Of a stretch of DNA of 64,000 bases, positions 1 to 64,000 are shown one piece after another (the stretch's first letter is position 1; each line of letters opens with the position of its first letter). Under the pieces are notes generated by a model. The model did no database searches. It was not told the DNA's origin and worked only from the letters and a program-made list of their open reading frames with translations. The stretch is from Promethearchaeota archaeon Loki_b32. Its GTDB lineage: Archaea > Asgardarchaeota > Lokiarchaeia > Sigyniarchaeales > SOKP01. Made by a program: the position numbers and the translations under genes. Location of the stretch: the NCBI GenBank assembly GCA_005223125.1, contig NJBH01000001.1:171935-235934 (forward strand), read 5' to 3'.

Positions 1-320
1 ACATGTATAGATGCTTCCGAACTATCTTTTAATATAGTAGATATCTTCAATTCTTGTCTCTGGAATAACCTGAGTAAATAGTAAATAGCGAAAACAACAT
101 AAGAAAACGAAGATAAAATCATTATCATTCTAGGGATTGAATCATCAAATATTCTATAGGCAAACGCAGTACAGGCAATTGTAATTGTTGTGGATAACAA
201 AATATGCACTAAAATTTTAAAGCCTATCGAATTTTTTGTTAATTTGAATTTCCTTTGAAAAAATATAAATGCACTCCCAATGACAATTATTATTACTACG
301 AAAATTGTTCCAGTAGACAT
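1..320 (-). CDS. Partial membrane protein, possible receptor/transducer N-terminus
   Basis: An open frame runs from an ATG at 320 off the left edge, giving about 106 residues. It has three predicted hydrophobic helices: one near residues 4-20, one after a basic loop and one around residues 65-90. These are followed by a charged stretch (QRQELK, then ILKDSSEAS) that would enter the cytoplasm. The order of three helices and then a linker resembles the membrane part of archaeal chemotaxis-like transducers or sensor kinases, but the signalling domain lies outside the window. A G-rich tract sits about 28 bases upstream of the ATG, and an in-frame stop at 375-377 limits any extension. The reading frame is clear; the function is a guess. 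Confidence 0.55.
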   Translation of the reverse strand, partial: MSTGTIFVVIIIVIGSAFIFFQRKFKLTKNSIGFKILVHILLSTTITIACTAFAYRIFDDSIPRMIMILSSFSYVVFAIYYLLRLFQRQELKISTILKDSSEASIH

Positions 321-520
321 TGAACCTGCTTGAAAAATAATATTTTCCCCCCTAAGATATTCTTTTGTGTTTTTTTATGAATAATAACACAAATCTTATT
401 TAAATTTACAGTTTACGATCATTGTTACACTGATTGAAGAGATAATTAAAAAATAAAAATATACAAGAAGTTGTAATATATACAATTCTATAATGGTATA
501 ACTATTAATTGAAATAACAT

Positions 521-577
521 TTACTTTTTGGCAAAAGGTTCAAGATCTAAAGCTTCAAATAATCCATCATTAGCTTC
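521..577 (-). pseudogene. Relic of a second GH57 gene (last 18 codons plus stop)
   Basis: Read on the minus strand, these 57 bases encode the end of the GH57 protein at 2092-3804, including the motif EANDGLFEALDLEPFAKK and the stop codon. The two copies differ at only three bases by my alignment. All three differences are synonymous (two Lys codons and one Glu codon). Similarity stops abruptly on both sides, 14 bases short of the stop codon of the beta-lactamase-like gene. The synonymous pattern suggests this was the tail of an expressed GH57 paralogue, later removed or overwritten, rather than a fresh 57-bp copy. Confidence 0.75.
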
Positions 578-591
578 ACTGATAAGTAGTA

Positions 592-1986
592 TCAAAGCCT
601 ATGATAAAGATATCTATCATAAGTTACATATTCCACCTTTCCCGTCTTAGAATCTCTATGAAACTTAACTTTCTGAAGAGATGAAGGAATTGTAGAAAAT
701 AATTGGAATGTTAATTCATCAAAATCTTCAATAATAAGAGGAAAATTAAAAACTCCATCATCAGTTTCGACCTTAAGATGAATGGACCAGTTTTTAAAAC
801 TTATATCTAATTTATACAAACCTAGGGATGATTTATAGCTTCCGGCGATTTTTTCATAAACTTCTAAAAGTTTTATTCTCTCGTTAATTTTTTCAGGATC
901 TTTACCAACCATTATTGTTAAAGCACAAATTCCAATTATTCCACAAATACCGCTATCATCATTTTCTGCAACACTCACCGCAATATTTAACTCAGGAATT
1001 AAACCAAAAAATGATGTACTCACCCCCAACCCTCCACCATGATGAATAAGTGTATGATTAAGAAAATCTTCTTCCCGAATCCAACCAAGACAGTATTTCG
1101 GATCTTTACCATAGCCATATGGAGATTTAATTCTAGGAGTCCAGAGTAATTCTATAGAGTCTGATTTTATTATTTGATTGTTCTTGAAAACACCTTTTTG
1201 TAATAAACATGTAGCATAATTTACCATTTCATGCATAGAGGTATATATACCTCCTGGAGCCTGAAGATATTTGGAAAAGGGTAACTTTGGTTTATCAAAT
1301 TCCAATTTCTCTTCTGAACCTTTATGAATATAGCCAGTAATATAATCTTGTAATGGATCCTTTTCAAGTTGCTCTCGATTGACAGTAGCACGGGTCATTT
1401 CTAAAGGTTTTAATATATCTTCACTTAAAACTTCCTCAAAAGATTTTCCTGTTATCTTTTCTATAATCATTCCTAGAAGTGTGAACATATCATTATTATA
1501 AAAAAATTTCTCGCCAGGCTTAAAGAAGATTTCATTTTTAGTTTCTGAGATATGAAACATGTAATCATCAAGGGAAGATATCGGATATATACGTTGATAG
1601 TTGCCATAAGTAATCGCAATTGGGAGCCACTGTGCATCAACTGAAGGTATCCCGCTGCTATGTGATAAGAGATGGATGATGTGAATATCAGGATTGCTTA
1701 AAAAGGGCTCAGAGTCTAAATACTTATTAACAGGATCGTCTAATTTCAATAAGCCTTTCTCACATAACTTTAGTATTAAAAGGGCAGTAAAGGATTTCGA
1801 AATACTACCGATCCCAATTAATGAATTAGGTGTCATTGGAAGATTCTCCTCGAGGTTACGGGCACCAAATCCCTTCTCATAAACGATTTTTCCATTATGT
1901 AAAATACTAATTGCTAATCCTGGGACCTTTAATTTCCGCATTAATTTTGCAATTATTTTATGGAGTTGTTCGAATTGATCATTCAT
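592..1986 (-). CDS. Serine beta-lactamase-family hydrolase (class C / penicillin-binding-protein fold)
   Basis: The protein is about 464 residues and belongs to the beta-lactamase / D-alanyl-D-alanine carboxypeptidase-like superfamily. The N-terminal catalytic domain carries the SxxK nucleophile motif (SISK, about residues 61-64), a YNN motif near residue 163 and an HHGGG motif near residue 317 in the KTG position. The last hundred residues look like the beta-barrel add-on seen in esterase and peptidase members. There is no signal peptide, so it should be cytosolic, probably an esterase or peptidase rather than a drug-resistance enzyme. The frame can open at a TTG at 1995, but the ATG at 1986 is the more natural start. 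It lies between GH57 and the relic of a GH57 paralogue, so it may be a late arrival. The family is clear; the substrate is unknown. Confidence 0.85.
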   Translation of the reverse strand: MNDQFEQLHKIIAKLMRKLKVPGLAISILHNGKIVYEKGFGARNLEENLPMTPNSLIGIGSISKSFTALLILKLCEKGLLKLDDPVNKYLDSEPFLSNPDIHIIHLLSHSSGIPSVDAQWLPIAITYGNYQRIYPISSLDDYMFHISETKNEIFFKPGEKFFYNNDMFTLLGMIIEKITGKSFEEVLSEDILKPLEMTRATVNREQLEKDPLQDYITGYIHKGSEEKLEFDKPKLPFSKYLQAPGGIYTSMHEMVNYATCLLQKGVFKNNQIIKSDSIELLWTPRIKSPYGYGKDPKYCLGWIREEDFLNHTLIHHGGGLGVSTSFFGLIPELNIAVSVAENDDSGICGIIGICALTIMVGKDPEKINERIKLLEVYEKIAGSYKSSLGLYKLDISFKNWSIHLKVETDDGVFNFPLIIEDFDELTFQLFSTIPSSLQKVKFHRDSKTGKVEYVTYDRYLYHRL

Positions 1987-2091
1987 TCTAATCAATAATT
2001 TTGATATTTTTGCTTATTTAAACTCTCAAACATTATTAACTTTATTATTTGAAAAATTAAAATAGTTTTTAGAAAGAAAATAAAAAAAGAA

Positions 2092-3804
2092 TTATTTCTT
2101 GGCAAAAGGCTCAAGATCTAAAGCTTCAAATAATCCATCATTAGCTTCAATAGTACCCAAAAAGTGCCATTCACCCTCATCGACATTCTGTCCCGAACCG
2201 TACTTTGAAGCCATATTATACAGCCTGTTGAAGTTTTCATAGTGCAATGCAATTCTATTCTCAGCGTAATCCCTTGCTGACCAAGTTGTAATTAGAAATT
2301 GCCAATCACTACTCTCCAATAATAAAAGTTCTCGTGCCATTTGTTTGAGAATTTTGATTAAATTAGGATCATGAGATTCCTTATATTTTGCAATGATTTC
2401 TTCGCTTTTAGCCTCGCATTCATATATTCTCTCCCACGTCCAGGTTGTCCACTCGTTCAACCACACCCAGTGAGAGGATGCTTGCCCCCACGACCCCTCA
2501 ATCACCGAGACTATCTTATTTGGGGGATTTGCTTCAAGATATAACCTTGTGTTAGTCAGTTCGATCTCAGGATCATCTTCCATCCACCGGAGTACCCTAG
2601 CTATCCACCAATTTCCCTCGAACCACCAATGTCCAAATAATTCTGCGTCGTAAGGAGCTACAACAATTCCATTTCGCCCATTTTTATCTTTATAATCTCT
2701 TAGGATATCTTTTACTAGGTTTACATAATGACCCGCATTTTCATCCAATTTTCCTGGTATATCTTCAGGCCAGTATAGCATTTTTTTCCCAAGATCGAGC
2801 TTTGGGCTTGTAACGCGCCAGTATCGTAAGCCACCAGGGTAATGTTTCTTGTGGAAATCTAAATACTCTGCGCAACCAGGGTATCCATGTTCTCCACTCC
2901 ATACCACAATTCCTGTTTTTTCATCTCTTGTAAAAAATCCAACAGGTCCAGGAGTGCTGGGATCAGTTGATACTAAATATGGTTCATATTGAGATTTTTC
3001 AAAAGAAGTAGGGATTTCTTCATATTGAGATTCAAATTGCTTCCAGAGTTCAGCAAGCAAAGGAAATCGAGCTGCATAAACTCCTTGAGATTTTCCTCCC
3101 AACAATAAAGCAGTATCAATAAAAAAATACTTCAAACCATTTTTAGCAAGAAAGTATTCCACACCGGGTCTTTCAAATTCTTCCTCCGTTATAGGGTTTT
3201 TCCATCGATATCCAGGACGATATCCACATTCAGGTAACCAGGCGCCCGTAGGAGCTCTTCCAAAATGTCTTTTATAATTATCAACTGCAGTTTTATATTG
3301 GGCATCGATTGATGTATCTTTAGAAAGTAATGGAGCATATCCATGAGTTGCCCCACATGTGATAATATCAATAAGTCCCCTATCTTGAAGGTTTTTAAAT
3401 GCCCCTACGATGTCTTTATTGTATCTATGAACAAAATTATCTCTAACTCGGTCATAGAACTCCTGCCACCATTTAGTTAATTTGATTCGCCCGTCCTTAT
3501 ATTTATTTTCTGTAAAATCTTCAAAATCATATAAAGCAGCATTATATTTTTCTTCTAGATAACCTAAAAAGTTATCTATAAATCTAGGGTGACGAAGCAT
3601 CTCACATAAAACAGGTGTAAGACCAATGGTAAGTTTTGGATGATATCCATCGTCTATTAGTTTATATAATTCTATTAAAAGGGGAATATATGTCTCAGCA
3701 GCAGCTTCATTAACCCAATCCATACCATGGGGCCAAATTCCATGGCCTATTACCCATGGGAGGTGACTGTGCAAAACTAAACAATAATTACCGATTTCAC
3801 TCAT
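2092..3804 (-). CDS. GH57 glycoside hydrolase, 1,4-alpha-glucan branching enzyme type
   Basis: The 570-residue protein has the GH57 landmarks in order: HSHLPW at the N-terminus, the region around GATHGYAPLL near 151-160, WLPECGY with the expected nucleophile Glu192, and APYDAELFGHWW with the expected acid Asp386. The WLPECGY and DAELFGHWW forms match the branching-enzyme (DUF1957-containing) branch of GH57. It is the likely branching enzyme for a cytoplasmic alpha-glucan; no signal peptide is visible. The ATG at 3804 begins just before the HSHLPW strand, as in the family, and an AT-rich TATA-like stretch lies upstream. The GH13 enzyme at 33 kb would act on the same kind of polymer. Amylopullulanase or 4-alpha-glucanotransferase activity is possible but less likely. 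Confidence 0.88.
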   Translation of the reverse strand: MSEIGNYCLVLHSHLPWVIGHGIWPHGMDWVNEAAAETYIPLLIELYKLIDDGYHPKLTIGLTPVLCEMLRHPRFIDNFLGYLEEKYNAALYDFEDFTENKYKDGRIKLTKWWQEFYDRVRDNFVHRYNKDIVGAFKNLQDRGLIDIITCGATHGYAPLLSKDTSIDAQYKTAVDNYKRHFGRAPTGAWLPECGYRPGYRWKNPITEEEFERPGVEYFLAKNGLKYFFIDTALLLGGKSQGVYAARFPLLAELWKQFESQYEEIPTSFEKSQYEPYLVSTDPSTPGPVGFFTRDEKTGIVVWSGEHGYPGCAEYLDFHKKHYPGGLRYWRVTSPKLDLGKKMLYWPEDIPGKLDENAGHYVNLVKDILRDYKDKNGRNGIVVAPYDAELFGHWWFEGNWWIARVLRWMEDDPEIELTNTRLYLEANPPNKIVSVIEGSWGQASSHWVWLNEWTTWTWERIYECEAKSEEIIAKYKESHDPNLIKILKQMARELLLLESSDWQFLITTWSARDYAENRIALHYENFNRLYNMASKYGSGQNVDEGEWHFLGTIEANDGLFEALDLEPFAKK

Positions 3805-3985
3805 TTTTTAAATTTACTCTTTTGTTTAAATAAAGGAAATCTGTTAATTTATAATAAATTTTCATATCTTAAATAGTGAGAAGATTAAAAAAATAATTTA
3901 AAAAAGATAAAGTTATATAGTTTTATTTAGCTTTTTATCATATATAATTTCCAATTGAAACGAGATTTTGAAAAAGTAGTTTTTA

Positions 3986-5374
3986 ATGATTCATAATCCA
4001 ATTAAAAATCTTAATGAGTTAAAAAAGAACGGTCGAATAATAGGGAAAGCAAATTATGTTTTCACTCCAGAGATTTCAAGCTCAATTGGTTCAATTCATG
4101 GTAGTTTATTCAAACAACGAGAATCAGTAGTAATGGGAAGGGATTATCATAACGATAGTCGTATGTTAAAAAGGGCTTACACATCAGGTTTGATGTCTAC
4201 TGGAATAAATCTATTAAATCTTTCAGATTGCACTTTTCCATTATTACAATTTACAATTAGGCGCTTTGGGGCAAGTGGAGGTGTTTATTTCTCAGGCGGA
4301 CATTTGTTTAGTGAAGATGTAGGAATTCGTTTCTTAGATGCTGGAGGAATTGAATTACCACAATCAGAAATTCAGAAAATAATTGAATCCTACAATAATT
4401 ACCCTCAAAAAGTAAGGAGAGTTGATCCAAATGATATTGGGCAAATAACAGCAATACCTCAAACTACAGACGTTTATATCAAATCTATTCAGCAGTTTGT
4501 TGGAAAAAAAAAAATAAAAAAGGCCAATTTAAAGATTGTAGTTGATTGTTCTTATGGACCTACTGGTAAAATAACACCGCTTTTAATCAATGATATTGGT
4601 GTTGAAGTAATTGCATTGAACACACATTATCGTGAAAGATCTTCCAGTCCAGTGCCTAGCATTAATACAATTAGAAATACGGCAGATATTGTAAAAGCTT
4701 CTAATAGCCATCTTGGAGTATGTTTTGATGTAGATGGCTCAAGAATATTAGTAATAGATGAAAATGGGTTAGAAATCAACTATGAAGATTTACTAATGCT
4801 TTTTGTAACCTTTGACAAAAGAATTCAAAAATCTAAAAGCAACACTATTATAACAACACCATCAATCTCTCCTGTGGTGAAAAATTTTATAGAAGATGGT
4901 GGATTTCCTATAAAACAAGTAGAGAACCACCCTGGAGAGATCTCTAGGCAGATAAGAGAAGAACGTGCATGCTTTGCCGCAGCAGATACATTGAAATTTT
5001 ATTTTCCAGAGTATGCTCCTTTTAGTGATGGAAATTTCATTCTACTGAAAATCTTAGAGATAATGACCCTTCAAAATGATCTACTTGGTTCATTAACACG
5101 AGGATTTCCTAAAGGAACAAAAATTAATAAAACAATTCCAGTTTCGTCTGAATTAATTGAAAATGCTCATAATCGATTAATAGAACTAGCTGATGAAAAA
5201 GGGTATAAATATCATGATATAATAAATGAATTGAAGATAATTCAAGACGATATATTTACAGATATGAAAGTAGCATTATACAGAAATGCAATACTTTTAT
5301 CCGCGGAATCTGATGAAAAAGAAAAAGCTCAGGAAATGATTCTTGAATTAGAAAAGATAATAAAAGAACTTTAA
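3986..5374 (+). CDS. Degenerate phosphohexomutase-like protein (alpha-D-phosphohexomutase superfamily)
   Basis: The 462-residue protein follows the phosphoglucomutase/phosphomannomutase fold: a GRDYHNDSRM strand near 51-60, then a phosphoserine-loop position, a metal-loop position and later sugar-binding positions. The hallmarks are altered. The usual TASHNP loop is G95-A-S-G-G with more glycines, the DGDADR metal loop is DVDGSR (248-253) without its third Asp, the sugar loop GGExSGH is missing, and no RPSGTEP phosphate loop is seen. The pattern resembles the mutase-like C-terminal domain fused to some mannose-1-phosphate guanylyltransferases. I infer a non-catalytic or regulatory sugar-phosphate-binding role. 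A bona fide GlmM-type mutase is at 40113-41537. Confidence 0.7.
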   Translation: MIHNPIKNLNELKKNGRIIGKANYVFTPEISSSIGSIHGSLFKQRESVVMGRDYHNDSRMLKRAYTSGLMSTGINLLNLSDCTFPLLQFTIRRFGASGGVYFSGGHLFSEDVGIRFLDAGGIELPQSEIQKIIESYNNYPQKVRRVDPNDIGQITAIPQTTDVYIKSIQQFVGKKKIKKANLKIVVDCSYGPTGKITPLLINDIGVEVIALNTHYRERSSSPVPSINTIRNTADIVKASNSHLGVCFDVDGSRILVIDENGLEINYEDLLMLFVTFDKRIQKSKSNTIITTPSISPVVKNFIEDGGFPIKQVENHPGEISRQIREERACFAAADTLKFYFPEYAPFSDGNFILLKILEIMTLQNDLLGSLTRGFPKGTKINKTIPVSSELIENAHNRLIELADEKGYKYHDIINELKIIQDDIFTDMKVALYRNAILLSAESDEKEKAQEMILELEKIIKEL

Positions 5375-5528
5375 AATAATGATGAACCATAATTTCATAA
5401 ATCTTAATTTAATTTTTGAGAAATTTATTATTTTTTATATGATAATCAATTAAAAATTTAAAAAAAAAGGACTAATTATATAATAATATAATTTTATCTT
5501 TAGAACCAAAAAAAAAGTTGATTTAATC

Positions 5529-6173
5529 ATGCAGTTTGATCCTACTTCAATAATAATACTAATAACTTTATGTATAATTTTTGTGGTTTTTTTAATATTT
5601 GACTTATTCGAACGAAATGAGAAGGCCGGATATCTTGCTTATATAGTAGCTCTGGTACCAGTTAATTATTTTTGGGGTATTGAAGGTGACCCACTTCTAG
5701 TATATATCATTCTCTTCAGCTTATGGATTCTTACATTATTACGGGATACGATAGGAGTATATCTTGATAAAAATAAAGATATAAATGAAATACTTTTGTA
5801 TCTTTTTCTAGCAATCATTATCCAATTGATCATTACCGCAATCATGCCAGAAGTTAATGAAGATTTACAACTTACCACAGAAAAAATATTGTATTTCTGG
5901 GTACCAAATGTACATTCAGCGATTTTTGTTGATTTCGCTTTAGCTTTCAAAATTGTTGCTACGGTATTTATATTATTAATAGTCGTTCCGTTAATCATTG
6001 ATGTTAAAGATGAGGAAGCACCATTACCTATTGTAATAATATTTGTTGCTATTTTTATCATTCCCTTTCTGTATTTGAGCTATATCTGGGTTCCTGAAAT
6101 AATGGGAGTACTAACATTTTTGTTTTCAGTGATTCTATTCATAATCTTATTAATGATAACAAAAAAAGAATGA
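5529..6173 (+). CDS. Polytopic membrane protein, unknown function
   Basis: The 214-residue protein is almost entirely hydrophobic, with about six or seven predicted membrane helices. One acidic loop (residues about 150-158, KDEEAP) and an EVNEDLQ loop separate helix pairs. It ends in a short basic tail (TKKE). I recognise no family signature. It stands alone between the mutase-like gene and radA, on the same strand, with about 150 bases on one side and 120 on the other. The open frame and helix pattern are convincing; the function is not known. Confidence 0.7.
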   Translation: MQFDPTSIIILITLCIIFVVFLIFDLFERNEKAGYLAYIVALVPVNYFWGIEGDPLLVYIILFSLWILTLLRDTIGVYLDKNKDINEILLYLFLAIIIQLIITAIMPEVNEDLQLTTEKILYFWVPNVHSAIFVDFALAFKIVATVFILLIVVPLIIDVKDEEAPLPIVIIFVAIFIIPFLYLSYIWVPEIMGVLTFLFSVILFIILLMITKKE

Positions 6174-6250
6174 AACTAAATAAAACAAATTTTAATTTTA
6201 TTTTCTTATATTTACTTTTTCTTATTATTTTTATATGTATTTCAATATGA

Positions 6251-6260
6251 AATTTATAAG
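6251..6260 (+). promoter_or_regulatory. TATA-like box upstream of radA
   Basis: AATTTATAAG sits about 40 bases ahead of the radA ATG. A TBP-dependent start about 25 bases downstream would leave a leader of roughly 10-15 bases, which is common in archaea. This is placement by sequence only. Confidence 0.4.
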
Positions 6261-6296
6261 GAATTCATATAAAAAGTTAACATTTAATATTATATA

Positions 6297-7295
6297 ATGG
6301 CAAAAAAAAAAGGACAGTCTGATGACACTAACGAGAAAGAAATTTCTAAATCCGAATCTTCTTATACCCTAAAAGATTTACCAGGAGTCGGTGAAGCGAC
6401 CGTAAAAAAATTGAAAGACACGGGAATTTTATCTATAAGAACTCTTGCTATGTATCCAATGAGTAAGTTAATGGATGAAGCAGGTATAGGTGAAAAAACC
6501 GCTGAAAAAATAATTAAGGTTGCCCAAGATATCGAAAAAATGGGATTCAAGTCTGCAGATAAAATTTGGGAAAAAAGAAAGATGTTAAACAAATTGTCCA
6601 CAGGCAGTCAGAATTTGGACGATTTATTGTTAGGGGGAATTGAACCAGGAGCCGTTACAGAAATCTTTGGTGAATATCGAACCGGAAAAACACAAATAGC
6701 CCATCAACTATGTGTTAATGTACAATTATCTTATGAAGAAGGCGGACTTGAAGGGACTGCTTTATACATAGATACTGAAGGAACTTTTAGACCGGAGAGA
6801 ATAATACAAATGGCAGTAGCAAAAGATTTGGATCATAATAATGTTTTAAAAAAAATAACTATTGGAAGAGCTTATAACAGCGACCATCAAATTTTATTAG
6901 TTAAAGAATCTCCAAAAATTATATCAGAAAAAAATATAAAATTAATTGTAGTAGATTCACTCATAGGACACTTTCGTAGCGAATATATAGGACGTGGTAC
7001 GTTAGCAATTCGTCAGCAAACCATAAATACTCATTTACATGATTTATTAAGATTAACTGAAATTTATGATGAGTTAGCGGTTATATTTACAAATCAAGTC
7101 TCTGCAAGACCTGACGTGTTTTATGGTAATCCGTTAACGCATACAGGCGGGCATATTGTTGCTCATGGTGCCACAATACGCATATTCCTAAGAAAAGGGA
7201 AGGGAGATCAACGAGTTGCTAAAGTTGTAGATGCTCCACATATACCAGAAAGTGATACTATTTTTTCGATTACGGAGGATGGCATTACTGATTAA
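6297..7295 (+). CDS. radA: DNA repair and recombination protein RadA
   Basis: This is the archaeal RecA/Rad51 recombinase, which forms filaments on single-stranded DNA and drives strand exchange. At 332 residues it has the usual length. Residues about 25-85 hold the helix-hairpin-helix domain (LPGVGEATVKKL). The ATPase core follows, with Walker A GEYRTGKT at 125-132, LYIDTEGTFRPERI just after it, and a Walker B-type strand LIVVDSLIGHFRSEY. The loop region TNQVSARPD and the late GGH motif are typical. There is no intein. It is a single gene with its own TATA-like box, and the convergent OsmC-like gene ends 28 bases downstream. The N-terminal Lys/Ser/Glu-rich leader before residue 24 is ordinary for the family. 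Confidence 0.97.
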   Translation: MAKKKGQSDDTNEKEISKSESSYTLKDLPGVGEATVKKLKDTGILSIRTLAMYPMSKLMDEAGIGEKTAEKIIKVAQDIEKMGFKSADKIWEKRKMLNKLSTGSQNLDDLLLGGIEPGAVTEIFGEYRTGKTQIAHQLCVNVQLSYEEGGLEGTALYIDTEGTFRPERIIQMAVAKDLDHNNVLKKITIGRAYNSDHQILLVKESPKIISEKNIKLIVVDSLIGHFRSEYIGRGTLAIRQQTINTHLHDLLRLTEIYDELAVIFTNQVSARPDVFYGNPLTHTGGHIVAHGATIRIFLRKGKGDQRVAKVVDAPHIPESDTIFSITEDGITD

Positions 7296-7322
7296 ATAGT
7301 ACAAAGGTCTTGTTAGAAAATC

Positions 7323-7802
7323 TTAAAGATTAAGATTAACGTTAACCTCGATCCCTGCCCTAACACTTTGTGTAACTATACAGTATTGTTCGAAAAAGCT
7401 ATAACCCTCTTTTACTTGTTTTAGACATAATTTTGCTCTTTTAAGGGTTTCCGGATCTCCTATTTTCGGTTCAATATCAACATCTATTTTCTTAATTCTC
7501 CAGAATCCTTTCTCATTTCTGGTAATAATAACCTCTGCTTCAGCTTTAAAGTCATCGACCTTAAAATCTCTTTTTTTTAAACAAAATATAAAGCTTGCGC
7601 TCAAACAACCTGTGACACTCAGGGCAAGCATCCTTGAGGGGTTTGGTCCTAACATATCAACTTCTTTCTGATGTTCTTCATCGATATAGCAATCCTTAAC
7701 CTTCATGTCACCTAAATCACATTTAAAAATCATTTGCGATTCAGATTCATCTAAATTTAAACTAACCTTTGTTTTCATTTCATTCGAAATTTTAATCACC
7801 AA
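7323..7802 (-). CDS. OsmC/Ohr-family protein
   Basis: The 159-residue protein fits the OsmC fold: a beta-rich N-terminus, then GPNPSRMLALSVTGC on the central helix with one cysteine, and a C-terminal FEQYCIVTQSV strand with the second cysteine. In this family that pair forms a thiol peroxidase centre that reduces organic hydroperoxides; some archaeal members have other thiol roles. The frame opens with TTG-GTG, and an ATG at codon 9 (giving MKTKVSLN) is a reasonable alternative start. It lies directly downstream of, and co-directional with, a diverged paralogue at 7830-8348, so the two are probably co-transcribed. Confidence 0.8.
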   Translation of the reverse strand: MVIKISNEMKTKVSLNLDESESQMIFKCDLGDMKVKDCYIDEEHQKEVDMLGPNPSRMLALSVTGCLSASFIFCLKKRDFKVDDFKAEAEVIITRNEKGFWRIKKIDVDIEPKIGDPETLKRAKLCLKQVKEGYSFFEQYCIVTQSVRAGIEVNVNLNL

Positions 7803-7829
7803 ATCAAATTAATTTTTGGAAAATCTCGT

Positions 7830-8348
7830 TTAATTATTGGAACCTATATTCCTAAAAAGTGAGAATAGTTCTTCTTTTTTTGATTTATCATCTTTAATTT
7901 CTTGAAATAACTTATCTATTTCAAGTAATTTTACTTTATAGTACTTTAGGTCTTCCCTGGTTTCTGAATGGATAACCGACATTTGGATTGTATCAGTATA
8001 GCCACATGCCTTTTTGACAAATTTTAAACATTGATTAACTTTTTCAAATATTAAATTATCATCAAATTCCTTATCAACAATTATATTAATTTGCTTAATA
8101 AGCCATTCTCCACTTTCACTTTTTTTAGTTTTTAATTGTACTTTAGGAAAATCTAATTCCGCTCTGTTATTTCTCAGACAAGTTACTAAGCTAGCATTAA
8201 TACAATTAATAAATGTTTTATCGTTTATTATCTGAGATGAAGTCGAAATTGCGCTAATATCTTCTTCACCAATATCTTCAAGAATACATCTAAATAAATT
8301 AGAATCATTTAAATCACAATCAAAAATTCTTATTTCCTCTTCATTCAT
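7830..8348 (-). CDS. Diverged OsmC-like paralogue
   Basis: This protein of about 172 residues aligns by eye with its downstream neighbour. FINCINASLVTCLRNN matches the SVTGCLSASFIFCLKK segment, then comes a strand pair ending GEWLIKQINI, and then an ACGYTDTIQMSV segment in place of YCIVTQSV. The first cysteine position is kept, but the second is shifted, so ordinary peroxidase chemistry is doubtful. An extra C-terminal tail of about 40 charged residues (KLLEIDKLFQEIK) is predicted to be helical. I placed the start at the ATG, three codons inside a possible TTG start. It likely arose by tandem duplication and may partner the intact copy. Confidence 0.6.
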   Translation of the reverse strand: MNEEEIRIFDCDLNDSNLFRCILEDIGEEDISAISTSSQIINDKTFINCINASLVTCLRNNRAELDFPKVQLKTKKSESGEWLIKQINIIVDKEFDDNLIFEKVNQCLKFVKKACGYTDTIQMSVIHSETREDLKYYKVKLLEIDKLFQEIKDDKSKKEELFSLFRNIGSNN

Positions 8349-8428
8349 AGCGACCAAATTCTAAAAATGATAATTATATAATTTAAAATAATTAGTTATT
8401 GTTCTTTGAAAAAAGTTTTACCTATTAA

Positions 8429-9037
8429 TTAAAAACTAGATTTTTTATTATTATTTTCAATTCTTTTTAAGGTAAAGTGACGATGTAAATGAAAGTATAA
8501 GCCAAGAAAATATAGTAGGATCAAAAAAACATAGTTTAAGGCAAATATCCAAATAGAGATTAGCATTAAAATAAAAAGAAGAGTCTCTATTGCTATAGAT
8601 ATCTTATTATTATAATATTTTTCGTCAAAAAAGTATTCAGGGACTTTGTATTCAGCTAAATATTTAGGAAGATTTTCAAATTCATCTTTTGAAATTAGAA
8701 ATTTAAAACCTATTTGTTTTTTTTGGAAGTAAAAAAAGTTCGTTCCCCAATCAATAGTATCAATAATTATATGTATAGAATAACTAAAACCGCAAATAAT
8801 TAATACTGGCCACATTAAAATATAACCAATAATAATTACGATAATACTTGGGATTATTGAATGAGTAATTAATAATCTATGATTATGATCTTTAGCAAAT
8901 TTAATGAATAAAACATCGAAATCACAAAAAAATGAGAACAAAACAATCAATGAAAATTCCAGAAGAGTAAACTTAAAAAAATAGTTCAAAATGGAAGCAA
9001 TAATAACACCTACAGCAAAATGACTGTTGATATGCAT
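8429..9037 (-). CDS. DUF457/YdjM-like membrane protein, putative metal-dependent hydrolase
   Basis: The 202-residue protein has four or five hydrophobic segments. It also has the family's scattered polar residues: His in NSHFAVG at the N-terminus, a Cys-Asp-Phe-Asp pair followed by KDHNHR, THS at the end of that loop, and HIIIDTIDWG. Such His/Asp clusters near the membrane face mark the LexA-binding/YdjM-like membrane hydrolases, whose substrates are mostly unknown. It is the last gene of the MEMO operon, starting 10 bases after the PfkB kinase ends. The C-terminal tail is basic (KRIENNNKKSS). Confidence 0.65.
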   Translation of the reverse strand: MHINSHFAVGVIIASILNYFFKFTLLEFSLIVLFSFFCDFDVLFIKFAKDHNHRLLITHSIIPSIIVIIIGYILMWPVLIICGFSYSIHIIIDTIDWGTNFFYFQKKQIGFKFLISKDEFENLPKYLAEYKVPEYFFDEKYYNNKISIAIETLLFILMLISIWIFALNYVFLILLYFLGLYFHLHRHFTLKRIENNNKKSSF

Positions 9038-9047
9038 AGAAACTAAT

Positions 9048-10049
9048 TTACTCTAATTTTTGACTATTTGATATATATTTTTTTTTTTTCAATCTTTTTA
9101 AAATTGCTTTTTTAGTTTCACAGCCAGCAGGTCCTTTTTTTTCAACTAAAAAAGAAGCAGCTGCAGATGCTAAATAAGCCGATTTTTCAATTGATTTCCA
9201 AGATTTATCCAAATGAATAAATTCATATAGGAATATTGAAAAATACACATCTCCGGCACCGGTCTCATCCACAACTCTTTTGGCTTTAAAAGCCGGAATT
9301 TTTAAGATGTTTTCACCTCTTTTAGTGAGCATAGAACCTTTTTCTCCCAATGTCATAATGTATATTCCGTTATTATTGTATTCATAACAGTGAGTTATTA
9401 CTTCGTCAAAATCATCACATTCCCCTGCAATAAGTTTCATTTCTTCCTCTGAACCTTTCAATATCAATCTATCACCTATTAAATCTATTATTTTTCGCAT
9501 ATTAGCTATGATTTCAGTATCATAAACATATTTAACTTTACCATCTTCATCAATTTTTCTAATAAAACCTTGTAAATCTATACCTATGTATGCATCAGGA
9601 AATTTCTTTAAAATTTGAGATACATATTCATAAGAAATTTCATTACATAATGGTACAAGTACGAAAACATCAGGAGGATTTTTAAGAAAATCTAAGGGAA
9701 TATCATTAAAATCAAGATTAGGACTCCTAGATTTAAGAGTTAAAGTTCTCGTATGATCAAAGTAATCTAAAACAAAATTTGTATTTTTTACCTTAGAATA
9801 TTTAATTCCTCTCAAATTAATATTTTTGTTTTTTATTTTATCCAATAAAGAATTATTAAAATTTAATTTACCAATATGAGAAATTATGCTTATTTTAGCG
9901 TCTCGAGTGTAAGTTCTTAAAGCTAAAGAGCAGTAGGAAACACTCCCGCCCAAACTTGGCTTGTTTATACGCTTAAATCGTATTATATTGTCAACAGCAA
10001 AGTGGCCAGCAAAAAAAATAGAAGTATGATTTTTGTTTTGACTACTCAT
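9048..10049 (-). CDS. PfkB-family carbohydrate kinase
   Basis: The 333-residue protein is a ribokinase-like (PfkB) small-molecule kinase. It shows an early GHFAVDNIIRF strand, the glycine-rich substrate region LGGSVSYCSLALR near residues 33-45, and the C-terminal catalytic signature VVDETGAGDVYFS, with the last Asp as base. The lid and middle strands look intact. The substrate cannot be read off; sugars, nucleosides and inositol-like compounds are all phosphorylated by this family. Its ATG immediately follows the stop of the coiled-coil gene, so the two are translated together, and the DUF457 gene follows. Confidence 0.85.
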   Translation of the reverse strand: MSSQNKNHTSIFFAGHFAVDNIIRFKRINKPSLGGSVSYCSLALRTYTRDAKISIISHIGKLNFNNSLLDKIKNKNINLRGIKYSKVKNTNFVLDYFDHTRTLTLKSRSPNLDFNDIPLDFLKNPPDVFVLVPLCNEISYEYVSQILKKFPDAYIGIDLQGFIRKIDEDGKVKYVYDTEIIANMRKIIDLIGDRLILKGSEEEMKLIAGECDDFDEVITHCYEYNNNGIYIMTLGEKGSMLTKRGENILKIPAFKAKRVVDETGAGDVYFSIFLYEFIHLDKSWKSIEKSAYLASAAASFLVEKKGPAGCETKKAILKRLKKKKYISNSQKLE

Positions 10050-11177
10050 TTATGAGGATTTTAATTCTTCAATGATTTTATTTTTTTCATTTATTGTTAA
10101 CTTCAGCTTATTTATTTTATTTTGTAAGTCTTCAATTAACCCTGACATTGGTCCTTTATGAACAATAGGCTGAGATTGCTGTTTCGCTTTTAGTTCTACA
10201 ATTAAATGATCCTTTCCTTCTAATTGTTCTTGAAGATTTTTTATTTTTTTATCTGCCTCGTTAATTTGAGTTGTCCACGTGGCTTCTTGTGATTTATTTT
10301 GTAAGGATTTCTGTATCTGTGAAAGTTCATTTTTGAGTTCTTCATTATCTCTCTTAAGGATTTTTAATTCCTCTGGTTCCAATTGGAATCCTCCGCTTTC
10401 AATGGTTTGTGCAAGCTCAGATTTCTCTTTATTTAATTTTTCCACTATTTTCTTATACTTATTTAAATCTGATTGAAGATCTTGGCATAATATTTCTAAT
10501 GTTTCTGATGAGGGTTTTGTCGATAGGGGTTTTATCACTGATGATTTTGGTTCTTCCACAGGAATTACATAATCGATTGGTAATTTTTTCATCTTCTCTA
10601 ATAATTCTTTGTTTAAAGATTCGTTTTCCTCAGTTAATTCACTAATTCTATTTTCTAATTCGTTAACTTTTGTTTTCTTTTTAGATAATTCAGATTTCAA
10701 ATTATCAATCAAAGCTGTCGTTATTTCAGAACCCTTCCCTGCAGTAGAACTCTCTATTTCTTTTGATGTCGTTGAAGCTGCTTCTAATTTCATCTTTAAA
10801 TCATTAATTTCGTTAATTTTAGATATTAGTTCTACTTCTTTTTCAGTTAGATTTTTTTCTAAGCTTATTACTTTATTGTTAAGCATTTTATTTTCTTGTT
10901 GAATATCACTTACCTTTACGTTATCAACCATTCCTGCATTTTTTAATTGTTGTTTTAGACTTTTATTTTCTTCAATAGTTTTTGTAATTATTACTTCAGT
11001 TTTGGTGATTAATTCAATGTTCTCTTTAATTTTATTTCTCAGTCGTTCATTCTCCTCTTCTACTTGTTTAATTCGCTCTATGGTTTCTCCAATAGCACTT
11101 GGTGTTTCTATTTCATTTTCCATCTTTTTTTTCCAAAGACTGATAAAATCCTCAACTTTTTCATTTTCTTCTGGCAT
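10050..11177 (-). CDS. Long coiled-coil protein, unknown
   Basis: The 375-residue protein is dominated by heptad-like repeats rich in Glu, Lys, Leu and Ile. The coil runs from about residues 25-205, is broken by a Pro/Ser linker (IPVEEPKSSVIKPLSTKPSS, about 200-220) and resumes to the C-terminus. It has no membrane helix and no enzymatic motif. The position between MEMO and the PfkB kinase, with its stop codon abutting the kinase start, implies joint expression. A scaffold or cytoskeleton-associated role is possible but is inference. The antisense open frames inside it are by-products of the heptad composition. Confidence 0.75.
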   Translation of the reverse strand: MPEENEKVEDFISLWKKKMENEIETPSAIGETIERIKQVEEENERLRNKIKENIELITKTEVIITKTIEENKSLKQQLKNAGMVDNVKVSDIQQENKMLNNKVISLEKNLTEKEVELISKINEINDLKMKLEAASTTSKEIESSTAGKGSEITTALIDNLKSELSKKKTKVNELENRISELTEENESLNKELLEKMKKLPIDYVIPVEEPKSSVIKPLSTKPSSETLEILCQDLQSDLNKYKKIVEKLNKEKSELAQTIESGGFQLEPEELKILKRDNEELKNELSQIQKSLQNKSQEATWTTQINEADKKIKNLQEQLEGKDHLIVELKAKQQSQPIVHKGPMSGLIEDLQNKINKLKLTINEKNKIIEELKSS

Positions 11178-11234
11178 TTTACTTCAAACCATTTTTTATC
11201 GAAAACATTTAATATAGGAATTGTTTTATTTAAT

Positions 11235-12119
11235 TTATTTCATTAACACTCCTGAAAAATATCCCACACAATATCCACTAATATTTCCAGTTTTTTCAGA
11301 ACTTGTGTAATATTTTAATAATTTTCCTTTACTTGCATTTAAATTTTTACATATCATCAATAAAGAAGTTATAGTTTGAGATCCACATACAGTTGTTTTT
11401 GAAGCTGTTTCTAGCGTTTTTTCAGGGTTCATATTAACAAAAGCTTCAATTACTTGTTGATCTCTCTCCTTGAATTTTACTAATTGCTTTGTATCATATA
11501 TCTCTTTATGGGTCATATCAGAAGATGCAACTATAACCACATCCTTATCGTATGATTCAATTGATTTCGCAATGTCGTTTGATATTATACTTAAAACATT
11601 AAAATCTTTAACAGCAACTTTTATTGGTATAAATTTAACACTTTTTTCTTGAGCACAGTATTTAATAAAGGGTAACTGTACTTCGATATTATGTTCTCTT
11701 CCAAAAGGATGTCCAATGAATGCCGACTCATCGTTTATAATTTTATTACTATTATCTAATATTCTTTCAGATAATTCTTTATCAATAGATATATTCCCTA
11801 GAGGCGTTTCCCACTCTCCCTCACTCATTAAAGCAATTTTACCATAACCAATATGATCAGTGCCTAAAATAATAATCGTGTCAGGTATTTTTTCTTTAAA
11901 TAAATTCAGAAAGGTATATGCTGCGGCACAACCAGAGTAAATATATCCAGCATGAGGGGACACACCACCAATAATAGTTCTCTCGTCTTTATTTAAAGTT
12001 TTAAATTCCTCACCTGGACCAAATTCTTTATCTAAAAACGAATCTTTTATTATTTTTAGCAAATCTGGTTTGTAGCGTGGATAAAAGTGACCAGCCACAA
12101 TAGCCTGTCGAGTGACCAT
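11235..12119 (-). CDS. MEMO family protein (AmmeMemoRadiSam system protein B)
   Basis: The 294-residue protein matches the MEMO family, structurally related to class III extradiol dioxygenases. It has SPHAGYIYSG with His56, LGTDHIGYG near 86-93, PFGREHNIEVQLPF with His143, SSDMTHKEIYD near 200, and TTVCGSQ with a late Cys equivalent to human MEMO Cys244. All candidate metal or redox residues are present. In archaea and bacteria MEMO often neighbours an AMMECR1 protein and a radical-SAM enzyme; neither is here. Instead it heads an operon with a coiled-coil protein, a PfkB kinase and a DUF457 membrane protein. The biochemical role of prokaryotic MEMO is not settled. Confidence 0.88.
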   Translation of the reverse strand: MVTRQAIVAGHFYPRYKPDLLKIIKDSFLDKEFGPGEEFKTLNKDERTIIGGVSPHAGYIYSGCAAAYTFLNLFKEKIPDTIIILGTDHIGYGKIALMSEGEWETPLGNISIDKELSERILDNSNKIINDESAFIGHPFGREHNIEVQLPFIKYCAQEKSVKFIPIKVAVKDFNVLSIISNDIAKSIESYDKDVVIVASSDMTHKEIYDTKQLVKFKERDQQVIEAFVNMNPEKTLETASKTTVCGSQTITSLLMICKNLNASKGKLLKYYTSSEKTGNISGYCVGYFSGVLMK

Positions 12120-12242
12120 TTTTTTAACCCATCTCTTTTTTAATAATGCTATTAAAATTATTAATGTTAAAAATTATATAATATCATCTAATCTAAGTAA
12201 AATTGAAAGATTTATTAAATTATTTTTAATACCTCTTTATTG

Positions 12243-12848
12243 ATGAACCAGATAAACGACAAACAAATATCTCTTGATGATATCGAAGTACCAGAAAAAA
12301 TTCCTACAAAATTCATAAATAACCGAGTGATTGTTTTTAACTCACTTTTTGCGTCTTATTTATATGTTAAAGGTATCAATGGACAACGTTTTTTTGGTTC
12401 CCCATTAGGGATTAGTAAGCCGCGATTGGAGTATTTCTCAAAACCATCAGAACTATCGTTAATTGAAGCATATTATTTATTACAAAGAGAAGCTATAACA
12501 ATTTTTCACGTAAAAGAAAACAAATATTTAATATCTGAAGAATTCTATGAGATTGCAAAAAAAAATCATCATAAGTTTAAAGAAAAATACATTATCTACA
12601 AAGATTTAAGAGATAGAGGATATATTCCTAGGCCTGGACTAAAGTTCGGAGCCGATTTTGTGATTTATCGTCTTGGTCCAGGGCTTGAGCATTCTCTTTT
12701 TATGGTTCATGTTTTACCACATGATGCTGAAATTACTGCGATTGATATGGTCAGAGCTGGTCGTTTAGCAACCTCAGTGAGAAAAAAATTTGTAATTGCC
12801 AATCCTCTTACGTGCAGTTATTACTTTTTTGAGTGGTTCAAACCTTGA
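12243..12848 (+). CDS. endA: tRNA-splicing endonuclease
   Basis: The protein of about 201 residues cleaves archaeal pre-tRNA and pre-rRNA at bulge-helix-bulge motifs. The C-terminal nuclease domain has the complete catalytic triad: Tyr in YKDLRDRGY (about residue 127), His in the LEHSLFMVHV strand (about 150), and Lys in SVRKKFVIA (about 181). The N-terminal domain is the usual small fold. The length fits the homotetrameric alpha4 type, although the pairing type cannot be proved from one gene. A TTG lies just before the ATG; I chose the ATG. The gene stands alone, divergent from the MEMO operon and convergent with the ATPase operon. Confidence 0.93.
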   Translation: MNQINDKQISLDDIEVPEKIPTKFINNRVIVFNSLFASYLYVKGINGQRFFGSPLGISKPRLEYFSKPSELSLIEAYYLLQREAITIFHVKENKYLISEEFYEIAKKNHHKFKEKYIIYKDLRDRGYIPRPGLKFGADFVIYRLGPGLEHSLFMVHVLPHDAEITAIDMVRAGRLATSVRKKFVIANPLTCSYYFFEWFKP

Positions 12849-12872
12849 GAAATAAGATTGGTTAATTTATAA

Positions 12873-14687
12873 TTAGATTGTTAGACTTCTTAATCTTTTC
12901 AGTAATTTATTCTTTAATTCTTCAATTAGGTAGAAATCATCATTTTTAACAGAATGTCTAATTCTTAAAATTTCATTAATAATCTCAGAATCTAAGAAAT
13001 TTTCAATTAAAATACCTTGTTCTATAAGTAATTTCCCTTCATTATAAATTAAGAGAATGATTTTAATTAGACCCAATAATTTTTTAATTTTAGTATAATT
13101 GTCGATATCATCAAAAGCACTCTGAATTAAAAAACCATTTTTAATTAATCTTGCGAGGAAAAGAACTAGTTGTTGATCATCAGGTAAATTTTTTTCTCCT
13201 ATGAGTTGAATAATATAAGTTAATTCTTTCTCTTCTGATAATATCTCATTTACTTGTTTTCGACACTCAATCCAATCAATATCGATCTCGGGCCAATCAA
13301 TATCCCTTTCATACCACCATTCAGCGATTAATGGAGCATAATTTGAATATGAATTCATCCAATTTATTGCAGGATAGTGCTTTAAATAAGCCAATTTTTG
13401 GTCTAATGCCCAAAATGATTGTACTAATCGCTTAGTGGTTGCGGTAACAGGTTCACTAAAATCAGCTGCAGGAGGTGAAATTGTACCAATAATAGTTAAT
13501 GATCCCTTTCTCCCAATTCCTTGATGATCTGTTCCAAGTGTTTTAACAACCCCAGCCCTTTCATAGAAATTTGAAAGCTTTGATGGCAAATAAGCAGGAT
13601 ACCCTTCTTCTGCGGGCATTTCTTCTAACAATCCAGAGATCTCTCTAAGAGATTCTGCCCATCTTGAGGTGCTGTCTGCGAGAACAGCAACATCATATCC
13701 CATATCTCGAAAATATTCTGCTATTGTTACTCCAGAGAATAAACTAGCCTCTCTTGCTGAAACGGGCATATTTGAAGTATTAGCTATTAGAACAATACGT
13801 TCTAATAAAGGACGTCCAGTTTGAGGATTTATTATTTCAGAAAATTGCTTTAGAATATTTGCAATCTCGTTCCCTGGTTCTCCACACCCTATAAATACAA
13901 CAACATCAGCATTACTCCATTTAGCTAAAGATTGTTGTATTACTGTTTTTCCTGTCCCAAAACCGCCAGGTATTGCTGTAGTACCTCCTTTTGCTATTGG
14001 AAATAACAAATCTATAACTCGCATTCCTGTAATTAATGGTTCACTAGGGTTTTCTTTCCTGGCATAAGGGCGATTTACTGTAATTGGCCATTTTTGCATC
14101 ATTGAAAATGATTTCTCTTGAGAATTTATTTTCAATTTATATATTTCATCTATAATTGTATAATCACCCTCATCAGAGATAAATGAAAGAGTGCCTGAAT
14201 GATATGGAGGAACCATAATATTATGCTCAAAGTTTTGTGTTTCTTGAACAGTACCTATGATATCACCGCTATTAATTTTGTCTTTTATCTTTCTTAATGG
14301 AATAAAATGCCACTTTCTGGTCCTAGATAAAGGAGGAAATTTAATACCCCTTTCCAATCCTCCAGAGCCAAAATTTTTAAAAACTTCTTTTAGGGGTCTT
14401 TGAATCCCATCAAAAACATTAGATATTAATCCAGGAGCTAATTCCATTGATAGAGGCTCGTTTAAATTGATAACCTCTTCATTTAATTTTACCCTTATTG
14501 TGTTTTCATAACATTGTGCTATGATATGGTCAGAATATATTTGTATTACTTCCCCCAATATTTGATAGTTTGATATTTTCACAAGATCATGAAGCCGAAC
14601 ATGATTCTCTAATCCTTTAATTTTAATGAGAGATCCAATAATTGCTGATATATAGCCTGTATTGAATCCTTTGTTAGATTCTTCCAT
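12873..14687 (-). CDS. atpA: Second A-type ATPase catalytic subunit A (divergent paralogue)
   Basis: This is a second A subunit of about 604 residues, roughly two thirds identical by eye to the copy at 19722-21566. Numbering from the possible TTG start at 14693, the P-loop GGFGTGKT (243-250), the [15 protein letters not shown] segment and the C-terminal helical domain are all present. The loop holding the catalytic glutamate reads GEPGNE instead of the canonical GERGNE, so the adjacent Arg is now Pro. It is the last gene of the ATPase operon, after subunit I and a zinc-ribbon membrane protein. A GGGGGT tract precedes the start. It may replace AtpA in an alternative complex, form mixed hexamers, or act as a regulatory ATPase. 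Confidence 0.85.
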
Positions 14688-14714
14688 ATACAATTAATAC
14701 CCCCTAAATTTCAA

Positions 14715-15155
14715 TTAATAAATAATTTGATGCTTACAAAATGGGCATGTGTCTACAAAATTTGGTACTATATTACCACAATTTTCACATTTTTTAATTA
14801 TTGATTTACGATATTTAAAATCAAGATTAACCGGTTTGAAGATTTTTGTTTGAGATTGCTGTAAGCCTTTTTTTCTTTTACTAGATATTTGTGCCTTTTG
14901 ATTATTGATTTTTATTTTTCTTCGTCTGTCTGGAAACATTCTAGAATAAAGAGACCTTTTATTTCTCCTCAAGAAAGGTCCAATAGTAGTTAAGAAAACA
15001 AATACTACTAATAATGTTATTATTAAAGGATTGAAACCAAATTCAAGAAGGAGAAAATAGAAATAAAGTAATATACTTAAATATACAACCAGTATTATTG
15101 ACCGAATAATTAGTTTTTTTCTATTTAACCTATTTTGAATTTCTTCATTAGACAT
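14715..15155 (-). CDS. Two-helix membrane protein with C-terminal zinc ribbon
   Basis: The 146-residue protein has two adjacent membrane helices (about residues 16-38 and 43-62), then a strongly basic linker rich in Arg and Lys, and ends in a CENC...CPFC zinc ribbon (residues about 122-140). With two helices, both termini would lie on the same, probably cytoplasmic, side, as the basic linker also suggests. It lies within the ATPase operon, 29 bases after subunit I and 27 bases before the second A subunit. The position suggests an accessory or assembly factor, but this is inference from context. I know of no such component in described A-ATPases. Confidence 0.65.
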   Translation of the reverse strand: MSNEEIQNRLNRKKLIIRSIILVVYLSILLYFYFLLLEFGFNPLIITLLVVFVFLTTIGPFLRRNKRSLYSRMFPDRRRKIKINNQKAQISSKRKKGLQQSQTKIFKPVNLDFKYRKSIIKKCENCGNIVPNFVDTCPFCKHQIIY

Positions 15156-15184
15156 AATTCGTGGTTATCACATTCACTTCAGTA

Positions 15185-17671
15185 TTATTGAAATTTTTTC
15201 AATATATACTTCTTAGCTTTATTAATTTCTTCTTTTACTGATTTGGTATCAATTTCTTTTTCGATCTCTTCAATAATAATATCCTTATCGATTTCTCCCC
15301 TAAAATTGATAATCGAATAATCATTATCTAAATAAAATGGAAAATATTCAATTCCTGCCCCCCGATAGAACTTAAAGAAGAATTCGTAGAAGTGCAAACG
15401 AAGAGCATTGATAAAAACTAATAATCCTTCTAATAAGATTACAACTAAATTACCAAATATCGCCCCAATAAAATTTACAATCTCTACTCCAATACTCTCT
15501 CCCTCAATCAACGCTGACATGGCATTTATAGAATATAATAATGCTATATGAGCTAATGCCAATGCTAATAATCTGATATAAGATGCAACATTACTCATAA
15601 TAGATAAAGCAGTGTCGAATGCTTCAATTGAACCTTCACCTAATAAACCTCCAAAAGATTCATTTTGTAAATATGAAATTTTAAATAATTTGCCAAAAGG
15701 TTTCGATATTAGCAAAAGAATTCCAGGAATTAAAACTAGTAATATAGGATATGGATCCGCGAACCAAGTATATATAGCAAAACCATATCCAAAAATTAAA
15801 ACTGTTCCTCCTGTTAATAATAGAATTTTAATAAAGGAATCGCTAAATGCTAAATATTTTCTATGTTGTTTCCAGTAATTTAAAAATTGGATAAACCAAC
15901 CCAAATTGATGTGAAAAACACCAATATATACAGCAAAGGTGAATACATTCATTATATTATTCAATGGATTAAATAGAGTGATATTAAAAATTCTTAAATC
16001 AAATATTCCTTGGAGGTTTAATAAGTACATAATTAAACTAAATAATGCCATACACACACCAAGACCAATAAATCTTTTCCCCAATCTACGCTTTATCGCA
16101 ATAATTAGAACTCCAATAATAACTAATATTCCTCCAATGATTACTATATATCCCAAGAACTGTATAACTAACAATGCAATCGAAGCAATGGATATCGGTT
16201 TAAGATGCCAAATTACATTTCCAAATATTTCTATTTCATGCATTCCAAAAAATTCTCCATATAAAAATCCAACAAAAATGGCAGCCCAACCGCAAAAGAA
16301 AATTATCCAACATAGATTTACGACGTCTTTACTTCGTTTTCTTAATAATATCGCACCTAATATTCCAGAAATTATAAGAATTACTCCATGTCCAATATCA
16401 CCAAACATCAAACCGAAAAGTATTGGAAAAGTTATAGCTATAATTGGAGTAGGATCTATTTCAGAATAATTAGGTGTTCCATACATTTTGGTAATAGTTT
16501 CAAAAGGTTTTACCAGAAAGAAATTTTTCATAATAGTTGGCGCTTTTTCCCTCAAATCTTCTTTTTCTTCATGTTCTTCTATCTCTTCATCTACACTAAT
16601 GTATTTTTCTTTAAGTTCTCCCTTTTTTTTCTTCTTATCAATTTTTTTTGTTTTTGAAATGGACGTTTCATATATTGGCTGTTTTTTAGATATATCAAAC
16701 GTCTCAAAAATTATATTATCTTTAAAAGTTTTAAATAAAATCTGTAGTATTTCTTCTTTTTTTGAAATTGGAACAAAAAATTTGAGTATTAAACGATTTG
16801 AAGATGATCGTTCGAATTGCTGTTCAACCCAATTATACTCTTCAATGTTTTGTACAATTTCATTAATACCCACGATTTTTGCTAAATTATCTGATGTAAT
16901 TCGATTTTGTTCTTTCCTATATCTTGATACTAAGTTTTCAATAAATTTAATCTCCTTATTTATTCTCGAAAAATTAATTCCCTCATTTGTTAAATATTTT
17001 TTTAATATTGGAACTTCTTCAGAATGAATTAATCGAATCCTTCCTCTAAATTCTTCTTCTTTATCTTTTGGATAAAGAATATAAAAACCAATTCGATCAT
17101 CAGGAATTTCAAATACCTCATAAAAGTTAGGAAATTCTGAGAAATCAAGAAGATTTTGGAGATTAGTAAAATTTTTAGAAAATGTAGTAAAAACTCTAAA
17201 CTTAAATTGTTTTAAGTCATCAATTTTATCTTTACTAAAATTTAATTTTTCTAAATATGTATAGCTCGCTTTTAGTGTACGAAGATTTTCTAATTCTATT
17301 ATTCCTTGTGAAATATAATTATTTAGTTCGGTAAATCTATTTGCAAAAAAATCTATTTCTTCAAGGAGATGAGTAATTAATTCATGTAAATCTTTTGCTA
17401 CAAATTCAGCTCTTTTATCCTTATCAACTTTCGTTTCTAAGAGCTCATATTCATTTAAATTAAGCCTTTTAAGTAAACTATTTAAATTTTTCCTTAAAGT
17501 CTTAATAGATTCTCTAATTGAATCTTTTTCCTCCAATTTTTCCTTAATTTCAGGTTTTTCTCTTTGTTTTATATGAACGGAGTTTATATTAGACAATACA
17601 ACAAGAAATTGATCTTTAAAATTCTCGTTAAGTTCGGCTTTAATTAAACTAAATTCATCTTTCCTTACCAT
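15185..17671 (-). CDS. atpI: A-type ATP synthase subunit I (membrane subunit a)
   Basis: The 828-residue protein is the stator membrane subunit that carries ions past the rotor ring. The N-terminal half is a soluble alpha/beta and coiled-coil arm. After a very charged insert (about residues 340-375, rich in Lys and Glu) come PIIAITFPILFGLMFGDIGHG and about seven more helices. The near-C-terminal ALRLHFYEFFFKFYRG holds the essential conserved Arg of the ion half-channels. It is longer than the usual 620-720 residues because of the charged insert and the long arm. It starts 11 bases after subunit D. Confidence 0.95.
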   Translation of the reverse strand: MVRKDEFSLIKAELNENFKDQFLVVLSNINSVHIKQREKPEIKEKLEEKDSIRESIKTLRKNLNSLLKRLNLNEYELLETKVDKDKRAEFVAKDLHELITHLLEEIDFFANRFTELNNYISQGIIELENLRTLKASYTYLEKLNFSKDKIDDLKQFKFRVFTTFSKNFTNLQNLLDFSEFPNFYEVFEIPDDRIGFYILYPKDKEEEFRGRIRLIHSEEVPILKKYLTNEGINFSRINKEIKFIENLVSRYRKEQNRITSDNLAKIVGINEIVQNIEEYNWVEQQFERSSSNRLILKFFVPISKKEEILQILFKTFKDNIIFETFDISKKQPIYETSISKTKKIDKKKKKGELKEKYISVDEEIEEHEEKEDLREKAPTIMKNFFLVKPFETITKMYGTPNYSEIDPTPIIAITFPILFGLMFGDIGHGVILIISGILGAILLRKRSKDVVNLCWIIFFCGWAAIFVGFLYGEFFGMHEIEIFGNVIWHLKPISIASIALLVIQFLGYIVIIGGILVIIGVLIIAIKRRLGKRFIGLGVCMALFSLIMYLLNLQGIFDLRIFNITLFNPLNNIMNVFTFAVYIGVFHINLGWFIQFLNYWKQHRKYLAFSDSFIKILLLTGGTVLIFGYGFAIYTWFADPYPILLVLIPGILLLISKPFGKLFKISYLQNESFGGLLGEGSIEAFDTALSIMSNVASYIRLLALALAHIALLYSINAMSALIEGESIGVEIVNFIGAIFGNLVVILLEGLLVFINALRLHFYEFFFKFYRGAGIEYFPFYLDNDYSIINFRGEIDKDIIIEEIEKEIDTKSVKEEINKAKKYILKKFQ

Positions 17672-17682
17672 TTATAGCATAC

Positions 17683-18291
17683 TCAAATTGTTTTTTGTTT
17701 TTGGATAATTATATCTTTTGTTTTTTTTAATCTAATATAGTTTTCTCTTTCGATTTCTTCTAATATCTCTCGAATTTTTTTAATATTAAATTTTAATCTT
17801 GGTATTATTAAATTTTTTAGACCATTTATCCTACGATTGATTTTTTTAAAATTTATAGCGTGTTTTAAAATCAGATCCTCAATTTCAGAAAATTGGATTA
17901 ATTGTTCAAAAAATATTTTTAATACATTAATTAAATCATCCAAATAATGACTTGTGTTTTCGAATGTATAAGCAGGAAGTTTCTCTTCTTGAATTAATTC
18001 ATATTTAATCTTTGGAATCATTATTCCTGCTTTTTTTTTATGTTGAATCTCAATTTTAGGTTTATATTGGATCCTACTTAATTTACTAATTAAAAATAAA
18101 TTATTCTTACCCATCTCTTCATAAGTGAGATTTAGCAATTTTAGTGATTTCTTAAATAGAGAGAGAAATTCTTTCCTATTTGTCTTATATTGTTTCCACA
18201 ATTTTCTCAGTTCGAAAATTAATTGTTTTCTCCTGAATTCTAAAAAATTTTCTCCTTTGTCTGCAAATGCTAACCTTTTTTGCAGTGCCAT
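17683..18291 (-). CDS. atpD: A-type ATP synthase subunit D (central stalk)
   Basis: The 202-residue, mostly helical protein belongs to the subunit D family, the central rotor shaft inside the A3B3 hexamer. The N-terminal helix begins LQKRLAFADKGENFLEFRRKQLIFELRK-like, and the C-terminal helix (LIIPRLKFNIKKIREILEEIERENY) contains the characteristic IPRL turn and the ERENYIRLKKTK end. The middle is strongly basic. It lies 42 bases after subunit B and just before subunit I, the expected order. Confidence 0.92.
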   Translation of the reverse strand: MALQKRLAFADKGENFLEFRRKQLIFELRKLWKQYKTNRKEFLSLFKKSLKLLNLTYEEMGKNNLFLISKLSRIQYKPKIEIQHKKKAGIMIPKIKYELIQEEKLPAYTFENTSHYLDDLINVLKIFFEQLIQFSEIEDLILKHAINFKKINRRINGLKNLIIPRLKFNIKKIREILEEIERENYIRLKKTKDIIIQKQKTI

Positions 18292-18333
18292 TAAATTCGA
18301 TTTCGTTGGCTTAATCTCTCTAAAACTTATAAT

Positions 18334-19725
18334 CTACACCCTTGCTTGAAAGTATTTATCAATATATTTTTGATGAATTCTCATTAATTGATTAGGATTT
18401 AAATTAGAAATCACATCCCACGCTATATTAAGAGTATTCTCAAAAGTTCGATTCTCATCTTCTTTTTGATTTAAAAACCGTTGTTCAAAATCGATCCCAA
18501 ATTTTAATAAATTTTTTTGTTCATAATTTAAGCCATCTTCTCCTACAATTGAAATTAAATCCTTTACTTCAAGATAGTTAGAATATGAAGATAATAATTG
18601 TGAGCTAATATCAGCATGATCTTCTCGTGTTTTCTCTGCTCCAATTGCATCTTTCATTAATCGTGAAATCGATGCTAAAACTTCGAAAGGAGGGTATACA
18701 CCTTTCTTATGTAAATCTCGGCTAAGTACTAATTGTCCTTCAGTTATATAACCCGTAGTATCCGGTATTGGATGAGAGATATCATCATTGGGCATTGTTA
18801 ATATTGGTATTTGAGTTATCGATCCTTTCTTTCCTTTGATTTTACCAGTCCTTTCATAAAGAGATGCAAAATCAGAATATATATATCCCGGATATCCTTT
18901 TCTACTAGGAATTTCTTCTTTTGCAGTGCTTAATTCTCTCAATGCTTCAGCATAATTTGTCATATCAATTAAAATTACTAGAACATGCATATCTTTTTCA
19001 AAAGCAAAATATTCTGCTGTTGTTAATGCTATTCTTGGAATTATCAATCGTTCAATTATAGGATCGTCAGCAAAATTGATAAAAGAAATGATATTTTGTA
19101 AACTACCAGTTTCTTGAAAACGTTTTAAAAAATAAATTGCGTCATCATGAATTATTCCAATCCCACAAAATATAATTACAAATGATTCCTCCGAAATAAC
19201 TTTTGCCTGTGATGCTATTTGAGCCGCTAATTTATTGTGAGGTAATCCTTGAACACTAAAAATAGGAAGTTTTTGACCTCGTATTAAAGTAAACAAACCA
19301 TCGATTACAGATATACCTGTTTGTATGATATCTACAGGATATTCTCTGGCAAATGGATTAATAGGAACCCCATTTATATCTCTTTGAACCTCAGTTAAAA
19401 TATCAGAATCTAAAGCGATTTTAGTTTTAATATCAATTGGTTTTCCTAATGAATTAAAGGTTTGCCCAAACATATCTTTAGAAATTTTTACTTGAAATGT
19501 ATCTTCAGTAAATATGATTTCAGCGTTTTCTGAAGAGATTCCTGTAGTTTCTTCGAAAACTTCAACAACAATTACTTGTTCATCCATCTTGACGACTTGT
19601 CCTGTGCGAGTTTTACCATCATTTGTTTTAATTTTTACTATCTCACCATACTGTGCATTGTGTTCATTCTTGAGAAATATTAATGGTCCAATAATTTGTT
19701 GGATTTTTTTATATATTACACTCAT
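18334..19725 (-). CDS. atpB: A-type ATP synthase subunit B (regulatory, non-catalytic)
   Basis: The 463-residue protein has the typical length. It lacks a P-loop, reading VQGLPHNKLAAQI where the catalytic subunit has GGFGTGKT. It has the family landmarks LIDMTNYAEALRELSTAKEEIPSRKGYPGY and ISHPIPDTTGYITEGQLVLSRDLH; the latter region supplies arginines to the catalytic interface with subunit A. It starts with an ATGA overlap on the stop of the upstream subunit A gene, so the two are translationally coupled in equal amounts. No B-subunit duplicate accompanies the second A gene in this window. Confidence 0.97.
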   Translation of the reverse strand: MSVIYKKIQQIIGPLIFLKNEHNAQYGEIVKIKTNDGKTRTGQVVKMDEQVIVVEVFEETTGISSENAEIIFTEDTFQVKISKDMFGQTFNSLGKPIDIKTKIALDSDILTEVQRDINGVPINPFAREYPVDIIQTGISVIDGLFTLIRGQKLPIFSVQGLPHNKLAAQIASQAKVISEESFVIIFCGIGIIHDDAIYFLKRFQETGSLQNIISFINFADDPIIERLIIPRIALTTAEYFAFEKDMHVLVILIDMTNYAEALRELSTAKEEIPSRKGYPGYIYSDFASLYERTGKIKGKKGSITQIPILTMPNDDISHPIPDTTGYITEGQLVLSRDLHKKGVYPPFEVLASISRLMKDAIGAEKTREDHADISSQLLSSYSNYLEVKDLISIVGEDGLNYEQKNLLKFGIDFEQRFLNQKEDENRTFENTLNIAWDVISNLNPNQLMRIHQKYIDKYFQARV

Positions 19726-21566
19726 AATTTTCTGAATACTCCATATGATATTTTCATAGATTCAATCTCATTAATTAAATTATTTTTTATTTCTTCTATT
19801 TTATTGAAATCTTCATTACGAATTGAATGGTTAATTCTTAATATCTCAATTATAGTTTTAAGTTCTTTAATATCTTCCAGTAAAAATCCTTGCTTAAGTA
19901 GTTCCTTACCTTCTTTATACAACAATAGAATAATCTTTATCATTCCTAAAAGTTTCCTAACACCTGTATAATTATCTATGTCATCAAACGCATTTTGGAT
20001 TAGAAATCCGTTTTTAATCAATTTTGCAATAAATAAAGTTAATTGCTGGCTTTCAGGTAAATTTTCTTCACCTATTAATTGAATAATATACTTCAATTCA
20101 TTATCTTGAGATAAAATGTCGTTCACTTGTTTTCGGCAATCAAACCAATCAATATCGATTTCTGTCCAGGTAATATCTCTTTCATACCACCATTCTGAAA
20201 TATAATCGGGGTAATTAGAATAAGAGGTCAACCAATTTATAGCGGGATAATGTTTTGAATAAGCTAATCCCGCATCTAAAGCCCAGAACCCTTGAACAAA
20301 ACTTTTCGTGGTTGTCGTCACTGGTTCGCTAAAATCACCCGCGGGAGGAGAAATTGATCCAATAATGGTCAAAGAACCCGTTCTTTCCGTCCCAGATTCT
20401 GAATTACCAAACAACTTGACTATTCCAGCTCGTTCATAAAAACTTGAGAGTTTAGATGGTAAATATGCAGGATACCCCTCTTCAGCAGGCATTTCTTCTA
20501 ACAACCCGGAGATTTCTCTAAGAGATTCTGCCCATCTTGAGGTGCTATCTGCGAAAACAGCAACATCATATCCCATATCTCGATAGTATTCAGCAATAGT
20601 CACACCAGAAAAAATACTGGCCTCTCTTGCTGAAACTGGCATGTTTGAAGTGTTTGCAATTAAAATGATGCGATCTAATAAAGGATTACCAGATTTTGGA
20701 TCGATTAATTCAGAGAATTGTTTTAAAACATCTGCAATCTCGTTTCCTCTTTCTCCACAACCAACATATACGCAAACATCAGCATCACACCATTTAGCTA
20801 AGGATTGTTGTATAACTGTTTTACCAGTTCCAAAACCTCCGGGAACTCCAACTGTACCCCCCTTTGTAATGGGAAATAATAAATCAATAACACGTATCCC
20901 TGTAATTAAAGGTATATTGGAGATTGTTCTCTCCTTAAAAGGACGGGTTATAGTTATTGGCCATTTTTGTAACATAGAAAAAGATTTTTCTTTATTATTC
21001 TTTTTTAGCTTATATATCTCATCAATAATAGTATATTCGCCTTCGTCTGAGAGGAAAGACAATTTTCCTGAATTATTTGGAGGAACTAATATTTTATGTT
21101 CTATCATTGGAGTTTCTTGGACTACACCAATTAAATCTCCTTCATTTACATTATTTTCATTTTTATTTTTAGGAGTAAAGTGCCACTTCTTTGAACGTGA
21201 TAAGGGAGGCAATTCTAATCCTCTTTGTAGTCCTCCATCTTTAAAAAGACCGAAAGCTTTTTGTAAAGGTCTTTGGATACCGTCAAAAACATTTCCCAAT
21301 AATCCTGGTGCTAATTCCATCGAAAGGGGTTCATTTAAATTAACAACCTTTTCATTAATCCGTAAATTAGAAGTGCTTTCAAAACACTGAGCAACAATAT
21401 AATCAGAATAAATTTGAATTACTTCTCCTAAAATATTATGTTTCGTAATTTTAATAAGGTCATGAAGACGAATCTGAGCTTCCAAACCTTTAATCTTAAT
21501 TAATGATCCTGTGATTGCTGAAATATAACCTAATATAGAATTGGTTTCAGAATTGGATTTGTTCAT
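19722..21566 (-). CDS. atpA: A-type ATP synthase catalytic subunit A (canonical copy)
   Basis: The 614-residue protein has the P-loop GGFGTGKT at 243-250, the catalytic GERGNE loop at 271-276, [29 protein letters not shown] and the helical C-terminal domain. The characteristic bulge domain follows the N-terminal barrel. The P-loop is GGFGTGKT where most archaeal A subunits have GPFGSGKT; the second copy shares this, so the duplication post-dates the change. It overlaps the end of subunit E by 20 bases and the start of subunit B by four. This is the copy expected to form the working A3B3 head. Confidence 0.96.
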   Translation of the reverse strand: MNKSNSETNSILGYISAITGSLIKIKGLEAQIRLHDLIKITKHNILGEVIQIYSDYIVAQCFESTSNLRINEKVVNLNEPLSMELAPGLLGNVFDGIQRPLQKAFGLFKDGGLQRGLELPPLSRSKKWHFTPKNKNENNVNEGDLIGVVQETPMIEHKILVPPNNSGKLSFLSDEGEYTIIDEIYKLKKNNKEKSFSMLQKWPITITRPFKERTISNIPLITGIRVIDLLFPITKGGTVGVPGGFGTGKTVIQQSLAKWCDADVCVYVGCGERGNEIADVLKQFSELIDPKSGNPLLDRIILIANTSNMPVSAREASIFSGVTIAEYYRDMGYDVAVFADSTSRWAESLREISGLLEEMPAEEGYPAYLPSKLSSFYERAGIVKLFGNSESGTERTGSLTIIGSISPPAGDFSEPVTTTTKSFVQGFWALDAGLAYSKHYPAINWLTSYSNYPDYISEWWYERDITWTEIDIDWFDCRKQVNDILSQDNELKYIIQLIGEENLPESQQLTLFIAKLIKNGFLIQNAFDDIDNYTGVRKLLGMIKIILLLYKEGKELLKQGFLLEDIKELKTIIEILRINHSIRNEDFNKIEEIKNNLINEIESMKISYGVFRKL

Positions 21567-22191
21567 AATACCTTAAATACTCTGAGATTTTTTCTTTTTG
21601 TTTTTGTATAAAATTCTCGAATTCATTTTCAATTCCTTTAATTTCTGCATCATTTATAATTTTTGAAATTTCCATTTGAATAAATGATGATTTCTTATCT
21701 ATTAAATTATCAATTGTATAATCATAAGAGATAAACCCTCCTGTAAGTGATATTTTGAAACCACCTATAAAATCATGTTGATCTTTATTAATTTCTACTG
21801 GATTCTTAAATAAATCAACAATTATATCAAAATTTTTAATGAAGTAATTGTAATCCTTACTGTTAAATTTTAATTCTATTTCTTGAGGCTTATCTATGGC
21901 AAATTTGGCATTTTGTATAGATTTCAATAAATATGCAATATAATCAGAGTAATTGTTTTCAATTCTTTCTTTAATAAGAATATATAAATTTAACTTTAAT
22001 TCTTTAATCAGTCTATTCTTTAAACTTAATAGAGTTTCTTTGCCCTTTAATAGGGTTGATGATAAGGATTGGTTTAAGAATTGTTCATAACTTTCTATAA
22101 GATGGCTTTTTAGTTTTATTGATCTCTCGCGCGATCTTTCTAAATATCTCTTTTTTATTTCCGCTTTATGAAATAATGTTTTTTGATTCAA
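21547..22191 (-). CDS. atpE: A-type ATP synthase subunit E (peripheral stalk)
   Basis: This gene encodes the peripheral-stalk subunit, with a long N-terminal helix and a C-terminal alpha/beta head ending at FIQKQKEKISEYLRY. From the TTG at 22191 it has 214 residues. The same frame continues upstream with 28 more plausible coiled-coil residues (SEEKELRKQFGNLG and IEKAQKEIKE) and no ATG, GTG or TTG, to an ATT at 22275. That ATT lies six bases after GAGATGA, an SD-like site at the end of subunit F. With the extension the stalk helix would have the normal length, so the true start may be this non-standard ATT. It overlaps the start of subunit A. Confidence 0.85.
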   Translation of the reverse strand: MNQKTLFHKAEIKKRYLERSRERSIKLKSHLIESYEQFLNQSLSSTLLKGKETLLSLKNRLIKELKLNLYILIKERIENNYSDYIAYLLKSIQNAKFAIDKPQEIELKFNSKDYNYFIKNFDIIVDLFKNPVEINKDQHDFIGGFKISLTGGFISYDYTIDNLIDKKSSFIQMEISKIINDAEIKGIENEFENFIQKQKEKISEYLRYYEQIQF

Positions 22192-22286
22192 TTCTTTAAT
22201 TTCTTTCTGTGCTTTCTCTATTAAATAAAGGCCTAAGTTTCCAAATTGTTTCCTTAATTCTTTTTCTTCTGAAATTTTAAATCATC

Positions 22287-22613
22287 TCATTTTATTAAAA
22301 CAACATCACCTATAGCGTCAACAATTCTATCTAAAATAATACCTTCTTTCTCAATATTAAAATGGAAAATATCTGGTAAAATAAATATAAATGGATTTCT
22401 ATTAGTTTGCTTGAAATCCAATAAATACTCAATAATTTCATTTGATAAAGGTAAAGCTATAATCAACATGCCGATTGAATCTCTATTTGTTAATTCTGTG
22501 AATTTTTTTAAAAAGTCTTCTTCATTTTCAACAACACTACCATCTAAACCTAAAAGTCCTAACATTGATACAATTTCTTCTTCACCTAAGATATAAATAT
22601 TTTGCTCAACCAT
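22287..22613 (-). CDS. atpF: A-type ATP synthase subunit F
   Basis: The 108-residue protein has the small alpha/beta fold of subunit F (NtpG-type), the central-stalk partner of subunit D. It opens NIYILGEEEIVSMLGLLGLDG, the family's usual first strand and helix, and has a middle strand IGMLIIALPLS. Its ATG shares one base with the stop of the preceding peripheral-stalk gene. Its stop overlaps the SD-like GAGATGA that may serve subunit E. Confidence 0.88.
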   Translation of the reverse strand: MVEQNIYILGEEEIVSMLGLLGLDGSVVENEEDFLKKFTELTNRDSIGMLIIALPLSNEIIEYLLDFKQTNRNPFIFILPDIFHFNIEKEGIILDRIVDAIGDVVLIK

Positions 22614-22924
22614 TAGAAATCAAGTCCAACTTCTTCAATAATTAATTTTTGTAAATTTTCCAAATTTTTTTTAAATTCAGTTTCAATATTTTGAATTGCC
22701 TTATCTAATTTTTTCTCAAAAGTATTGGTTTTAATATCACTTTCTACTGTAATATTTCCTATAGCTGTATTTACAAGAACATTTATTTTTATAATGAAAT
22801 CCTCAAATTTTTCATTTTGTTCTTTTCTATATTCTTCAATTTCGTTTAAATTAAGTTTTTTGGCATTACCGATTAAATCTTCATAAACTTTTTCAATATC
22901 CTTTACCCATTCGAACAGATCCAT
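22613..22924 (-). CDS. atpH: A-type ATP synthase subunit H (peripheral-stalk coiled coil)
   Basis: The 103-residue helical protein is rich in Glu, Lys and Asn and lies between subunits C and F. By position, size and heptad pattern it is the small G/H-type peripheral-stalk partner of subunit E. The sequence itself is not diagnostic, and in many archaea the H gene is first in the operon, before subunit I. It ends in a TAATG overlap with subunit F. I am fairly sure of the stalk role and less sure of strict homology to AhaH. Confidence 0.65.
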   Translation of the reverse strand: MDLFEWVKDIEKVYEDLIGNAKKLNLNEIEEYRKEQNEKFEDFIIKINVLVNTAIGNITVESDIKTNTFEKKLDKAIQNIETEFKKNLENLQKLIIEEVGLDF

Positions 22925-22968
22925 CCTTCAATCAACGAACTTATTCTTTTTCATTATCTATAATTCTT

Positions 22969-24030
22969 TTATTTTAATAATTTATATTTCTCGTGAATAA
23001 TATTAACTACTTTTGGTAACACAAATAAACGAATTTCATTATCTTTTTTAATTAAAACTTCAATAATCTTAAAAATTGCTTGATAGTCAATATCATCAAT
23101 CTTAATCTTAAATGTTTTAAAAAAAATATCCAAGTATAAGGTCTCAAGAGACCAAATTAAATGGGTCTCATCAAGTTTAAAGGTTTTTAGTTTTTTTTTA
23201 ATTTCTTTTTTTTCATTTAAATATTGATTTAGCTTTAACATATAAGATTCTACATCTGGTTGATTCAATAAAGTTAACAATTTATTTTTATCTAGAAATA
23301 AATAAGTGTCAACTAGAAATTGTGATAATAATTTTCTCTCAATATTGTTTTTAATTCCCCTGTATATTACATTTAAATTGTATATTTCTGAGATATTCTT
23401 CAGATACAATGATATCATAAATCTCTCTTTATGACCTAAAACTCTCATCTCATTTTTCAAATTTTCATAATATATCTGATCCAAAAATGCTTCGAGAACA
23501 AAAATTTCGTTAGTATTTTTAAAGTATAGAATTCCCTCTCTTATTGCTATGTTATATTTTGTTTGTTTCATTAATAATTGAATCTTATCTAGGGATGATA
23601 ATTCAATCAATTCATTCATAAATTCAGTGTTACCTAGATATTTTTCTACTAATTTATTAACCATTAACGATTTTTCAGCAATGCTCATTCCTAAAATAGT
23701 GCCGAGAACAACGCGCTTTATATTCATTATTTCGTATTTTATTAGATAGTTTTTTAAAAAGATTCTCATAGTCCTCGGTGAAATTAAAATAATCTTTCCG
23801 ATTAACTTAATATAAGTATGAAATAATTCTCTTTCAATTTCTTCAATTGTATAAGAACTAAGATTAAGACCAGGATAATAAATGCTAATAAACTCAATTA
23901 ATTGCTTAATTTCATTTATTTCTTCTAATTTATTTAGCGTGATCTCATCCATCACTAATTGCTTCAAAAAGCCAATTCTTATGAAAGTGTACGCGTAACT
24001 TGGCACAGTGACACTCGTGGTATTCACCAA
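22969..24030 (-). CDS. atpC: A-type ATP synthase subunit C (rotor-ring adaptor)
   Basis: The 353-residue helical protein links the central stalk to the c ring. The N-terminal YAYTFIRIGFLKQLVMDE matches the family's usual opening, and the later IMNIKRVVLGTILG and FEAFLDQIYYENL-like segments fit the three-lobed repeat. The length is normal. The start is TTG at 24030 or GTG three bases on; no ATG precedes the conserved opening. It sits 44 bases after subunit K. The ordering K-C-H-F-E-A-B-D-I is a standard archaeal set with K moved to the front. Confidence 0.88.
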   Translation of the reverse strand: MVNTTSVTVPSYAYTFIRIGFLKQLVMDEITLNKLEEINEIKQLIEFISIYYPGLNLSSYTIEEIERELFHTYIKLIGKIILISPRTMRIFLKNYLIKYEIMNIKRVVLGTILGMSIAEKSLMVNKLVEKYLGNTEFMNELIELSSLDKIQLLMKQTKYNIAIREGILYFKNTNEIFVLEAFLDQIYYENLKNEMRVLGHKERFMISLYLKNISEIYNLNVIYRGIKNNIERKLLSQFLVDTYLFLDKNKLLTLLNQPDVESYMLKLNQYLNEKKEIKKKLKTFKLDETHLIWSLETLYLDIFFKTFKIKIDDIDYQAIFKIIEVLIKKDNEIRLFVLPKVVNIIHEKYKLLK

Positions 24031-24074
24031 TAAATTAAATTTATTTTAGTATGATTTATCGAAATGATTATTAC

Positions 24075-24446
24075 TTAATTAGTAAGAGGTGTCGGTATTT
24101 TTGTCCAAAGTAAGATTGCTACTATCAATCCGTAAACTGCTAATGCTTCACAAAGAGCAACAACGAGAAAAGCTTTAAAGAACGCTTCTTCTCGTTCTGA
24201 AAGTGCTGAGATCGCAGCTGTTCCAACAGTTTTCATAGCCCAAGCACTCCCTAATACTGCAGCACTTACTGAAATTGCAACTGATAATCCTAATACCATA
24301 GTAGTCGCAGAATCATAATAATCAAAAGCATCAGGAACTTGAGCCGCTACGAAAGATATAATTCCATTTGAAGTAAAAATTACTAAGAAAATCAAAATAA
24401 ATTGGAAGATACTAAGTAATAAATAAAATTTATGTTTACCGTTCAT
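24075..24446 (-). CDS. atpK: A-type ATP synthase subunit K (proteolipid c)
   Basis: This is a 123-residue membrane proteolipid. An N-terminal hydrophobic stretch (about 8-35) looks like a cleavable leader or extra helix. It is followed by one hairpin: a glycine/alanine-rich helix (about 50-80) with the polar loop SEREEAF, and a second helix with the ion-binding Glu100 in ALCEALAVYG. There is a single hairpin per subunit, so the ring should have the full number of binding sites, unlike V-type rings. I see no glutamine ligand typical of Na+ rings, which hints at protons, but this is weak. It is the first gene of the operon. Confidence 0.93.
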   Translation of the reverse strand: MNGKHKFYLLLSIFQFILIFLVIFTSNGIISFVAAQVPDAFDYYDSATTMVLGLSVAISVSAAVLGSAWAMKTVGTAAISALSEREEAFFKAFLVVALCEALAVYGLIVAILLWTKIPTPLTN

Positions 24447-24454
24447 AACTTTTA

Positions 24455-24478
24455 CATCTCAGTTTTTATTTATAAAAA
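24455..24478 (-). promoter_or_regulatory. Probable promoter and SD of the ATPase operon
   Basis: On the minus strand TTTTTATAAATA (24467-24478) is followed by GAGATG (24455-24460) eight bases before the subunit K ATG. The TATA-like box would place transcription start close to the ATG, while the SD-like site needs a leader, so one of the two may be a chance match or a farther promoter may exist. No other clear operon promoter is visible between 24447 and 24644. Confidence 0.35.
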
Positions 24479-24644
24479 TAATTATTTTAATTGAAAGGAA
24501 TATAGTTTTGCGTATAAATTTTCTTATTATAAACAAAAAGGTAATATTCTTTATTATTTTACGAACGCATAATTTAAGAAAAAGACACTGAATTATATTT
24601 CATTAAATAATGAATATTATATTGTATTTTTAATAAAAACAGTC

Positions 24645-25280
24645 TTATTGATAAAGTAAAACCCGTATTATGTCTGCAATATCATGAATTCGATCAGCTA
24701 ATTGTTCTAATAATACAATACTATCTCGTAAACGCAAGAGTACTCTAATATTCAAATTCTCATTGGAATATATATACTCAAGAAATTGCCGATATATTGT
24801 ATCAATTTCATTTTCAATCTCATGAATCGCTGTGGTATTTTTAAACACTACATCTGGTTTATCTCTTAGACTTTTAATCGTTGACTTCAAAACAGTAGCC
24901 ATATTAATTGTTTTATTAATTAGTTTTTCATATCTCTTACCGATCTCCTTATTACTTTTACCATCCAATTTAATCTTAGGCAACATATCCACGAATTCTA
25001 AAGGATAGTTTATAACATTATCCATTTTTAAAATTAACGCTATAAAATCGCCTAAATCAGCTCCAGCTTCAGAATATTTCTGAATTAACTCAATTTTAAT
25101 AACATCTGCATCCTCTTCAGATAATTGCATTTTGCTTTTCTTCTTGTCTAGAGAAGCTTTATTCTTCTCATAATCTTCAGCCCATCCGCTGTAAAAAACA
25201 CCCATATCACTAAGAACAGAATAAATAATTCTAGAGTGTTCAATAAGCATTGAAATGATTTCGTCTCGAATTTTATTCAT
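24645..25280 (-). CDS. PhoU-like (DUF47) protein
   Basis: The 211-residue helical-bundle protein belongs to the DUF47/PhoU-like family. Family clues are the Glu/Asp-rich repeats HEIENEIDTIYRQFLEY and LEQLADRIHDIADIIR, which supply metal-binding acidic residues. Such proteins usually pair with Pit-type phosphate transporters; none lies nearby. Here it is upstream of, and co-directional with, the ATPase operon across a 198-base gap, and divergent from two VIT/CCC1-like transporters. A link to phosphate or metal homeostasis is reasonable; regulation of the ATPase is speculation. Confidence 0.75.
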   Translation of the reverse strand: MNKIRDEIISMLIEHSRIIYSVLSDMGVFYSGWAEDYEKNKASLDKKKSKMQLSEEDADVIKIELIQKYSEAGADLGDFIALILKMDNVINYPLEFVDMLPKIKLDGKSNKEIGKRYEKLINKTINMATVLKSTIKSLRDKPDVVFKNTTAIHEIENEIDTIYRQFLEYIYSNENLNIRVLLRLRDSIVLLEQLADRIHDIADIIRVLLYQ

Positions 25281-25491
25281 GAAAATTCCATTTAAATATT
25301 TAATTAACTCCTATAAATATAAAAAATTAGATCAATAAAAAAATATTGGATTTAGAGAAATTTTAATATATTCTTAATTTAATTTATAAGTAAATTCTAA
25401 ATGAATTGAAAAGATCTTTTCAAAATAATAATATTATTGAGAATTGAATAATTTAGGTTTACAAATAATAGAAAGGTGAAGAGAAGACTTA

Positions 25492-26136
25492 ATGAAATTA
25501 AATAAAACTATTCAGCAATGGAAGCAATATTCAAAAATGTCTGATTTGGGAGAAATTGCTCGACGTAAATTTTTTAATAATTGTTTTGATGGCGCTTTGA
25601 CATGTTCAGGTATTGTTAGTGGAATATTTATTATTTTTCTCTCGGGTTCTTCTATTTTTATCCCAAGAAATGTTATTATAACAGGTTTTGCCACAGCTCT
25701 TGCAATTGGGATTTCTGGTTTATGGGGCGCATTTCTTTCTGAAGAAGCTGAAAGAAAGAAAAAAATGTTGGATATGAAAAAAGAGATGGCAATTATAGAA
25801 GAAGAAGGGGATGAAAAAACGGGTAAACCTAAAAAGAATAATATACAAGATAAACCATTACTGGAGAGGGCTGAAAATTTTGCTACCATTATTGCTTCAT
25901 TGGTAGATGGAGGTGCTCCAGTACTAGGAAGCTCACTTCCATTGATTCCATTTTTCTTTGGATCTTCTTTAACAATAGTTCATTTTATCTCCTCATACGT
26001 TATTCTTATCGGTTTACTTATATATTTAGGGATCTTTTTAGGAAAAATTTCAGGAGGCGGCCGTATTAGATATGCACTTCATTTAGTGACCGCTGGTGGT
26101 GTTACCTTATTAGTCTCTTTAGCACTTGGAATTTAA
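25492..26136 (+). CDS. VIT/CCC1-family membrane transporter, copy 1
   Basis: The 214-residue protein has about five membrane helices. The first opens FFNNCFDGALTCSGIVSG, corresponding to the NDGLVT...G motif of the vacuolar iron transporter family. Helix 2 ends GLWGAFLSEEAERKKKM with a charged cytoplasmic segment (about 85-130) rich in Glu and Lys, the metal-binding region in VIT proteins. Then come GGAPVLGSSLPLIPFF and two more helices. Predicted function is divalent metal (iron or manganese) export across the membrane. An SD-like GGTGA precedes the ATG. Confidence 0.75.
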   Translation: MKLNKTIQQWKQYSKMSDLGEIARRKFFNNCFDGALTCSGIVSGIFIIFLSGSSIFIPRNVIITGFATALAIGISGLWGAFLSEEAERKKKMLDMKKEMAIIEEEGDEKTGKPKKNNIQDKPLLERAENFATIIASLVDGGAPVLGSSLPLIPFFFGSSLTIVHFISSYVILIGLLIYLGIFLGKISGGGRIRYALHLVTAGGVTLLVSLALGI

Positions 26137-26260
26137 AATTTTGAGGAAAAACGATTTTTAACAAAAAGGCAAGGACGTGAAAGAATAGACAAAAATAAAT
26201 TAGATTGAGAAGAATACAAGTATTCGTTCTTCTTAATAAAAGATTAATCTGCTAATTAAA

Positions 26261-26971
26261 ATGTTTGAAAGAGCTAAAACATACGCAAAAATTACAAATT
26301 TATGGGGAATTGCTCGGCGTTATTTTGTAAATAACTTCTATGATGGTATGCTAACAGTTCTAGGAATCCTGCTAGGATTCTTGGTTTTAATTCTTAAGGA
26401 AGATCAAACTTCAATTGATAGTCATCTTGTGATTTTAACAGGGGTAGGGAGTTCGATATCAATGTTTATATCAGGATTAACTGGATCATATCTTTCAGAA
26501 AAGGCTGAACAAAAAAAAATGAAAGAGGAATTGGATCGAGCAATGGTAATAATTAAAAGTGAGGTGGAAGAAACACTAGAGAATTCTGCTGATATTAAGG
26601 AGATAGAAAAAGCTATGTTGATCAAAATAAATCATAATGTAAATTTAAAAGCTAAAAGAAGAATAGGGAAAAAAAAAAAAAAAATTAAAACTCTTCAAGA
26701 AAAAGCTGAGATTTTTGCAAGTATTATTGTCTCACTTATTAATGGCGGTTCTCCATTTTTAGGGGGTTTAGTACCTCTAATTCCCTTTTTTCTTGTATCG
26801 ACCGCTAATTTATCAATTTTTCTGATATCTTTTTTAATAATTCTTATTTGTATAATATTACTTGGAATCTTTTTAGGGGTAATTTCAAAGGAATCTATTC
26901 TTAAAAATGTGATTCAGATGACATTTGCATTTTTTATAACCATACTTATCTCAGTATTTTTGTTAAGATAA
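26261..26971 (+). CDS. VIT/CCC1-family membrane transporter, copy 2
   Basis: This 236-residue paralogue follows the first copy after a 124-base gap. It shares ARRYFVNNFYDGMLTVLG, GLTGSYLSEKAEQKK, and NGGSPFLGGLVPLIPFF with it. The cytoplasmic charged region is longer (about residues 82-145), ending in a run of five lysines. The run is encoded by 16 consecutive A bases (26669-26684), a site prone to slippage and sequencing error. Two copies in tandem suggest a heterodimer or different metals. No regulator is adjacent. Confidence 0.7.
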   Translation: MFERAKTYAKITNLWGIARRYFVNNFYDGMLTVLGILLGFLVLILKEDQTSIDSHLVILTGVGSSISMFISGLTGSYLSEKAEQKKMKEELDRAMVIIKSEVEETLENSADIKEIEKAMLIKINHNVNLKAKRRIGKKKKKIKTLQEKAEIFASIIVSLINGGSPFLGGLVPLIPFFLVSTANLSIFLISFLIILICIILLGIFLGVISKESILKNVIQMTFAFFITILISVFLLR

Positions 26972-27047
26972 AGTATATCATAAATTTTAATTTCAGAGTT
27001 TCATTTTTCAAATTATTAAGTTTATATACTATAGGATGGATTGAAAA

Positions 27048-27839
27048 TTGAAGATATGTGGAGTGGACATTGGTAGTCTTGAGACAAAAGTAGTGTTACT
27101 CGACGATAATAATATTATTGATTATCGTGTAGGCCGATCAACTTATGATTTCAAACGTGTTGGAAATAATTTATTTAATGATCTATTAGAACACCATAAT
27201 TTGAAGAAAAGTGATGTTTATATTATGAGTACAGGTTATGGGCGCAATACAATCGATATAGCAGATGATAGAATAACAGAGATTACTGCACATGCGAGAG
27301 GAGCGCAATTTTTCTTTCCTGATGTGAATTCTGTTATAGACATTGGAGGTCAAGATAGTAAAGCGATTGTAATTTCTAAAAAAACTGGTAATGTAATCGA
27401 CTTCCAGATGAACGATAAGTGCGCTGCTGGAACAGGTCGTTTTATTGAGGTGATGTCAGGTGCTCTAGAGGTTCCCATCCAAGATATTGGAGATTTAGCA
27501 CTTAAATCTAATAATCCTGCATCAATTAGTTCAACATGTACTGTATTTGCTGAATCTGAAGTAATCTCTCTTTTTGCAAAGGGAACAAAAAAAGAAGATA
27601 TTGCTGCGGGAATTCATAAATCAATAGCAAGAAGGGTTGCGGGAATGGCTAAACGTATAGGAGTAGCACCTCTTTTAGTTTTTTGTGGTGGTGTTGCAAA
27701 AAATATTGCAGTAAAAGAATTTTTAGAACAAGAATTAGGATTTGAGATTGTTATTCCCGTAGATAACGGAAAGAGTATTGCCCAACTTACTGGAGCGATA
27801 GGAGCGGCTCTAATTGCACAAGACCAAAATAACGGTTAA
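27048..27839 (+). CDS. 2-hydroxyacyl-CoA dehydratase activator ATPase (HgdC/BadG type)
   Basis: The 263-residue protein is an ASKHA-fold ATPase that drives one electron at very low potential into dehydratase or benzoyl-CoA reductase partners. It has the opening GVDIGSLETKVV, the second phosphate motif DIGGQDSKAI, and the two cysteines that hold a [4Fe-4S] cluster between subunits of the homodimer: Cys125 in DKCAAGTGRF and Cys164 in SSTCTVFAESE. The start is TTG, with AGGATGGA seven bases upstream and a TTTATATA box just before. One activator apparently serves the three dehydratase-family proteins downstream. Confidence 0.92.
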   Translation: MKICGVDIGSLETKVVLLDDNNIIDYRVGRSTYDFKRVGNNLFNDLLEHHNLKKSDVYIMSTGYGRNTIDIADDRITEITAHARGAQFFFPDVNSVIDIGGQDSKAIVISKKTGNVIDFQMNDKCAAGTGRFIEVMSGALEVPIQDIGDLALKSNNPASISSTCTVFAESEVISLFAKGTKKEDIAAGIHKSIARRVAGMAKRIGVAPLLVFCGGVAKNIAVKEFLEQELGFEIVIPVDNGKSIAQLTGAIGAALIAQDQNNG

Positions 27840-27948
27840 CTCTTTTTTAAAAATATTTTTAAGTTTTAAATTTTGTTTGATTATGATAAATTTTATGAAG
27901 AATTAACTATTTTTTGACTAATAATTCAAATTTTTTAATATCATTAAA

Positions 27949-29085
27949 ATGGATAATTTAGAGCTTTTATCTGAATACTCATTGTTTTTAAGAGAAAAAA
28001 AAGAAGAAGGAAAAAAAGTAGTAGCTTTTATTTCTCATGATAACATCCCAGAAGAATTACTAGATGCTGCTGGATTCGTACCTTTAAGATTAATGTTTGC
28101 AGGAAACGATGAATTAATGGATGCTAGCCATGATTATTTATCTCCTTCTACTTGTGCTTTTGCACAGTCTTGTATTGGGTTATTTTCAATAAAACCTAGC
28201 CATTATCGATTTTTAGATATAATAGACTATTTTATTATTTCAAATCATTGTGTAAGTGATATATGCGCATCGGAAATTATTTCTAAATATTTTAATATTC
28301 CTCGGTTGAATTTTTATATATCATATACTAAAAATGACAATAGTGGGAAATATTTTAAATTAGAATTACTGGATTTTAAAGATCAATTGGAAAAAATTAG
28401 TGGAATTAAGATAAAAAATGAGGATTTAAAAGAAAGTATCCGAAACTATAATAATTTTAAGAAAAAAATATTTGAATTTAGTAATTTGAATATAATAGGG
28501 TCAGAAAAATTAAGAGTTCTTCAAAGAGCAATGCTGTATGGGCCCCCATTTTTACCCGAATTAGAATCTCATATTCAAATGTTCAAGGAAAATCAAGTTC
28601 AAAAAACTGATAATTTAAAAGGAATATTAATTACAGGGGGTTCTATTTTTTTAAATGATTTTCTAATTGATTTAATAGAAGAAGCAGGAGGGAATGTTAT
28701 CTTTTTTGATACTTGGGTTGGATATAGCTATTATTCCCAAATTTTTGAAGATAACATTATTGATTCAATAGAAAATCCTCTTGATTTATTAGTGAATCGC
28801 TTTAAGAACAATATCTATGATGATCACTCTGTTCCTAATTTTTTAGAGAACAAAATATCTCAAATTGAGTTAGTTTACCAAGAATATTTCAAGAAAACTG
28901 GAAGAAAATTAGGGATTATAAATCATATTATAAAATTCTGTGATCATATTTCCCTAATGTCATCACATTTAAAAAATCGACTGCAGCAAAAAGGGATTTC
29001 AGTTTTAAATCTCGAGAGAGATTACTCAAAAGCAAATCGCGGTCAATTATCAACTAGAATAGAAGCATTTTTGGAGATGATGTAA
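27949..29085 (+). CDS. 2-hydroxyacyl-CoA dehydratase-family subunit (HgdB/BcrC-like)
   Basis: The 378-residue protein is one Fe-S subunit of the 2-hydroxyacyl-CoA dehydratase/benzoyl-CoA reductase superfamily. It opens with the family's EEGKKVVAFISHDNIPEELLDAAGF-like segment. It has candidate cluster cysteines Cys69 and Cys75 (STCAFAQSC) and Cys101 and Cys106 (NHCVSDIC), and ends in IKFCDHISLMSSHLKNRL followed by a GQLSTRIEAFLEMM tail. The cysteine count supports a [4Fe-4S] centre. It lies three bases before the next subunit, so the pair probably forms the heterodimer. Benzoyl-CoA-type reduction and 2-hydroxyacyl-CoA dehydration cannot be told apart here. Confidence 0.85.
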   Translation: MDNLELLSEYSLFLREKKEEGKKVVAFISHDNIPEELLDAAGFVPLRLMFAGNDELMDASHDYLSPSTCAFAQSCIGLFSIKPSHYRFLDIIDYFIISNHCVSDICASEIISKYFNIPRLNFYISYTKNDNSGKYFKLELLDFKDQLEKISGIKIKNEDLKESIRNYNNFKKKIFEFSNLNIIGSEKLRVLQRAMLYGPPFLPELESHIQMFKENQVQKTDNLKGILITGGSIFLNDFLIDLIEEAGGNVIFFDTWVGYSYYSQIFEDNIIDSIENPLDLLVNRFKNNIYDDHSVPNFLENKISQIELVYQEYFKKTGRKLGIINHIIKFCDHISLMSSHLKNRLQQKGISVLNLERDYSKANRGQLSTRIEAFLEMM

Positions 29086-29087
29086 AA

Positions 29088-30455
29088 ATGAGCCTTATTG
29101 CAGATGACATTGTTAGATTTAGTTCTGTCTTAAAGATAGCTTACAACCTCTTAACAGGTAGAGAATATTTAAAAAGAAAAAAATTTAGAGAAAAAAAGAA
29201 GCTAATTTCAGTAGCATTACCATTCTCCGATTTAGTTTATGGGTTTCCTGATTTAGTTCCTGTTTTTCCTATTAGAACGCACACATTTAAAATGCATAAA
29301 TATCTAACGTATTTAGGTTCTGCTTCAAATATTTTTGGCTGGAAAAATGTAGCCAATTTTTTAGGTTATATAAAAAACATGGGTATTGGCGATGTAAGCA
29401 AAATTATTGATGAGATTATAGATAATGTGATAGATACTGTAAATGATAAATACAATGAAATGTACGACATTGGAGTAGAAAATGGTATACCTACTGACTT
29501 TTGTTATGGAATAAAAATTCTCTATGGAATGCATGTTACAAAAGGGAAGAATTATGATGCTAATTTAAATTATACTATACGATGTAGTGCGTGGAATAAA
29601 TATCTTGAATCTTTAAAAACAATTAATAACTCGCCAAAACAAATCTGGATTGATATACCACCTAGAAACGTTGGTAATGCACTAGAATTACTAATAGAAA
29701 ATATTTATGATGGAATAAGAGAATTAGAAAAAGTTAGTGGGAACAGCTATGATAGAAACATTCTTAGAAATCATTTCCAGGTTGGTAATGAAATAAGGAA
29801 GGTATATAAAACAATCCTATATGAAATAAGCACGTCTGATTTTTATCCCTGTAATCCTGCCACATTTAGTGAAATATTAGTAATATTAAATAATAGTTTT
29901 CAAGATTATAATTCCAATGCAATTCGATATCGAGATAATATGAACTCTTTACTATATGAAATGAAAGAGAGAGTGAGAAAAAAAATTGGCATGGATGTTA
30001 GCAATATGCCAAAAATTTTATTTACTCCTATGTTTGGGGGGTGGGAACCAAAAACCCATGAAATAATATATGAGCTCGGTGGACGAGTATTGTATGCTGA
30101 CTGGGATCTGTTATTAACATTAGAGGAAATACCTATTAAAACAAAAACTGATCCTGTTGAAGCTTATGCAAGTTATCTAATGAATATCACAACAAATGGT
30201 ATAGGTTGTGATAATGATAAACTAACAGATTCTTATTTACGAATAGCAAAAAAATTAAATGTAGATGGTCTTATATTTAACCAAGTTTTTGGTTGCCATT
30301 CAGTATCTAATTGTTTCACGATGCTAAAGGAAAAAATTCGTCGAGAACTTGAAATCCCTAGTATTGCTCTCACTTTTAATAGGATAGGGGAAAATATTGA
30401 GCAAGTTAAGACGCGTCTTGGAGCTTTTATGGAAATGTTTAGGAGTTTTAAATAG
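29088..30455 (+). CDS. 2-hydroxyacyl-CoA dehydratase-family large subunit, copy 1
   Basis: The 455-residue protein belongs to the same superfamily but is larger, with an N-terminal extension of about 60 residues. Landmarks are DFCYGIKILYGMH, TIRCSAWNKYL, the block YEISTSDFYPCNPATFSEIL, the strand pair KILFTPMFGGWEP and GGRVLYADWDLL, and C-terminal NQVFGCHSVSNCF. The tail GENIEQVKTRLGAFMEMF is the family's normal end. Five of its cysteines are shared with the copy at 31305, so they are likely cluster or active-site ligands. It probably pairs with the 378-residue protein just upstream. Confidence 0.82.
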   Translation: MSLIADDIVRFSSVLKIAYNLLTGREYLKRKKFREKKKLISVALPFSDLVYGFPDLVPVFPIRTHTFKMHKYLTYLGSASNIFGWKNVANFLGYIKNMGIGDVSKIIDEIIDNVIDTVNDKYNEMYDIGVENGIPTDFCYGIKILYGMHVTKGKNYDANLNYTIRCSAWNKYLESLKTINNSPKQIWIDIPPRNVGNALELLIENIYDGIRELEKVSGNSYDRNILRNHFQVGNEIRKVYKTILYEISTSDFYPCNPATFSEILVILNNSFQDYNSNAIRYRDNMNSLLYEMKERVRKKIGMDVSNMPKILFTPMFGGWEPKTHEIIYELGGRVLYADWDLLLTLEEIPIKTKTDPVEAYASYLMNITTNGIGCDNDKLTDSYLRIAKKLNVDGLIFNQVFGCHSVSNCFTMLKEKIRRELEIPSIALTFNRIGENIEQVKTRLGAFMEMFRSFK

Positions 30456-30462
30456 GACATAA

Positions 30463-30945
30463 TTAAGCTTTTTTTTTTGGGAAGAACATCTTTCTACTTG
30501 AATGGACTGCTTCGAAGTAGTCTTTATATTTTTCGATGTCATCATGAATTTCTTCTAATTCTTCATTTTCTAACATATTAATAAAAATTCTTTTTAAGGA
30601 TATATATAATTTAGGAATAAATGTATCTATTTGAGATAATTGGTAAGCTAGTTCTTTGATTGAAGAAAAATCCAATTTTAAGTTAATTTCTCTTAGTTTA
30701 ATTTTTTCAATTATTTTATTCTCAATTTTTCTTCTAGAAACGTTACTCCATGTTATTTCATATGAAAAATAGAATAGACTTTGCACGAATTCAGTTAAAA
30801 GTGCGGTTCCTGTTGCTATAGCAAGGCTTCCTGTAATGATGTATGCTGTTAAAGTCCCTAGTATTAATGTTATTGATCTATAAATTAAACTTTTAAAAAG
30901 ACTTTGTTTCCACTCTATTTTCTGCAATTTTTTTTTTGATTTCAT
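30463..30945 (-). CDS. DUF2061-containing membrane protein
   Basis: The 160-residue protein starts with a basic stretch, followed by KSLIYRSITLILGTLTAYIITGSLAIATGTALL and a second helix leading to FYFSYEITWSNV. This matches the DUF2061 membrane domain of two helices. The C-terminal 90 residues are charged and helical and ends in a KKKA tail. It is on the opposite strand between the two dehydratase large-subunit genes, and its 3-prime end lies eight bases from the first of them. A T-run inside its Lys-rich end (on the plus strand) may help end transcription of the dehydratase genes. Confidence 0.65.
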   Translation of the reverse strand: MKSKKKLQKIEWKQSLFKSLIYRSITLILGTLTAYIITGSLAIATGTALLTEFVQSLFYFSYEITWSNVSRRKIENKIIEKIKLREINLKLDFSSIKELAYQLSQIDTFIPKLYISLKRIFINMLENEELEEIHDDIEKYKDYFEAVHSSRKMFFPKKKA

Positions 30946-31304
30946 CTTAAGGTTTTTACCATTCTAATTTTATAAGAATTTCAGTTATTATCTTTAATAA
31001 TTTTTTGCATAAAAAAAAGAAATGGCATTAGAAGTTCTTCTCAAGGTTTTCTTAATTTCTCTTTTGTGTAACAATTAATATTTATCTCCCTTTTCTTTCT
31101 CAACTATTCAATTTTTAATTCTCTTTCTTTCACCTTAATAGAAATTAAGTGAAGTCTTTTTAAAATAACGAACTAGACTAATTGAAAAACATTTTGTTAA
31201 ATTTATTAATTCTCATAAATTTTATTAGAATTTTATGATTAAATTTAAATTGTAAATTTTTAAGTATTAAAAATAATATTTTAATTTATTAAAGCCCTAG
31301 TAAA
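30946..31304. other. Intergenic region, no gene seen
   Basis: The 359 bases between two divergent genes are very AT-rich. I found no convincing coding frame or RNA; the longest ATG frame gives under 20 residues. The region should hold both divergent promoters. Short complementary words occur (AATTCT and AGAATT near 31208-31234), but they are weak in such AT-rich sequence. Confidence 0.5.
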
Positions 31305-32660
31305 ATGAGTATATACGCAGATGATGTCGTAAACTTTACATCTGTTTTAAAAATTGCCTATAATTTTTTAACGGGTAGAGATTATTTACAGAAAAAGAAA
31401 TCAAAAGAGAGAAAAACTTTAATTTCCGTGGCATCCGGTTTTCCTGATTTGGTATTTGCGGCAGATTCAATCCCTGTTTTCCCTATTCGTATGGAAAAAT
31501 TTAAACTTAATCTTTATTTGCTTGCTCTAAATTCTGCGACAAATCTTTTTGGTTGGAATCTTACAACTAAATTATTAGGAATAGCACGACAAGTAGACTT
31601 TTTGAAAATAGTAGATAATGTTTTAAATGATGTGATTAGCACAATTAACAAAAGATATAATTTATTATATGATTTAGCAGTTCAAAAGAATGTATCGCCA
31701 AATTTTTGTTTTGGTGTTAAATCTCTTTATGGAATGCATATTTCAGAATCAAATAATTGTGATTGTACCTTAAATTTTACAATAAGATGTAATAAATATA
31801 ATAATTATTTAAAATCCTTAAGAGCAATAGTTACAAACCAAGTGTGGGTAGATATCCCTTCAAAGGATAAAGGAAATGAGAATGAAACCTTAGAAATTAT
31901 GGTTAATAATATTAAAACTGCAATAACAGAGCTAGAAAATATAACCGGAAATATTGTTACTGATAATAGTTTAAATAAACAATTTCGTATTGGAAATCAG
32001 GTAAAAAGATATTATAAAACAATTCTTTATGAAATAAGCACGTCAGATTTTTATCCTTGTAACCCTGCTACATTTTCAGAAATATTAGCATTATTGACGA
32101 TATCTTTTCAAGATTATAACTCTAATGCTCAGAGATATTTAGAAAATATTAGTCAATTAGTAAAAGAAATGAGGGAACGTATAAATCAAGGCGTAGGAAT
32201 GGAAGTTTCTAATAGACCAAGAATTTTATTAACTCCAATATTCAATGGCTGGGAACCTGAAGCTCAAGAAATTATATATAATTTAGGCGGGAGAGTGGTT
32301 TACTCAGATTGGGATTTACTTGGATTATTAGAAGAAATCCCCGTTTCAAAAGATTCTGATCCAATTGAAGAATATGCACGATTCCTTTTAAATAGCTCAA
32401 ATAAAGGTTTGCTATGCTTAGATAATTGCGAAGCACTAATCAATTCTTACCAAAAATACGTTAAAAAGACAAGAGTAAATGGTCTTATAATTAATCAACT
32501 TGATGATTGTCATATAAGTTCCACTTGCTATGATTTAATGAAAAATAAAATCAGAACAGAAATAAGAATACCATCAATAGGAATTAACTTTAAGAAGATC
32601 GGCGAAAATATCGAACAAACAAAAGGTAAATTAATTCCTTTTATGGATCTTTTTAGTTAA
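31305..32660 (+). CDS. 2-hydroxyacyl-CoA dehydratase-family large subunit, copy 2
   Basis: This 451-residue paralogue of the protein at 29088-30455 resembles it end to end, from SIYADDVVNFTSVLKIAYNF to FKKIGENIEQTKGKLIPFMDLF. The shared blocks NFCFGVKSLYGMH, TIRCNKYNNYL, YEISTSDFYPCNPATFSEIL and DDCHISSTC conserve the same cysteines. The two therefore diverged while keeping cluster ligands, and may use different partners or substrates, or form a heterodimer. It has its own upstream region of about 360 bases, so it may be expressed separately from the activator operon. Confidence 0.8.
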   Translation: MSIYADDVVNFTSVLKIAYNFLTGRDYLQKKKSKERKTLISVASGFPDLVFAADSIPVFPIRMEKFKLNLYLLALNSATNLFGWNLTTKLLGIARQVDFLKIVDNVLNDVISTINKRYNLLYDLAVQKNVSPNFCFGVKSLYGMHISESNNCDCTLNFTIRCNKYNNYLKSLRAIVTNQVWVDIPSKDKGNENETLEIMVNNIKTAITELENITGNIVTDNSLNKQFRIGNQVKRYYKTILYEISTSDFYPCNPATFSEILALLTISFQDYNSNAQRYLENISQLVKEMRERINQGVGMEVSNRPRILLTPIFNGWEPEAQEIIYNLGGRVVYSDWDLLGLLEEIPVSKDSDPIEEYARFLLNSSNKGLLCLDNCEALINSYQKYVKKTRVNGLIINQLDDCHISSTCYDLMKNKIRTEIRIPSIGINFKKIGENIEQTKGKLIPFMDLFS

Positions 32661-32670
32661 ATTAAAAGGT

Positions 32671-33237
32671 TTACATGCCAAAAAAATCAGAAGGCTTTAA
32701 TAAATGCGAGTCTTCATCTTCTTTCTTCTTTTTTTCTTTTTCATGTGGATCTACCCATTCTGGTTCTCCAGCAGCCTTTGCACCGCCAGGACCTTTTAAT
32801 CCCTGTGGCTTTAAATTGATGTCGGCGGATATGGACTCTGGTTGTTGTCCTACGGCAATTGGTGCTGCCGGTACATATGTAATCCCTCCTGCTTTTAAAA
32901 CTTTTAATTCACTTAATACTTTCTCTAAATTCATTGTTTGTACGCTTTTATTCATAGTGTCCATTATTTCTTTTAATGATTTTGATGTTTCTCTTAATCC
33001 TCTTGGATTAATTCCTGTAAGTAGAGAATCTAAATTAACACTTATACTTTCATTTAAATCAGTTAGGGATTCTAATACAGTACTCCAATGTTTGTTCATT
33101 TGAGATTCAATTGCACTAATCATTTTAATTGTTTCGTTCATAAAATTGACGTGAGCCTCATAACGTTCTTCATCTTTTGCCCGAAGATCCGAGATGAGCA
33201 TAATTAATTTCCTTAAAGCGTCTTTTTCTTCACTCAT
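32671..33237 (-). CDS. Small helical protein with linker and C-terminal tail motif, unknown
   Basis: The 188-residue protein has a helical, coiled-coil-like first half, a flexible Gly/Ala/Pro-rich middle (PAAPIAVG, LKGPGGAKAAGEP), a strongly charged EKEKKKKEDEDS stretch and a hydrophobic end LLKPSDFFGM. This architecture of a helical body, a long disordered linker and a short terminal peptide suggests a docking tail. I do not recognise a family. It is convergent with the dehydratase copy 2 gene, ten bases away, and points away from the GH13 gene. Confidence 0.6.
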   Translation of the reverse strand: MSEEKDALRKLIMLISDLRAKDEERYEAHVNFMNETIKMISAIESQMNKHWSTVLESLTDLNESISVNLDSLLTGINPRGLRETSKSLKEIMDTMNKSVQTMNLEKVLSELKVLKAGGITYVPAAPIAVGQQPESISADINLKPQGLKGPGGAKAAGEPEWVDPHEKEKKKKEDEDSHLLKPSDFFGM

Positions 33238-33372
33238 TTTTTACCAAAATATATATTATTTTTTCTATTATAAATATGATTATAAATAAATTTATATGTA
33301 TTCATTTAGTAAATAAACAAATCCATAATAATTCCATTAATTTATTTGAATAAATCTTTGTGAAATATTAAA

Positions 33373-34866
33373 ATGACAATTAAAAATTCCGAATGGATCA
33401 GAAATCCAAAAATATATGAAATTAATACATGGCCCTGGCTTCATTCATTATCTGAAATTTATAAGAAAACAATTTCTTTAAATAACATACCAGATGAAGT
33501 TTTTAACCAAGAGATAAAACATTTTGATGCTGTTTGGCTCATGGGTGTTTGGGAAAGAAGTCCTGCTAGCAAAAAAATAGCTCTCGACCATCCAGATCTA
33601 CAGCAAGAGTATCACAAAGCTTTACATGATTTTAAGGACGAAGATGTAATCGGTTCGCCTTATGCTGTGTATTATTATCATGTAGATAACAATATTGGTG
33701 GAATTGATGGGTTAAAAAGTTTCAGAAAGAGATTGGCTGAACGAAATATTAAGTTAATATTAGATTACGTCCCCAATCATGTTTCTGTTGATTCTTTATG
33801 GACTTTTGACTCAAACTTATTTATTGAAGGATTTTTGGATGATCTAATGACTCATCCTTATGATTTTTTCAGTGTTGGGGAAAAGGTATACGCAAATGGA
33901 CGAGATCCAAATTTTCCTCCTTGGACTGACACAATACAAATTAATGCTTTCTCAGAAGAAGCTCGCCAAAAAACGATAAGTACTCTCCTTAACATTGCTG
34001 AACTCTCTGATGGAGTTCGATGTGATATGGCAATGTTAATGACAAATAATGTTTTTCGCAGAACCTGGGGTCAAAAAGCAGGTTCTACCCCAGATAAGGA
34101 GTTCTGGGAAGAAGTCATTCCAACTGTGAAAGAAAAATATCCAAATTTTTTATTTATAGCAGAAGTATATTGGGATATGGAATGGGAACTTCAACAACAA
34201 GGATTTGATTTTTGTTATGATAAAAGGTTATATGAAAGATTAGCTCATGAAAATGCTAGTACGATTAGAGATCACCTCAAGGCGGAATGGGCATATCAGA
34301 GCAAGTTATTAAGATTTATTGAAAATCATGATGAAGTAAGGGTTTTAGAAAAATTCGGAGAAGAAAAATCAAAAGCAGCAGCTATGATAGCATTAACTTT
34401 ACCCGGAGCAAGGTTAATTTATGAGGGGCAAACTTGTGGTTCTAAGATAAAATTACCAGTTCAATTAGGAAGATTTCCTTTCGAAGAACCTAATAAAAAA
34501 ATTTTTGATTTTTATCAAGAATTATTAAAATCTATTCCTGGAAGAGAATACGGTAAAGGTAGTTGGTCTCTTTGTGAAGCGAAATTAGTAAATTTGAATA
34601 ATTCTTCATTTTCGAATATAATTTCTTATTTATGGTGGGTTAATGATAATTATCGACTTATTGTTGTTAATTATAGCCCAAATCCTTCAAAAGCTCATAT
34701 AAAAATAAGTCCTTTCCATTTCGATACAAATAGATGGATTTTCACTGATTTGGTGCTTAAAAAATCATATATTTATAATGGTGAAGATTTGTATAAATAT
34801 GGTTTATATGTTGATTTAAATGCTTGGAAAGGGCATATTTTTAATATAAAAAAAGAAAGTAACTAG
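33373..34866 (+). CDS. GH13 alpha-amylase-family enzyme
   Basis: The 497-residue cytosolic protein has all four conserved GH13 regions: DYVPNH (131-136), DGVRCDMAM with nucleophile Asp218, FIAEVYW with acid/base Glu264, and ENHDE with Asp320. A long non-standard N-terminal segment (PKIYEINTWPWLH, FDAVWLMGVWERSP) matches GH13 enzymes that open with an IYEINT strand. The C-terminal beta-sheet domain follows. It probably degrades or rearranges alpha-glucans inside the cell, complementing the GH57 branching-type enzyme. The exact specificity (amylase, glucosidase or transferase) is not decidable. A small membrane gene follows 26 bases later. Confidence 0.9.
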   Translation: MTIKNSEWIRNPKIYEINTWPWLHSLSEIYKKTISLNNIPDEVFNQEIKHFDAVWLMGVWERSPASKKIALDHPDLQQEYHKALHDFKDEDVIGSPYAVYYYHVDNNIGGIDGLKSFRKRLAERNIKLILDYVPNHVSVDSLWTFDSNLFIEGFLDDLMTHPYDFFSVGEKVYANGRDPNFPPWTDTIQINAFSEEARQKTISTLLNIAELSDGVRCDMAMLMTNNVFRRTWGQKAGSTPDKEFWEEVIPTVKEKYPNFLFIAEVYWDMEWELQQQGFDFCYDKRLYERLAHENASTIRDHLKAEWAYQSKLLRFIENHDEVRVLEKFGEEKSKAAAMIALTLPGARLIYEGQTCGSKIKLPVQLGRFPFEEPNKKIFDFYQELLKSIPGREYGKGSWSLCEAKLVNLNNSSFSNIISYLWWVNDNYRLIVVNYSPNPSKAHIKISPFHFDTNRWIFTDLVLKKSYIYNGEDLYKYGLYVDLNAWKGHIFNIKKESN

Positions 34867-34892
34867 CAAGGAAAAAAAAGGTAAAATAAATT

Positions 34893-35573
34893 ATGGATCC
34901 TCTTAATACAATTAAAATAACTACTGCATTAATTTCAGTTCTTATTGCATTTACTGCAGGATTTATAGAGTTACGTTTAAATCCCGATTATTGGCTAAAT
35001 AGATGGTTTGCAATTTTTTTTATTTCAACATCTTTAGGGTTTCTTACATACACAATTTATCATCTAATATTAAATTTTTCTCAAATAATTATTCCCATTA
35101 TGATAATAGCACAAATTATTTTCAATCTTGTTCCTGTTTCCGCGGTAATGACAGTATTCGTATTAGAAAAATTTAAAAAAGTAGCGATGAATCTTAAACA
35201 TCTTGGTCTTATGATGGGATTGTTTGTAATAATGAGTATTGGATTTTTTATCTGGATTCCAGAATTAGATATGGTTCGTTATGGAGAAGGTATTGTTAAT
35301 ACTGACACACCCAAGGAATGGTTTCTTTTTGTGAATACTATGAGGTTGATTTTATGCATTTTTGTTGTTTACAAATATGCTATGATTATTCGAAAACTTG
35401 AAGGTGAAGCGAAAAAAAGAGTAATAAACTTCCTTATAGGAATAATCGTTGCTATTACAGGGGTGTTTATCAATGTACTTGGAGGGTTTCTCGATTTCAT
35501 ATTCCTCGAAATTTTTGCTTTAATTTTAATAGATATAGGTTTTGTAGTAGTCGTTAAGGGTTTTTTTATTTAG
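34893..35573 (+). CDS. Seven-helix membrane protein, unknown
   Basis: The 226-residue protein has about seven membrane helices, with a short extracellular-type loop (IPELDMVRYGEGIVNTDTPKEW, about 128-149) and a cytoplasmic KLEGEAKKR loop. The layout resembles the membrane sensory module of archaeal histidine kinases, but there is no kinase domain. It closely follows the GH13 gene on the same strand, so the two may be co-transcribed. It could be a membrane sensor or a transporter-like accessory; nothing in the sequence settles it. Confidence 0.65.
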   Translation: MDPLNTIKITTALISVLIAFTAGFIELRLNPDYWLNRWFAIFFISTSLGFLTYTIYHLILNFSQIIIPIMIIAQIIFNLVPVSAVMTVFVLEKFKKVAMNLKHLGLMMGLFVIMSIGFFIWIPELDMVRYGEGIVNTDTPKEWFLFVNTMRLILCIFVVYKYAMIIRKLEGEAKKRVINFLIGIIVAITGVFINVLGGFLDFIFLEIFALILIDIGFVVVVKGFFI

Positions 35574-35709
35574 TCGAAGTTTTAATGCATAACAACTGTT
35601 TTTGCTAAGTTCTTAGGTAGATCTAGACTTCCTAAATAAGTTTTATTAAGAGTTAGAAATTTATTTTATTAAAAAAAAGAAATATGACCGAGAAAAGAGA
35701 AGAATTCAT

Positions 35710-36948
35710 ATGGCAAATAATAAAAACTCATTAATTAGTGCTTTAATTGAAAAGGGAGTCAAAATACCGAATCCTTTATCTGTTGAGATAGGCGAGGATG
35801 TAAATATTAATCTGATATCATCTGACGATGTTACGATACACTCGGGTTGTAAAATTTTTGGCAAAAAGACGCTTATCATGCAGGGGGTTAAGCTGGGCAG
35901 TAGGTCTCCGGTTACTATTAAGAATTGTCAATTAGGTAGAAATGTTGAATTAAAAGGGGGTTATTTTGAGGAATCAACGTTTCTTGATTCTGCGAATATG
36001 GGTGATGGGGCTGAAGTCCGAGAAGGATGTCTCCTGGAAGAGGAGTCAAATGGTGCCCACACAGTAGGTCTTAAACAAACAATTCTTTTTCCTTTTGTTA
36101 CATTAGGAAGCATTATTAATTTTTGTGATATTTTAATGGCCGGAGGGACGAGTAGAACAAATCATAGTGAGGTGGGTAGTTCGTATATTCATTTTAATTA
36201 CACTCCTAATCAGGATAAAGCAACCGCATCTTTGATTGGGGATGTTGCTCAGGGTGTAATGCTCAATCAACCTCCTATCTTTTTAGGAGGTCAAGGTGGA
36301 CTAGTAGGACCAAGTCGGATAGGATATAATACAGTAATTGCAGCAGGAGTTATTTATCGTGAAGATTGTCCTCAAGGACATAAGCTTTTATTGGGTAAAG
36401 AACCTCAAAAAGAGGATATGGATTTCTATCCTGGATTATACTGGAGTGTTAAAAGAAGAGTTATAAATTCTATTGAATATATTGCAAATATAATAGCTCT
36501 TAGACAATGGTACCTAATTGTACGCTCTAAATTCTATCAAGGAAGTGATATGGAAAAATTACTATACGAGAGTGCAATCGAAAAACTTGAGATCATTTTC
36601 AATGAGAGAATTAAAAGATTCAAACAACTAGCTAATAAGATGGAAAAATCAATAGAATTATATAAATCAATTAAGAGCAATAATGTGTCAGAAGAGTTGA
36701 TAAATCAAAAAAGAGAGCTTTTTGAGAATATCCAAAAACTAGAGGATGGTTTCAATGAGTGTCTGTCATATTTGGGGGATAAGAGAAAGAGAGATGAATT
36801 TTTAAAGAATATAGATACAAGTAAAATCTATATCAATGCAATAAAAAATTTAAATAAGCAAAATTTGGTCGTTGGAACTACTTGGCTTTTAGGTATAGTT
36901 GAATATACTCGAAATACTATAATGAAATTTCTTCCCTCTTTTATTTAA
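35710..36948 (+). CDS. Left-handed beta-helix GlmU-like nucleotidyl/acyltransferase homologue
   Basis: The 412-residue protein has a left-handed parallel beta-helix region from about 20 to 235. It carries hexapeptide-like turns and unusually conserved segments AHTVGLKQTILFPFVTLGS, MAGGTSRTNHSEVGSS, HFNYTPNQDK and FLGGQGGLVGPSRIGYNT. This matches a bacterial family annotated as GlmU-like UDP-GlcNAc pyrophosphorylase/acetyltransferase homologues, without the N-terminal pyrophosphorylase domain. The C-terminal 150 residues are helical. GlmS, NagB-like and GlmM genes follow in the next 5 kb, supporting a role in the acetylation or uridylylation step to UDP-GlcNAc. Confidence 0.72.
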   Translation: MANNKNSLISALIEKGVKIPNPLSVEIGEDVNINLISSDDVTIHSGCKIFGKKTLIMQGVKLGSRSPVTIKNCQLGRNVELKGGYFEESTFLDSANMGDGAEVREGCLLEEESNGAHTVGLKQTILFPFVTLGSIINFCDILMAGGTSRTNHSEVGSSYIHFNYTPNQDKATASLIGDVAQGVMLNQPPIFLGGQGGLVGPSRIGYNTVIAAGVIYREDCPQGHKLLLGKEPQKEDMDFYPGLYWSVKRRVINSIEYIANIIALRQWYLIVRSKFYQGSDMEKLLYESAIEKLEIIFNERIKRFKQLANKMEKSIELYKSIKSNNVSEELINQKRELFENIQKLEDGFNECLSYLGDKRKRDEFLKNIDTSKIYINAIKNLNKQNLVVGTTWLLGIVEYTRNTIMKFLPSFI

Positions 36949-36996
36949 AAAAATTTTTTCATTGATTACTACTGTTTTCGATTTTCAAAAAAAAAT

Positions 36997-38847
36997 TTAA
37001 TGTACAGTAACAGTTTTTGAAAGATTAAGTGGTTTATCCGGGTCTAATCCATGAAGTAGAGAGGCATAATATGCTAATAATTGCAAAGCAGGGGTAAATG
37101 TTATTGGACTGAAGATATTAAAATATTTATCACCCGGTTGGGGTATTTTAATTGTTAAATCACTTAATTTCGAAATAGTCGTATCACTTTCAACAACAAG
37201 AGAAATAATTTTACCCCCTCTTGCCTTAAATTCCATAACATTTCCAATTAACCTTTGATATGTCTCATCTGGAGGGGCTATAAATACAATAGGAAATCCC
37301 TCTCTAACTAAAGCAATTGGTCCATGTTTAGCATGTGCTGCCGAATAGCCTTCAATAAAACGGCAAGCGACTTCCTTTAGTTTTAAACCTCCTTCCTTTG
37401 CAGTGGCGATTGATATTCCCCTTGCTAAAAAGAAAAATTGTGCACTTTTTTCTAACGTGCTTACGATATTTTTAATCCCATTGATATTTTCATTCAAAAA
37501 ATTCTCAATAATTTGAGGGGTTGATTCTAAAGCCATTTCATACTTTTCAATATCAGATTCTAATTCAACTTTTCTTAGTTTTGCAATTTCTAATGCTATT
37601 AAAGCTAAAGTAAGTACCTGAGTACAATAAGTCTTAGTCGCTGCCACCCCAATCTCTGGTCCTGCCTGAGTTACTATCACATCATCCGAATATCTGGTAA
37701 GGGTGGATCCCACCACATTTGTAATTGTTAGTATTTTTATATTTTTTTTAGTTTTTGCCCATCTAATTGCTTCAATTGTATCAATTGTTTCGCCTGATTG
37801 TGAGAGTGCAATTATAACGGAATTATTTTTTAATGAATTAGACAATTGTGTTTGGAATTCAGAACATTCAATTGCTTGAATGTATTTACCTAAAAATCTC
37901 GAAATAATAAATTTTCCAGCTAAAGAAGCATAAAAAGATGTTCCTGCCGCGGTAATATAGATATTCTCTGCTGACCATAAAATATATGCAAAGATTCGTA
38001 AAGTATCTTTAGAAATTTTCAGAGTCCTTCTCATTGCAGTTGGCTCTTCATAAATTTCTTTTAGCATAAAATGTTTATAGCCTCCTTTTTCTGCGGCATC
38101 AATATTCCATTCAATTATTTGCAATTCCTTATCAATTTTTTTATCATTTTTAATATCATAGAATTCAGCTTCCCCTGCTTTTAGAACAGCAAGTTCATCA
38201 TCTTCCATAATATAACACTTTCTTGTTAATGGTAAAAAAGCAGGAATATCCGAGGCTAAATACGTAGTCTTCCCTTCTTCTATTCCAATTACTAAAGGAG
38301 ATTCTTTTCTAACAACAATAATTAAGTCCGGGTTATCAACATGACAAACCGCCAACCCATATGCTCCTTTACATAATTTCAATGCTTCAACTACTGAATC
38401 TTTGAAATTTAAGCCTTCTTTCAATTTATTTTCAATTAAATGAGGAATTACTTCTGTATCTGTCTCTGATTTAAAGACATGACCTTCTTGCATAAGTTCT
38501 TTTCTTATTTCTATAAAATTTTCTATTATTCCGTTATGAACAACTGCAATTTTTTTAGAGCAATCTAAATGTGGATGACTATTGATTTTAGTGGGTGCTC
38601 CATGAGTCGCCCACCTTGTATGTGCAAGGGCAAGTTTAGAGTCATTTGGGATTTCTGCTAAATTTATTTTTTTTTGAATTTCATCAATTTTTCCTGAATC
38701 TTTTTTAATAAATAATTTAGAATTAGATAAAGAAACTATTCCACATGAATCATATCCTCGATATTCTAAACGCTTAATTCCTTCAAGAACAACTTTTCCT
38801 AATAATATGTTTTTCTGATTAGTTATTATCCCAAATATACCACACAT
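36997..38847 (-). CDS. glmS: Glucosamine-fructose-6-phosphate aminotransferase (isomerizing)
   Basis: The 616-residue protein makes glucosamine-6-phosphate from fructose-6-phosphate and glutamine. The N-terminal glutaminase domain begins MCGIFGII, with Cys2 as nucleophile, followed by RLEYRGYDSCG, ALAHTRWATHG and the DTEVIPHL segment. Two SIS isomerase domains follow, with ITAAGTSFYAS, SQSGETIDTIEAIRW and the C-terminal NLSKTVTVH-like tail. The length is normal. It is convergent with the GlmU-like gene and divergent from the NagB-like gene, which would catalyse the opposing deamination. Confidence 0.97.
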   Translation of the reverse strand: MCGIFGIITNQKNILLGKVVLEGIKRLEYRGYDSCGIVSLSNSKLFIKKDSGKIDEIQKKINLAEIPNDSKLALAHTRWATHGAPTKINSHPHLDCSKKIAVVHNGIIENFIEIRKELMQEGHVFKSETDTEVIPHLIENKLKEGLNFKDSVVEALKLCKGAYGLAVCHVDNPDLIIVVRKESPLVIGIEEGKTTYLASDIPAFLPLTRKCYIMEDDELAVLKAGEAEFYDIKNDKKIDKELQIIEWNIDAAEKGGYKHFMLKEIYEEPTAMRRTLKISKDTLRIFAYILWSAENIYITAAGTSFYASLAGKFIISRFLGKYIQAIECSEFQTQLSNSLKNNSVIIALSQSGETIDTIEAIRWAKTKKNIKILTITNVVGSTLTRYSDDVIVTQAGPEIGVAATKTYCTQVLTLALIALEIAKLRKVELESDIEKYEMALESTPQIIENFLNENINGIKNIVSTLEKSAQFFFLARGISIATAKEGGLKLKEVACRFIEGYSAAHAKHGPIALVREGFPIVFIAPPDETYQRLIGNVMEFKARGGKIISLVVESDTTISKLSDLTIKIPQPGDKYFNIFSPITFTPALQLLAYYASLLHGLDPDKPLNLSKTVTVH

Positions 38848-39052
38848 TTTGAAATAAAAGGATTGAAAGATATTTTAATTTTTCATTTATTATTTATTGG
38901 GTTTGAGTATATTTGAGGGAAAGTTACATGACAAATTTTTAATGTAAAATTTCTTCAAATGAGGTGAAATCCGTTTAGAATAATTTTAATATTGAAGTAA
39001 CTTTTTTTTAGTTTAAATTTTGGTGAATAATACTTTAATTAGGTAATAAAAT

Positions 39053-40012
39053 ATGCCAATCAATGTTATTATAACAAAAGATTTTAATCATATGAGTGAA
39101 GTAGCAGCTGGAATAGTTGAAAAAAAGATTATCGCTGGATTAAAAGACCAGAAACAATTTGTTTTGGGATTAGCTACAGGAAATTCACCAACAGGGCTTT
39201 ACAAACATCTAGCAAAATTAGTTAATTCAGGTAAACTTGATAGCACTCGGATTCGTAGTTTTAATCTTGATGAATATGTAGGGCTTCCTGGTGAAAACGC
39301 TCAACAACGAACTTTGCACCCTGAGAGTTATTGCTATTTTATGATTCAAGAGTTTTTTAGCCTTCTTGATAAAAAATTCATTGAGACATCTGTACCTTAT
39401 GGATCTTTGATTGATCAACAACAATTAATAAATGAACTTGAAGCAAATCCTGAAGACTGGAAAGAGTTGGGTACAGAAGCAGGCAAATCAATTGTTATTA
39501 AAGAAAATCCAACTTCAGATTATTTAGAATGGATACGAAAGACTATATTAGAAGGGTATGCTCAAAAAATTTATAATGCTGACGGTATTGATTTACAAAT
39601 AATAGGTGTCGGAGGTCGTGGTCATGTTGCTTTCCATGAATCGGGGATTCCTTTTGAAGATAGTAGTGTTTTGTTAGTAAAACTTGATGAGAATACTGTT
39701 GAAAATGCTGTGAAAGACGGACATTTCTTTTCAAAAGAAGAATCTCCCTGGTATGCGATCAGTATGGGCGCTGAATTAGTATATAAAGCAAAAACAGTAA
39801 TATTGTTAGCTATAGGGGAACGAAAGGTTAAATCAATTACTAAATCGTTATTAAATGATCCGACACCCCAGATCCCAATTTCTTATGGTCAGATATACTC
39901 AGAAAAAGGTGGTAACTTAATTTATATAATTGATAAAATTGCTGGTCGAGAACTTCTTTCTAACAAAAATTTATTAGAACAAAAAGGAATAGAAATTAAT
40001 ATCTTAGAATAA
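39053..40012 (+). CDS. nagB: Glucosamine-6-phosphate deaminase/isomerase-like protein
   Basis: The 319-residue protein is a NagB/RpiA-fold sugar-phosphate isomerase. It has GLATGNSPTGLY (39-50), FNLDEYVGL with the catalytic Asp73, and GVGGRGHVAFHESG with His191 and Glu196. The Asp that normally precedes the Gly-His in NagB (DGHIAF) is Arg189 here. It is about 50 residues longer than most NagB proteins, with an insert near 105-165. It may degrade GlcN-6-P, run the reverse reaction, or act on another amino-sugar phosphate. An AGGT tract lies upstream of the ATG. It is divergent from glmS. Confidence 0.8.
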   Translation: MPINVIITKDFNHMSEVAAGIVEKKIIAGLKDQKQFVLGLATGNSPTGLYKHLAKLVNSGKLDSTRIRSFNLDEYVGLPGENAQQRTLHPESYCYFMIQEFFSLLDKKFIETSVPYGSLIDQQQLINELEANPEDWKELGTEAGKSIVIKENPTSDYLEWIRKTILEGYAQKIYNADGIDLQIIGVGGRGHVAFHESGIPFEDSSVLLVKLDENTVENAVKDGHFFSKEESPWYAISMGAELVYKAKTVILLAIGERKVKSITKSLLNDPTPQIPISYGQIYSEKGGNLIYIIDKIAGRELLSNKNLLEQKGIEINILE

Positions 40013-40112
40013 AGAGCTACATAGGCTAGTTTTTTGTTTATTTTATAAAGTTAATTATAAAACATATTTAATCCATTAAAAAAAGTTAAAAAAATTAAAA
40101 CATAGAAAATCT

Positions 40113-41537
40113 TTATATTAAATTTAATTTCCTCATTCTTTCTTGGGCGAGCTCGTTCAGTGCTTTCGAAGCTTCCAAACTAACGCTTGATTCTCCAGAA
40201 AGTCTCAAATACGGGCTTGTTCCTGAACGTCTGATCAAAATCCATCCATCATTATAATCAAACCTTACACCATCCATCTTGTTGATGTTTTTTATTTGTT
40301 TTCCTTCGGAATCTAACACTTCTTGCATTTCATCAATGATTTTTTGATTTATATCCCTCGTAAATGGAATATCTTTTTTTAATTGAAAGTTTGTGGTACA
40401 ATATGGATAAATTGGAATCTCTTTTAATAAATCTCGTAAAGTTTTTCCAGATTCAACGATCATTCTTAACACTTTAGCAATTGTGACTATTGAATCCGGT
40501 CCTAGATGAGTTCTAGGCCATATATATGTGCCAGAGGTTTCTCCTCCTAAAAAACCCCCTTGTTCTTTTAATGCTTGTGCAACTTTGATATCTCCTACTT
40601 CTGTATAAATAACCTCACATCCAAGAGGGTTTAATACATCTTCCAACAAGCTCGATGAGTTAATAGCAGTAGACACTTTCATGTTTTCCTTAGGAATTAT
40701 ACTTTTATATCGATTTAGATAATCAACCGCCATTAAGGACAAGAGACGAATTGGATCGACAATTTCTCCATCTTCATCTAAAAATATCACTCTGTCAGCG
40801 TCGCCATCAAGAGCTATTCCAATATCATTTTGTTCAGAAGATTTCAAAAATTTAGAAAGTTGAATTAGATTTTCCTTGCTAGGTTCCGAATTTCGCCCTG
40901 GGAATTTACCATCCATTTGTGCATTAATGGTCATAATTTTTACATTATAAGTACTTAGCAATTTTGGAGCTATATCACATCCAGCTCCATTCCCTGGATC
41001 AAGTATTACATTTAATGAACTTCCATCAAACATGATACGGTCATTAATGTCAGCAATGTGGATGTCGTTAATATCCTCAACATTAGTAACTTTTCCTACC
41101 TCGTCCCAATTAATATCTACAAATTTTTTATCGTTGTAAATCCTTTCAATTTCTTCTTCTTGCTCAGGTACATATCCCATTCCGGAGGGATTCCAAATTT
41201 TAAGACCTATATATTCTGGCGTATTATGTGATGCTGTAATCATAACACCACAATCTGCATTTAAAAATTTTTGTGACATTGCTAATGTAGGAGTTGTAAC
41301 TATGCCTAAAGTTTTCACGTTACATCCTGTACTTACTAGTCCAGAAATTAAGGCATATTCTATTGGTAAAGCAGAAATTCTTATATCTTTTCCGATAACC
41401 ACGGTACCTTTTCCATTTAGATATGTCCCTAAAGAAAGACCAACATCTAAAGCCATTTGTGGAGTAAACATGACATCTGATTCGCTATAATTTTGAAATA
41501 CGCGTCGTATACCTGAGGTACCAAAAAATTTTGTCAT
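40113..41537 (-). CDS. glmM: Phosphoglucosamine mutase / phosphomannomutase
   Basis: The protein is about 474 residues from the ATG at 41537, preceded by GAGTGA eight bases upstream; an earlier TTG-type start would add 13 residues. From this start FFGTSGIRR opens the protein, as in the family. The phosphoserine loop is TASHNTP (Ser103), the metal loop is DGDADR (244-249), the sugar loop GGETSGT has Thr where His is usual, and the phosphate loop RRSGTSPYLRL closes the protein. It probably converts GlcN-6-P to GlcN-1-P in the UDP-GlcNAc route with glmS and the beta-helix protein. Archaeal homologues can also act on mannose or glucose phosphates. Confidence 0.88.
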   Translation of the reverse strand: MTKFFGTSGIRRVFQNYSESDVMFTPQMALDVGLSLGTYLNGKGTVVIGKDIRISALPIEYALISGLVSTGCNVKTLGIVTTPTLAMSQKFLNADCGVMITASHNTPEYIGLKIWNPSGMGYVPEQEEEIERIYNDKKFVDINWDEVGKVTNVEDINDIHIADINDRIMFDGSSLNVILDPGNGAGCDIAPKLLSTYNVKIMTINAQMDGKFPGRNSEPSKENLIQLSKFLKSSEQNDIGIALDGDADRVIFLDEDGEIVDPIRLLSLMAVDYLNRYKSIIPKENMKVSTAINSSSLLEDVLNPLGCEVIYTEVGDIKVAQALKEQGGFLGGETSGTYIWPRTHLGPDSIVTIAKVLRMIVESGKTLRDLLKEIPIYPYCTTNFQLKKDIPFTRDINQKIIDEMQEVLDSEGKQIKNINKMDGVRFDYNDGWILIRRSGTSPYLRLSGESSVSLEASKALNELAQERMRKLNLI

Positions 41538-41813
41538 TAAATCATTCACTCTAATTGTTATTCTTTTGTTAATCAATATTCTAAATTTAAGATAGATTGA
41601 AGTAATGAAGATTTTTAAATATATTTTCCGAATCTTCAGAAAATCTATTATAGAAAGATTAAAACATTAAAATTGACTTCAAAAACATATTTATTTAGTT
41701 TGTCCATGCTTTTAAATATCAAACTTTGGATTTATTAAGAAAATTATTTAATTTTTTAAAATATACTTTTATTAGCACTAATCAATGATAAATTTCTTCA
41801 GTGTGGTTAGTAT

Positions 41814-41954
41814 ATGATTTTTCAAGGATTATTTAACATGTTAGATTTATTTTTTAAAGAGACAGATTTGTTTTATAATAATATAGATCAATATTTCAGG
41901 GATAAAATCATTAGTCACTTCGAAGATAGGCTTATAAATGAGAGTAATTCTTAA
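41814..41954 (+). pseudogene. Truncated duplicate of the start of the helical protein gene at 42233
   Basis: From ATG 41814, 46 codons match the first 46 codons of the 42233 gene nearly residue for residue: MIFQG, DLFYNNID, HFED and NESN are all shared. A stop follows at 41952-41954. Both nucleotide and protein identity are high by eye, with many conservative or synonymous changes. The rest of the gene is missing. The relic lies about 280 bases upstream of the intact copy in the same orientation, so it looks like one end of a tandem duplicate that was cut short. Confidence 0.75.
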
Positions 41955-42039
41955 CCGAAAAGTTATGCGATATGCTGGACCTCGAATGATATATACACAC
42001 CCAATCATGGGTTTTCTATATTTATTAACAAAGTGTTGA
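41945..42039 (+). other. Short coding-like fragment after the truncated duplicate
   Basis: In another frame the sequence around the end of the truncated duplicate encodes NRKVMRYAGPRM, then HPIMGFLYLL, before a stop at 42037-42039. This has a protein-like composition, and its frame begins within the last codons of the relic. It could be the C-terminal scrap of an unrelated gene joined at the deletion point. It could also be chance. I do not recognise the family with confidence. Confidence 0.3.
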
Positions 42040-42232
42040 GTCTTTTATCTTATCAAGTTTATTTTTAATTAACAATAAAGGGCAGATTTTAATTTCGAGA
42101 AACGTTAATATGATTTAACAATACTTTTTGACCTTTATTTCCAATTTAAAAGGATAAAGTATTAATTTTGTTAGTATCATACTTTAGTTAATAATAAAAA
42201 AAAAGAGTTTTTAACCTCATCTCTCTTATACA

Positions 42233-43711
42233 ATGATCTTTCAAGGCTTGTATAACATTTTTGATTTATACTTTAAGGAAATGGATCTTTTTTACAATAA
42301 TATTGATCATTTTTTTCGTGAAAAAGTCAATATTCATTTTGAAGATAGTCTTGTTAATGAGAGTAATATAAGTCAAAAACTTAAAGAGCTTACAACTTAC
42401 TTTATTGAAATATTCGATGATATTGGATTTGAAAAATCTGAAATAGAAAATGAATTTATGGATCCTTTTTTAGAATTACAAGATAAGGATAATGGAAAAA
42501 TAAAATCAATGATTGAATTATACGAGAGTAAACTCGCACCTTTAATTTATGAAATTTTTTTAGAAAAAATTGTTGATTATCTGGTAGATGTAAAGGTTGC
42601 TCCTCTAATGTTAAAATTGAAAGCTGAAGGTTTTCTCACCATTGAATTCATTATGGAACTTAGGAATTTTAAGAATACGATTGATGGGTCTTCTGAAAAA
42701 AGAGAAAATCTAAGGAAGTATATTCAAATTCAAGAGAAAATTATTGATAAATTTCAAAGAAATAAGCTAAAAATTGAAAGCTTGGAAGATTTACAAGAAC
42801 CTGAATTTAAACTCCAATTATTATATTTACTTTATAGAATCATTCATTTCTTTCACCTTCAGAAGACATTTGATTTTTCTCACATCAAATTGTATTTAGA
42901 AGAAAATATTGATGAGTGGTTAATAGATGTTCCTTTAGTAACTTTAAAAAACCCTGATATCTATTTTTGTGGAATTTATTTAGCTAAAAATCTAAATATT
43001 AACCTTGATGAGAAAAAAATTGTCGATTTTTTGTTAAATTTATATGAAGAAGCTACAGATAGATATGAATCACTTATTATCGAAGCTACCGATGGAGCAT
43101 ATTATTTTATTAAATCCACGGAATTGATGAATTTTTCGCTTGATTTTGAACATATAAACAAGTTGATCAAATCTGAACCTAAATTTTTCGAATCTAACTA
43201 TTTGAAAACTTTAGAAACTTCTCAATTAGTTGTTATTTTAAAAATTTATCGCCAATTAGGGATTAGCAAATTAGAGCGTGAAATTAAAGCAATTTTAGAA
43301 GAGATTGAGTTAAGAATTGCTCCAGAAGGTATAAAACAATTCCGGGACGGTTTTGTTTCTTCAGAAGCTACATATTATGTCTTATTTAGTTATTTTATGA
43401 ACAATTCACTTGAAAAGTTAAAAGATTATGACCTTTTGAGTAATATTGTATCTCGAATTTATAGAAATCTAGAATTTCTCGATTTTTCAACTGATACGAA
43501 TTATGATTTAGTTAGCGAATTGTTTTATTCAATTGAAAGTTTGAAATTATTTAATTGTATAGAAACAAAAGAAATGATAATTCATTTAGCAAAATATTTG
43601 TTTCCACAAGAAATCGTTGATGCTATCTCAATCAGTAAAGAAACTATCAGAGAAAAGGCAAAATTTAGACATTTAAAGGTAAATCGAATAACAGGAGAGA
43701 CTATTTATTAA
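42233..43711 (+). CDS. Helical-repeat protein, unknown (possible alpha/alpha-toroid fold)
   Basis: The 492-residue protein is predominantly helical, with many Leu/Ile/Phe and Glu/Lys residues and no membrane span. From about residue 200, repeats of paired helices appear, for example ISKLEREIKAILEEIELR followed by GFVSSEATYYVLFSYF. That segment recalls the helix-turn units of the prenyltransferase/terpene-cyclase alpha/alpha toroid, but the catalytic motifs of those families are not visible. The gene is preceded by a truncated copy of its own start. It is upstream of, and 115 bases from, the AGPS-like operon. Confidence 0.65.
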   Translation: MIFQGLYNIFDLYFKEMDLFYNNIDHFFREKVNIHFEDSLVNESNISQKLKELTTYFIEIFDDIGFEKSEIENEFMDPFLELQDKDNGKIKSMIELYESKLAPLIYEIFLEKIVDYLVDVKVAPLMLKLKAEGFLTIEFIMELRNFKNTIDGSSEKRENLRKYIQIQEKIIDKFQRNKLKIESLEDLQEPEFKLQLLYLLYRIIHFFHLQKTFDFSHIKLYLEENIDEWLIDVPLVTLKNPDIYFCGIYLAKNLNINLDEKKIVDFLLNLYEEATDRYESLIIEATDGAYYFIKSTELMNFSLDFEHINKLIKSEPKFFESNYLKTLETSQLVVILKIYRQLGISKLEREIKAILEEIELRIAPEGIKQFRDGFVSSEATYYVLFSYFMNNSLEKLKDYDLLSNIVSRIYRNLEFLDFSTDTNYDLVSELFYSIESLKLFNCIETKEMIIHLAKYLFPQEIVDAISISKETIREKAKFRHLKVNRITGETIY

Positions 43712-43826
43712 TTAAGCTTAACCATTACATTTTTTGCTAAAATTTCTTATTGATATTAATAAGACTAAAAATTATAAATTAATCCTAATCATTTTACTAA
43801 GATAATAAAAAAAACTACTGATATTA

Positions 43827-45305
43827 ATGGATTTTAAAGAGTTTGAATTAATATATAAAGACAACCGATGTGAAATTAAAGATAAACAGAAGATAGAGTC
43901 AAAATTAAAGGAAATTGTAGGAGAGAATAATATTTCTACAAATGATGTTGATATTTTAGCGTATTCAAAAGATTCTACTTTAATTGGAATGAATTGGACA
44001 ATCCAAGGAAAGATTGCGGGATTGCCAGATTTTATAACCTGGCCAGAAACTGTTGAACAAATATCAGAAATTTTGAAACTTGCTAACAAGGAAAAAATAC
44101 CAATTATTCCATTTGGAGAAGGCTCTGGTGTTGTAGGAGGAGCTATAGCGATTTATGGCGGCATTATTATTGATATGAAGAAATTTAATAAAATTCTAAA
44201 GATAAATGATAAAAATTTAACAGTTACTGCCCAAACTGGCATAAATGGAATGAATTTAGAAAGAATATTAAATTCTAAAGGCTATACAACTGGTCATATT
44301 CCACAATCTCTGTATATATCCTCTCTAGGTGGATGGATTGCTCATAGAGCGGCAGGACAATTTAGCACTAAATATGGTAAAATTGAAGATATTGTGTTAG
44401 GGATGGAAGTAGTATTACCTCAAGGTGAAATCATTAATTTTAAAACTATCGCAAGAGCTTCAACAGGACCTCAACTTGACAAATTATTTATAGGAGGAGA
44501 AGGGACTCTTGGAATTGTCACTAAAGCCACACTAAAAATTTGGCCTTATCCCGCTAAAAGAACTTTAATCTCATATGTTTTTCCTTCAATTGAAGACTCT
44601 TTTGAGGCTATAAGACAAATATTAAGAGAACAAATTTACCCCGCAGTAGTGCGAATTTATGACCAATTTGAGACTATGAGACATTTTCCAGATATAGATA
44701 AAGCAAAGGATAAGGTTATGGTTGTATTTATTTGCGAAGGGAATTCAAAGCTCGTTGATTTAGAAGAATCAATCACTAGAGAAAAATCTGAGAAAAATTC
44801 AGGCGTAGACTGTGGAGAGCATCCCGTAGAACATTGGCTTGAGTCTAGATTTAGAATAACAGAAACTTCATCAATGCCTCCGTATAAAATAGTATTTGAT
44901 ACTATTGAAGTTGCTTCTCTATGGGAAAATGCATCAGATATCTATCATTCTGTTTTAAAATCAATGAAACAATTACAAGGAGTCATAATGATTACCGCAC
45001 ATGTTTCACATTTTTATCCAAATGGCGTAGGGATTTATTTTTCTTTTGGTGGAGTCCCAACAAAAGAACAATCAGATTTAGAGTTTTACCAAAAATGCTG
45101 GAATACTGTAGTTAAAGCTGTATTAGATGCTGGTGGCTCAATTGCCCACCATCATGGTATAGGAATTAATAGAGCTCATTGGATGGAAAGTGAATGGGGT
45201 ACTTCTATGAATACATTAAAAGAAATAAAAAAATTACTTGATCCAAACGATATTCTAAATCCTGGAAAAGTATATGTAGATACCTGGAAAGGAGGTGAAA
45301 AATAA
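43827..45305 (+). CDS. FAD-linked oxidase, alkyl-DHAP-synthase / GlcD-like
   Basis: The 492-residue flavoprotein has the VAO/PCMH fold. The FAD-binding domain shows PFGEGSGVVGGAIA, TGHIPQSLYISSLGGWIAHRAAGQ, KYGKIEDIVLGMEVVLP and GGEGTLGIVTKATL. The C-terminal cap has HVSHFYPNGVGIYFSF and AHHHGIGINRAHWM, in which the His triplet matches the alkylglycerone-phosphate synthase (AGPS) branch more than ordinary D-lactate dehydrogenases. Its stop lies inside a perfect GGAGGTGA-ATG junction to a CCG Fe-S protein, so the two probably form an oxidoreductase. Plausible substrates are glycerol-3-phosphate, 2-hydroxyacids or alkyl-DHAP. Confidence 0.85.
   Translation: MDFKEFELIYKDNRCEIKDKQKIESKLKEIVGENNISTNDVDILAYSKDSTLIGMNWTIQGKIAGLPDFITWPETVEQISEILKLANKEKIPIIPFGEGSGVVGGAIAIYGGIIIDMKKFNKILKINDKNLTVTAQTGINGMNLERILNSKGYTTGHIPQSLYISSLGGWIAHRAAGQFSTKYGKIEDIVLGMEVVLPQGEIINFKTIARASTGPQLDKLFIGGEGTLGIVTKATLKIWPYPAKRTLISYVFPSIEDSFEAIRQILREQIYPAVVRIYDQFETMRHFPDIDKAKDKVMVVFICEGNSKLVDLEESITREKSEKNSGVDCGEHPVEHWLESRFRITETSSMPPYKIVFDTIEVASLWENASDIYHSVLKSMKQLQGVIMITAHVSHFYPNGVGIYFSFGGVPTKEQSDLEFYQKCWNTVVKAVLDAGGSIAHHHGIGINRAHWMESEWGTSMNTLKEIKKLLDPNDILNPGKVYVDTWKGGEK
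45291..45298 (+). promoter_or_regulatory. Perfect Shine-Dalgarno for the CCG Fe-S protein
   Basis: GGAGGTGA lies seven bases before ATG 45306 and inside the last codons of the flavoprotein gene. Such strong sites are rare in this window. It implies translation coupling of the two subunits. Confidence 0.8.
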
Positions 45306-46580
45306 ATGGGTGTCGAAGAAACATTAAAAAAGTACAGTTGGATTTTACCACTTATTCAAAAAGCTGATAGAGCAACCAGAGCAGTGATAATGAAAAACTT
45401 TAGGCAAAAAAAGACGAATTTTTTTCCAGAAGGAGAATTTAATGCTGATGTAGAGAATCTAATTAATTGCATGCTTTGCCCGAATATGTGTCGCTTCGAT
45501 TGCGGAACTTTGGTTGCTTCACAAAACGAAAGTATGAGTCCAGCATATAAAGCCAGAATTGGATATTATTTGACAATGGGGATAATTGATCCAGCTGATT
45601 CTGCTAATAAAGAGTTTATTAACTTGATGTATAAATGTACTAATGAGGAAAACTGCAAAATTTGGTGCCCATTTGACTTTTCAGTAGTTTCCTTACTAGA
45701 AACTGTCAGAGATGATTTAAATGATGAAGGTCTAATGCCAGATTACTGTAAACAGCAGATTTCTAAGTTAAATAAGACTAATACTATAGAAGATTACAAT
45801 ATATTCGAAACTTATAAAGAAAAAGGAATAGAAAATATAGAATCGGATGGTAATGACGATGTTTTCTATTATATTGGATGTCAATCAATGAAATTTCCTG
45901 AAGTTGTAAAAGCAAATATAGAAATTTTAAAAAAAGCTGGAATAAAATTTTCAACCAATCTTGACAAAAAGGTATGTTGTGGGGGTCCAGCGTTTAATAT
46001 AAGAGAAATGGAAACCGCAAAAAAGTTTGCTAGGAAAAATAAAGAACTCATTGAATCCACAGGCGCTAAAATCATCATTTCAGATTGTCCTGGGTGTATT
46101 TTGACATTAACAGAGAGATATGAAAAAGCAGGAATTAAAATCGAAAAGGAAATTGTTCATATTGTTCAGTACTTTAGAAAATTAATTGATGAAGGCAAAT
46201 TGAGATTTGAAAAAAGTATTCCAGAAGAATTTAGAAAGATAACAATACATGATCCTTGTCTTATAGCGAGAAACTTAAAAGACACTGAATCAATTAGGAT
46301 GATTCTTAATAAAATTCCGGATTTAGAAATTATTGAACCTATGTATAATAAAGAATATGTTCATTGTTGCGGTTGGAGTGGTACTGCACACTGGGCAGAT
46401 AAAGATTTAGCTATTAGAGAAGCACAGAATAGAATAAATGAATTAAAAGAAACTGGAGCAAATATTTTCATATCAGCATGTCCTCTCTGTGAATTAGGGC
46501 TAGCTTATGGAATAGATGAAACAGAAAAAGAAAAATATAATATACTGGATATATCTGAATTATTAATAAAAGCATTATAA
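45306..46580 (+). CDS. CCG-domain Fe-S oxidoreductase (GlpC/HdrD-like)
   Basis: The 424-residue protein opens with a ferredoxin-like part containing CMLCPNMCRFDCG and later CTNEENCKIWCPF. Two CCG domains follow: CQSM...VCCGGP...DCPGC and HDPC...HCCGWSG...CPLC. CCG domains bind [4Fe-4S] clusters and pass electrons to quinone or heterodisulfide-type acceptors. With the FAD subunit just upstream this resembles the GlcD/GlcF or GlpA/GlpC two-subunit dehydrogenases. No membrane anchor is visible, so the electron acceptor is open. Confidence 0.9.
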   Translation: MGVEETLKKYSWILPLIQKADRATRAVIMKNFRQKKTNFFPEGEFNADVENLINCMLCPNMCRFDCGTLVASQNESMSPAYKARIGYYLTMGIIDPADSANKEFINLMYKCTNEENCKIWCPFDFSVVSLLETVRDDLNDEGLMPDYCKQQISKLNKTNTIEDYNIFETYKEKGIENIESDGNDDVFYYIGCQSMKFPEVVKANIEILKKAGIKFSTNLDKKVCCGGPAFNIREMETAKKFARKNKELIESTGAKIIISDCPGCILTLTERYEKAGIKIEKEIVHIVQYFRKLIDEGKLRFEKSIPEEFRKITIHDPCLIARNLKDTESIRMILNKIPDLEIIEPMYNKEYVHCCGWSGTAHWADKDLAIREAQNRINELKETGANIFISACPLCELGLAYGIDETEKEKYNILDISELLIKAL

Positions 46581-46617
46581 AAAATAATAAATATATAAAT
46601 TTCTATAGAGTGATTAT

Positions 46618-48075
46618 ATGAGTGATTTGATATGTGTGTTTGATGTTGGGACAACCGGAGCAAGAACAATTATTTTTGATATTAATGGTAAAGAAATTGC
46701 CCGTGCTTATGAGGAATATCCTGTTGTGAAGGGTCCCGTTGGTATTTCAGAACAAGATCCAATAATCTGGTGGAATGCTGTTAAAAATACTTGTAATAAG
46801 GTATCAAGAACTTTTAAAACTGAAGATATTATTGGGATATCAGCTTCATTTCTTCGTGGTACAATAACGATTATTGATAAAAAAGGGGAGGTACTACATC
46901 CAGCTTTAACTTGGATGGATGAAAGACAAGAGACTACAGCATTAGAGTGGAAGAGAGAGGTAGATCTTAGAAGATCAATTCCTAAAATACTATGGCTTAA
47001 GAATAATAAACCAGATTTATTTAGTAAGGCAGATAAAATTATCCATCCGGATACTTATATATATATGAAATTATGTGAAGAATGTGTTACGGACCCCACG
47101 AATGGAATTATGGGAATTTTAAATAAAAAAACACTTAATTGGGACAATGAGTTAGCAGAAACATTTGATTTGCCAATAGAATTATGGCCTGAATTACATA
47201 CTCCAGGTGAAATTATTGGAGAATTATCTAGTTCGGCTGCAGATGCTTTAGGTTTAAAAAAAAATATTCCAGTAATACTAGGCGGGGGAGATCAACAATG
47301 TTCGGCATTAGGCTTAGGTGTGATCAATAAAGGTCAAGCTAAAATCACTGTTGGAACTGGAACTTTCTTAGATTATGTAGTAGATGAACCTGTTGAACCT
47401 GCTGGAGATTTTCCTATTTTTTCATATCCTTCTGTGGTCAAGGGAAAATGGAATATTGAAGGTATCACTCCGGGAACAGGCACGGCATTAAAATGGTTTA
47501 CCGAAAATTTTTCACAATTACAAATTAAAGAGAGCCAAGAGAAAAATATCAATGTTTATGACATGTTAACAAAAGAAGCAGCAACAATACCTCCCGGAAG
47601 TGAAGGATTGTTATTTCTACCATTATATATCTTCCGAAAAGGGACCATTCATGGTTTAGGTTGGAATCATACGAGGGGACATATGATACGAGCAATAATG
47701 GAATCTGCTGCGCTATCTGCCCAAATGTATCTTGGTTTTTTGGAAGGAATGGGCGGGGCTAAAACTACTGAACTGAGGGTTGATGGCGGAGCGATGAATA
47801 GTGAGTTATGGGCTCAAATTTTTGCAGATGTTACATCAAAACGAATATTAATTCCAGAGATTAAAGATGGTGCTGCTATGGGTGCTGCAATTTTAGGATT
47901 CATAGGGTGTAAAAGATATAATACATTTGAAGAAGCTATTGCAAAAATGGTTAGATTCCCTACAATTAAAAGCCCAATTAAAGAAAATTCTAGGATCTAC
48001 AAAAAACTAAATAGAATTTTCATGCCAGCATTATTAGATACATATAGCAAGAAGAGAGTAACAAAAGATCTCTAA
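46618..48075 (+). CDS. FGGY-family carbohydrate kinase (glycerol/xylulose kinase-like)
   Basis: The 485-residue kinase starts ICVFDVGTTGARTIIFD, with the phosphate-1 motif, and continues with GISEQDPIIWWNAV and LTWMDERQETTA. It then has GGGDQQCSALGLG, KITVGTGTFLDY and the C-terminal LRVDGGAMNSELWAQ...DGAAMGAAILG motif. It is the third gene of the flavoprotein/CCG operon, starting 37 bases after it with GAGTGAT upstream. The substrate is not fixed by sequence: glycerol would tie it to glycerol-3-phosphate oxidation by the upstream pair, but xylulose- or other polyol-type kinases look similar. Confidence 0.88.
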   Translation: MSDLICVFDVGTTGARTIIFDINGKEIARAYEEYPVVKGPVGISEQDPIIWWNAVKNTCNKVSRTFKTEDIIGISASFLRGTITIIDKKGEVLHPALTWMDERQETTALEWKREVDLRRSIPKILWLKNNKPDLFSKADKIIHPDTYIYMKLCEECVTDPTNGIMGILNKKTLNWDNELAETFDLPIELWPELHTPGEIIGELSSSAADALGLKKNIPVILGGGDQQCSALGLGVINKGQAKITVGTGTFLDYVVDEPVEPAGDFPIFSYPSVVKGKWNIEGITPGTGTALKWFTENFSQLQIKESQEKNINVYDMLTKEAATIPPGSEGLLFLPLYIFRKGTIHGLGWNHTRGHMIRAIMESAALSAQMYLGFLEGMGGAKTTELRVDGGAMNSELWAQIFADVTSKRILIPEIKDGAAMGAAILGFIGCKRYNTFEEAIAKMVRFPTIKSPIKENSRIYKKLNRIFMPALLDTYSKKRVTKDL

Positions 48076-48085
48076 CTTTTCTTAG

Positions 48086-48096
48086 TTTTTTTTTTT
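48086..48096 (+). terminator. T-run terminator after the FGGY kinase
   Basis: A run of 11 T bases begins 11 bases after the stop codon. Oligo-T stretches of this kind terminate archaeal transcription. No hairpin precedes it. Confidence 0.5.
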
Positions 48097-48256
48097 AAAT
48101 CTTAATCATGAAAATTATCTAATAGTACTAATAATTTTTAAATTGTGTAAAATTTTCATTGTAGACTCCATATCTCCAATTATTTTTAAATTTAGAAAAG
48201 TATTTTTGGAATACTTAATTTCAAAATTTATAGAATATCATAAGGAACTATCTCAC

Positions 48257-49084
48257 ATGCCTTATTTTAAGAACCAAGAGGGTTACAATCTATATTATGA
48301 GAATATTAACCAAGATTCAAAAGCCTGTACTATTATTTTACTTCATGGATTTGCGTCCTCTGCTTCTTTTTTTAAGGCTCAAATAAAAATATTAAAAAAT
48401 AATTATCGAATTATTGCTTTTGATGCATTAGGGCATGGGAGAAGTGATCACCCTAAAGAAATAAACCTTTCAAAAAATCTTAGATATGATATTATTAGAG
48501 ATTTAGAGAATCTTCTAGAACATTTGGAAGTAACCGAAAAGTATGGGATTATAGGGCATTCTCTAGTTGGCGGAATGATTGGACAATTATTTGCTGTAAA
48601 GCATCCTCAGAATATCAAATTTCTTATTCTGTTAAATTCAGGATACATCATGATTGATAATGTTATAAGGAATATCTTTTATAATCTGCTCCCATATTTT
48701 ATCCGAATGAATTTCCTGGATGTAGTAGCGAATTCTGTTGAGAAAATATTAGATAAGACAATTCCATATATAATTACCGCGTTATCAGATACATTAGCAG
48801 GTTTAAACTTAACTAAAGATCAATTGCATATGCAAATTGAGGATCAAATTTTCCGTATGATACATGAAATAAAAGAATATGACCCATCAGGTATTAATTG
48901 CCCAACTTTAATAATAGGTGGAAGACTTGATAATTTTGCTCCAGAACAGATGTCAGAAAAATTACATGATATGATTCCAAATTCCACATTAGAAATTATT
49001 GATATGGCAGGTCATTTTGCTCCAGCTCAGAGAAAAGAGGTAGTAAATGAATTAATTTGTAACTTTATTAGAAAACTTTGGTGA
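48257..49084 (+). CDS. Alpha/beta-fold hydrolase
   Basis: The protein is about 275 residues from the ATG at 48257; an in-frame TTG at 48143 would add 38 residues with no family counterpart. The hydrolase fold is shown by LLHGFASSASFFKAQ, the FDALGHGRSDHP strand, the nucleophile elbow IGHSLVGGMIG (Ser), a DNFAPEQ acid region and GHFAP with the catalytic His. All triad members are present. The GHSLVG elbow has Leu-Val where Met-Gly is common. It may be an esterase, peptidase or C-C hydrolase. It stands alone after a T-run. Confidence 0.82.
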   Translation: MPYFKNQEGYNLYYENINQDSKACTIILLHGFASSASFFKAQIKILKNNYRIIAFDALGHGRSDHPKEINLSKNLRYDIIRDLENLLEHLEVTEKYGIIGHSLVGGMIGQLFAVKHPQNIKFLILLNSGYIMIDNVIRNIFYNLLPYFIRMNFLDVVANSVEKILDKTIPYIITALSDTLAGLNLTKDQLHMQIEDQIFRMIHEIKEYDPSGINCPTLIIGGRLDNFAPEQMSEKLHDMIPNSTLEIIDMAGHFAPAQRKEVVNELICNFIRKLW

Positions 49085-49126
49085 AATTTACATATATTTC
49101 TCTTAATCATGTTATATTGATTTAAT

Positions 49127-49501
49127 ATGACCGAAAATAATAAGAATAATGATCTTGAAACCGTTATTTCTTTTTTTAAAAAGGAAGTAAAAAAGTTTGT
49201 AGAAGCCCGTAATTGGACTGGTTATCATACCCCTAAGAATTTAATTCATGCAATAAATTGTGAAGCGGGAGAATTATCTCAACTATTTCTTTTTAAAGAT
49301 TATAAGGTAGAGGAGATTTTGAATAACAAGAAGCTTCTTACTAACATTTCAGATGAAATTGCTGATGTTTTTATTTACCTCATAAGTTTGATTAATGCTT
49401 TAGATTTGGATTTAAGCCAAATATTTATAAAAAAAATGGAAAAAAATAAAAAAAAATATTCAAGTAAAGAATTTAATAACGGAATATATTATAAAAAATA
49501 A
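49127..49501 (+). CDS. MazG-like nucleotide pyrophosphohydrolase
   Basis: The 124-residue helical protein has the metal-binding EAGELSQLF motif (about residues 45-53) and the second acidic motif DEIADVFIYL (about 82-91) of the all-alpha NTP-pyrophosphatase superfamily. The short single-domain form is closest to the dCTPase-like RS21-C6 branch. It likely removes non-canonical or surplus nucleotides. The C-terminus is Lys-rich. It is followed after 17 bases by the DUF3795 gene on the same strand. Confidence 0.8.
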   Translation: MTENNKNNDLETVISFFKKEVKKFVEARNWTGYHTPKNLIHAINCEAGELSQLFLFKDYKVEEILNNKKLLTNISDEIADVFIYLISLINALDLDLSQIFIKKMEKNKKKYSSKEFNNGIYYKK

Positions 49502-49518
49502 AAATTTAAAAAACTATA

Positions 49519-49988
49519 ATGTCAGATATAAATAAAGCTATTTTAGCTCCATGTGGGTTATATTGTGGTGTATGTGCAATACATATCGCTGATAGAGACA
49601 ATAATCTAAAGTTTAAAGAAAAACTTGTAGATGTCTATAAACCGTTTTCTAAAACTGTTGATGACATCAAATGTAAAGGATGTCTCTCAGAAAATCAAGA
49701 GGATATTTTTGGATATTGTAAGATATGTCCAATAAGGGACTGTGTTAAAAGTAAAGGATTTGAGAGTTGTCATCAATGTGATGATTTTCCGTGTAAATTA
49801 ATAGATCGTTTTCCTATCCCTGGGGGTAAAAAAGTTATTCTTAGAGCAATACCTCGATGGAAAGAATTGGGACCGAAAAGTGGGTTGAAGAAGAGGAAAA
49901 AAGATACCATTGTCCTGAATGTGGTAACCCCTTGTTCCGAGGGGCAAAGAGATGCAATAAATGTGGAATCTCGGTTAATGTAGACTAA
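49519..49988 (+). CDS. DUF3795 cysteine-rich protein, frameshifted near the C-terminus
   Basis: The N-terminal half matches DUF3795: APCGLYCGVC, IKCKGCLS, CKICPIRDC, CHQCDDFPC. The annotated-style frame ends in a Lys-rich tail without motif. A different frame from about 49869 encodes TEKWVEEEEKRYHCPEC, then GAKRCNKCGISVNVD, stopping at 49986-49988. This restores a CxxC zinc ribbon typical of the family. The switch fits loss of one base in GGGACC (ancestral GGGAACC). So the gene is either frameshifted in this strain, read by a -1 shift, or carries an assembly error. It probably binds iron-sulfur or zinc. Confidence 0.75.
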
Positions 49989-50050
49989 AGTAATTATTAT
50001 TTCTTTATTAATAAGAAGAGTTTTTATGGATTTTTCTGGTATTATTTAAC

Positions 50051-51028
50051 ATGGTTGCTAAGAATATTGATGACATAATTAAGGAACAATTAAACTACAC
50101 CTTAAAAGAAACAGACTTTTCTAAATTGGGAGAATTATATCGAGGAAAAGTTAGAGATAACTATATAAAAAAAGATAAAAGAATAATTATTGCAACAGAC
50201 CGTCTGAGTGCTTTTGATAGGGTAATAACTACGATTCCATTTAAAGGACAAATGTTAAATCATGTTTCCTCCTTCTGGTTTGAAAAAACTAAAGATATTG
50301 TTAAAAATCATATTATAGATATTCCTGATCCGAATGTATCTGTAGTTCATCAATGTAAGACCGTCCCAGTTGAAGTGATTATAAGAGGTTATCTAACTGG
50401 AAATATGTGGCGCGATTATAATAAAGGAAAACCTACTTCAGGTATAATACCTCCAAAGGGAATGAAAAAGAATCAGAAATTTGATGAAATAATCATAACA
50501 CCCTCTACAAAAGCAGAATCAGGACATGATATATACCTCTCTAAAGAAGAGATTCTTAAAAAAGGAATGGTTGAGAAGGATGTTTATGAAAAGATGGAAG
50601 AAGCTGCACTTAAATTATTTAAATTCGGACAAGAGTTTTGTAAAAAGAACGGTCTTATCTTAGTTGATACCAAATATGAATTTGGATTAAAAGAAGGTGA
50701 ATTGATGGTTATTGACGAGATTCACACTCAAGATTCATCTCGATTCTGGATTCTCGATTCCTATCAAGAAAAATTTGAACAAGGAGTCAATCCTGAAATC
50801 TTAGATAAAGAAATCTTTAGAGGATGGCTTATGGAAACTTACCCAGAAATTTTTCCTGATATTAAGCCAGACGAAGATATTCCTCCAATCTCTGAAAATA
50901 TAAAAGTAGAATTAGCAAAGAGATACATGCAGAGTTATGAAAAGATTACTGGGTTAGAATTTAATGGGGAAATTTCGGATGTAAAAAAGAGGATTTATGA
51001 AAATTTAAGGAAAGCCAACTATTTATAA
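50051..51028 (+). CDS. purC: Phosphoribosylaminoimidazole-succinocarboxamide synthase
   Basis: The 325-residue enzyme makes SAICAR from CAIR and aspartate in purine synthesis. Landmarks are LYRGKVRDNY, IATDRLSAFDRVI, PVEVIIRGYLTGNMWR, TKAESGHDIYLS, LILVDTKYEFG and DEIHTQDSSRFW, all intact. It is of the longer type with a C-terminal YMQSYEKITG extension. It is the first purine gene here; the others follow after a small membrane gene and about 230 bases. Confidence 0.95.
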   Translation: MVAKNIDDIIKEQLNYTLKETDFSKLGELYRGKVRDNYIKKDKRIIIATDRLSAFDRVITTIPFKGQMLNHVSSFWFEKTKDIVKNHIIDIPDPNVSVVHQCKTVPVEVIIRGYLTGNMWRDYNKGKPTSGIIPPKGMKKNQKFDEIIITPSTKAESGHDIYLSKEEILKKGMVEKDVYEKMEEAALKLFKFGQEFCKKNGLILVDTKYEFGLKEGELMVIDEIHTQDSSRFWILDSYQEKFEQGVNPEILDKEIFRGWLMETYPEIFPDIKPDEDIPPISENIKVELAKRYMQSYEKITGLEFNGEISDVKKRIYENLRKANYL

Positions 51029-51073
51029 CATTTAAGAAAAATTTAAATAATTACCACAGTATTTTTTCGTAAT

Positions 51074-51277
51074 ATGTTTGATTTAATTCTTTTATTTATT
51101 GATGCTGGATTATTTGTCCTTTCTTTCATATTTGTTATAATTGATTTTAAAAGCTATGTTGGAGAAAAAAATGAAACGTTAAAGGGGACTTTTATACCCA
51201 AACAAAGTCGTTATGCTTTATTATTTGGGCTTCTAGCAATTATAATTGCGGTACTTAATAGTTTATTCTACGTATAG
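51074..51277 (+). CDS. Small two-helix membrane protein
   Basis: The 67-residue protein has two hydrophobic helices, at the N-terminus and from about 48 to 65, joined by a short charged loop (VGEKNETLKGTFIPKQS). It starts 45 bases after purC on the same strand. I do not recognise a family. The frame, start and helix pattern are consistent with a real small gene, and the length is short enough that some doubt remains. Confidence 0.55.
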   Translation: MFDLILLFIDAGLFVLSFIFVIIDFKSYVGEKNETLKGTFIPKQSRYALLFGLLAIIIAVLNSLFYV

Positions 51278-51305
51278 TTCATTAGCCCATCAGAAAGAAT
51301 TAGTA

Positions 51306-51334
51306 ATCTTAAGTATTTACTACTTTTTTAAGAT
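51306..51334 (+). terminator. Possible hairpin terminator downstream of the small membrane gene
   Basis: ATCTTAAGTA and the TACTTTTTTAAGAT arm can pair into a stem of about 10 bp around a 5-base loop, with a T-bulge. It sits about 30 bases after the stop of the small membrane gene and before the purS promoter region. The T-run within the stem is a further hint of transcript ending. Confidence 0.4.
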
Positions 51335-51504
51335 ATAAATTGATCATTTAATTTCTCATTTTTCTCGTAGAATTCTAGGATTTAGCTTGGTGTAATTACA
51401 TAAATTAAATTGAGGAAAAACTAGCTCTTGTCGTTTTTGTCGATGCACATTATTTTTAAGTTAATAAGAATTAATAAAAATATACACAACTTCTTTTTTC
51501 GTAA

Positions 51505-51777
51505 ATGGCTCTTCAAGAATTTATTGTTGAAGTTATTATAACTAATAAAGAAAAGGCGCGCGACCCAGTAGGTGAAACCATAAAACGAGACCTACTTGCA
51601 AAAAAAGGTTATGATATGGTCTCAAATGTTAGAAGTGGCCAATATTTAAGGTTTAATCTTAATACTGAAAGTGAAGAGCGCGCTAAAAACATTGTTGAAG
51701 ACTTGTTAAACAAGTTGAGAATTTATAACCCGGTAACTCAAAATTTCAGGATTTTAAAACTACAAAAAGAGTCTTAA
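51505..51777 (+). CDS. purS: Phosphoribosylformylglycinamidine synthase subunit PurS
   Basis: This is the 90-residue small subunit of the three-part FGAM synthase with PurQ and PurL. The ferredoxin-like fold is shown by FIVEVIITNKEKARDPVGETIKRDLLAKKGY and the second half LRFNLNTESEERAKNIVEDLLNKL. It is followed immediately by purQ (six bases between stop and start). An AT-rich TATA-like tract (ATATACAC near 51478) lies just upstream. The separate small subunit is the usual archaeal and Gram-positive arrangement. Confidence 0.93.
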   Translation: MALQEFIVEVIITNKEKARDPVGETIKRDLLAKKGYDMVSNVRSGQYLRFNLNTESEERAKNIVEDLLNKLRIYNPVTQNFRILKLQKES

Positions 51778-51783
51778 GAAATT

Positions 51784-52494
51784 ATGAGTATAAAAATAGC
51801 TGTAATCCAATTTCCGGGAGCTAATTGTGATTTGGACACTATTCATGTATTAAAAGATGTTATGCATATTGATGTTGATTTAATCTGGCATAACTATTTT
51901 AAGGAGTCTAAGTATGACGGTGTTATTTTACCCGGTGGTTTTTCATTTGGTGATTATTTAAGAAGTGGAATTATTGCGGCTCATAGTCCTGCAATTGATG
52001 AGGCAAAAATAATGGTAAAAGACGGGAGACCTGTAATAGGTATTTGTAATGGATGTCAAATTTTAGCCGAAGCTCAATTCCTCCCAGGAGCATTTTTACA
52101 TAATGAATCTCTCAAATTTATATGTAAATGGATAAATCTAAAAGTAGAAAATAATAATACTGCATTTTCAAATAAAATGAATACAGGTGATGTTCTTGCT
52201 TTACCTATAGCTCATGCAGAAGGACGGTATTTTAATGATAATGTGGAAGAATTAGAAGAAAATAACCAAATTGTCTTTAGATATTCTACTGAAAAAGGTG
52301 AACTTACAAAAGATTCAAATCCCAATGGTTCATTAGCAAATATTGCAGGAATTTGTAATTTAGAACAAAATTGCATTGGATTAATGCCTCACCCTGAACG
52401 TGCCTCAGAAGCAATCATAACTCCAAAAAGAACAACTCATGGATTATTATTTTTTGAATCAATAATTGAATTTATTAAACGGAGGATATCCTAA
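51784..52494 (+). CDS. purQ: Phosphoribosylformylglycinamidine synthase subunit PurQ
   Basis: This 236-residue class I glutamine amidotransferase supplies ammonia to PurL. It has the opening VIQFPGANCDLDT, VILPGGFSFGDYLRSG, the nucleophile Cys88 in IGICNGCQ and the LMPHPERASE region with His/Glu. It overlaps purL by one base (TAATG), and GGAGGATATC precedes the purL ATG. Confidence 0.96.
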   Translation: MSIKIAVIQFPGANCDLDTIHVLKDVMHIDVDLIWHNYFKESKYDGVILPGGFSFGDYLRSGIIAAHSPAIDEAKIMVKDGRPVIGICNGCQILAEAQFLPGAFLHNESLKFICKWINLKVENNNTAFSNKMNTGDVLALPIAHAEGRYFNDNVEELEENNQIVFRYSTEKGELTKDSNPNGSLANIAGICNLEQNCIGLMPHPERASEAIITPKRTTHGLLFFESIIEFIKRRIS

Positions 52495-54740
52495 TGACTA
52501 AGATAAAGTTAAATGGAGAAGAAGCACATGTAGAGATGACAAAGGGAGAATTTGAAAGAGTAAAGGAATTATTAGGTAGGGACCCAAGTATTACTGAACT
52601 AGGTGCATTTGATGTCATGTGGTCTGAGCATTGTTCTTATAAATCATCACGTCCAAAATTAAAATTATTCGAGGATGCTGAAGCAAATTATGACTATGTA
52701 TTGGCTGGCCCTGGACAAGATGCCGGAGTTATCGATATCGGAGATGGATATGCTTTAGCATTCCGAATAGAATCTCATAATCATCCATCAGCAATAGAAC
52801 CTTATCACGGAGCTGCGACAGGGATTGGAGGTATAATAAGAGATATTCTTTGTATGGGTGTGCGACCAATCGCATTATTAGATCCTTTGAGATTTGGTAA
52901 ACTAAAAAACAATCCACATTCGCAATGGTTATTTAAATATGTGGTGAAAGGTATTGCTGATTACGGTAATTGCACAGGAATCCCTACAATAGGTGGTGAA
53001 GTTGAATTTGATGAGAGTTTTGATAGTAATTGCTTAATAAACGTTGCTTGTATAGGTTTGGGAACAATTGAGGATTTTAAGCATGCTCCTAGTAGGGCTT
53101 ATAACGCAGGTGATTATGTAATTCTAATGGGAGGATCTACAGGCAGAGATGGAATCCACGGAGTAACCTTCGCGTCTCGTACTTTAACAGAGATTTCTGA
53201 AGCTGATAGACCTGCAGTACAAATTGGTGACCCTTTTACTAAAAAATTGATTATTGAAGCCACTTTAGAAGCCGTAAAGACGGGCTTTGTAAGAGGATTA
53301 AAAGATCTTGGTGGAGGAGGATTAACCTGTGCAACCAGTGAATTAACTGGTGACGGAAATACTGGAGCTAAGGTTGATCTGAGAAAAGTTTTTACTAGAG
53401 AACCTGGAATGACCTCCTATGAAATTATGCTCTCTGAATCCCAAGAGCGAATGACATTCATTGTTAAACCTGAGGGATTAGATACTGTTCTTGACATATT
53501 TAGAAAATTTGAAATGAGTTTCGCTGTAATTGGCAGAACCAATGATTCAAAAGTCTTAAAAGTTTTCGATGGAGATAATCTTGTTGTAAATCTCCCTTCA
53601 AAAGCACTTTCTGAATCACCTACCTTTAAGAGACAAGAAAGACGACCACTCTACTTAGATAAACTAATATCTCAAAAAACTCCTGATTTAACGTTAGATT
53701 TGGAAGAAATTATATATAAATTGATAGCATCAGAAAATATTTGTAATAAAGAGTGGATTTACCGACAATATGATCATGAAGTTGGTGTTAGATCTGTAGT
53801 AAAATGTGGGGAAGGAGATTCAGGAGTTCTTAGAATTATTGGTACAGATAAATTTATCTCTGCTAGTGTCGGTGTCAATTCAAAACATTGCTTTTTAGAT
53901 CCAAATGAAGGAACTAGGGGAGGATTAGTTGAAGAATGTGGAAATGTTATTGCAAATGGAGCAAAACCAATGGCGATGGTGAACTGTTGTAATTTTGGAA
54001 ATCCTGAAATACCCGAATCTTTTTGGTATTTTTCGAAAGCTGTTGAAGGTATGAATGATTTCTGTAGAACTATGAGAATTCCCATAGTGGGAGGAAATGT
54101 GTCCTTCTATAATGAAGATGAAGTTAAAAAAACTGCGATTAAAGCTACACCCATGATAATGATCGTTGGCCTTATTGAAGGTGAAAAGAATATAATAACT
54201 CTTCCATTTAAAAAGGCAGGAGATGACCTCTTTTTAATAGGGGAAACTAAAGCAGAATTAGGTGGTTCAGAATATCATTCAGTTATTTACGATCTTGAGG
54301 GTGGTATCCCTCCAAAAGTCGATGAGGCAAAAATTAAAGCTACTTGGGATATTATGTTCGAACTTTATAGAAATGGCATGGTTAAAGCCAACCATGATGT
54401 GAACAAGGGTGGATTCATAATTACAATAGCAGAAATGTGTTTTAAGAATTATTTGGGAGCTGAATTAGATTTAAATAATTGTTTTGATGAAAATATACGA
54501 GATGATGAGTTTCTTTTTAGTGAATCCTACGGAAGATTTATTATTGAGACAGATACAAATGATCATGATACTATCCTAAAATTGGCTAAAAAATACGATG
54601 TTAATGTTAAAAAAATAGGAGTTTTAATTTCTAATCCTGAAATAATAGTTAAAGGATTAAGAAATAATGATATTAAACTGGATGTTCAAAAGTTAAAGGA
54701 AAATTTTGATTCTACAATTCCAAATTTAATGGAAATTTAA
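52494..54740 (+). CDS. purL: Phosphoribosylformylglycinamidine synthase subunit PurL
   Basis: The 748-residue ATP-dependent enzyme forms FGAM from FGAR. It is of the small PurL type. The opening DVMWSEHCSYKSSRPKLK, the ATP-site segment FRIESHNHPSAIEPYHGAATGIGGIIRD, LGGGGLTCATSELT and the second-half GNVSFYNE and GMVKANHDVNKGGF motifs are all present. It is coupled to purQ by a shared base and to purF by a two-base gap. Confidence 0.96.
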   Translation: MTKIKLNGEEAHVEMTKGEFERVKELLGRDPSITELGAFDVMWSEHCSYKSSRPKLKLFEDAEANYDYVLAGPGQDAGVIDIGDGYALAFRIESHNHPSAIEPYHGAATGIGGIIRDILCMGVRPIALLDPLRFGKLKNNPHSQWLFKYVVKGIADYGNCTGIPTIGGEVEFDESFDSNCLINVACIGLGTIEDFKHAPSRAYNAGDYVILMGGSTGRDGIHGVTFASRTLTEISEADRPAVQIGDPFTKKLIIEATLEAVKTGFVRGLKDLGGGGLTCATSELTGDGNTGAKVDLRKVFTREPGMTSYEIMLSESQERMTFIVKPEGLDTVLDIFRKFEMSFAVIGRTNDSKVLKVFDGDNLVVNLPSKALSESPTFKRQERRPLYLDKLISQKTPDLTLDLEEIIYKLIASENICNKEWIYRQYDHEVGVRSVVKCGEGDSGVLRIIGTDKFISASVGVNSKHCFLDPNEGTRGGLVEECGNVIANGAKPMAMVNCCNFGNPEIPESFWYFSKAVEGMNDFCRTMRIPIVGGNVSFYNEDEVKKTAIKATPMIMIVGLIEGEKNIITLPFKKAGDDLFLIGETKAELGGSEYHSVIYDLEGGIPPKVDEAKIKATWDIMFELYRNGMVKANHDVNKGGFIITIAEMCFKNYLGAELDLNNCFDENIRDDEFLFSESYGRFIIETDTNDHDTILKLAKKYDVNVKKIGVLISNPEIIVKGLRNNDIKLDVQKLKENFDSTIPNLMEI

Positions 54741-54742
54741 AA

Positions 54743-56173
54743 ATGTCGTTTAACCATAACAAAATTGAAGAACATTGCGGCATAATCGGAATTTCTTGTA
54801 ATGATTTTTCATATTCTGTAGCTAATTCTATATATACTGGACTCATGGCGATTCAACATCGCGGTCAATTATTTTCAGGCATTTCTACAACTAACTCTGA
54901 TGGAAAGATAACAACCTATAAAGATTTTGGATTGGTATCAAATGTTTTTAAGGTTAAAAAGATAAAATTTTTTTCTGGGAATGTTGGAATTGGCCATGTT
55001 GCTTATGGTTCACTTGAAAATAGTAATATTGACAATGCACAACCATATTATCATAAATCTGACCTAGTAGAGTTCTCTCTAGCATTAAATGGAACAATCA
55101 CTAACTTTAATGAGATCAAAGAACGTCTTATAAATATGGGAAAGGTATTTATTAGCAATAGCGATGTAGAACTAATTGTTACAATGATTGAAACTTTTTT
55201 CAGATCTTCTGAATCAATGTTAGAGGCATTGAAATTATTAATGAATATTGTTAAAGGTGCTTTTTGTTTAGTTCTTTTAACCAATGAAGGAGAACTATAT
55301 GTAATGAGAGATCCTATTGGATATAAACCATTATGTTATGGAATACGTGAGGAAGAAAATCGAAAATTTTTTATCGTATCCTCAGAATCGTGCGCAATAG
55401 ATGCTATGGAGGGTATATTAAAGGGAGATATAAAACCTGGAGAAATCGTTAATTTTCATCCCTTAAAGGGTTTAAAAAAATACCAAATATTATCAAGAAA
55501 AAGACATGGAATCTGTCAGTACGAATTTGTGTATTTTGCTAGACCTGATTCAATCATAAATGGTATATCAGTTGCAGATGTAAGATACAGGCTGGGAATA
55601 AATTTAGCTCAATCTGATTTAAAATTTAATCCTGACAACACTATTGTAGTTCCTGTACCAGATTCAGGAAGGAGTGCTGCGATGGGTTATGCTTGGGGAT
55701 CTAAAATCCCTTATCAAGAAGGTTTAATGAAAAATCGATATTTATGGCAGATTAAAAGCGACCCAAATGAAAAATTAAACCCTGTAAAACCTATTGTTGA
55801 AGGTAAAGAGGTGATTTTAGTTGATGATTCTATGATTTCTGGAGTGACTATGAAAAAAATCATTTTAATGCTAAGAAAAGCAGGAGCTGTTGCAATACAT
55901 GTTAGAATAGCTTGCCCTCCAATAGTAAATAGCTGTCAAATTAATAGTAGTTTTTCAAATAAGGAATTACTAATTGCTTATCAGAAGAGAAAGTTGAATC
56001 GAAAAGATTTAGTTGATGAGATATGTAATGATATTCAAGCTAATTCTTTAAAATTTCAAACTAATGAAAATCTCATAAAATCTATAGGATTAAAAAAAAA
56101 TTTTGTCTGTTATGCCTGTGTGGAGGATAAGATTTTAAAAAAAGAAAAAAAAGTAATCGAATTGATACAATAA
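54743..56173 (+). CDS. purF: Amidophosphoribosyltransferase
   Basis: The 476-residue enzyme performs the first step, PRPP to phosphoribosylamine. A short propeptide (MSFNHNKIEEH) precedes Cys12, which becomes the N-terminal nucleophile after cleavage (CGIIGIS). The glutaminase domain has LMAIQHRGQLFSGI and ALNGTITNF, and the PRTase domain has the PRPP loop EVILVDDSMISGVTMK. The family's Fe-S cysteine pattern is partly suggested by CPP, CVE and CYAC late in the protein, but cannot be assigned with certainty. It is the last of the purine genes here. Confidence 0.95.
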   Translation: MSFNHNKIEEHCGIIGISCNDFSYSVANSIYTGLMAIQHRGQLFSGISTTNSDGKITTYKDFGLVSNVFKVKKIKFFSGNVGIGHVAYGSLENSNIDNAQPYYHKSDLVEFSLALNGTITNFNEIKERLINMGKVFISNSDVELIVTMIETFFRSSESMLEALKLLMNIVKGAFCLVLLTNEGELYVMRDPIGYKPLCYGIREEENRKFFIVSSESCAIDAMEGILKGDIKPGEIVNFHPLKGLKKYQILSRKRHGICQYEFVYFARPDSIINGISVADVRYRLGINLAQSDLKFNPDNTIVVPVPDSGRSAAMGYAWGSKIPYQEGLMKNRYLWQIKSDPNEKLNPVKPIVEGKEVILVDDSMISGVTMKKIILMLRKAGAVAIHVRIACPPIVNSCQINSSFSNKELLIAYQKRKLNRKDLVDEICNDIQANSLKFQTNENLIKSIGLKKNFVCYACVEDKILKKEKKVIELIQ

Positions 56174-56333
56174 ATTTTCCTTAGTGCCAATTCAAAATTT
56201 TTATTCGTAATTATGTAACATTTTTAATTTAAAAACAAAAATTTGAAATATTTATCTGCTTTTTATTGTTATTGGAGAATTACGTAAATATATATTATTT
56301 AAAATATATCGAAAGAAAAACTTGACTATAATT

Positions 56334-56540
56334 ATGAGTGTTCGTTGTCGTGCATGTATTAAATGCCGCGAGTATATTGTGATTCATCCAAGTAATCCTA
56401 TTAATCAGGTTGAAATAAAAAGATTTGAAAAAGTTCATTCAGGTCATACAATAATGACTACTGATATTAATGAAGTTAAAGGTGCTTATTCTTCATTTAA
56501 AAATCATACAAATGAAAAAGATACTCAAGAAACAGAATAA
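56334..56540 (+). CDS. Small Cys/His-rich protein, putative zinc-binding
   Basis: The 68-residue protein begins MSVRCRACIKCREYIVIHP, with three cysteines and a CxxC-type spacing, and later has FEKVHSGHTIM with two histidines. Together these could hold one zinc ion (C-C-H-H). The C-terminus is charged and probably disordered. An alternative TTG start at 56322 would add four residues; I prefer the ATG. It stands alone, and I do not recognise a named family. Confidence 0.6.
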   Translation: MSVRCRACIKCREYIVIHPSNPINQVEIKRFEKVHSGHTIMTTDINEVKGAYSSFKNHTNEKDTQETE

Positions 56541-56619
56541 TTTCGATTCTTATTTAAAAAAATACTAAATATTTCAAATTCTAAAATAAAGAAAAAAAAG
56601 ATTTTAGTAATAAATTAGA

Positions 56620-58098
56620 TTATTGCTCTATCTTAGTGCCACACCATTTGCAGAATTTTTCAGTACTAGTAAGTTTACTTCCACATAGAGAACATGATTT
56701 TGCTGTAGCGGGAGTAGTGATGGAGGGTGTACCAATTTGTCTTCCTTCCATTTTTCCCCCACAATTAGTGCAAAATTTGGAATCTGGTTTTATTGGTGCT
56801 TTACAACGTTTGCATTTTTGGACTTTTTCAGGAGCTGTTGTAGGCGTTGCTTTGTATGGTGAAGGTTTAGTTGAAGGCTTTTCTGGCGCTTTTAGCTTCA
56901 GTTTTTTCTGACCTCTTCTTGCTACTACTGCTGCCAATAATACAATGATTACAACGACGAGAACAATGATTAATATCCACTGGATATCAAACCACCTCTC
57001 TTGTGAAGTTACTCCGGTATCATAAGTCACATCAAAAGTAATAGTAGTAGATTCCTCTGGAGATAGCATTGGATCAAAATATATAAAGAAATACCAATTT
57101 CCTGAAGAAGGTACAGAATAAGAACCTGAGAGAGTAATTCCCTCTTGTACTTCCTGGGTATAAATACCAGTAAAATTTATCACACCTGTAGCTGTATAAT
57201 TTATTGTAAAATCAACATTAACAGGTGAAACTCCTTCATTATACCATACAATATAATAATCTTGGGAAATACCTACCACAAATGTACCACTGCTTTCATT
57301 GACATTTGATTCACTCCACGAAAATGTAGGTGAACCGTATTGTTCCCAATCGAAGAAATCATAACCGTCCGCAATAAAGAAATCAATTTCACCACTCGCA
57401 TTAAATTCATATTTAATTTCTGAACCTGATCGTAGGTACCACCATTCAGTCCAGTACTCATTGTTTGATAGGGTTCTTGAATCTACAACATCACTATATA
57501 TTGTAGTTGTAGGAAGATTTTCAAAAGGACTATTCCAAATCGCAAATGTTAAATCACTTGATAAAGATTGAATAGAGTAGTCTATACTTCCTTCTTCAAC
57601 ATTCTCGTATTCATACCAAAATTCATTGAAATATAAAGTCTCAGTAGAACGGTAGTTCACATATCCATCAGCATCAGCATTACTAAATGGAAACGCAAAT
57701 GCCACTCCTGCAAAAGGAAGTATTACCAATGCTAGTATTATCATAAATAATATTCCACCACCCACATAGATGGGACTATAATACCAAGGACGATAATAAT
57801 GTCCCGCCCACCAAGGTGAATACCACCATCTATAATACCAAGGACGATGATACCACCAATAAGGTCTGTAATATCTACGATGTGGTCTGTAATATCTATG
57901 TGAATAAGGGCCACTTGGAGATCTTGATGTTATTCTTGTAGCCCCGGTTCTCCCAAAAGGTGCACCACTCCGAGATCCACCGCCTCTATATCCTCCACCA
58001 AATCCGCCACCACGAACGCCCCCACCAAATCCACCACCTCGAAATCCACCACCTCGAAATCCACCACCTCGAAATCCACCACCTCCACCACGAGGCAT
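56620..58098 (-). CDS. Gly/Arg-rich membrane protein with two C-terminal zinc ribbons
   Basis: The 492-residue protein opens with about 50 residues of GGGFRGGGF repeats, then an Arg/Tyr/Trp/His-rich stretch (about 70-110). A membrane helix (GGILFMIILALVILPF) and a long beta-rich segment (about 140-365) with an Asp/Ser/Tyr/Thr bias follow; this segment is likely outside the cell. A second helix (WILIIVLVVVIIVLLAAVV) leads to a basic linker and two zinc ribbons, CKRCKAPIKPDSKFCTNCG and CSLCGSKLTSTEKFCKWCG. Both ends should be cytosolic. RGG-like tails can bind RNA or phase-separate. It starts two bases after the CBS gene ends, so both share a transcript. Confidence 0.75.
   Translation of the reverse strand: MPRGGGGGFRGGGFRGGGFRGGGFGGGVRGGGFGGGYRGGGSRSGAPFGRTGATRITSRSPSGPYSHRYYRPHRRYYRPYWWYHRPWYYRWWYSPWWAGHYYRPWYYSPIYVGGGILFMIILALVILPFAGVAFAFPFSNADADGYVNYRSTETLYFNEFWYEYENVEEGSIDYSIQSLSSDLTFAIWNSPFENLPTTTIYSDVVDSRTLSNNEYWTEWWYLRSGSEIKYEFNASGEIDFFIADGYDFFDWEQYGSPTFSWSESNVNESSGTFVVGISQDYYIVWYNEGVSPVNVDFTINYTATGVINFTGIYTQEVQEGITLSGSYSVPSSGNWYFFIYFDPMLSPEESTTITFDVTYDTGVTSQERWFDIQWILIIVLVVVIIVLLAAVVARRGQKKLKLKAPEKPSTKPSPYKATPTTAPEKVQKCKRCKAPIKPDSKFCTNCGGKMEGRQIGTPSITTPATAKSCSLCGSKLTSTEKFCKWCGTKIEQ
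58031..58084 (-). repeat. 15-bp tandem repeat encoding GGFRG units
   Basis: Three perfect 15-base units (CCACCACCTCGAAAT on the plus strand) and a partial fourth encode the Gly-Gly-Phe-Arg-Gly repeat at the N-terminus of the zinc-ribbon membrane protein. The perfect copies suggest recent expansion or ongoing length change. Confidence 0.8.
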
Positions 58099-58100
58099 TT

Positions 58101-59099
58101 TTAAGCGGACACCTCACTAGTTTTAGCTTCAGGACTTTCGATTCCTCGGAATAAGTAGTCTCGATTGATAGCTAAGAGAAATAATACCATCGAAATAATT
58201 GACATTGTTAATCCAACAGCATCAATAGCAATAATGGGTTGTGTCGTAATTGCAAAAGCTATACCGAATAATATCCATTCAAAAGCCATAAAGAACACAG
58301 TTAATCCTGGTATGACAGTCCTTATTATCCACCCAGTTTGTAAATTTCTAGTATCAGAAAAACTTGTATAAATAATTGAAAACAAACCTATAATGCTAAA
58401 AATCAACATTAAAATGCTAAAAATGTCTATTGCAATCCATATTGGGTCGTTTAAGTTAAGAAAAGGCACCATAATCCCTGAACCCCTTATATCAAATAAA
58501 GTAAAAAACAATGTCGGATCTTCTACGATTGGTCCCATGCCAAGTAAACTCATTAGATCACTATATTTCCCTATAAAAAATCCAGAAATTCCTGCTAATG
58601 GTAGAATTATACCTAGTGTGAATCCAATAATAGCACATATACTGGCAAACCAAAATTCAGCAACTTTCGTATTTTTCACTGGAATTAGTCCAATCTCATC
58701 AAAAGTCTGATCTGGAATGTAACTCCAGCAATCGTGAATTGTACATACACCTACAAGTTTTTCATTTTCAACAACTGGTACTACATTCACATTTAAATTA
58801 CGCATTCGATTAAATGCTTCGGTGACGGGGGTATCTAATGTAACGGGAGAAATTTTGTACATTGTTGAAATTACTTTTTCAGTTTTTGCATCATTTCCTT
58901 CTGCAACAACATTTTGTATAATATCAAAATCAGCAATAACCCCGATAACTTTCTGTTTTTCTTCTTTAATAACAACTAAATCGGGTACCCCTAACTCTTT
59001 CATTTTTTTAGCAGCATCTTGAATTGTCGCATTTGAGTCAATTATCCCGTATTCATCGTTAATAACTAAATCTCGTACATAATATTCTTTTAAAGCCAT
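58101..59099 (-). CDS. CBS-domain pair fused to a four-helix membrane domain
   Basis: The 332-residue protein starts with a tandem CBS pair (about residues 8-125): VRDLVINDEYGIID, then VVIKEEKQKVIGVIADFDI, KISPVTLDTPVTEAFNRM and VVENEKLVGVCTIHD. CBS pairs usually bind adenine nucleotides. The C-terminal half has about four membrane helices. It has a strong SD (AGGATGT seven bases before the ATG) and a TATA-like box at 59156-59167. The downstream partner is the Gly/Arg-rich zinc-ribbon protein. The role may be nucleotide-sensing control of a membrane process. Confidence 0.78.
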   Translation of the reverse strand: MALKEYYVRDLVINDEYGIIDSNATIQDAAKKMKELGVPDLVVIKEEKQKVIGVIADFDIIQNVVAEGNDAKTEKVISTMYKISPVTLDTPVTEAFNRMRNLNVNVVPVVENEKLVGVCTIHDCWSYIPDQTFDEIGLIPVKNTKVAEFWFASICAIIGFTLGIILPLAGISGFFIGKYSDLMSLLGMGPIVEDPTLFFTLFDIRGSGIMVPFLNLNDPIWIAIDIFSILMLIFSIIGLFSIIYTSFSDTRNLQTGWIIRTVIPGLTVFFMAFEWILFGIAFAITTQPIIAIDAVGLTMSIISMVLFLLAINRDYLFRGIESPEAKTSEVSA

Positions 59100-59424
59100 A
59101 GATTATACATCCTATTTTTGAGTTAAATTATTTTTTATGAAATAACAAAAGAATGGAATATATAAATCTTTCTATTCACATATTATACCCAACATTAAAA
59201 TAGAATAGTAAAAATTGGTCTCTCGATGTTTAATATTATATAATTAGTAAGTCTATTAATAAAAAAAAAATTGAAAGAATAATTAAGTAGGGATACAAAT
59301 AGATTTTTAGATTGCTTTATTTTTTTCAAAATCAAAATTTCATAGCATCTTTAATATCAGTGATTATATTATTATCCAATATTCCTTATTAATTTCAAAT
59401 ATTAGATTCTTGGCTAAAAAAAAT
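59100..59424. other. Intergenic region between CBS protein and nitroreductase
   Basis: The 325 bases hold the CBS-gene promoter and SD at one end and the downstream region of the nitroreductase gene at the other. AT-rich runs dominate, including an A-run near 59261-59270. I see no further gene or RNA. Confidence 0.55.
59156..59167 (-). promoter_or_regulatory. TATA-like box of the CBS / Gly-Arg-rich operon
   Basis: On the minus strand the sequence GATTTATATATT lies about 57 bases upstream of the CBS gene ATG. This would give a leader of about 30 bases holding the AGGATGT ribosome site. This is one of the better promoter matches in the window. Confidence 0.5.
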
Positions 59425-60219
59425 TTAATTAGAGGAATTAGAAATTATTTTCGTTTCTATTGGTGGACGGGGTGGACCTCTAAAGTATTTCACGGCGGGG
59501 TATCCTATTATGATAATTCCGTAAATATTATTATCATTACCAAGTATCTTTTTTTGTATTTCTTTATGCTCACTAAGAAAGATTTGAATACCTCCAATCC
59601 AACATGATCCTAAACCTAAGGTTTCAGCACATAGCATTGCATATGTTATCGAGATAGGAGCATTTTTGGAATCCCATTCATTATCCGAATGAAGAATTAA
59701 AATGTGAGGCGCATTATAAAAAAAGGGATCTATGCCATTGTCTCTCTTTTTTTTATACTCCTCCTTCCCTTCATCTAAATCTAATCCTTTAATAACTAAA
59801 TCTATAATCTCTTGAATTTTTTTATCATCTGAGATTAAAAGACATTTTAAAGTACGCTTATTCATACTTGTTGGCGCATACCTCATACAATCAATAACTT
59901 TTTCAATTAGCTCTATCGTAACTTTTTTATTTTTAAATTGCCTGATTGACCTTTTAGAACGCATTACTCTATACAATGCGTCATATGATATAGAATTATA
60001 GTGTTCTTCAAATTCGAAAGTAGAGTCTTTCATATTTTCATAAATTATCGCACCTTTTGGACATACAGCAATACAATGCCCACACAATAAGCATCCTTTG
60101 GCATTATCAAATAAAATTTGCGTTTTTGTGCTATTTATACTAAAATTACTCTTTGGGCATTCTTTAATACACTCCTTACAGAGATTACATTCAGCTATAT
60201 CTATTCCCTGAATGGGCAT
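59425..60219 (-). CDS. Ferredoxin-nitroreductase fusion
   Basis: The 264-residue protein has an N-terminal 2[4Fe-4S] ferredoxin domain, CNLCKECIKECPKSN (about 11-25) and CLLCGHCIAVCPKGA (about 43-57). A nitroreductase domain follows from about residue 75 (MRSKRSIRQFKNKKV, RYAPTSMNKRT, ILGNDNNIYGIIIIGYP). It likely transfers electrons from reduced ferredoxin through FMN to a quinone, nitro or enoate acceptor. It ends in a PRPPIETK tail. It stands alone, divergent from the PadR gene. Confidence 0.88.
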   Translation of the reverse strand: MPIQGIDIAECNLCKECIKECPKSNFSINSTKTQILFDNAKGCLLCGHCIAVCPKGAIIYENMKDSTFEFEEHYNSISYDALYRVMRSKRSIRQFKNKKVTIELIEKVIDCMRYAPTSMNKRTLKCLLISDDKKIQEIIDLVIKGLDLDEGKEEYKKKRDNGIDPFFYNAPHILILHSDNEWDSKNAPISITYAMLCAETLGLGSCWIGGIQIFLSEHKEIQKKILGNDNNIYGIIIIGYPAVKYFRGPPRPPIETKIISNSSN

Positions 60220-60458
60220 AATAAAGATGAAAATTAACTAAAACTATATTAAAATTATTAGTAATTTTGTTATTATTCTAAATATTTCTGAAAAAATGAT
60301 AGATTGATTTGATACCCAAAACATTTATATAACTGTTTTTATTTATTCTATTTGATATTCGATTTTAGATATATTGTAGATTGATATTAGAGCATCGCTT
60401 CTCTTATATTGTCTTTAATATATCCAAAAATAAATATATATTGGGTTTGTTAAAAAAT

Positions 60459-61109
60459 ATGTTCTTTGGTAAACGGTTTAGTGGTTATCGAGGTGAAGCC
60501 TTTTCTGGATTAGATATCTTGGTACTTTCAATTATTCAGAATCGCGAAGGGATTTCAGGATATGAAATAAGTCAAGTTATCAACAGAAAATTCAAACCAA
60601 TGTGGAGAGCGTCTCCTGGAACAATATATCCCTTATTGAGCAGATTGGATGATAAAGGATTTGTTGAAACAGAAGAATTTATTGATAAAAATAATCGTAA
60701 AAAAAAAATCTATAGAATTTCTGATCTAGGAATGGATAGACTAAAAGAAGTTTTGAAAGATAACTTTGAATCTAGTATGAATACTCTTGGAGATTATATT
60801 CGAACAATTGTAAATGCGTGGTTACCTCATGAAAACCGAATTAGGGGAGTAATGTCATGTTTTCCTTATCATTGTGCCCCGATTGAAAGAGAATTCAATC
60901 ATGAAGATTATTCTCTAACAAATATTCACAGAATTGAAAGAGTAATCAAAGATTTGAAATTCAGTAGAGAAAGAATTTCAATCAGATTAGAAGATATAAA
61001 CGATGAAATACAAAAATTTGAAGAAATCTTGAAGAATTTACTAGAAAAAAGAGAGGTAAATACTAAAACGATTCCGATTGTAGATGACGATGAATATGTG
61101 AATTTTTAA
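60459..61109 (+). CDS. PadR-family transcriptional regulator
   Basis: The protein is about 216 residues from the ATG at 60459; an upstream TTG would add 26 residues with no family counterpart. The winged-helix domain covers ILVLSIIQNREGISGYEI (helix 1-2), PMWRASPGTIYPLLSRLDDKGFV (recognition helix and wing) and KIYRISDLGMDRLKE. A long C-terminal helical domain follows, probably for dimerisation. It is followed after 53 bases by an hsp20 gene, which may be its target. The upstream AT-rich tract TAAATATATA is promoter-like. Confidence 0.85.
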   Translation: MFFGKRFSGYRGEAFSGLDILVLSIIQNREGISGYEISQVINRKFKPMWRASPGTIYPLLSRLDDKGFVETEEFIDKNNRKKKIYRISDLGMDRLKEVLKDNFESSMNTLGDYIRTIVNAWLPHENRIRGVMSCFPYHCAPIEREFNHEDYSLTNIHRIERVIKDLKFSRERISIRLEDINDEIQKFEEILKNLLEKREVNTKTIPIVDDDEYVNF

Positions 61110-61162
61110 CATATACCAATAGAATTTATCAAAAAAATTAAAAAAAAATGGAGGAAAAATTT

Positions 61163-61642
61163 ATGCATCATGAAAAACATCATGGACCTAAAGGATTTGC
61201 TGGGTGCTGCTCATTTGGACCTCAAGATATTGCTAAAATGAAACACATGGCTAAACATTTTATAAGGAGTTTCATGGGAAGCCTTATTCCGTATAATCTT
61301 GAGGATCTTGGAGATTCTTATTTGATTACCGTTCCATTAGTGGGTCGCACTAAAGAGGATGTTAAAGTGTCTTTGCTTAATAAACATCTTAATATTAAAG
61401 CAGAGAAACCTAAAATCCCTGAAAGAGAGACAATCAAAGAAACAACAGAAGAAGAAAAATCAGCGCAAGAATGGTGTATACCATCTTTCTGGAAAGGTTT
61501 TACATTTATTGATGTAAATATGGATATACCCTTACCAGTTGATGCAAATGCTGACACTCTTACTTCAAAAATGGCGAATGGGCTCTTAAAGATAACAATG
61601 GAAAAGAAACCAGCAGAAAATATAAACATAAGCGAAAGCTAA
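61163..61642 (+). CDS. Hsp20/alpha-crystallin family small heat-shock protein
   Basis: The protein is about 159 residues. A GGAGG eight bases before ATG 61163 supports this start over an in-frame ATG five codons earlier. The N-terminus is unusual: HHEKHHGPKGFAGCCSFGP is His/Cys-rich. The crystallin domain runs from about 60 to 150 (EDLGDSYLITVPLVGRTKEDVKVSL), ending in the conserved GLLKITMEKK strand. The KETTEEEKSAQEWC loop is long. The C-terminal I-x-I motif, needed for oligomer contacts, is suggested by INIS. The His/Cys head could bind metal. Confidence 0.85.
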   Translation: MHHEKHHGPKGFAGCCSFGPQDIAKMKHMAKHFIRSFMGSLIPYNLEDLGDSYLITVPLVGRTKEDVKVSLLNKHLNIKAEKPKIPERETIKETTEEEKSAQEWCIPSFWKGFTFIDVNMDIPLPVDANADTLTSKMANGLLKITMEKKPAENINISES

Positions 61643-61670
61643 GAAGAATTCATGAAATTCAAGGAGGAGC

Positions 61671-61757
61671 GCTTTAGAATTAAGATAATAAAATTCGAAT
61701 CAGAGTATTATTATAAAATCTAACTCTAAAGCACCCCACATAATATTATTTTTTTTT
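61671..61757 (+). terminator. Structured terminator after hsp20
   Basis: GCTTTAGAATTA (61671-61682) and TAACTCTAAAGC (61721-61732) form a 12-bp arm pair with one mismatch. Inner ATAATA/TATTAT words and a palindromic ATTCGAAT could stack inside it. A T-run follows near 61748-61757. A GGAGGAG lies just 5-prime of the first arm, with no start codon at a proper distance. A terminator is the simplest reading. Confidence 0.5.
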
Positions 61758-61856
61758 ACTTTTTAATATATATATCAATTTTCTAATTCTTGTTAGAAAT
61801 TATTTCATCCTAAAGTTTATTATACTTTGGTCTATTGTTAATTTAATTAAATAAAT

Positions 61857-61868
61857 CATATATAAAAC
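61857..61868 (+). promoter_or_regulatory. TATA-like box of the propeller membrane protein gene
   Basis: CATATATAAAAC lies about 20 bases before ATG 61883. Transcription starting some 25 bases on would give a leaderless or near-leaderless message. No SD-like site precedes the ATG, which agrees. Confidence 0.45.
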
Positions 61869-61882
61869 AAGATATTTTTACA

Positions 61883-64000
61883 ATGACGTCAAGGAAAAAT
61901 GAAGAGGGAGATTCGCGCCCAATTAATTTAGTACTTTTAGCGGTTTCATTTATAATATTTGGTGTTTTAGGAATCGTATTTATCACGCAAATGGATCTAC
62001 ATCCCGGCTGGGCATGGGAAGATATTAGGGATGTTTATCCAACGCAGATATATGCTTTTAGCACAGAAGATATAGATGGTAATGGAGTTAATGAAATAAT
62101 TGCTTACGCTGATATAGGCGGAACAGATCGTCCTGATCGATATCCTGACTTTCAGTATGGAGGAATTTATTGTTTAGAAGGATCAAGTGGAACTCCATTA
62201 TGGATTCGAGAATATAATGGTCCAGTTAAAAAGGTCTTTCCTATAATGGACGTCGATGGAGATGGAGTTAAGGATTACTTTATGAGCAAGGGTTCAGTAG
62301 GAACTAATTGGACACGTCAGAATAGTCATTATGAACCAGAAATTATTCCTAATATGTATACTAATCAATTAATTAGTGGTAGTAATGGAACTGATCTCTC
62401 AATATTGATTGGAGATGGAATTAGTTTCACAAATTTCTATATACATGATTTGATAAGTCTTTATGATTTACCAGATTTACAAGAAGATCTTATAGTTCTA
62501 GAAGGAGAAGAATACGAATCCCCATATGAGGAAGAAACTTTTTGGATGTATAATTTCAGTATAAGTACCTATTTTATTAATGGTACTAAGAGTATCAGTA
62601 TAAATAACACATATAAGGGACATCTTAATCCAGATAGTAAAACTCCAGCATTAGAATTATTTGAATACACTGATCAATCTCATCTACTATACTTTAGCTA
62701 TTTTACAGTATTTCTTTATAATTTAAGTTCAAACGGACTTCTGGATCAGATCTATAATATTACATCCGCACAACAAATTCAGGAATATGAATTAATTGAT
62801 GATTTAACTGATGACGATATTTCAGAAATATTAGTCATAACTTGGGATGGAAATCTTACATTATATGATGGTTATGATGGTGGAATTTTATTGGAGTTTA
62901 ATATTCCTCCTGGAGTGAGTGATATAAATTTAGAGGAAATTTTAAGTCCTGAAAAAGATGGTATTTGCTATTTTTTACTAACAGCTAGATATTGGCATAG
63001 TGATGATTTTGACGAAATAATTATGCAAGTTTATAAGATTGAAGATTTATCGGAAGAAGTGATCTGGGAGGTCATAAAAACTGGAGATGATATAGAGGAT
63101 AGGGTTTATGTGTTAAATGAAGATATAGATGGCGATTCTATTGGTGAACTAATTTATAATAAAGTATTTGTCCCATTTGTATCAATTAATGAAGTGCGTC
63201 GCTATACAATTTTAAATTTTATTAATGGAAATGAATTAGCAATTCTGAATACAGATGTAGGTTCAGAGGGAATAATTACAATTTCTGATTTTGACGGTGA
63301 TGGTAAAAAAGATTTCGCTATTTTTGGAGATGACAGAGTTGTTGCACTATCTGCAAGTAAACCACGGGGTTTATGGTTATCGTCTGCTTTTCCTTTAGGT
63401 TTACCTTTATTCATTGTACTAGCAACACTTTTAGTAGCTGGTGTAATAATTATTGTCTTGCGAGGAAAAAGATTAAAATACCGTCGACAAGCAGTCAAAG
63501 AACACAAACTCACAGTTGCAGTAAATATTCTTGCAATTGCACTAATGACCTTAACATTTTTACTCTTTTTGATATTAATGAATATTTTCAATAATACTCT
63601 GATTACGGGCTCTAATAATACAAATATTGTTATCGCATTTTTAATTGTGACTATTATTTGGTATGGGACACTACCCTTGACAGCGGCACTTTATAATCGG
63701 TTTGCTCCACAATTTGCATATATTTTTGTTAAATTGAGAAATCTCTTCTTTAAATTTTCTAAAGGCTATAAGAATGATATCCTTGTCTTGGACATGAGAG
63801 GTAAAGATGAAATCGGTCTTGTTAATCAACTTAAAAGGTTAGTCTTACCATTACTTCTTTCAATTTCTGTTGGATTTTATGCTTATGATGTTTTAACTTC
63901 TTTCTTTGGATATCCGGTAACTTTTGATGTATTCGGTTCAACTGAGTTCTTTGGATTTATGATGGGATATATGTTATGTTGTGTTTTACCAATGATTTTA
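61883..64000 (+). CDS. Partial large membrane protein with Ca-binding-like propeller repeats
   Basis: An open frame of 706 codons runs from ATG 61883 off the right edge. A signal-anchor-like helix (about 14-34) leads into a domain of about 460 residues with DxDGxG motifs in EDIDGNGVNEII, MDVDGDGVKDYF, EDIDGDSIGELI and SDFDGDGKKDFA, spaced as in FG-GAP/VCBS-type beta-propellers; this part should be outside the cell. From about residue 500 come at least five membrane helices and a cytosolic segment (about 615-650, NDILVLDMRGKDEIGLV). The C-terminus is cut off. The function is unknown; a sensor or adhesion-coupled transporter is possible. Confidence 0.72.
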   Translation, partial: MTSRKNEEGDSRPINLVLLAVSFIIFGVLGIVFITQMDLHPGWAWEDIRDVYPTQIYAFSTEDIDGNGVNEIIAYADIGGTDRPDRYPDFQYGGIYCLEGSSGTPLWIREYNGPVKKVFPIMDVDGDGVKDYFMSKGSVGTNWTRQNSHYEPEIIPNMYTNQLISGSNGTDLSILIGDGISFTNFYIHDLISLYDLPDLQEDLIVLEGEEYESPYEEETFWMYNFSISTYFINGTKSISINNTYKGHLNPDSKTPALELFEYTDQSHLLYFSYFTVFLYNLSSNGLLDQIYNITSAQQIQEYELIDDLTDDDISEILVITWDGNLTLYDGYDGGILLEFNIPPGVSDINLEEILSPEKDGICYFLLTARYWHSDDFDEIIMQVYKIEDLSEEVIWEVIKTGDDIEDRVYVLNEDIDGDSIGELIYNKVFVPFVSINEVRRYTILNFINGNELAILNTDVGSEGIITISDFDGDGKKDFAIFGDDRVVALSASKPRGLWLSSAFPLGLPLFIVLATLLVAGVIIIVLRGKRLKYRRQAVKEHKLTVAVNILAIALMTLTFLLFLILMNIFNNTLITGSNNTNIVIAFLIVTIIWYGTLPLTAALYNRFAPQFAYIFVKLRNLFFKFSKGYKNDILVLDMRGKDEIGLVNQLKRLVLPLLLSISVGFYAYDVLTSFFGYPVTFDVFGSTEFFGFMMGYMLCCVLPMIL

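Follow-up and report, generated by a model that had tools for sequence, protein, structure and literature searches.

The three genes at positions 43827 to 48075 of the window (the whole stretch of 64,000 nucleotides analyzed here) raise the question of what a flavoprotein that resembles alkyl-DHAP synthase (AGPS, EC 2.5.1.26) does beside an iron-sulfur protein and a kinase. The initial annotation offered two answers, namely a new system for the oxidation of glycerol-3-phosphate or a relationship with the ether-lipid enzymes of eukaryotes. The source genome (4.1 Mb) gave 85 matches to the Ras family and one of 441 bits to actin, which mark it as Asgard-type, and it has relatives across the phylum in which the locus could be compared. 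We suggest, with moderate confidence and from sequence comparisons, that the trio is a cassette for the catabolism of C3 compounds of the glycerol type.

All three open reading frames lie on the forward strand where they had been placed, and Pfam confirmed their identities. The first (43827..45305, +) encodes a FAD protein of 492 aa from the AGPS superfamily with FAD_binding_4 and FAD-oxidase_C domains. The second (45306..46580, +) encodes a CCG iron-sulfur protein of 424 aa, with two CCG matches and a weak Fer4_8 match, and the third (46618..48075, +) an FGGY kinase of 485 aa with FGGY_N and FGGY_C domains. None of the three proteins passed an equivalog cut-off of NCBIfam. The proposed coupling of the first two genes through a perfect Shine-Dalgarno sequence was also found: AGGAGGTGA (45290..45298, +) is located in the final codons of the flavoprotein coding sequence, whose stop codon is directly followed by the ATG of the CCG gene. 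A purine run resembling a Shine-Dalgarno sequence is kept at this junction in related genomes. The place of the kinase in the trio is less firm, since the A/T-rich gap of 37 nt that separates it from the CCG gene could hold a promoter of its own; its cotranscription with the pair is therefore only a candidate. In most loci of family f1, an alpha/beta hydrolase gene (48143..49084, + in the window) stands 3' of the kinase gene and is a possible accessory esterase. Most f1 loci also have an ORF directly before the flavoprotein gene (42233-43711 in the window, 492 aa; 55-81% identity), for which Pfam and NCBIfam gave no match.

Both phmmer and Foldseek ranked AGPS first for the flavoprotein (2uuu, 2e-64; 5ae3, 7e-40) and D-lactate dehydrogenases second. 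Its structure model had a pLDDT of 86. The active-site residues are of the AGPS type, as initially supposed. R419, Y578, H615, and H617 of AGPS (numbering of the guinea-pig enzyme) all align with residues of the flavoprotein: R276 (codon 44652..44654, +), the invariant Y404 (45036..45038, +), H441, and H443. The histidine triplet noted earlier corresponds to residues 441-443 (AHHHG; codons 45147..45155, +), at the place of GEH in GlcD; position 616 is His in the window protein and Gln in the Thor-like rows. In its alignment row, the flavoprotein has neither the GEHG motif of GlcD nor the His that accompanies it at position 578. One AGPS residue is lacking: R515, in the YxRD motif, is Arg in 51/51 rows of the AGPS clade and in 0/22 window-type rows, and its place is taken here by S348 (codon 44868..44870, +).

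The phylogeny agrees with these residues. In a tree of 58 rows with long branches flagged, the AGPS clade (97/100) comprised eukaryotic AGPS, bacterial AGPS, and one Asgard protein of family f15, with eukaryotic AGPS nested among the bacterial enzymes. The window type fell outside this clade, an exclusion well supported on these data. Nearest to its own subgroup were bacterial FGGY-linked proteins (the YgcU group, 87/97), a join that we regard as tentative because of the long branches. GlcD and the GlcD-like paralogue of the source genome, the two GlcD-type rows of the tree, split off at 100/100, so the window type did not group with D-lactate or glycolate dehydrogenases either. Judged by its sequence, the flavoprotein belongs to a separate, uncharacterized sister branch of AGPS. 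From the tree and the missing R515 we reject the descent of eukaryotic AGPS from the Asgard flavoprotein, and from the 100/100 split and the active-site residues its membership of GlcD/Dld. The direct link to eukaryotic ether-lipid enzymes is thus not upheld; the tie is at the superfamily level only. When contigs were scanned with eukaryotic AGPS, the best 80 matches were bacterial or euryarchaeal AGPS with no Asgard protein among them. The f15 protein (L091:8609-10255, genome G090), encoded next to a GlpD gene, contains R515 and, unlike the window flavoprotein, is a candidate for a real archaeal AGPS.

The electron-transfer partner has two complete five-Cys CCG sets and is soluble, with no transmembrane segment by hydropathy. 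Its N-terminal dicluster retains 7/8 Cys, with E114 (codon 45645-45647) replacing one. This place is Cys in 20/23 CCG rows and Glu in the window protein, L038, and L044. One ligand of the second N-terminal cluster may be unusual.

The kinase was described initially as a polyol kinase, which is right in the broad sense only. Its best HMMs were XylB, LsrK, and GntK, followed by GlpK, every one under its cut-off (176 bits against 590 for the curated GlpK model). The GlpK signature consists of R83, E84, Y135, D245, and F270 and is reported to be identical across GlpK clusters (PMC3245297). R83, D245, and F270, as well as W103 and Q246, are present in the window kinase (R83-E84 corresponds to R80-G81, codons 46855..46860, +; D245-Q246 to D225-Q226, codons 47290..47295, +), E84 is replaced by Gly, and Y135 is missing, although its equivalence depends on the alignment because the loop is shorter. 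All 14 window-type kinases read R-[GADQ]-..-D-Q-F and are without Y135, and both E84 and Y135 are missing in 20/20 kinases of the GlpK-like K1 type; the full signature was found in 29/30 canonical GlpK and 18/20 K2 kinases. Of the kinases assigned to K2 on score, two are without E84/Y135, and the tree places both with the K1 and f23 kinases. In a quick, unrooted tree, a 100* branch separates the window type from K1, which lies far from it, so the loss of E84/Y135 looks convergent. The source genome carries another kinase, L182 (G000:C4:47401-48816), in which all five signature residues are present, and an unlinked gene for a GlpD-like protein with 47% identity to the GlpD encoded beside the pair in f2; plain glycerol use therefore does not depend on this trio. 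Together with the loss of E84/Y135, this suggests that the substrate is probably a glycerol derivative rather than plain glycerol. In the quick tree, L182 and the K2 kinases fall outside the canonical GlpK clade and possibly form an independent Asgard glycerol kinase lineage.

Orthologues of the flavoprotein (E<1e-70) were found in 131/228 genomes of the phylum, so the observation is not due to chance. The FAD and CCG genes are adjacent in every order-level locus, and in every other window-type locus read the CCG gene adjoins or lies near the flavoprotein gene; in the f20 loci, a GlpC-type gene is the sole CCG gene seen near it. The full trio with the window-type kinase is typical of the source's own genus and related genera; in other members of the same family, K1 substitutes for it (L042, L264), and L263 has both. 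GlpK-like kinases adjoin or lie near the flavoprotein gene in f1 g7, g3, f2, and f23, and K1 is sometimes distant from it (110 kb in G030). Among f1 genomes at least 90% complete, 37/42 have the flavoprotein, and a window-type or K1 kinase is present in 36 of these 37, that of G020 being partial and at a contig end. The flavoprotein-less f1 genomes (G007, G021, G129, G134, and G138, from four genera) have neither kinase (5/5), a co-loss with a hypergeometric value of 7e-6, calculated by hand and ignoring kinship among genomes.

The neighborhoods in relatives are those of glycerol metabolism. The gene run kinase-glpA-glpB-glpC-flavoprotein-CCG is found in the Thor-like family f28, and a near form in f19/f20; in these runs GlpB exceeds the curated cut-off, and GlpA, at 354-455 bits, falls short of its own cut-offs. 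By coordinate count, 28 f28 genomes have the kinase and flavoprotein genes inside ~7 kb on one contig, and 22 also have DAO_C (glpA) inside such a stretch. The glpD gene adjoins the pair in f2 g13 and lies near it in f5 and at the second copy of the flavoprotein gene in G014. This second copy (L055, G014:C5:12205-13710) is 36% identical and has an in-frame TAG; a window-type kinase gene and a CCG gene are also nearby.

AGPS-like FAD proteins are encoded next to or near FGGY kinases in Shinella, Roseibium, Novosphingobium, Priestia, Ilyobacter, and E. coli K-12, so this pairing of genes extends beyond Asgard. The clusters of Ilyobacter and E. coli include ETF-type flavoprotein genes, that of Novosphingobium includes glpD, and those of Shinella and Roseibium include a UgpC-type ABC transporter, a glycerol-dehydrogenase-type enzyme, and a xylulokinase-like kinase; a CCG partner was seen in none of these bacterial examples. 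E. coli ygcU and ygcE (L097:5965-11375) are the bacterial counterparts of the flavoprotein-kinase pair, and our literature search found no paper naming both.

From the gene set, its conservation and co-occurrence, the phylogeny, and the residues observed, we infer the substrate, direction, electron acceptor, and step order of the cassette as follows. The kinase would phosphorylate a glycerol-like compound, which is probably something other than glycerol itself, such as a glycerol that bears a substituent on the carbon distal to the phosphate. The flavoprotein would oxidize this compound or its phosphate at the AGPS-like site (Y404, H441-H443, and R276), with electrons passing from FAD through the [4Fe-4S]/CCG partner to a soluble carrier. 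Carbon would exit as dihydroxyacetone phosphate, whose formation GlpABC or GlpD, adjoining in relatives and unlinked in the source genome, may assist where needed. We count the FAD-CCG adjacency, the glp context, the co-loss with the kinase in f1, the FGGY neighbors in bacteria, and the loss of E84/Y135 in favor of this catabolic cassette; against it, the compound used by the flavoprotein could be unrelated to that of the kinase. A larger polyol is a possible substrate, because the HMMs rank pentulose kinases over GlpK and the kinase of Shinella and Roseibium is xylulokinase-like. A 1-substituted glycerol as substrate would agree with the missing E84/Y135, with the C1 chemistry of AGPS, and with GlpA/GlpD as neighbors. 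A particular form of the cassette, which we consider unlikely, would degrade substituted glycerols such as glycerol ethers in a reversal of the ether-lipid pathway. The altered glycerol kinase would phosphorylate a 1-substituted glycerol, GlpABC or GlpD would oxidize C2, and the AGPS-like enzyme would remove the C1 substituent by flavin chemistry, passing electrons to the CCG protein and yielding DHAP. If true, this would be an anaerobic route for using ether lipids, the degradation of which would become directly testable; the literature search yielded nothing usable on ether-lipid cleavage.

One alternative is a plain glycerol pathway, with sn-glycerol-3-phosphate as the product of the kinase and the flavoprotein-CCG pair as a substitute dehydrogenase for it. 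The glycerol context of the initial proposal stands, with glpABC, glpD, and GlpK-like neighbors in relatives, and the kinase retains R83, D245, Q246, and F270. However, the source genome has its own full-signature GlpK-type kinase and GlpD, relatives such as the Thor-like genomes carry glpABC or glpD within the same gene run, and the signature residues E84 and Y135 (PMC3245297) are missing in both partner-kinase lineages. A plain glycerol-3-phosphate oxidase is weakened by these facts, and we rate it as rather unlikely. Slightly less probable is the interconversion of sn-glycerol-1-phosphate and DHAP by the pair, either for the use of archaeal lipid backbones or as a substitute for a missing canonical G1P dehydrogenase. 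The G1PDH (PF13685) matches of f1, f2, and f17 are weak (about 1e-5 to 1e-16, where most other families have 1e-19 to 1e-41), the flavoprotein is present in nearly all f1 and f2, and a glpABC in the same operon would handle the other enantiomer. Against this, an earlier paper proposes a divergent G1PDH for Loki (PMC6737245), and G007, G021, G129, G134, and G138 (92-99% complete) are without both the flavoprotein and a canonical G1PDH, as are most f17 genomes, and f28 has both; the flavoprotein is thus not an essential substitute, which weakens a role for it in lipid synthesis.

It is more improbable again that the flavoprotein is a D-2-hydroxyacid dehydrogenase of the GlcD/LDHD type (for D-lactate, glycolate, or glycerate) with a GlcF-like partner and a kinase adjacent by chance. 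Its model superposes on D-lactate dehydrogenase nearly as well as on AGPS, and it scores 235 bits with the GlcD model TIGR00387, although the cut-off is 568. In addition to the 100/100 separation, the residues at positions 419, 578, 615, 616, and 617 are E, H, G, E, and H in E. coli GlcD but R, Y, H, H/Q, and H in the window type, and neither the kinase co-loss nor the glp context agrees with a chance neighbor. The idea of a true AGPS that makes ether lipids and is the ancestor of the eukaryotic enzyme draws on the top PDB matches by sequence and fold and on the retained Y578, H615, H617, and R419. We consider it highly improbable, given the position outside the AGPS clade (97/100), the loss of R515 in 22/22 window-type rows, and the glycerol-catabolic context. 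Moreover, the exchange catalyzed by AGPS is redox-neutral and needs no electron partner.

Compared with known systems, the proposed catabolic cassette is a real, conserved, and uncharacterized module of an FGGY kinase, a FAD dehydrogenase, and an electron carrier. Eukaryotic and bacterial AGPS (ADPS) share with its flavoprotein the fold, R419/Y578/H615/H617, and the best sequence and structure match, but they are longer (about 550-660 aa, against about 490 aa), have the YxRD motif with R515, form a separate clade, and differ in the electron-transfer neighbor found here. The YgcU-type dehydrogenases of E. coli, Ilyobacter, Priestia, and Novosphingobium, likewise uncharacterized, are its nearest non-Asgard relatives in the tree, with an AGPS-type site without YxRD and an FGGY kinase in the cluster. 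Their electron partner is ETF or not evident instead of CCG, an SDR neighbor is frequent, and their kinase pockets differ. GlcDEF, LctD, and LDHD share the PCMH-type FAD fold, and GlcF too is a CCG protein, but they have their own GEHG motif with His at 578 and no kinase partner. GlpK and GlpABC resemble the cassette in gene neighborhood in relatives and in the GlpC-like CCG protein, but the window kinase is without E84/Y135 and GlpA is a DAO-type protein of another flavoprotein family. The GlpK/G3PDH/CoxG system of Sulfolobus acidocaldarius is also an archaeal kinase and FAD dehydrogenase for glycerol, but its dehydrogenase is of the GlpA type with a CoxG anchor; that paper (PMC11962113) contains none of the terms Asgard, Lokiarch, and CCG.

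These results define a redox module that spans the Asgard phylum, and with it a sister family of AGPS that also occurs in bacteria such as E. coli (ygcU). They also set eukaryotic AGPS apart from Asgard proteins that would otherwise be labeled AGPS or regarded as its ancestors, a separation that matters because AGPS was listed among the lipid genes of LUCA from family assignments (PMC11383801). Our literature search found no paper on AGPS-type enzymes in Asgard. In L265 (G135:C202), a single CCG gene stands between two flavoprotein genes, and after them come four window-type kinases in tandem, which are 69-90% identical and differ in their pocket residues, an array that looks like diversification of substrate or dosage.
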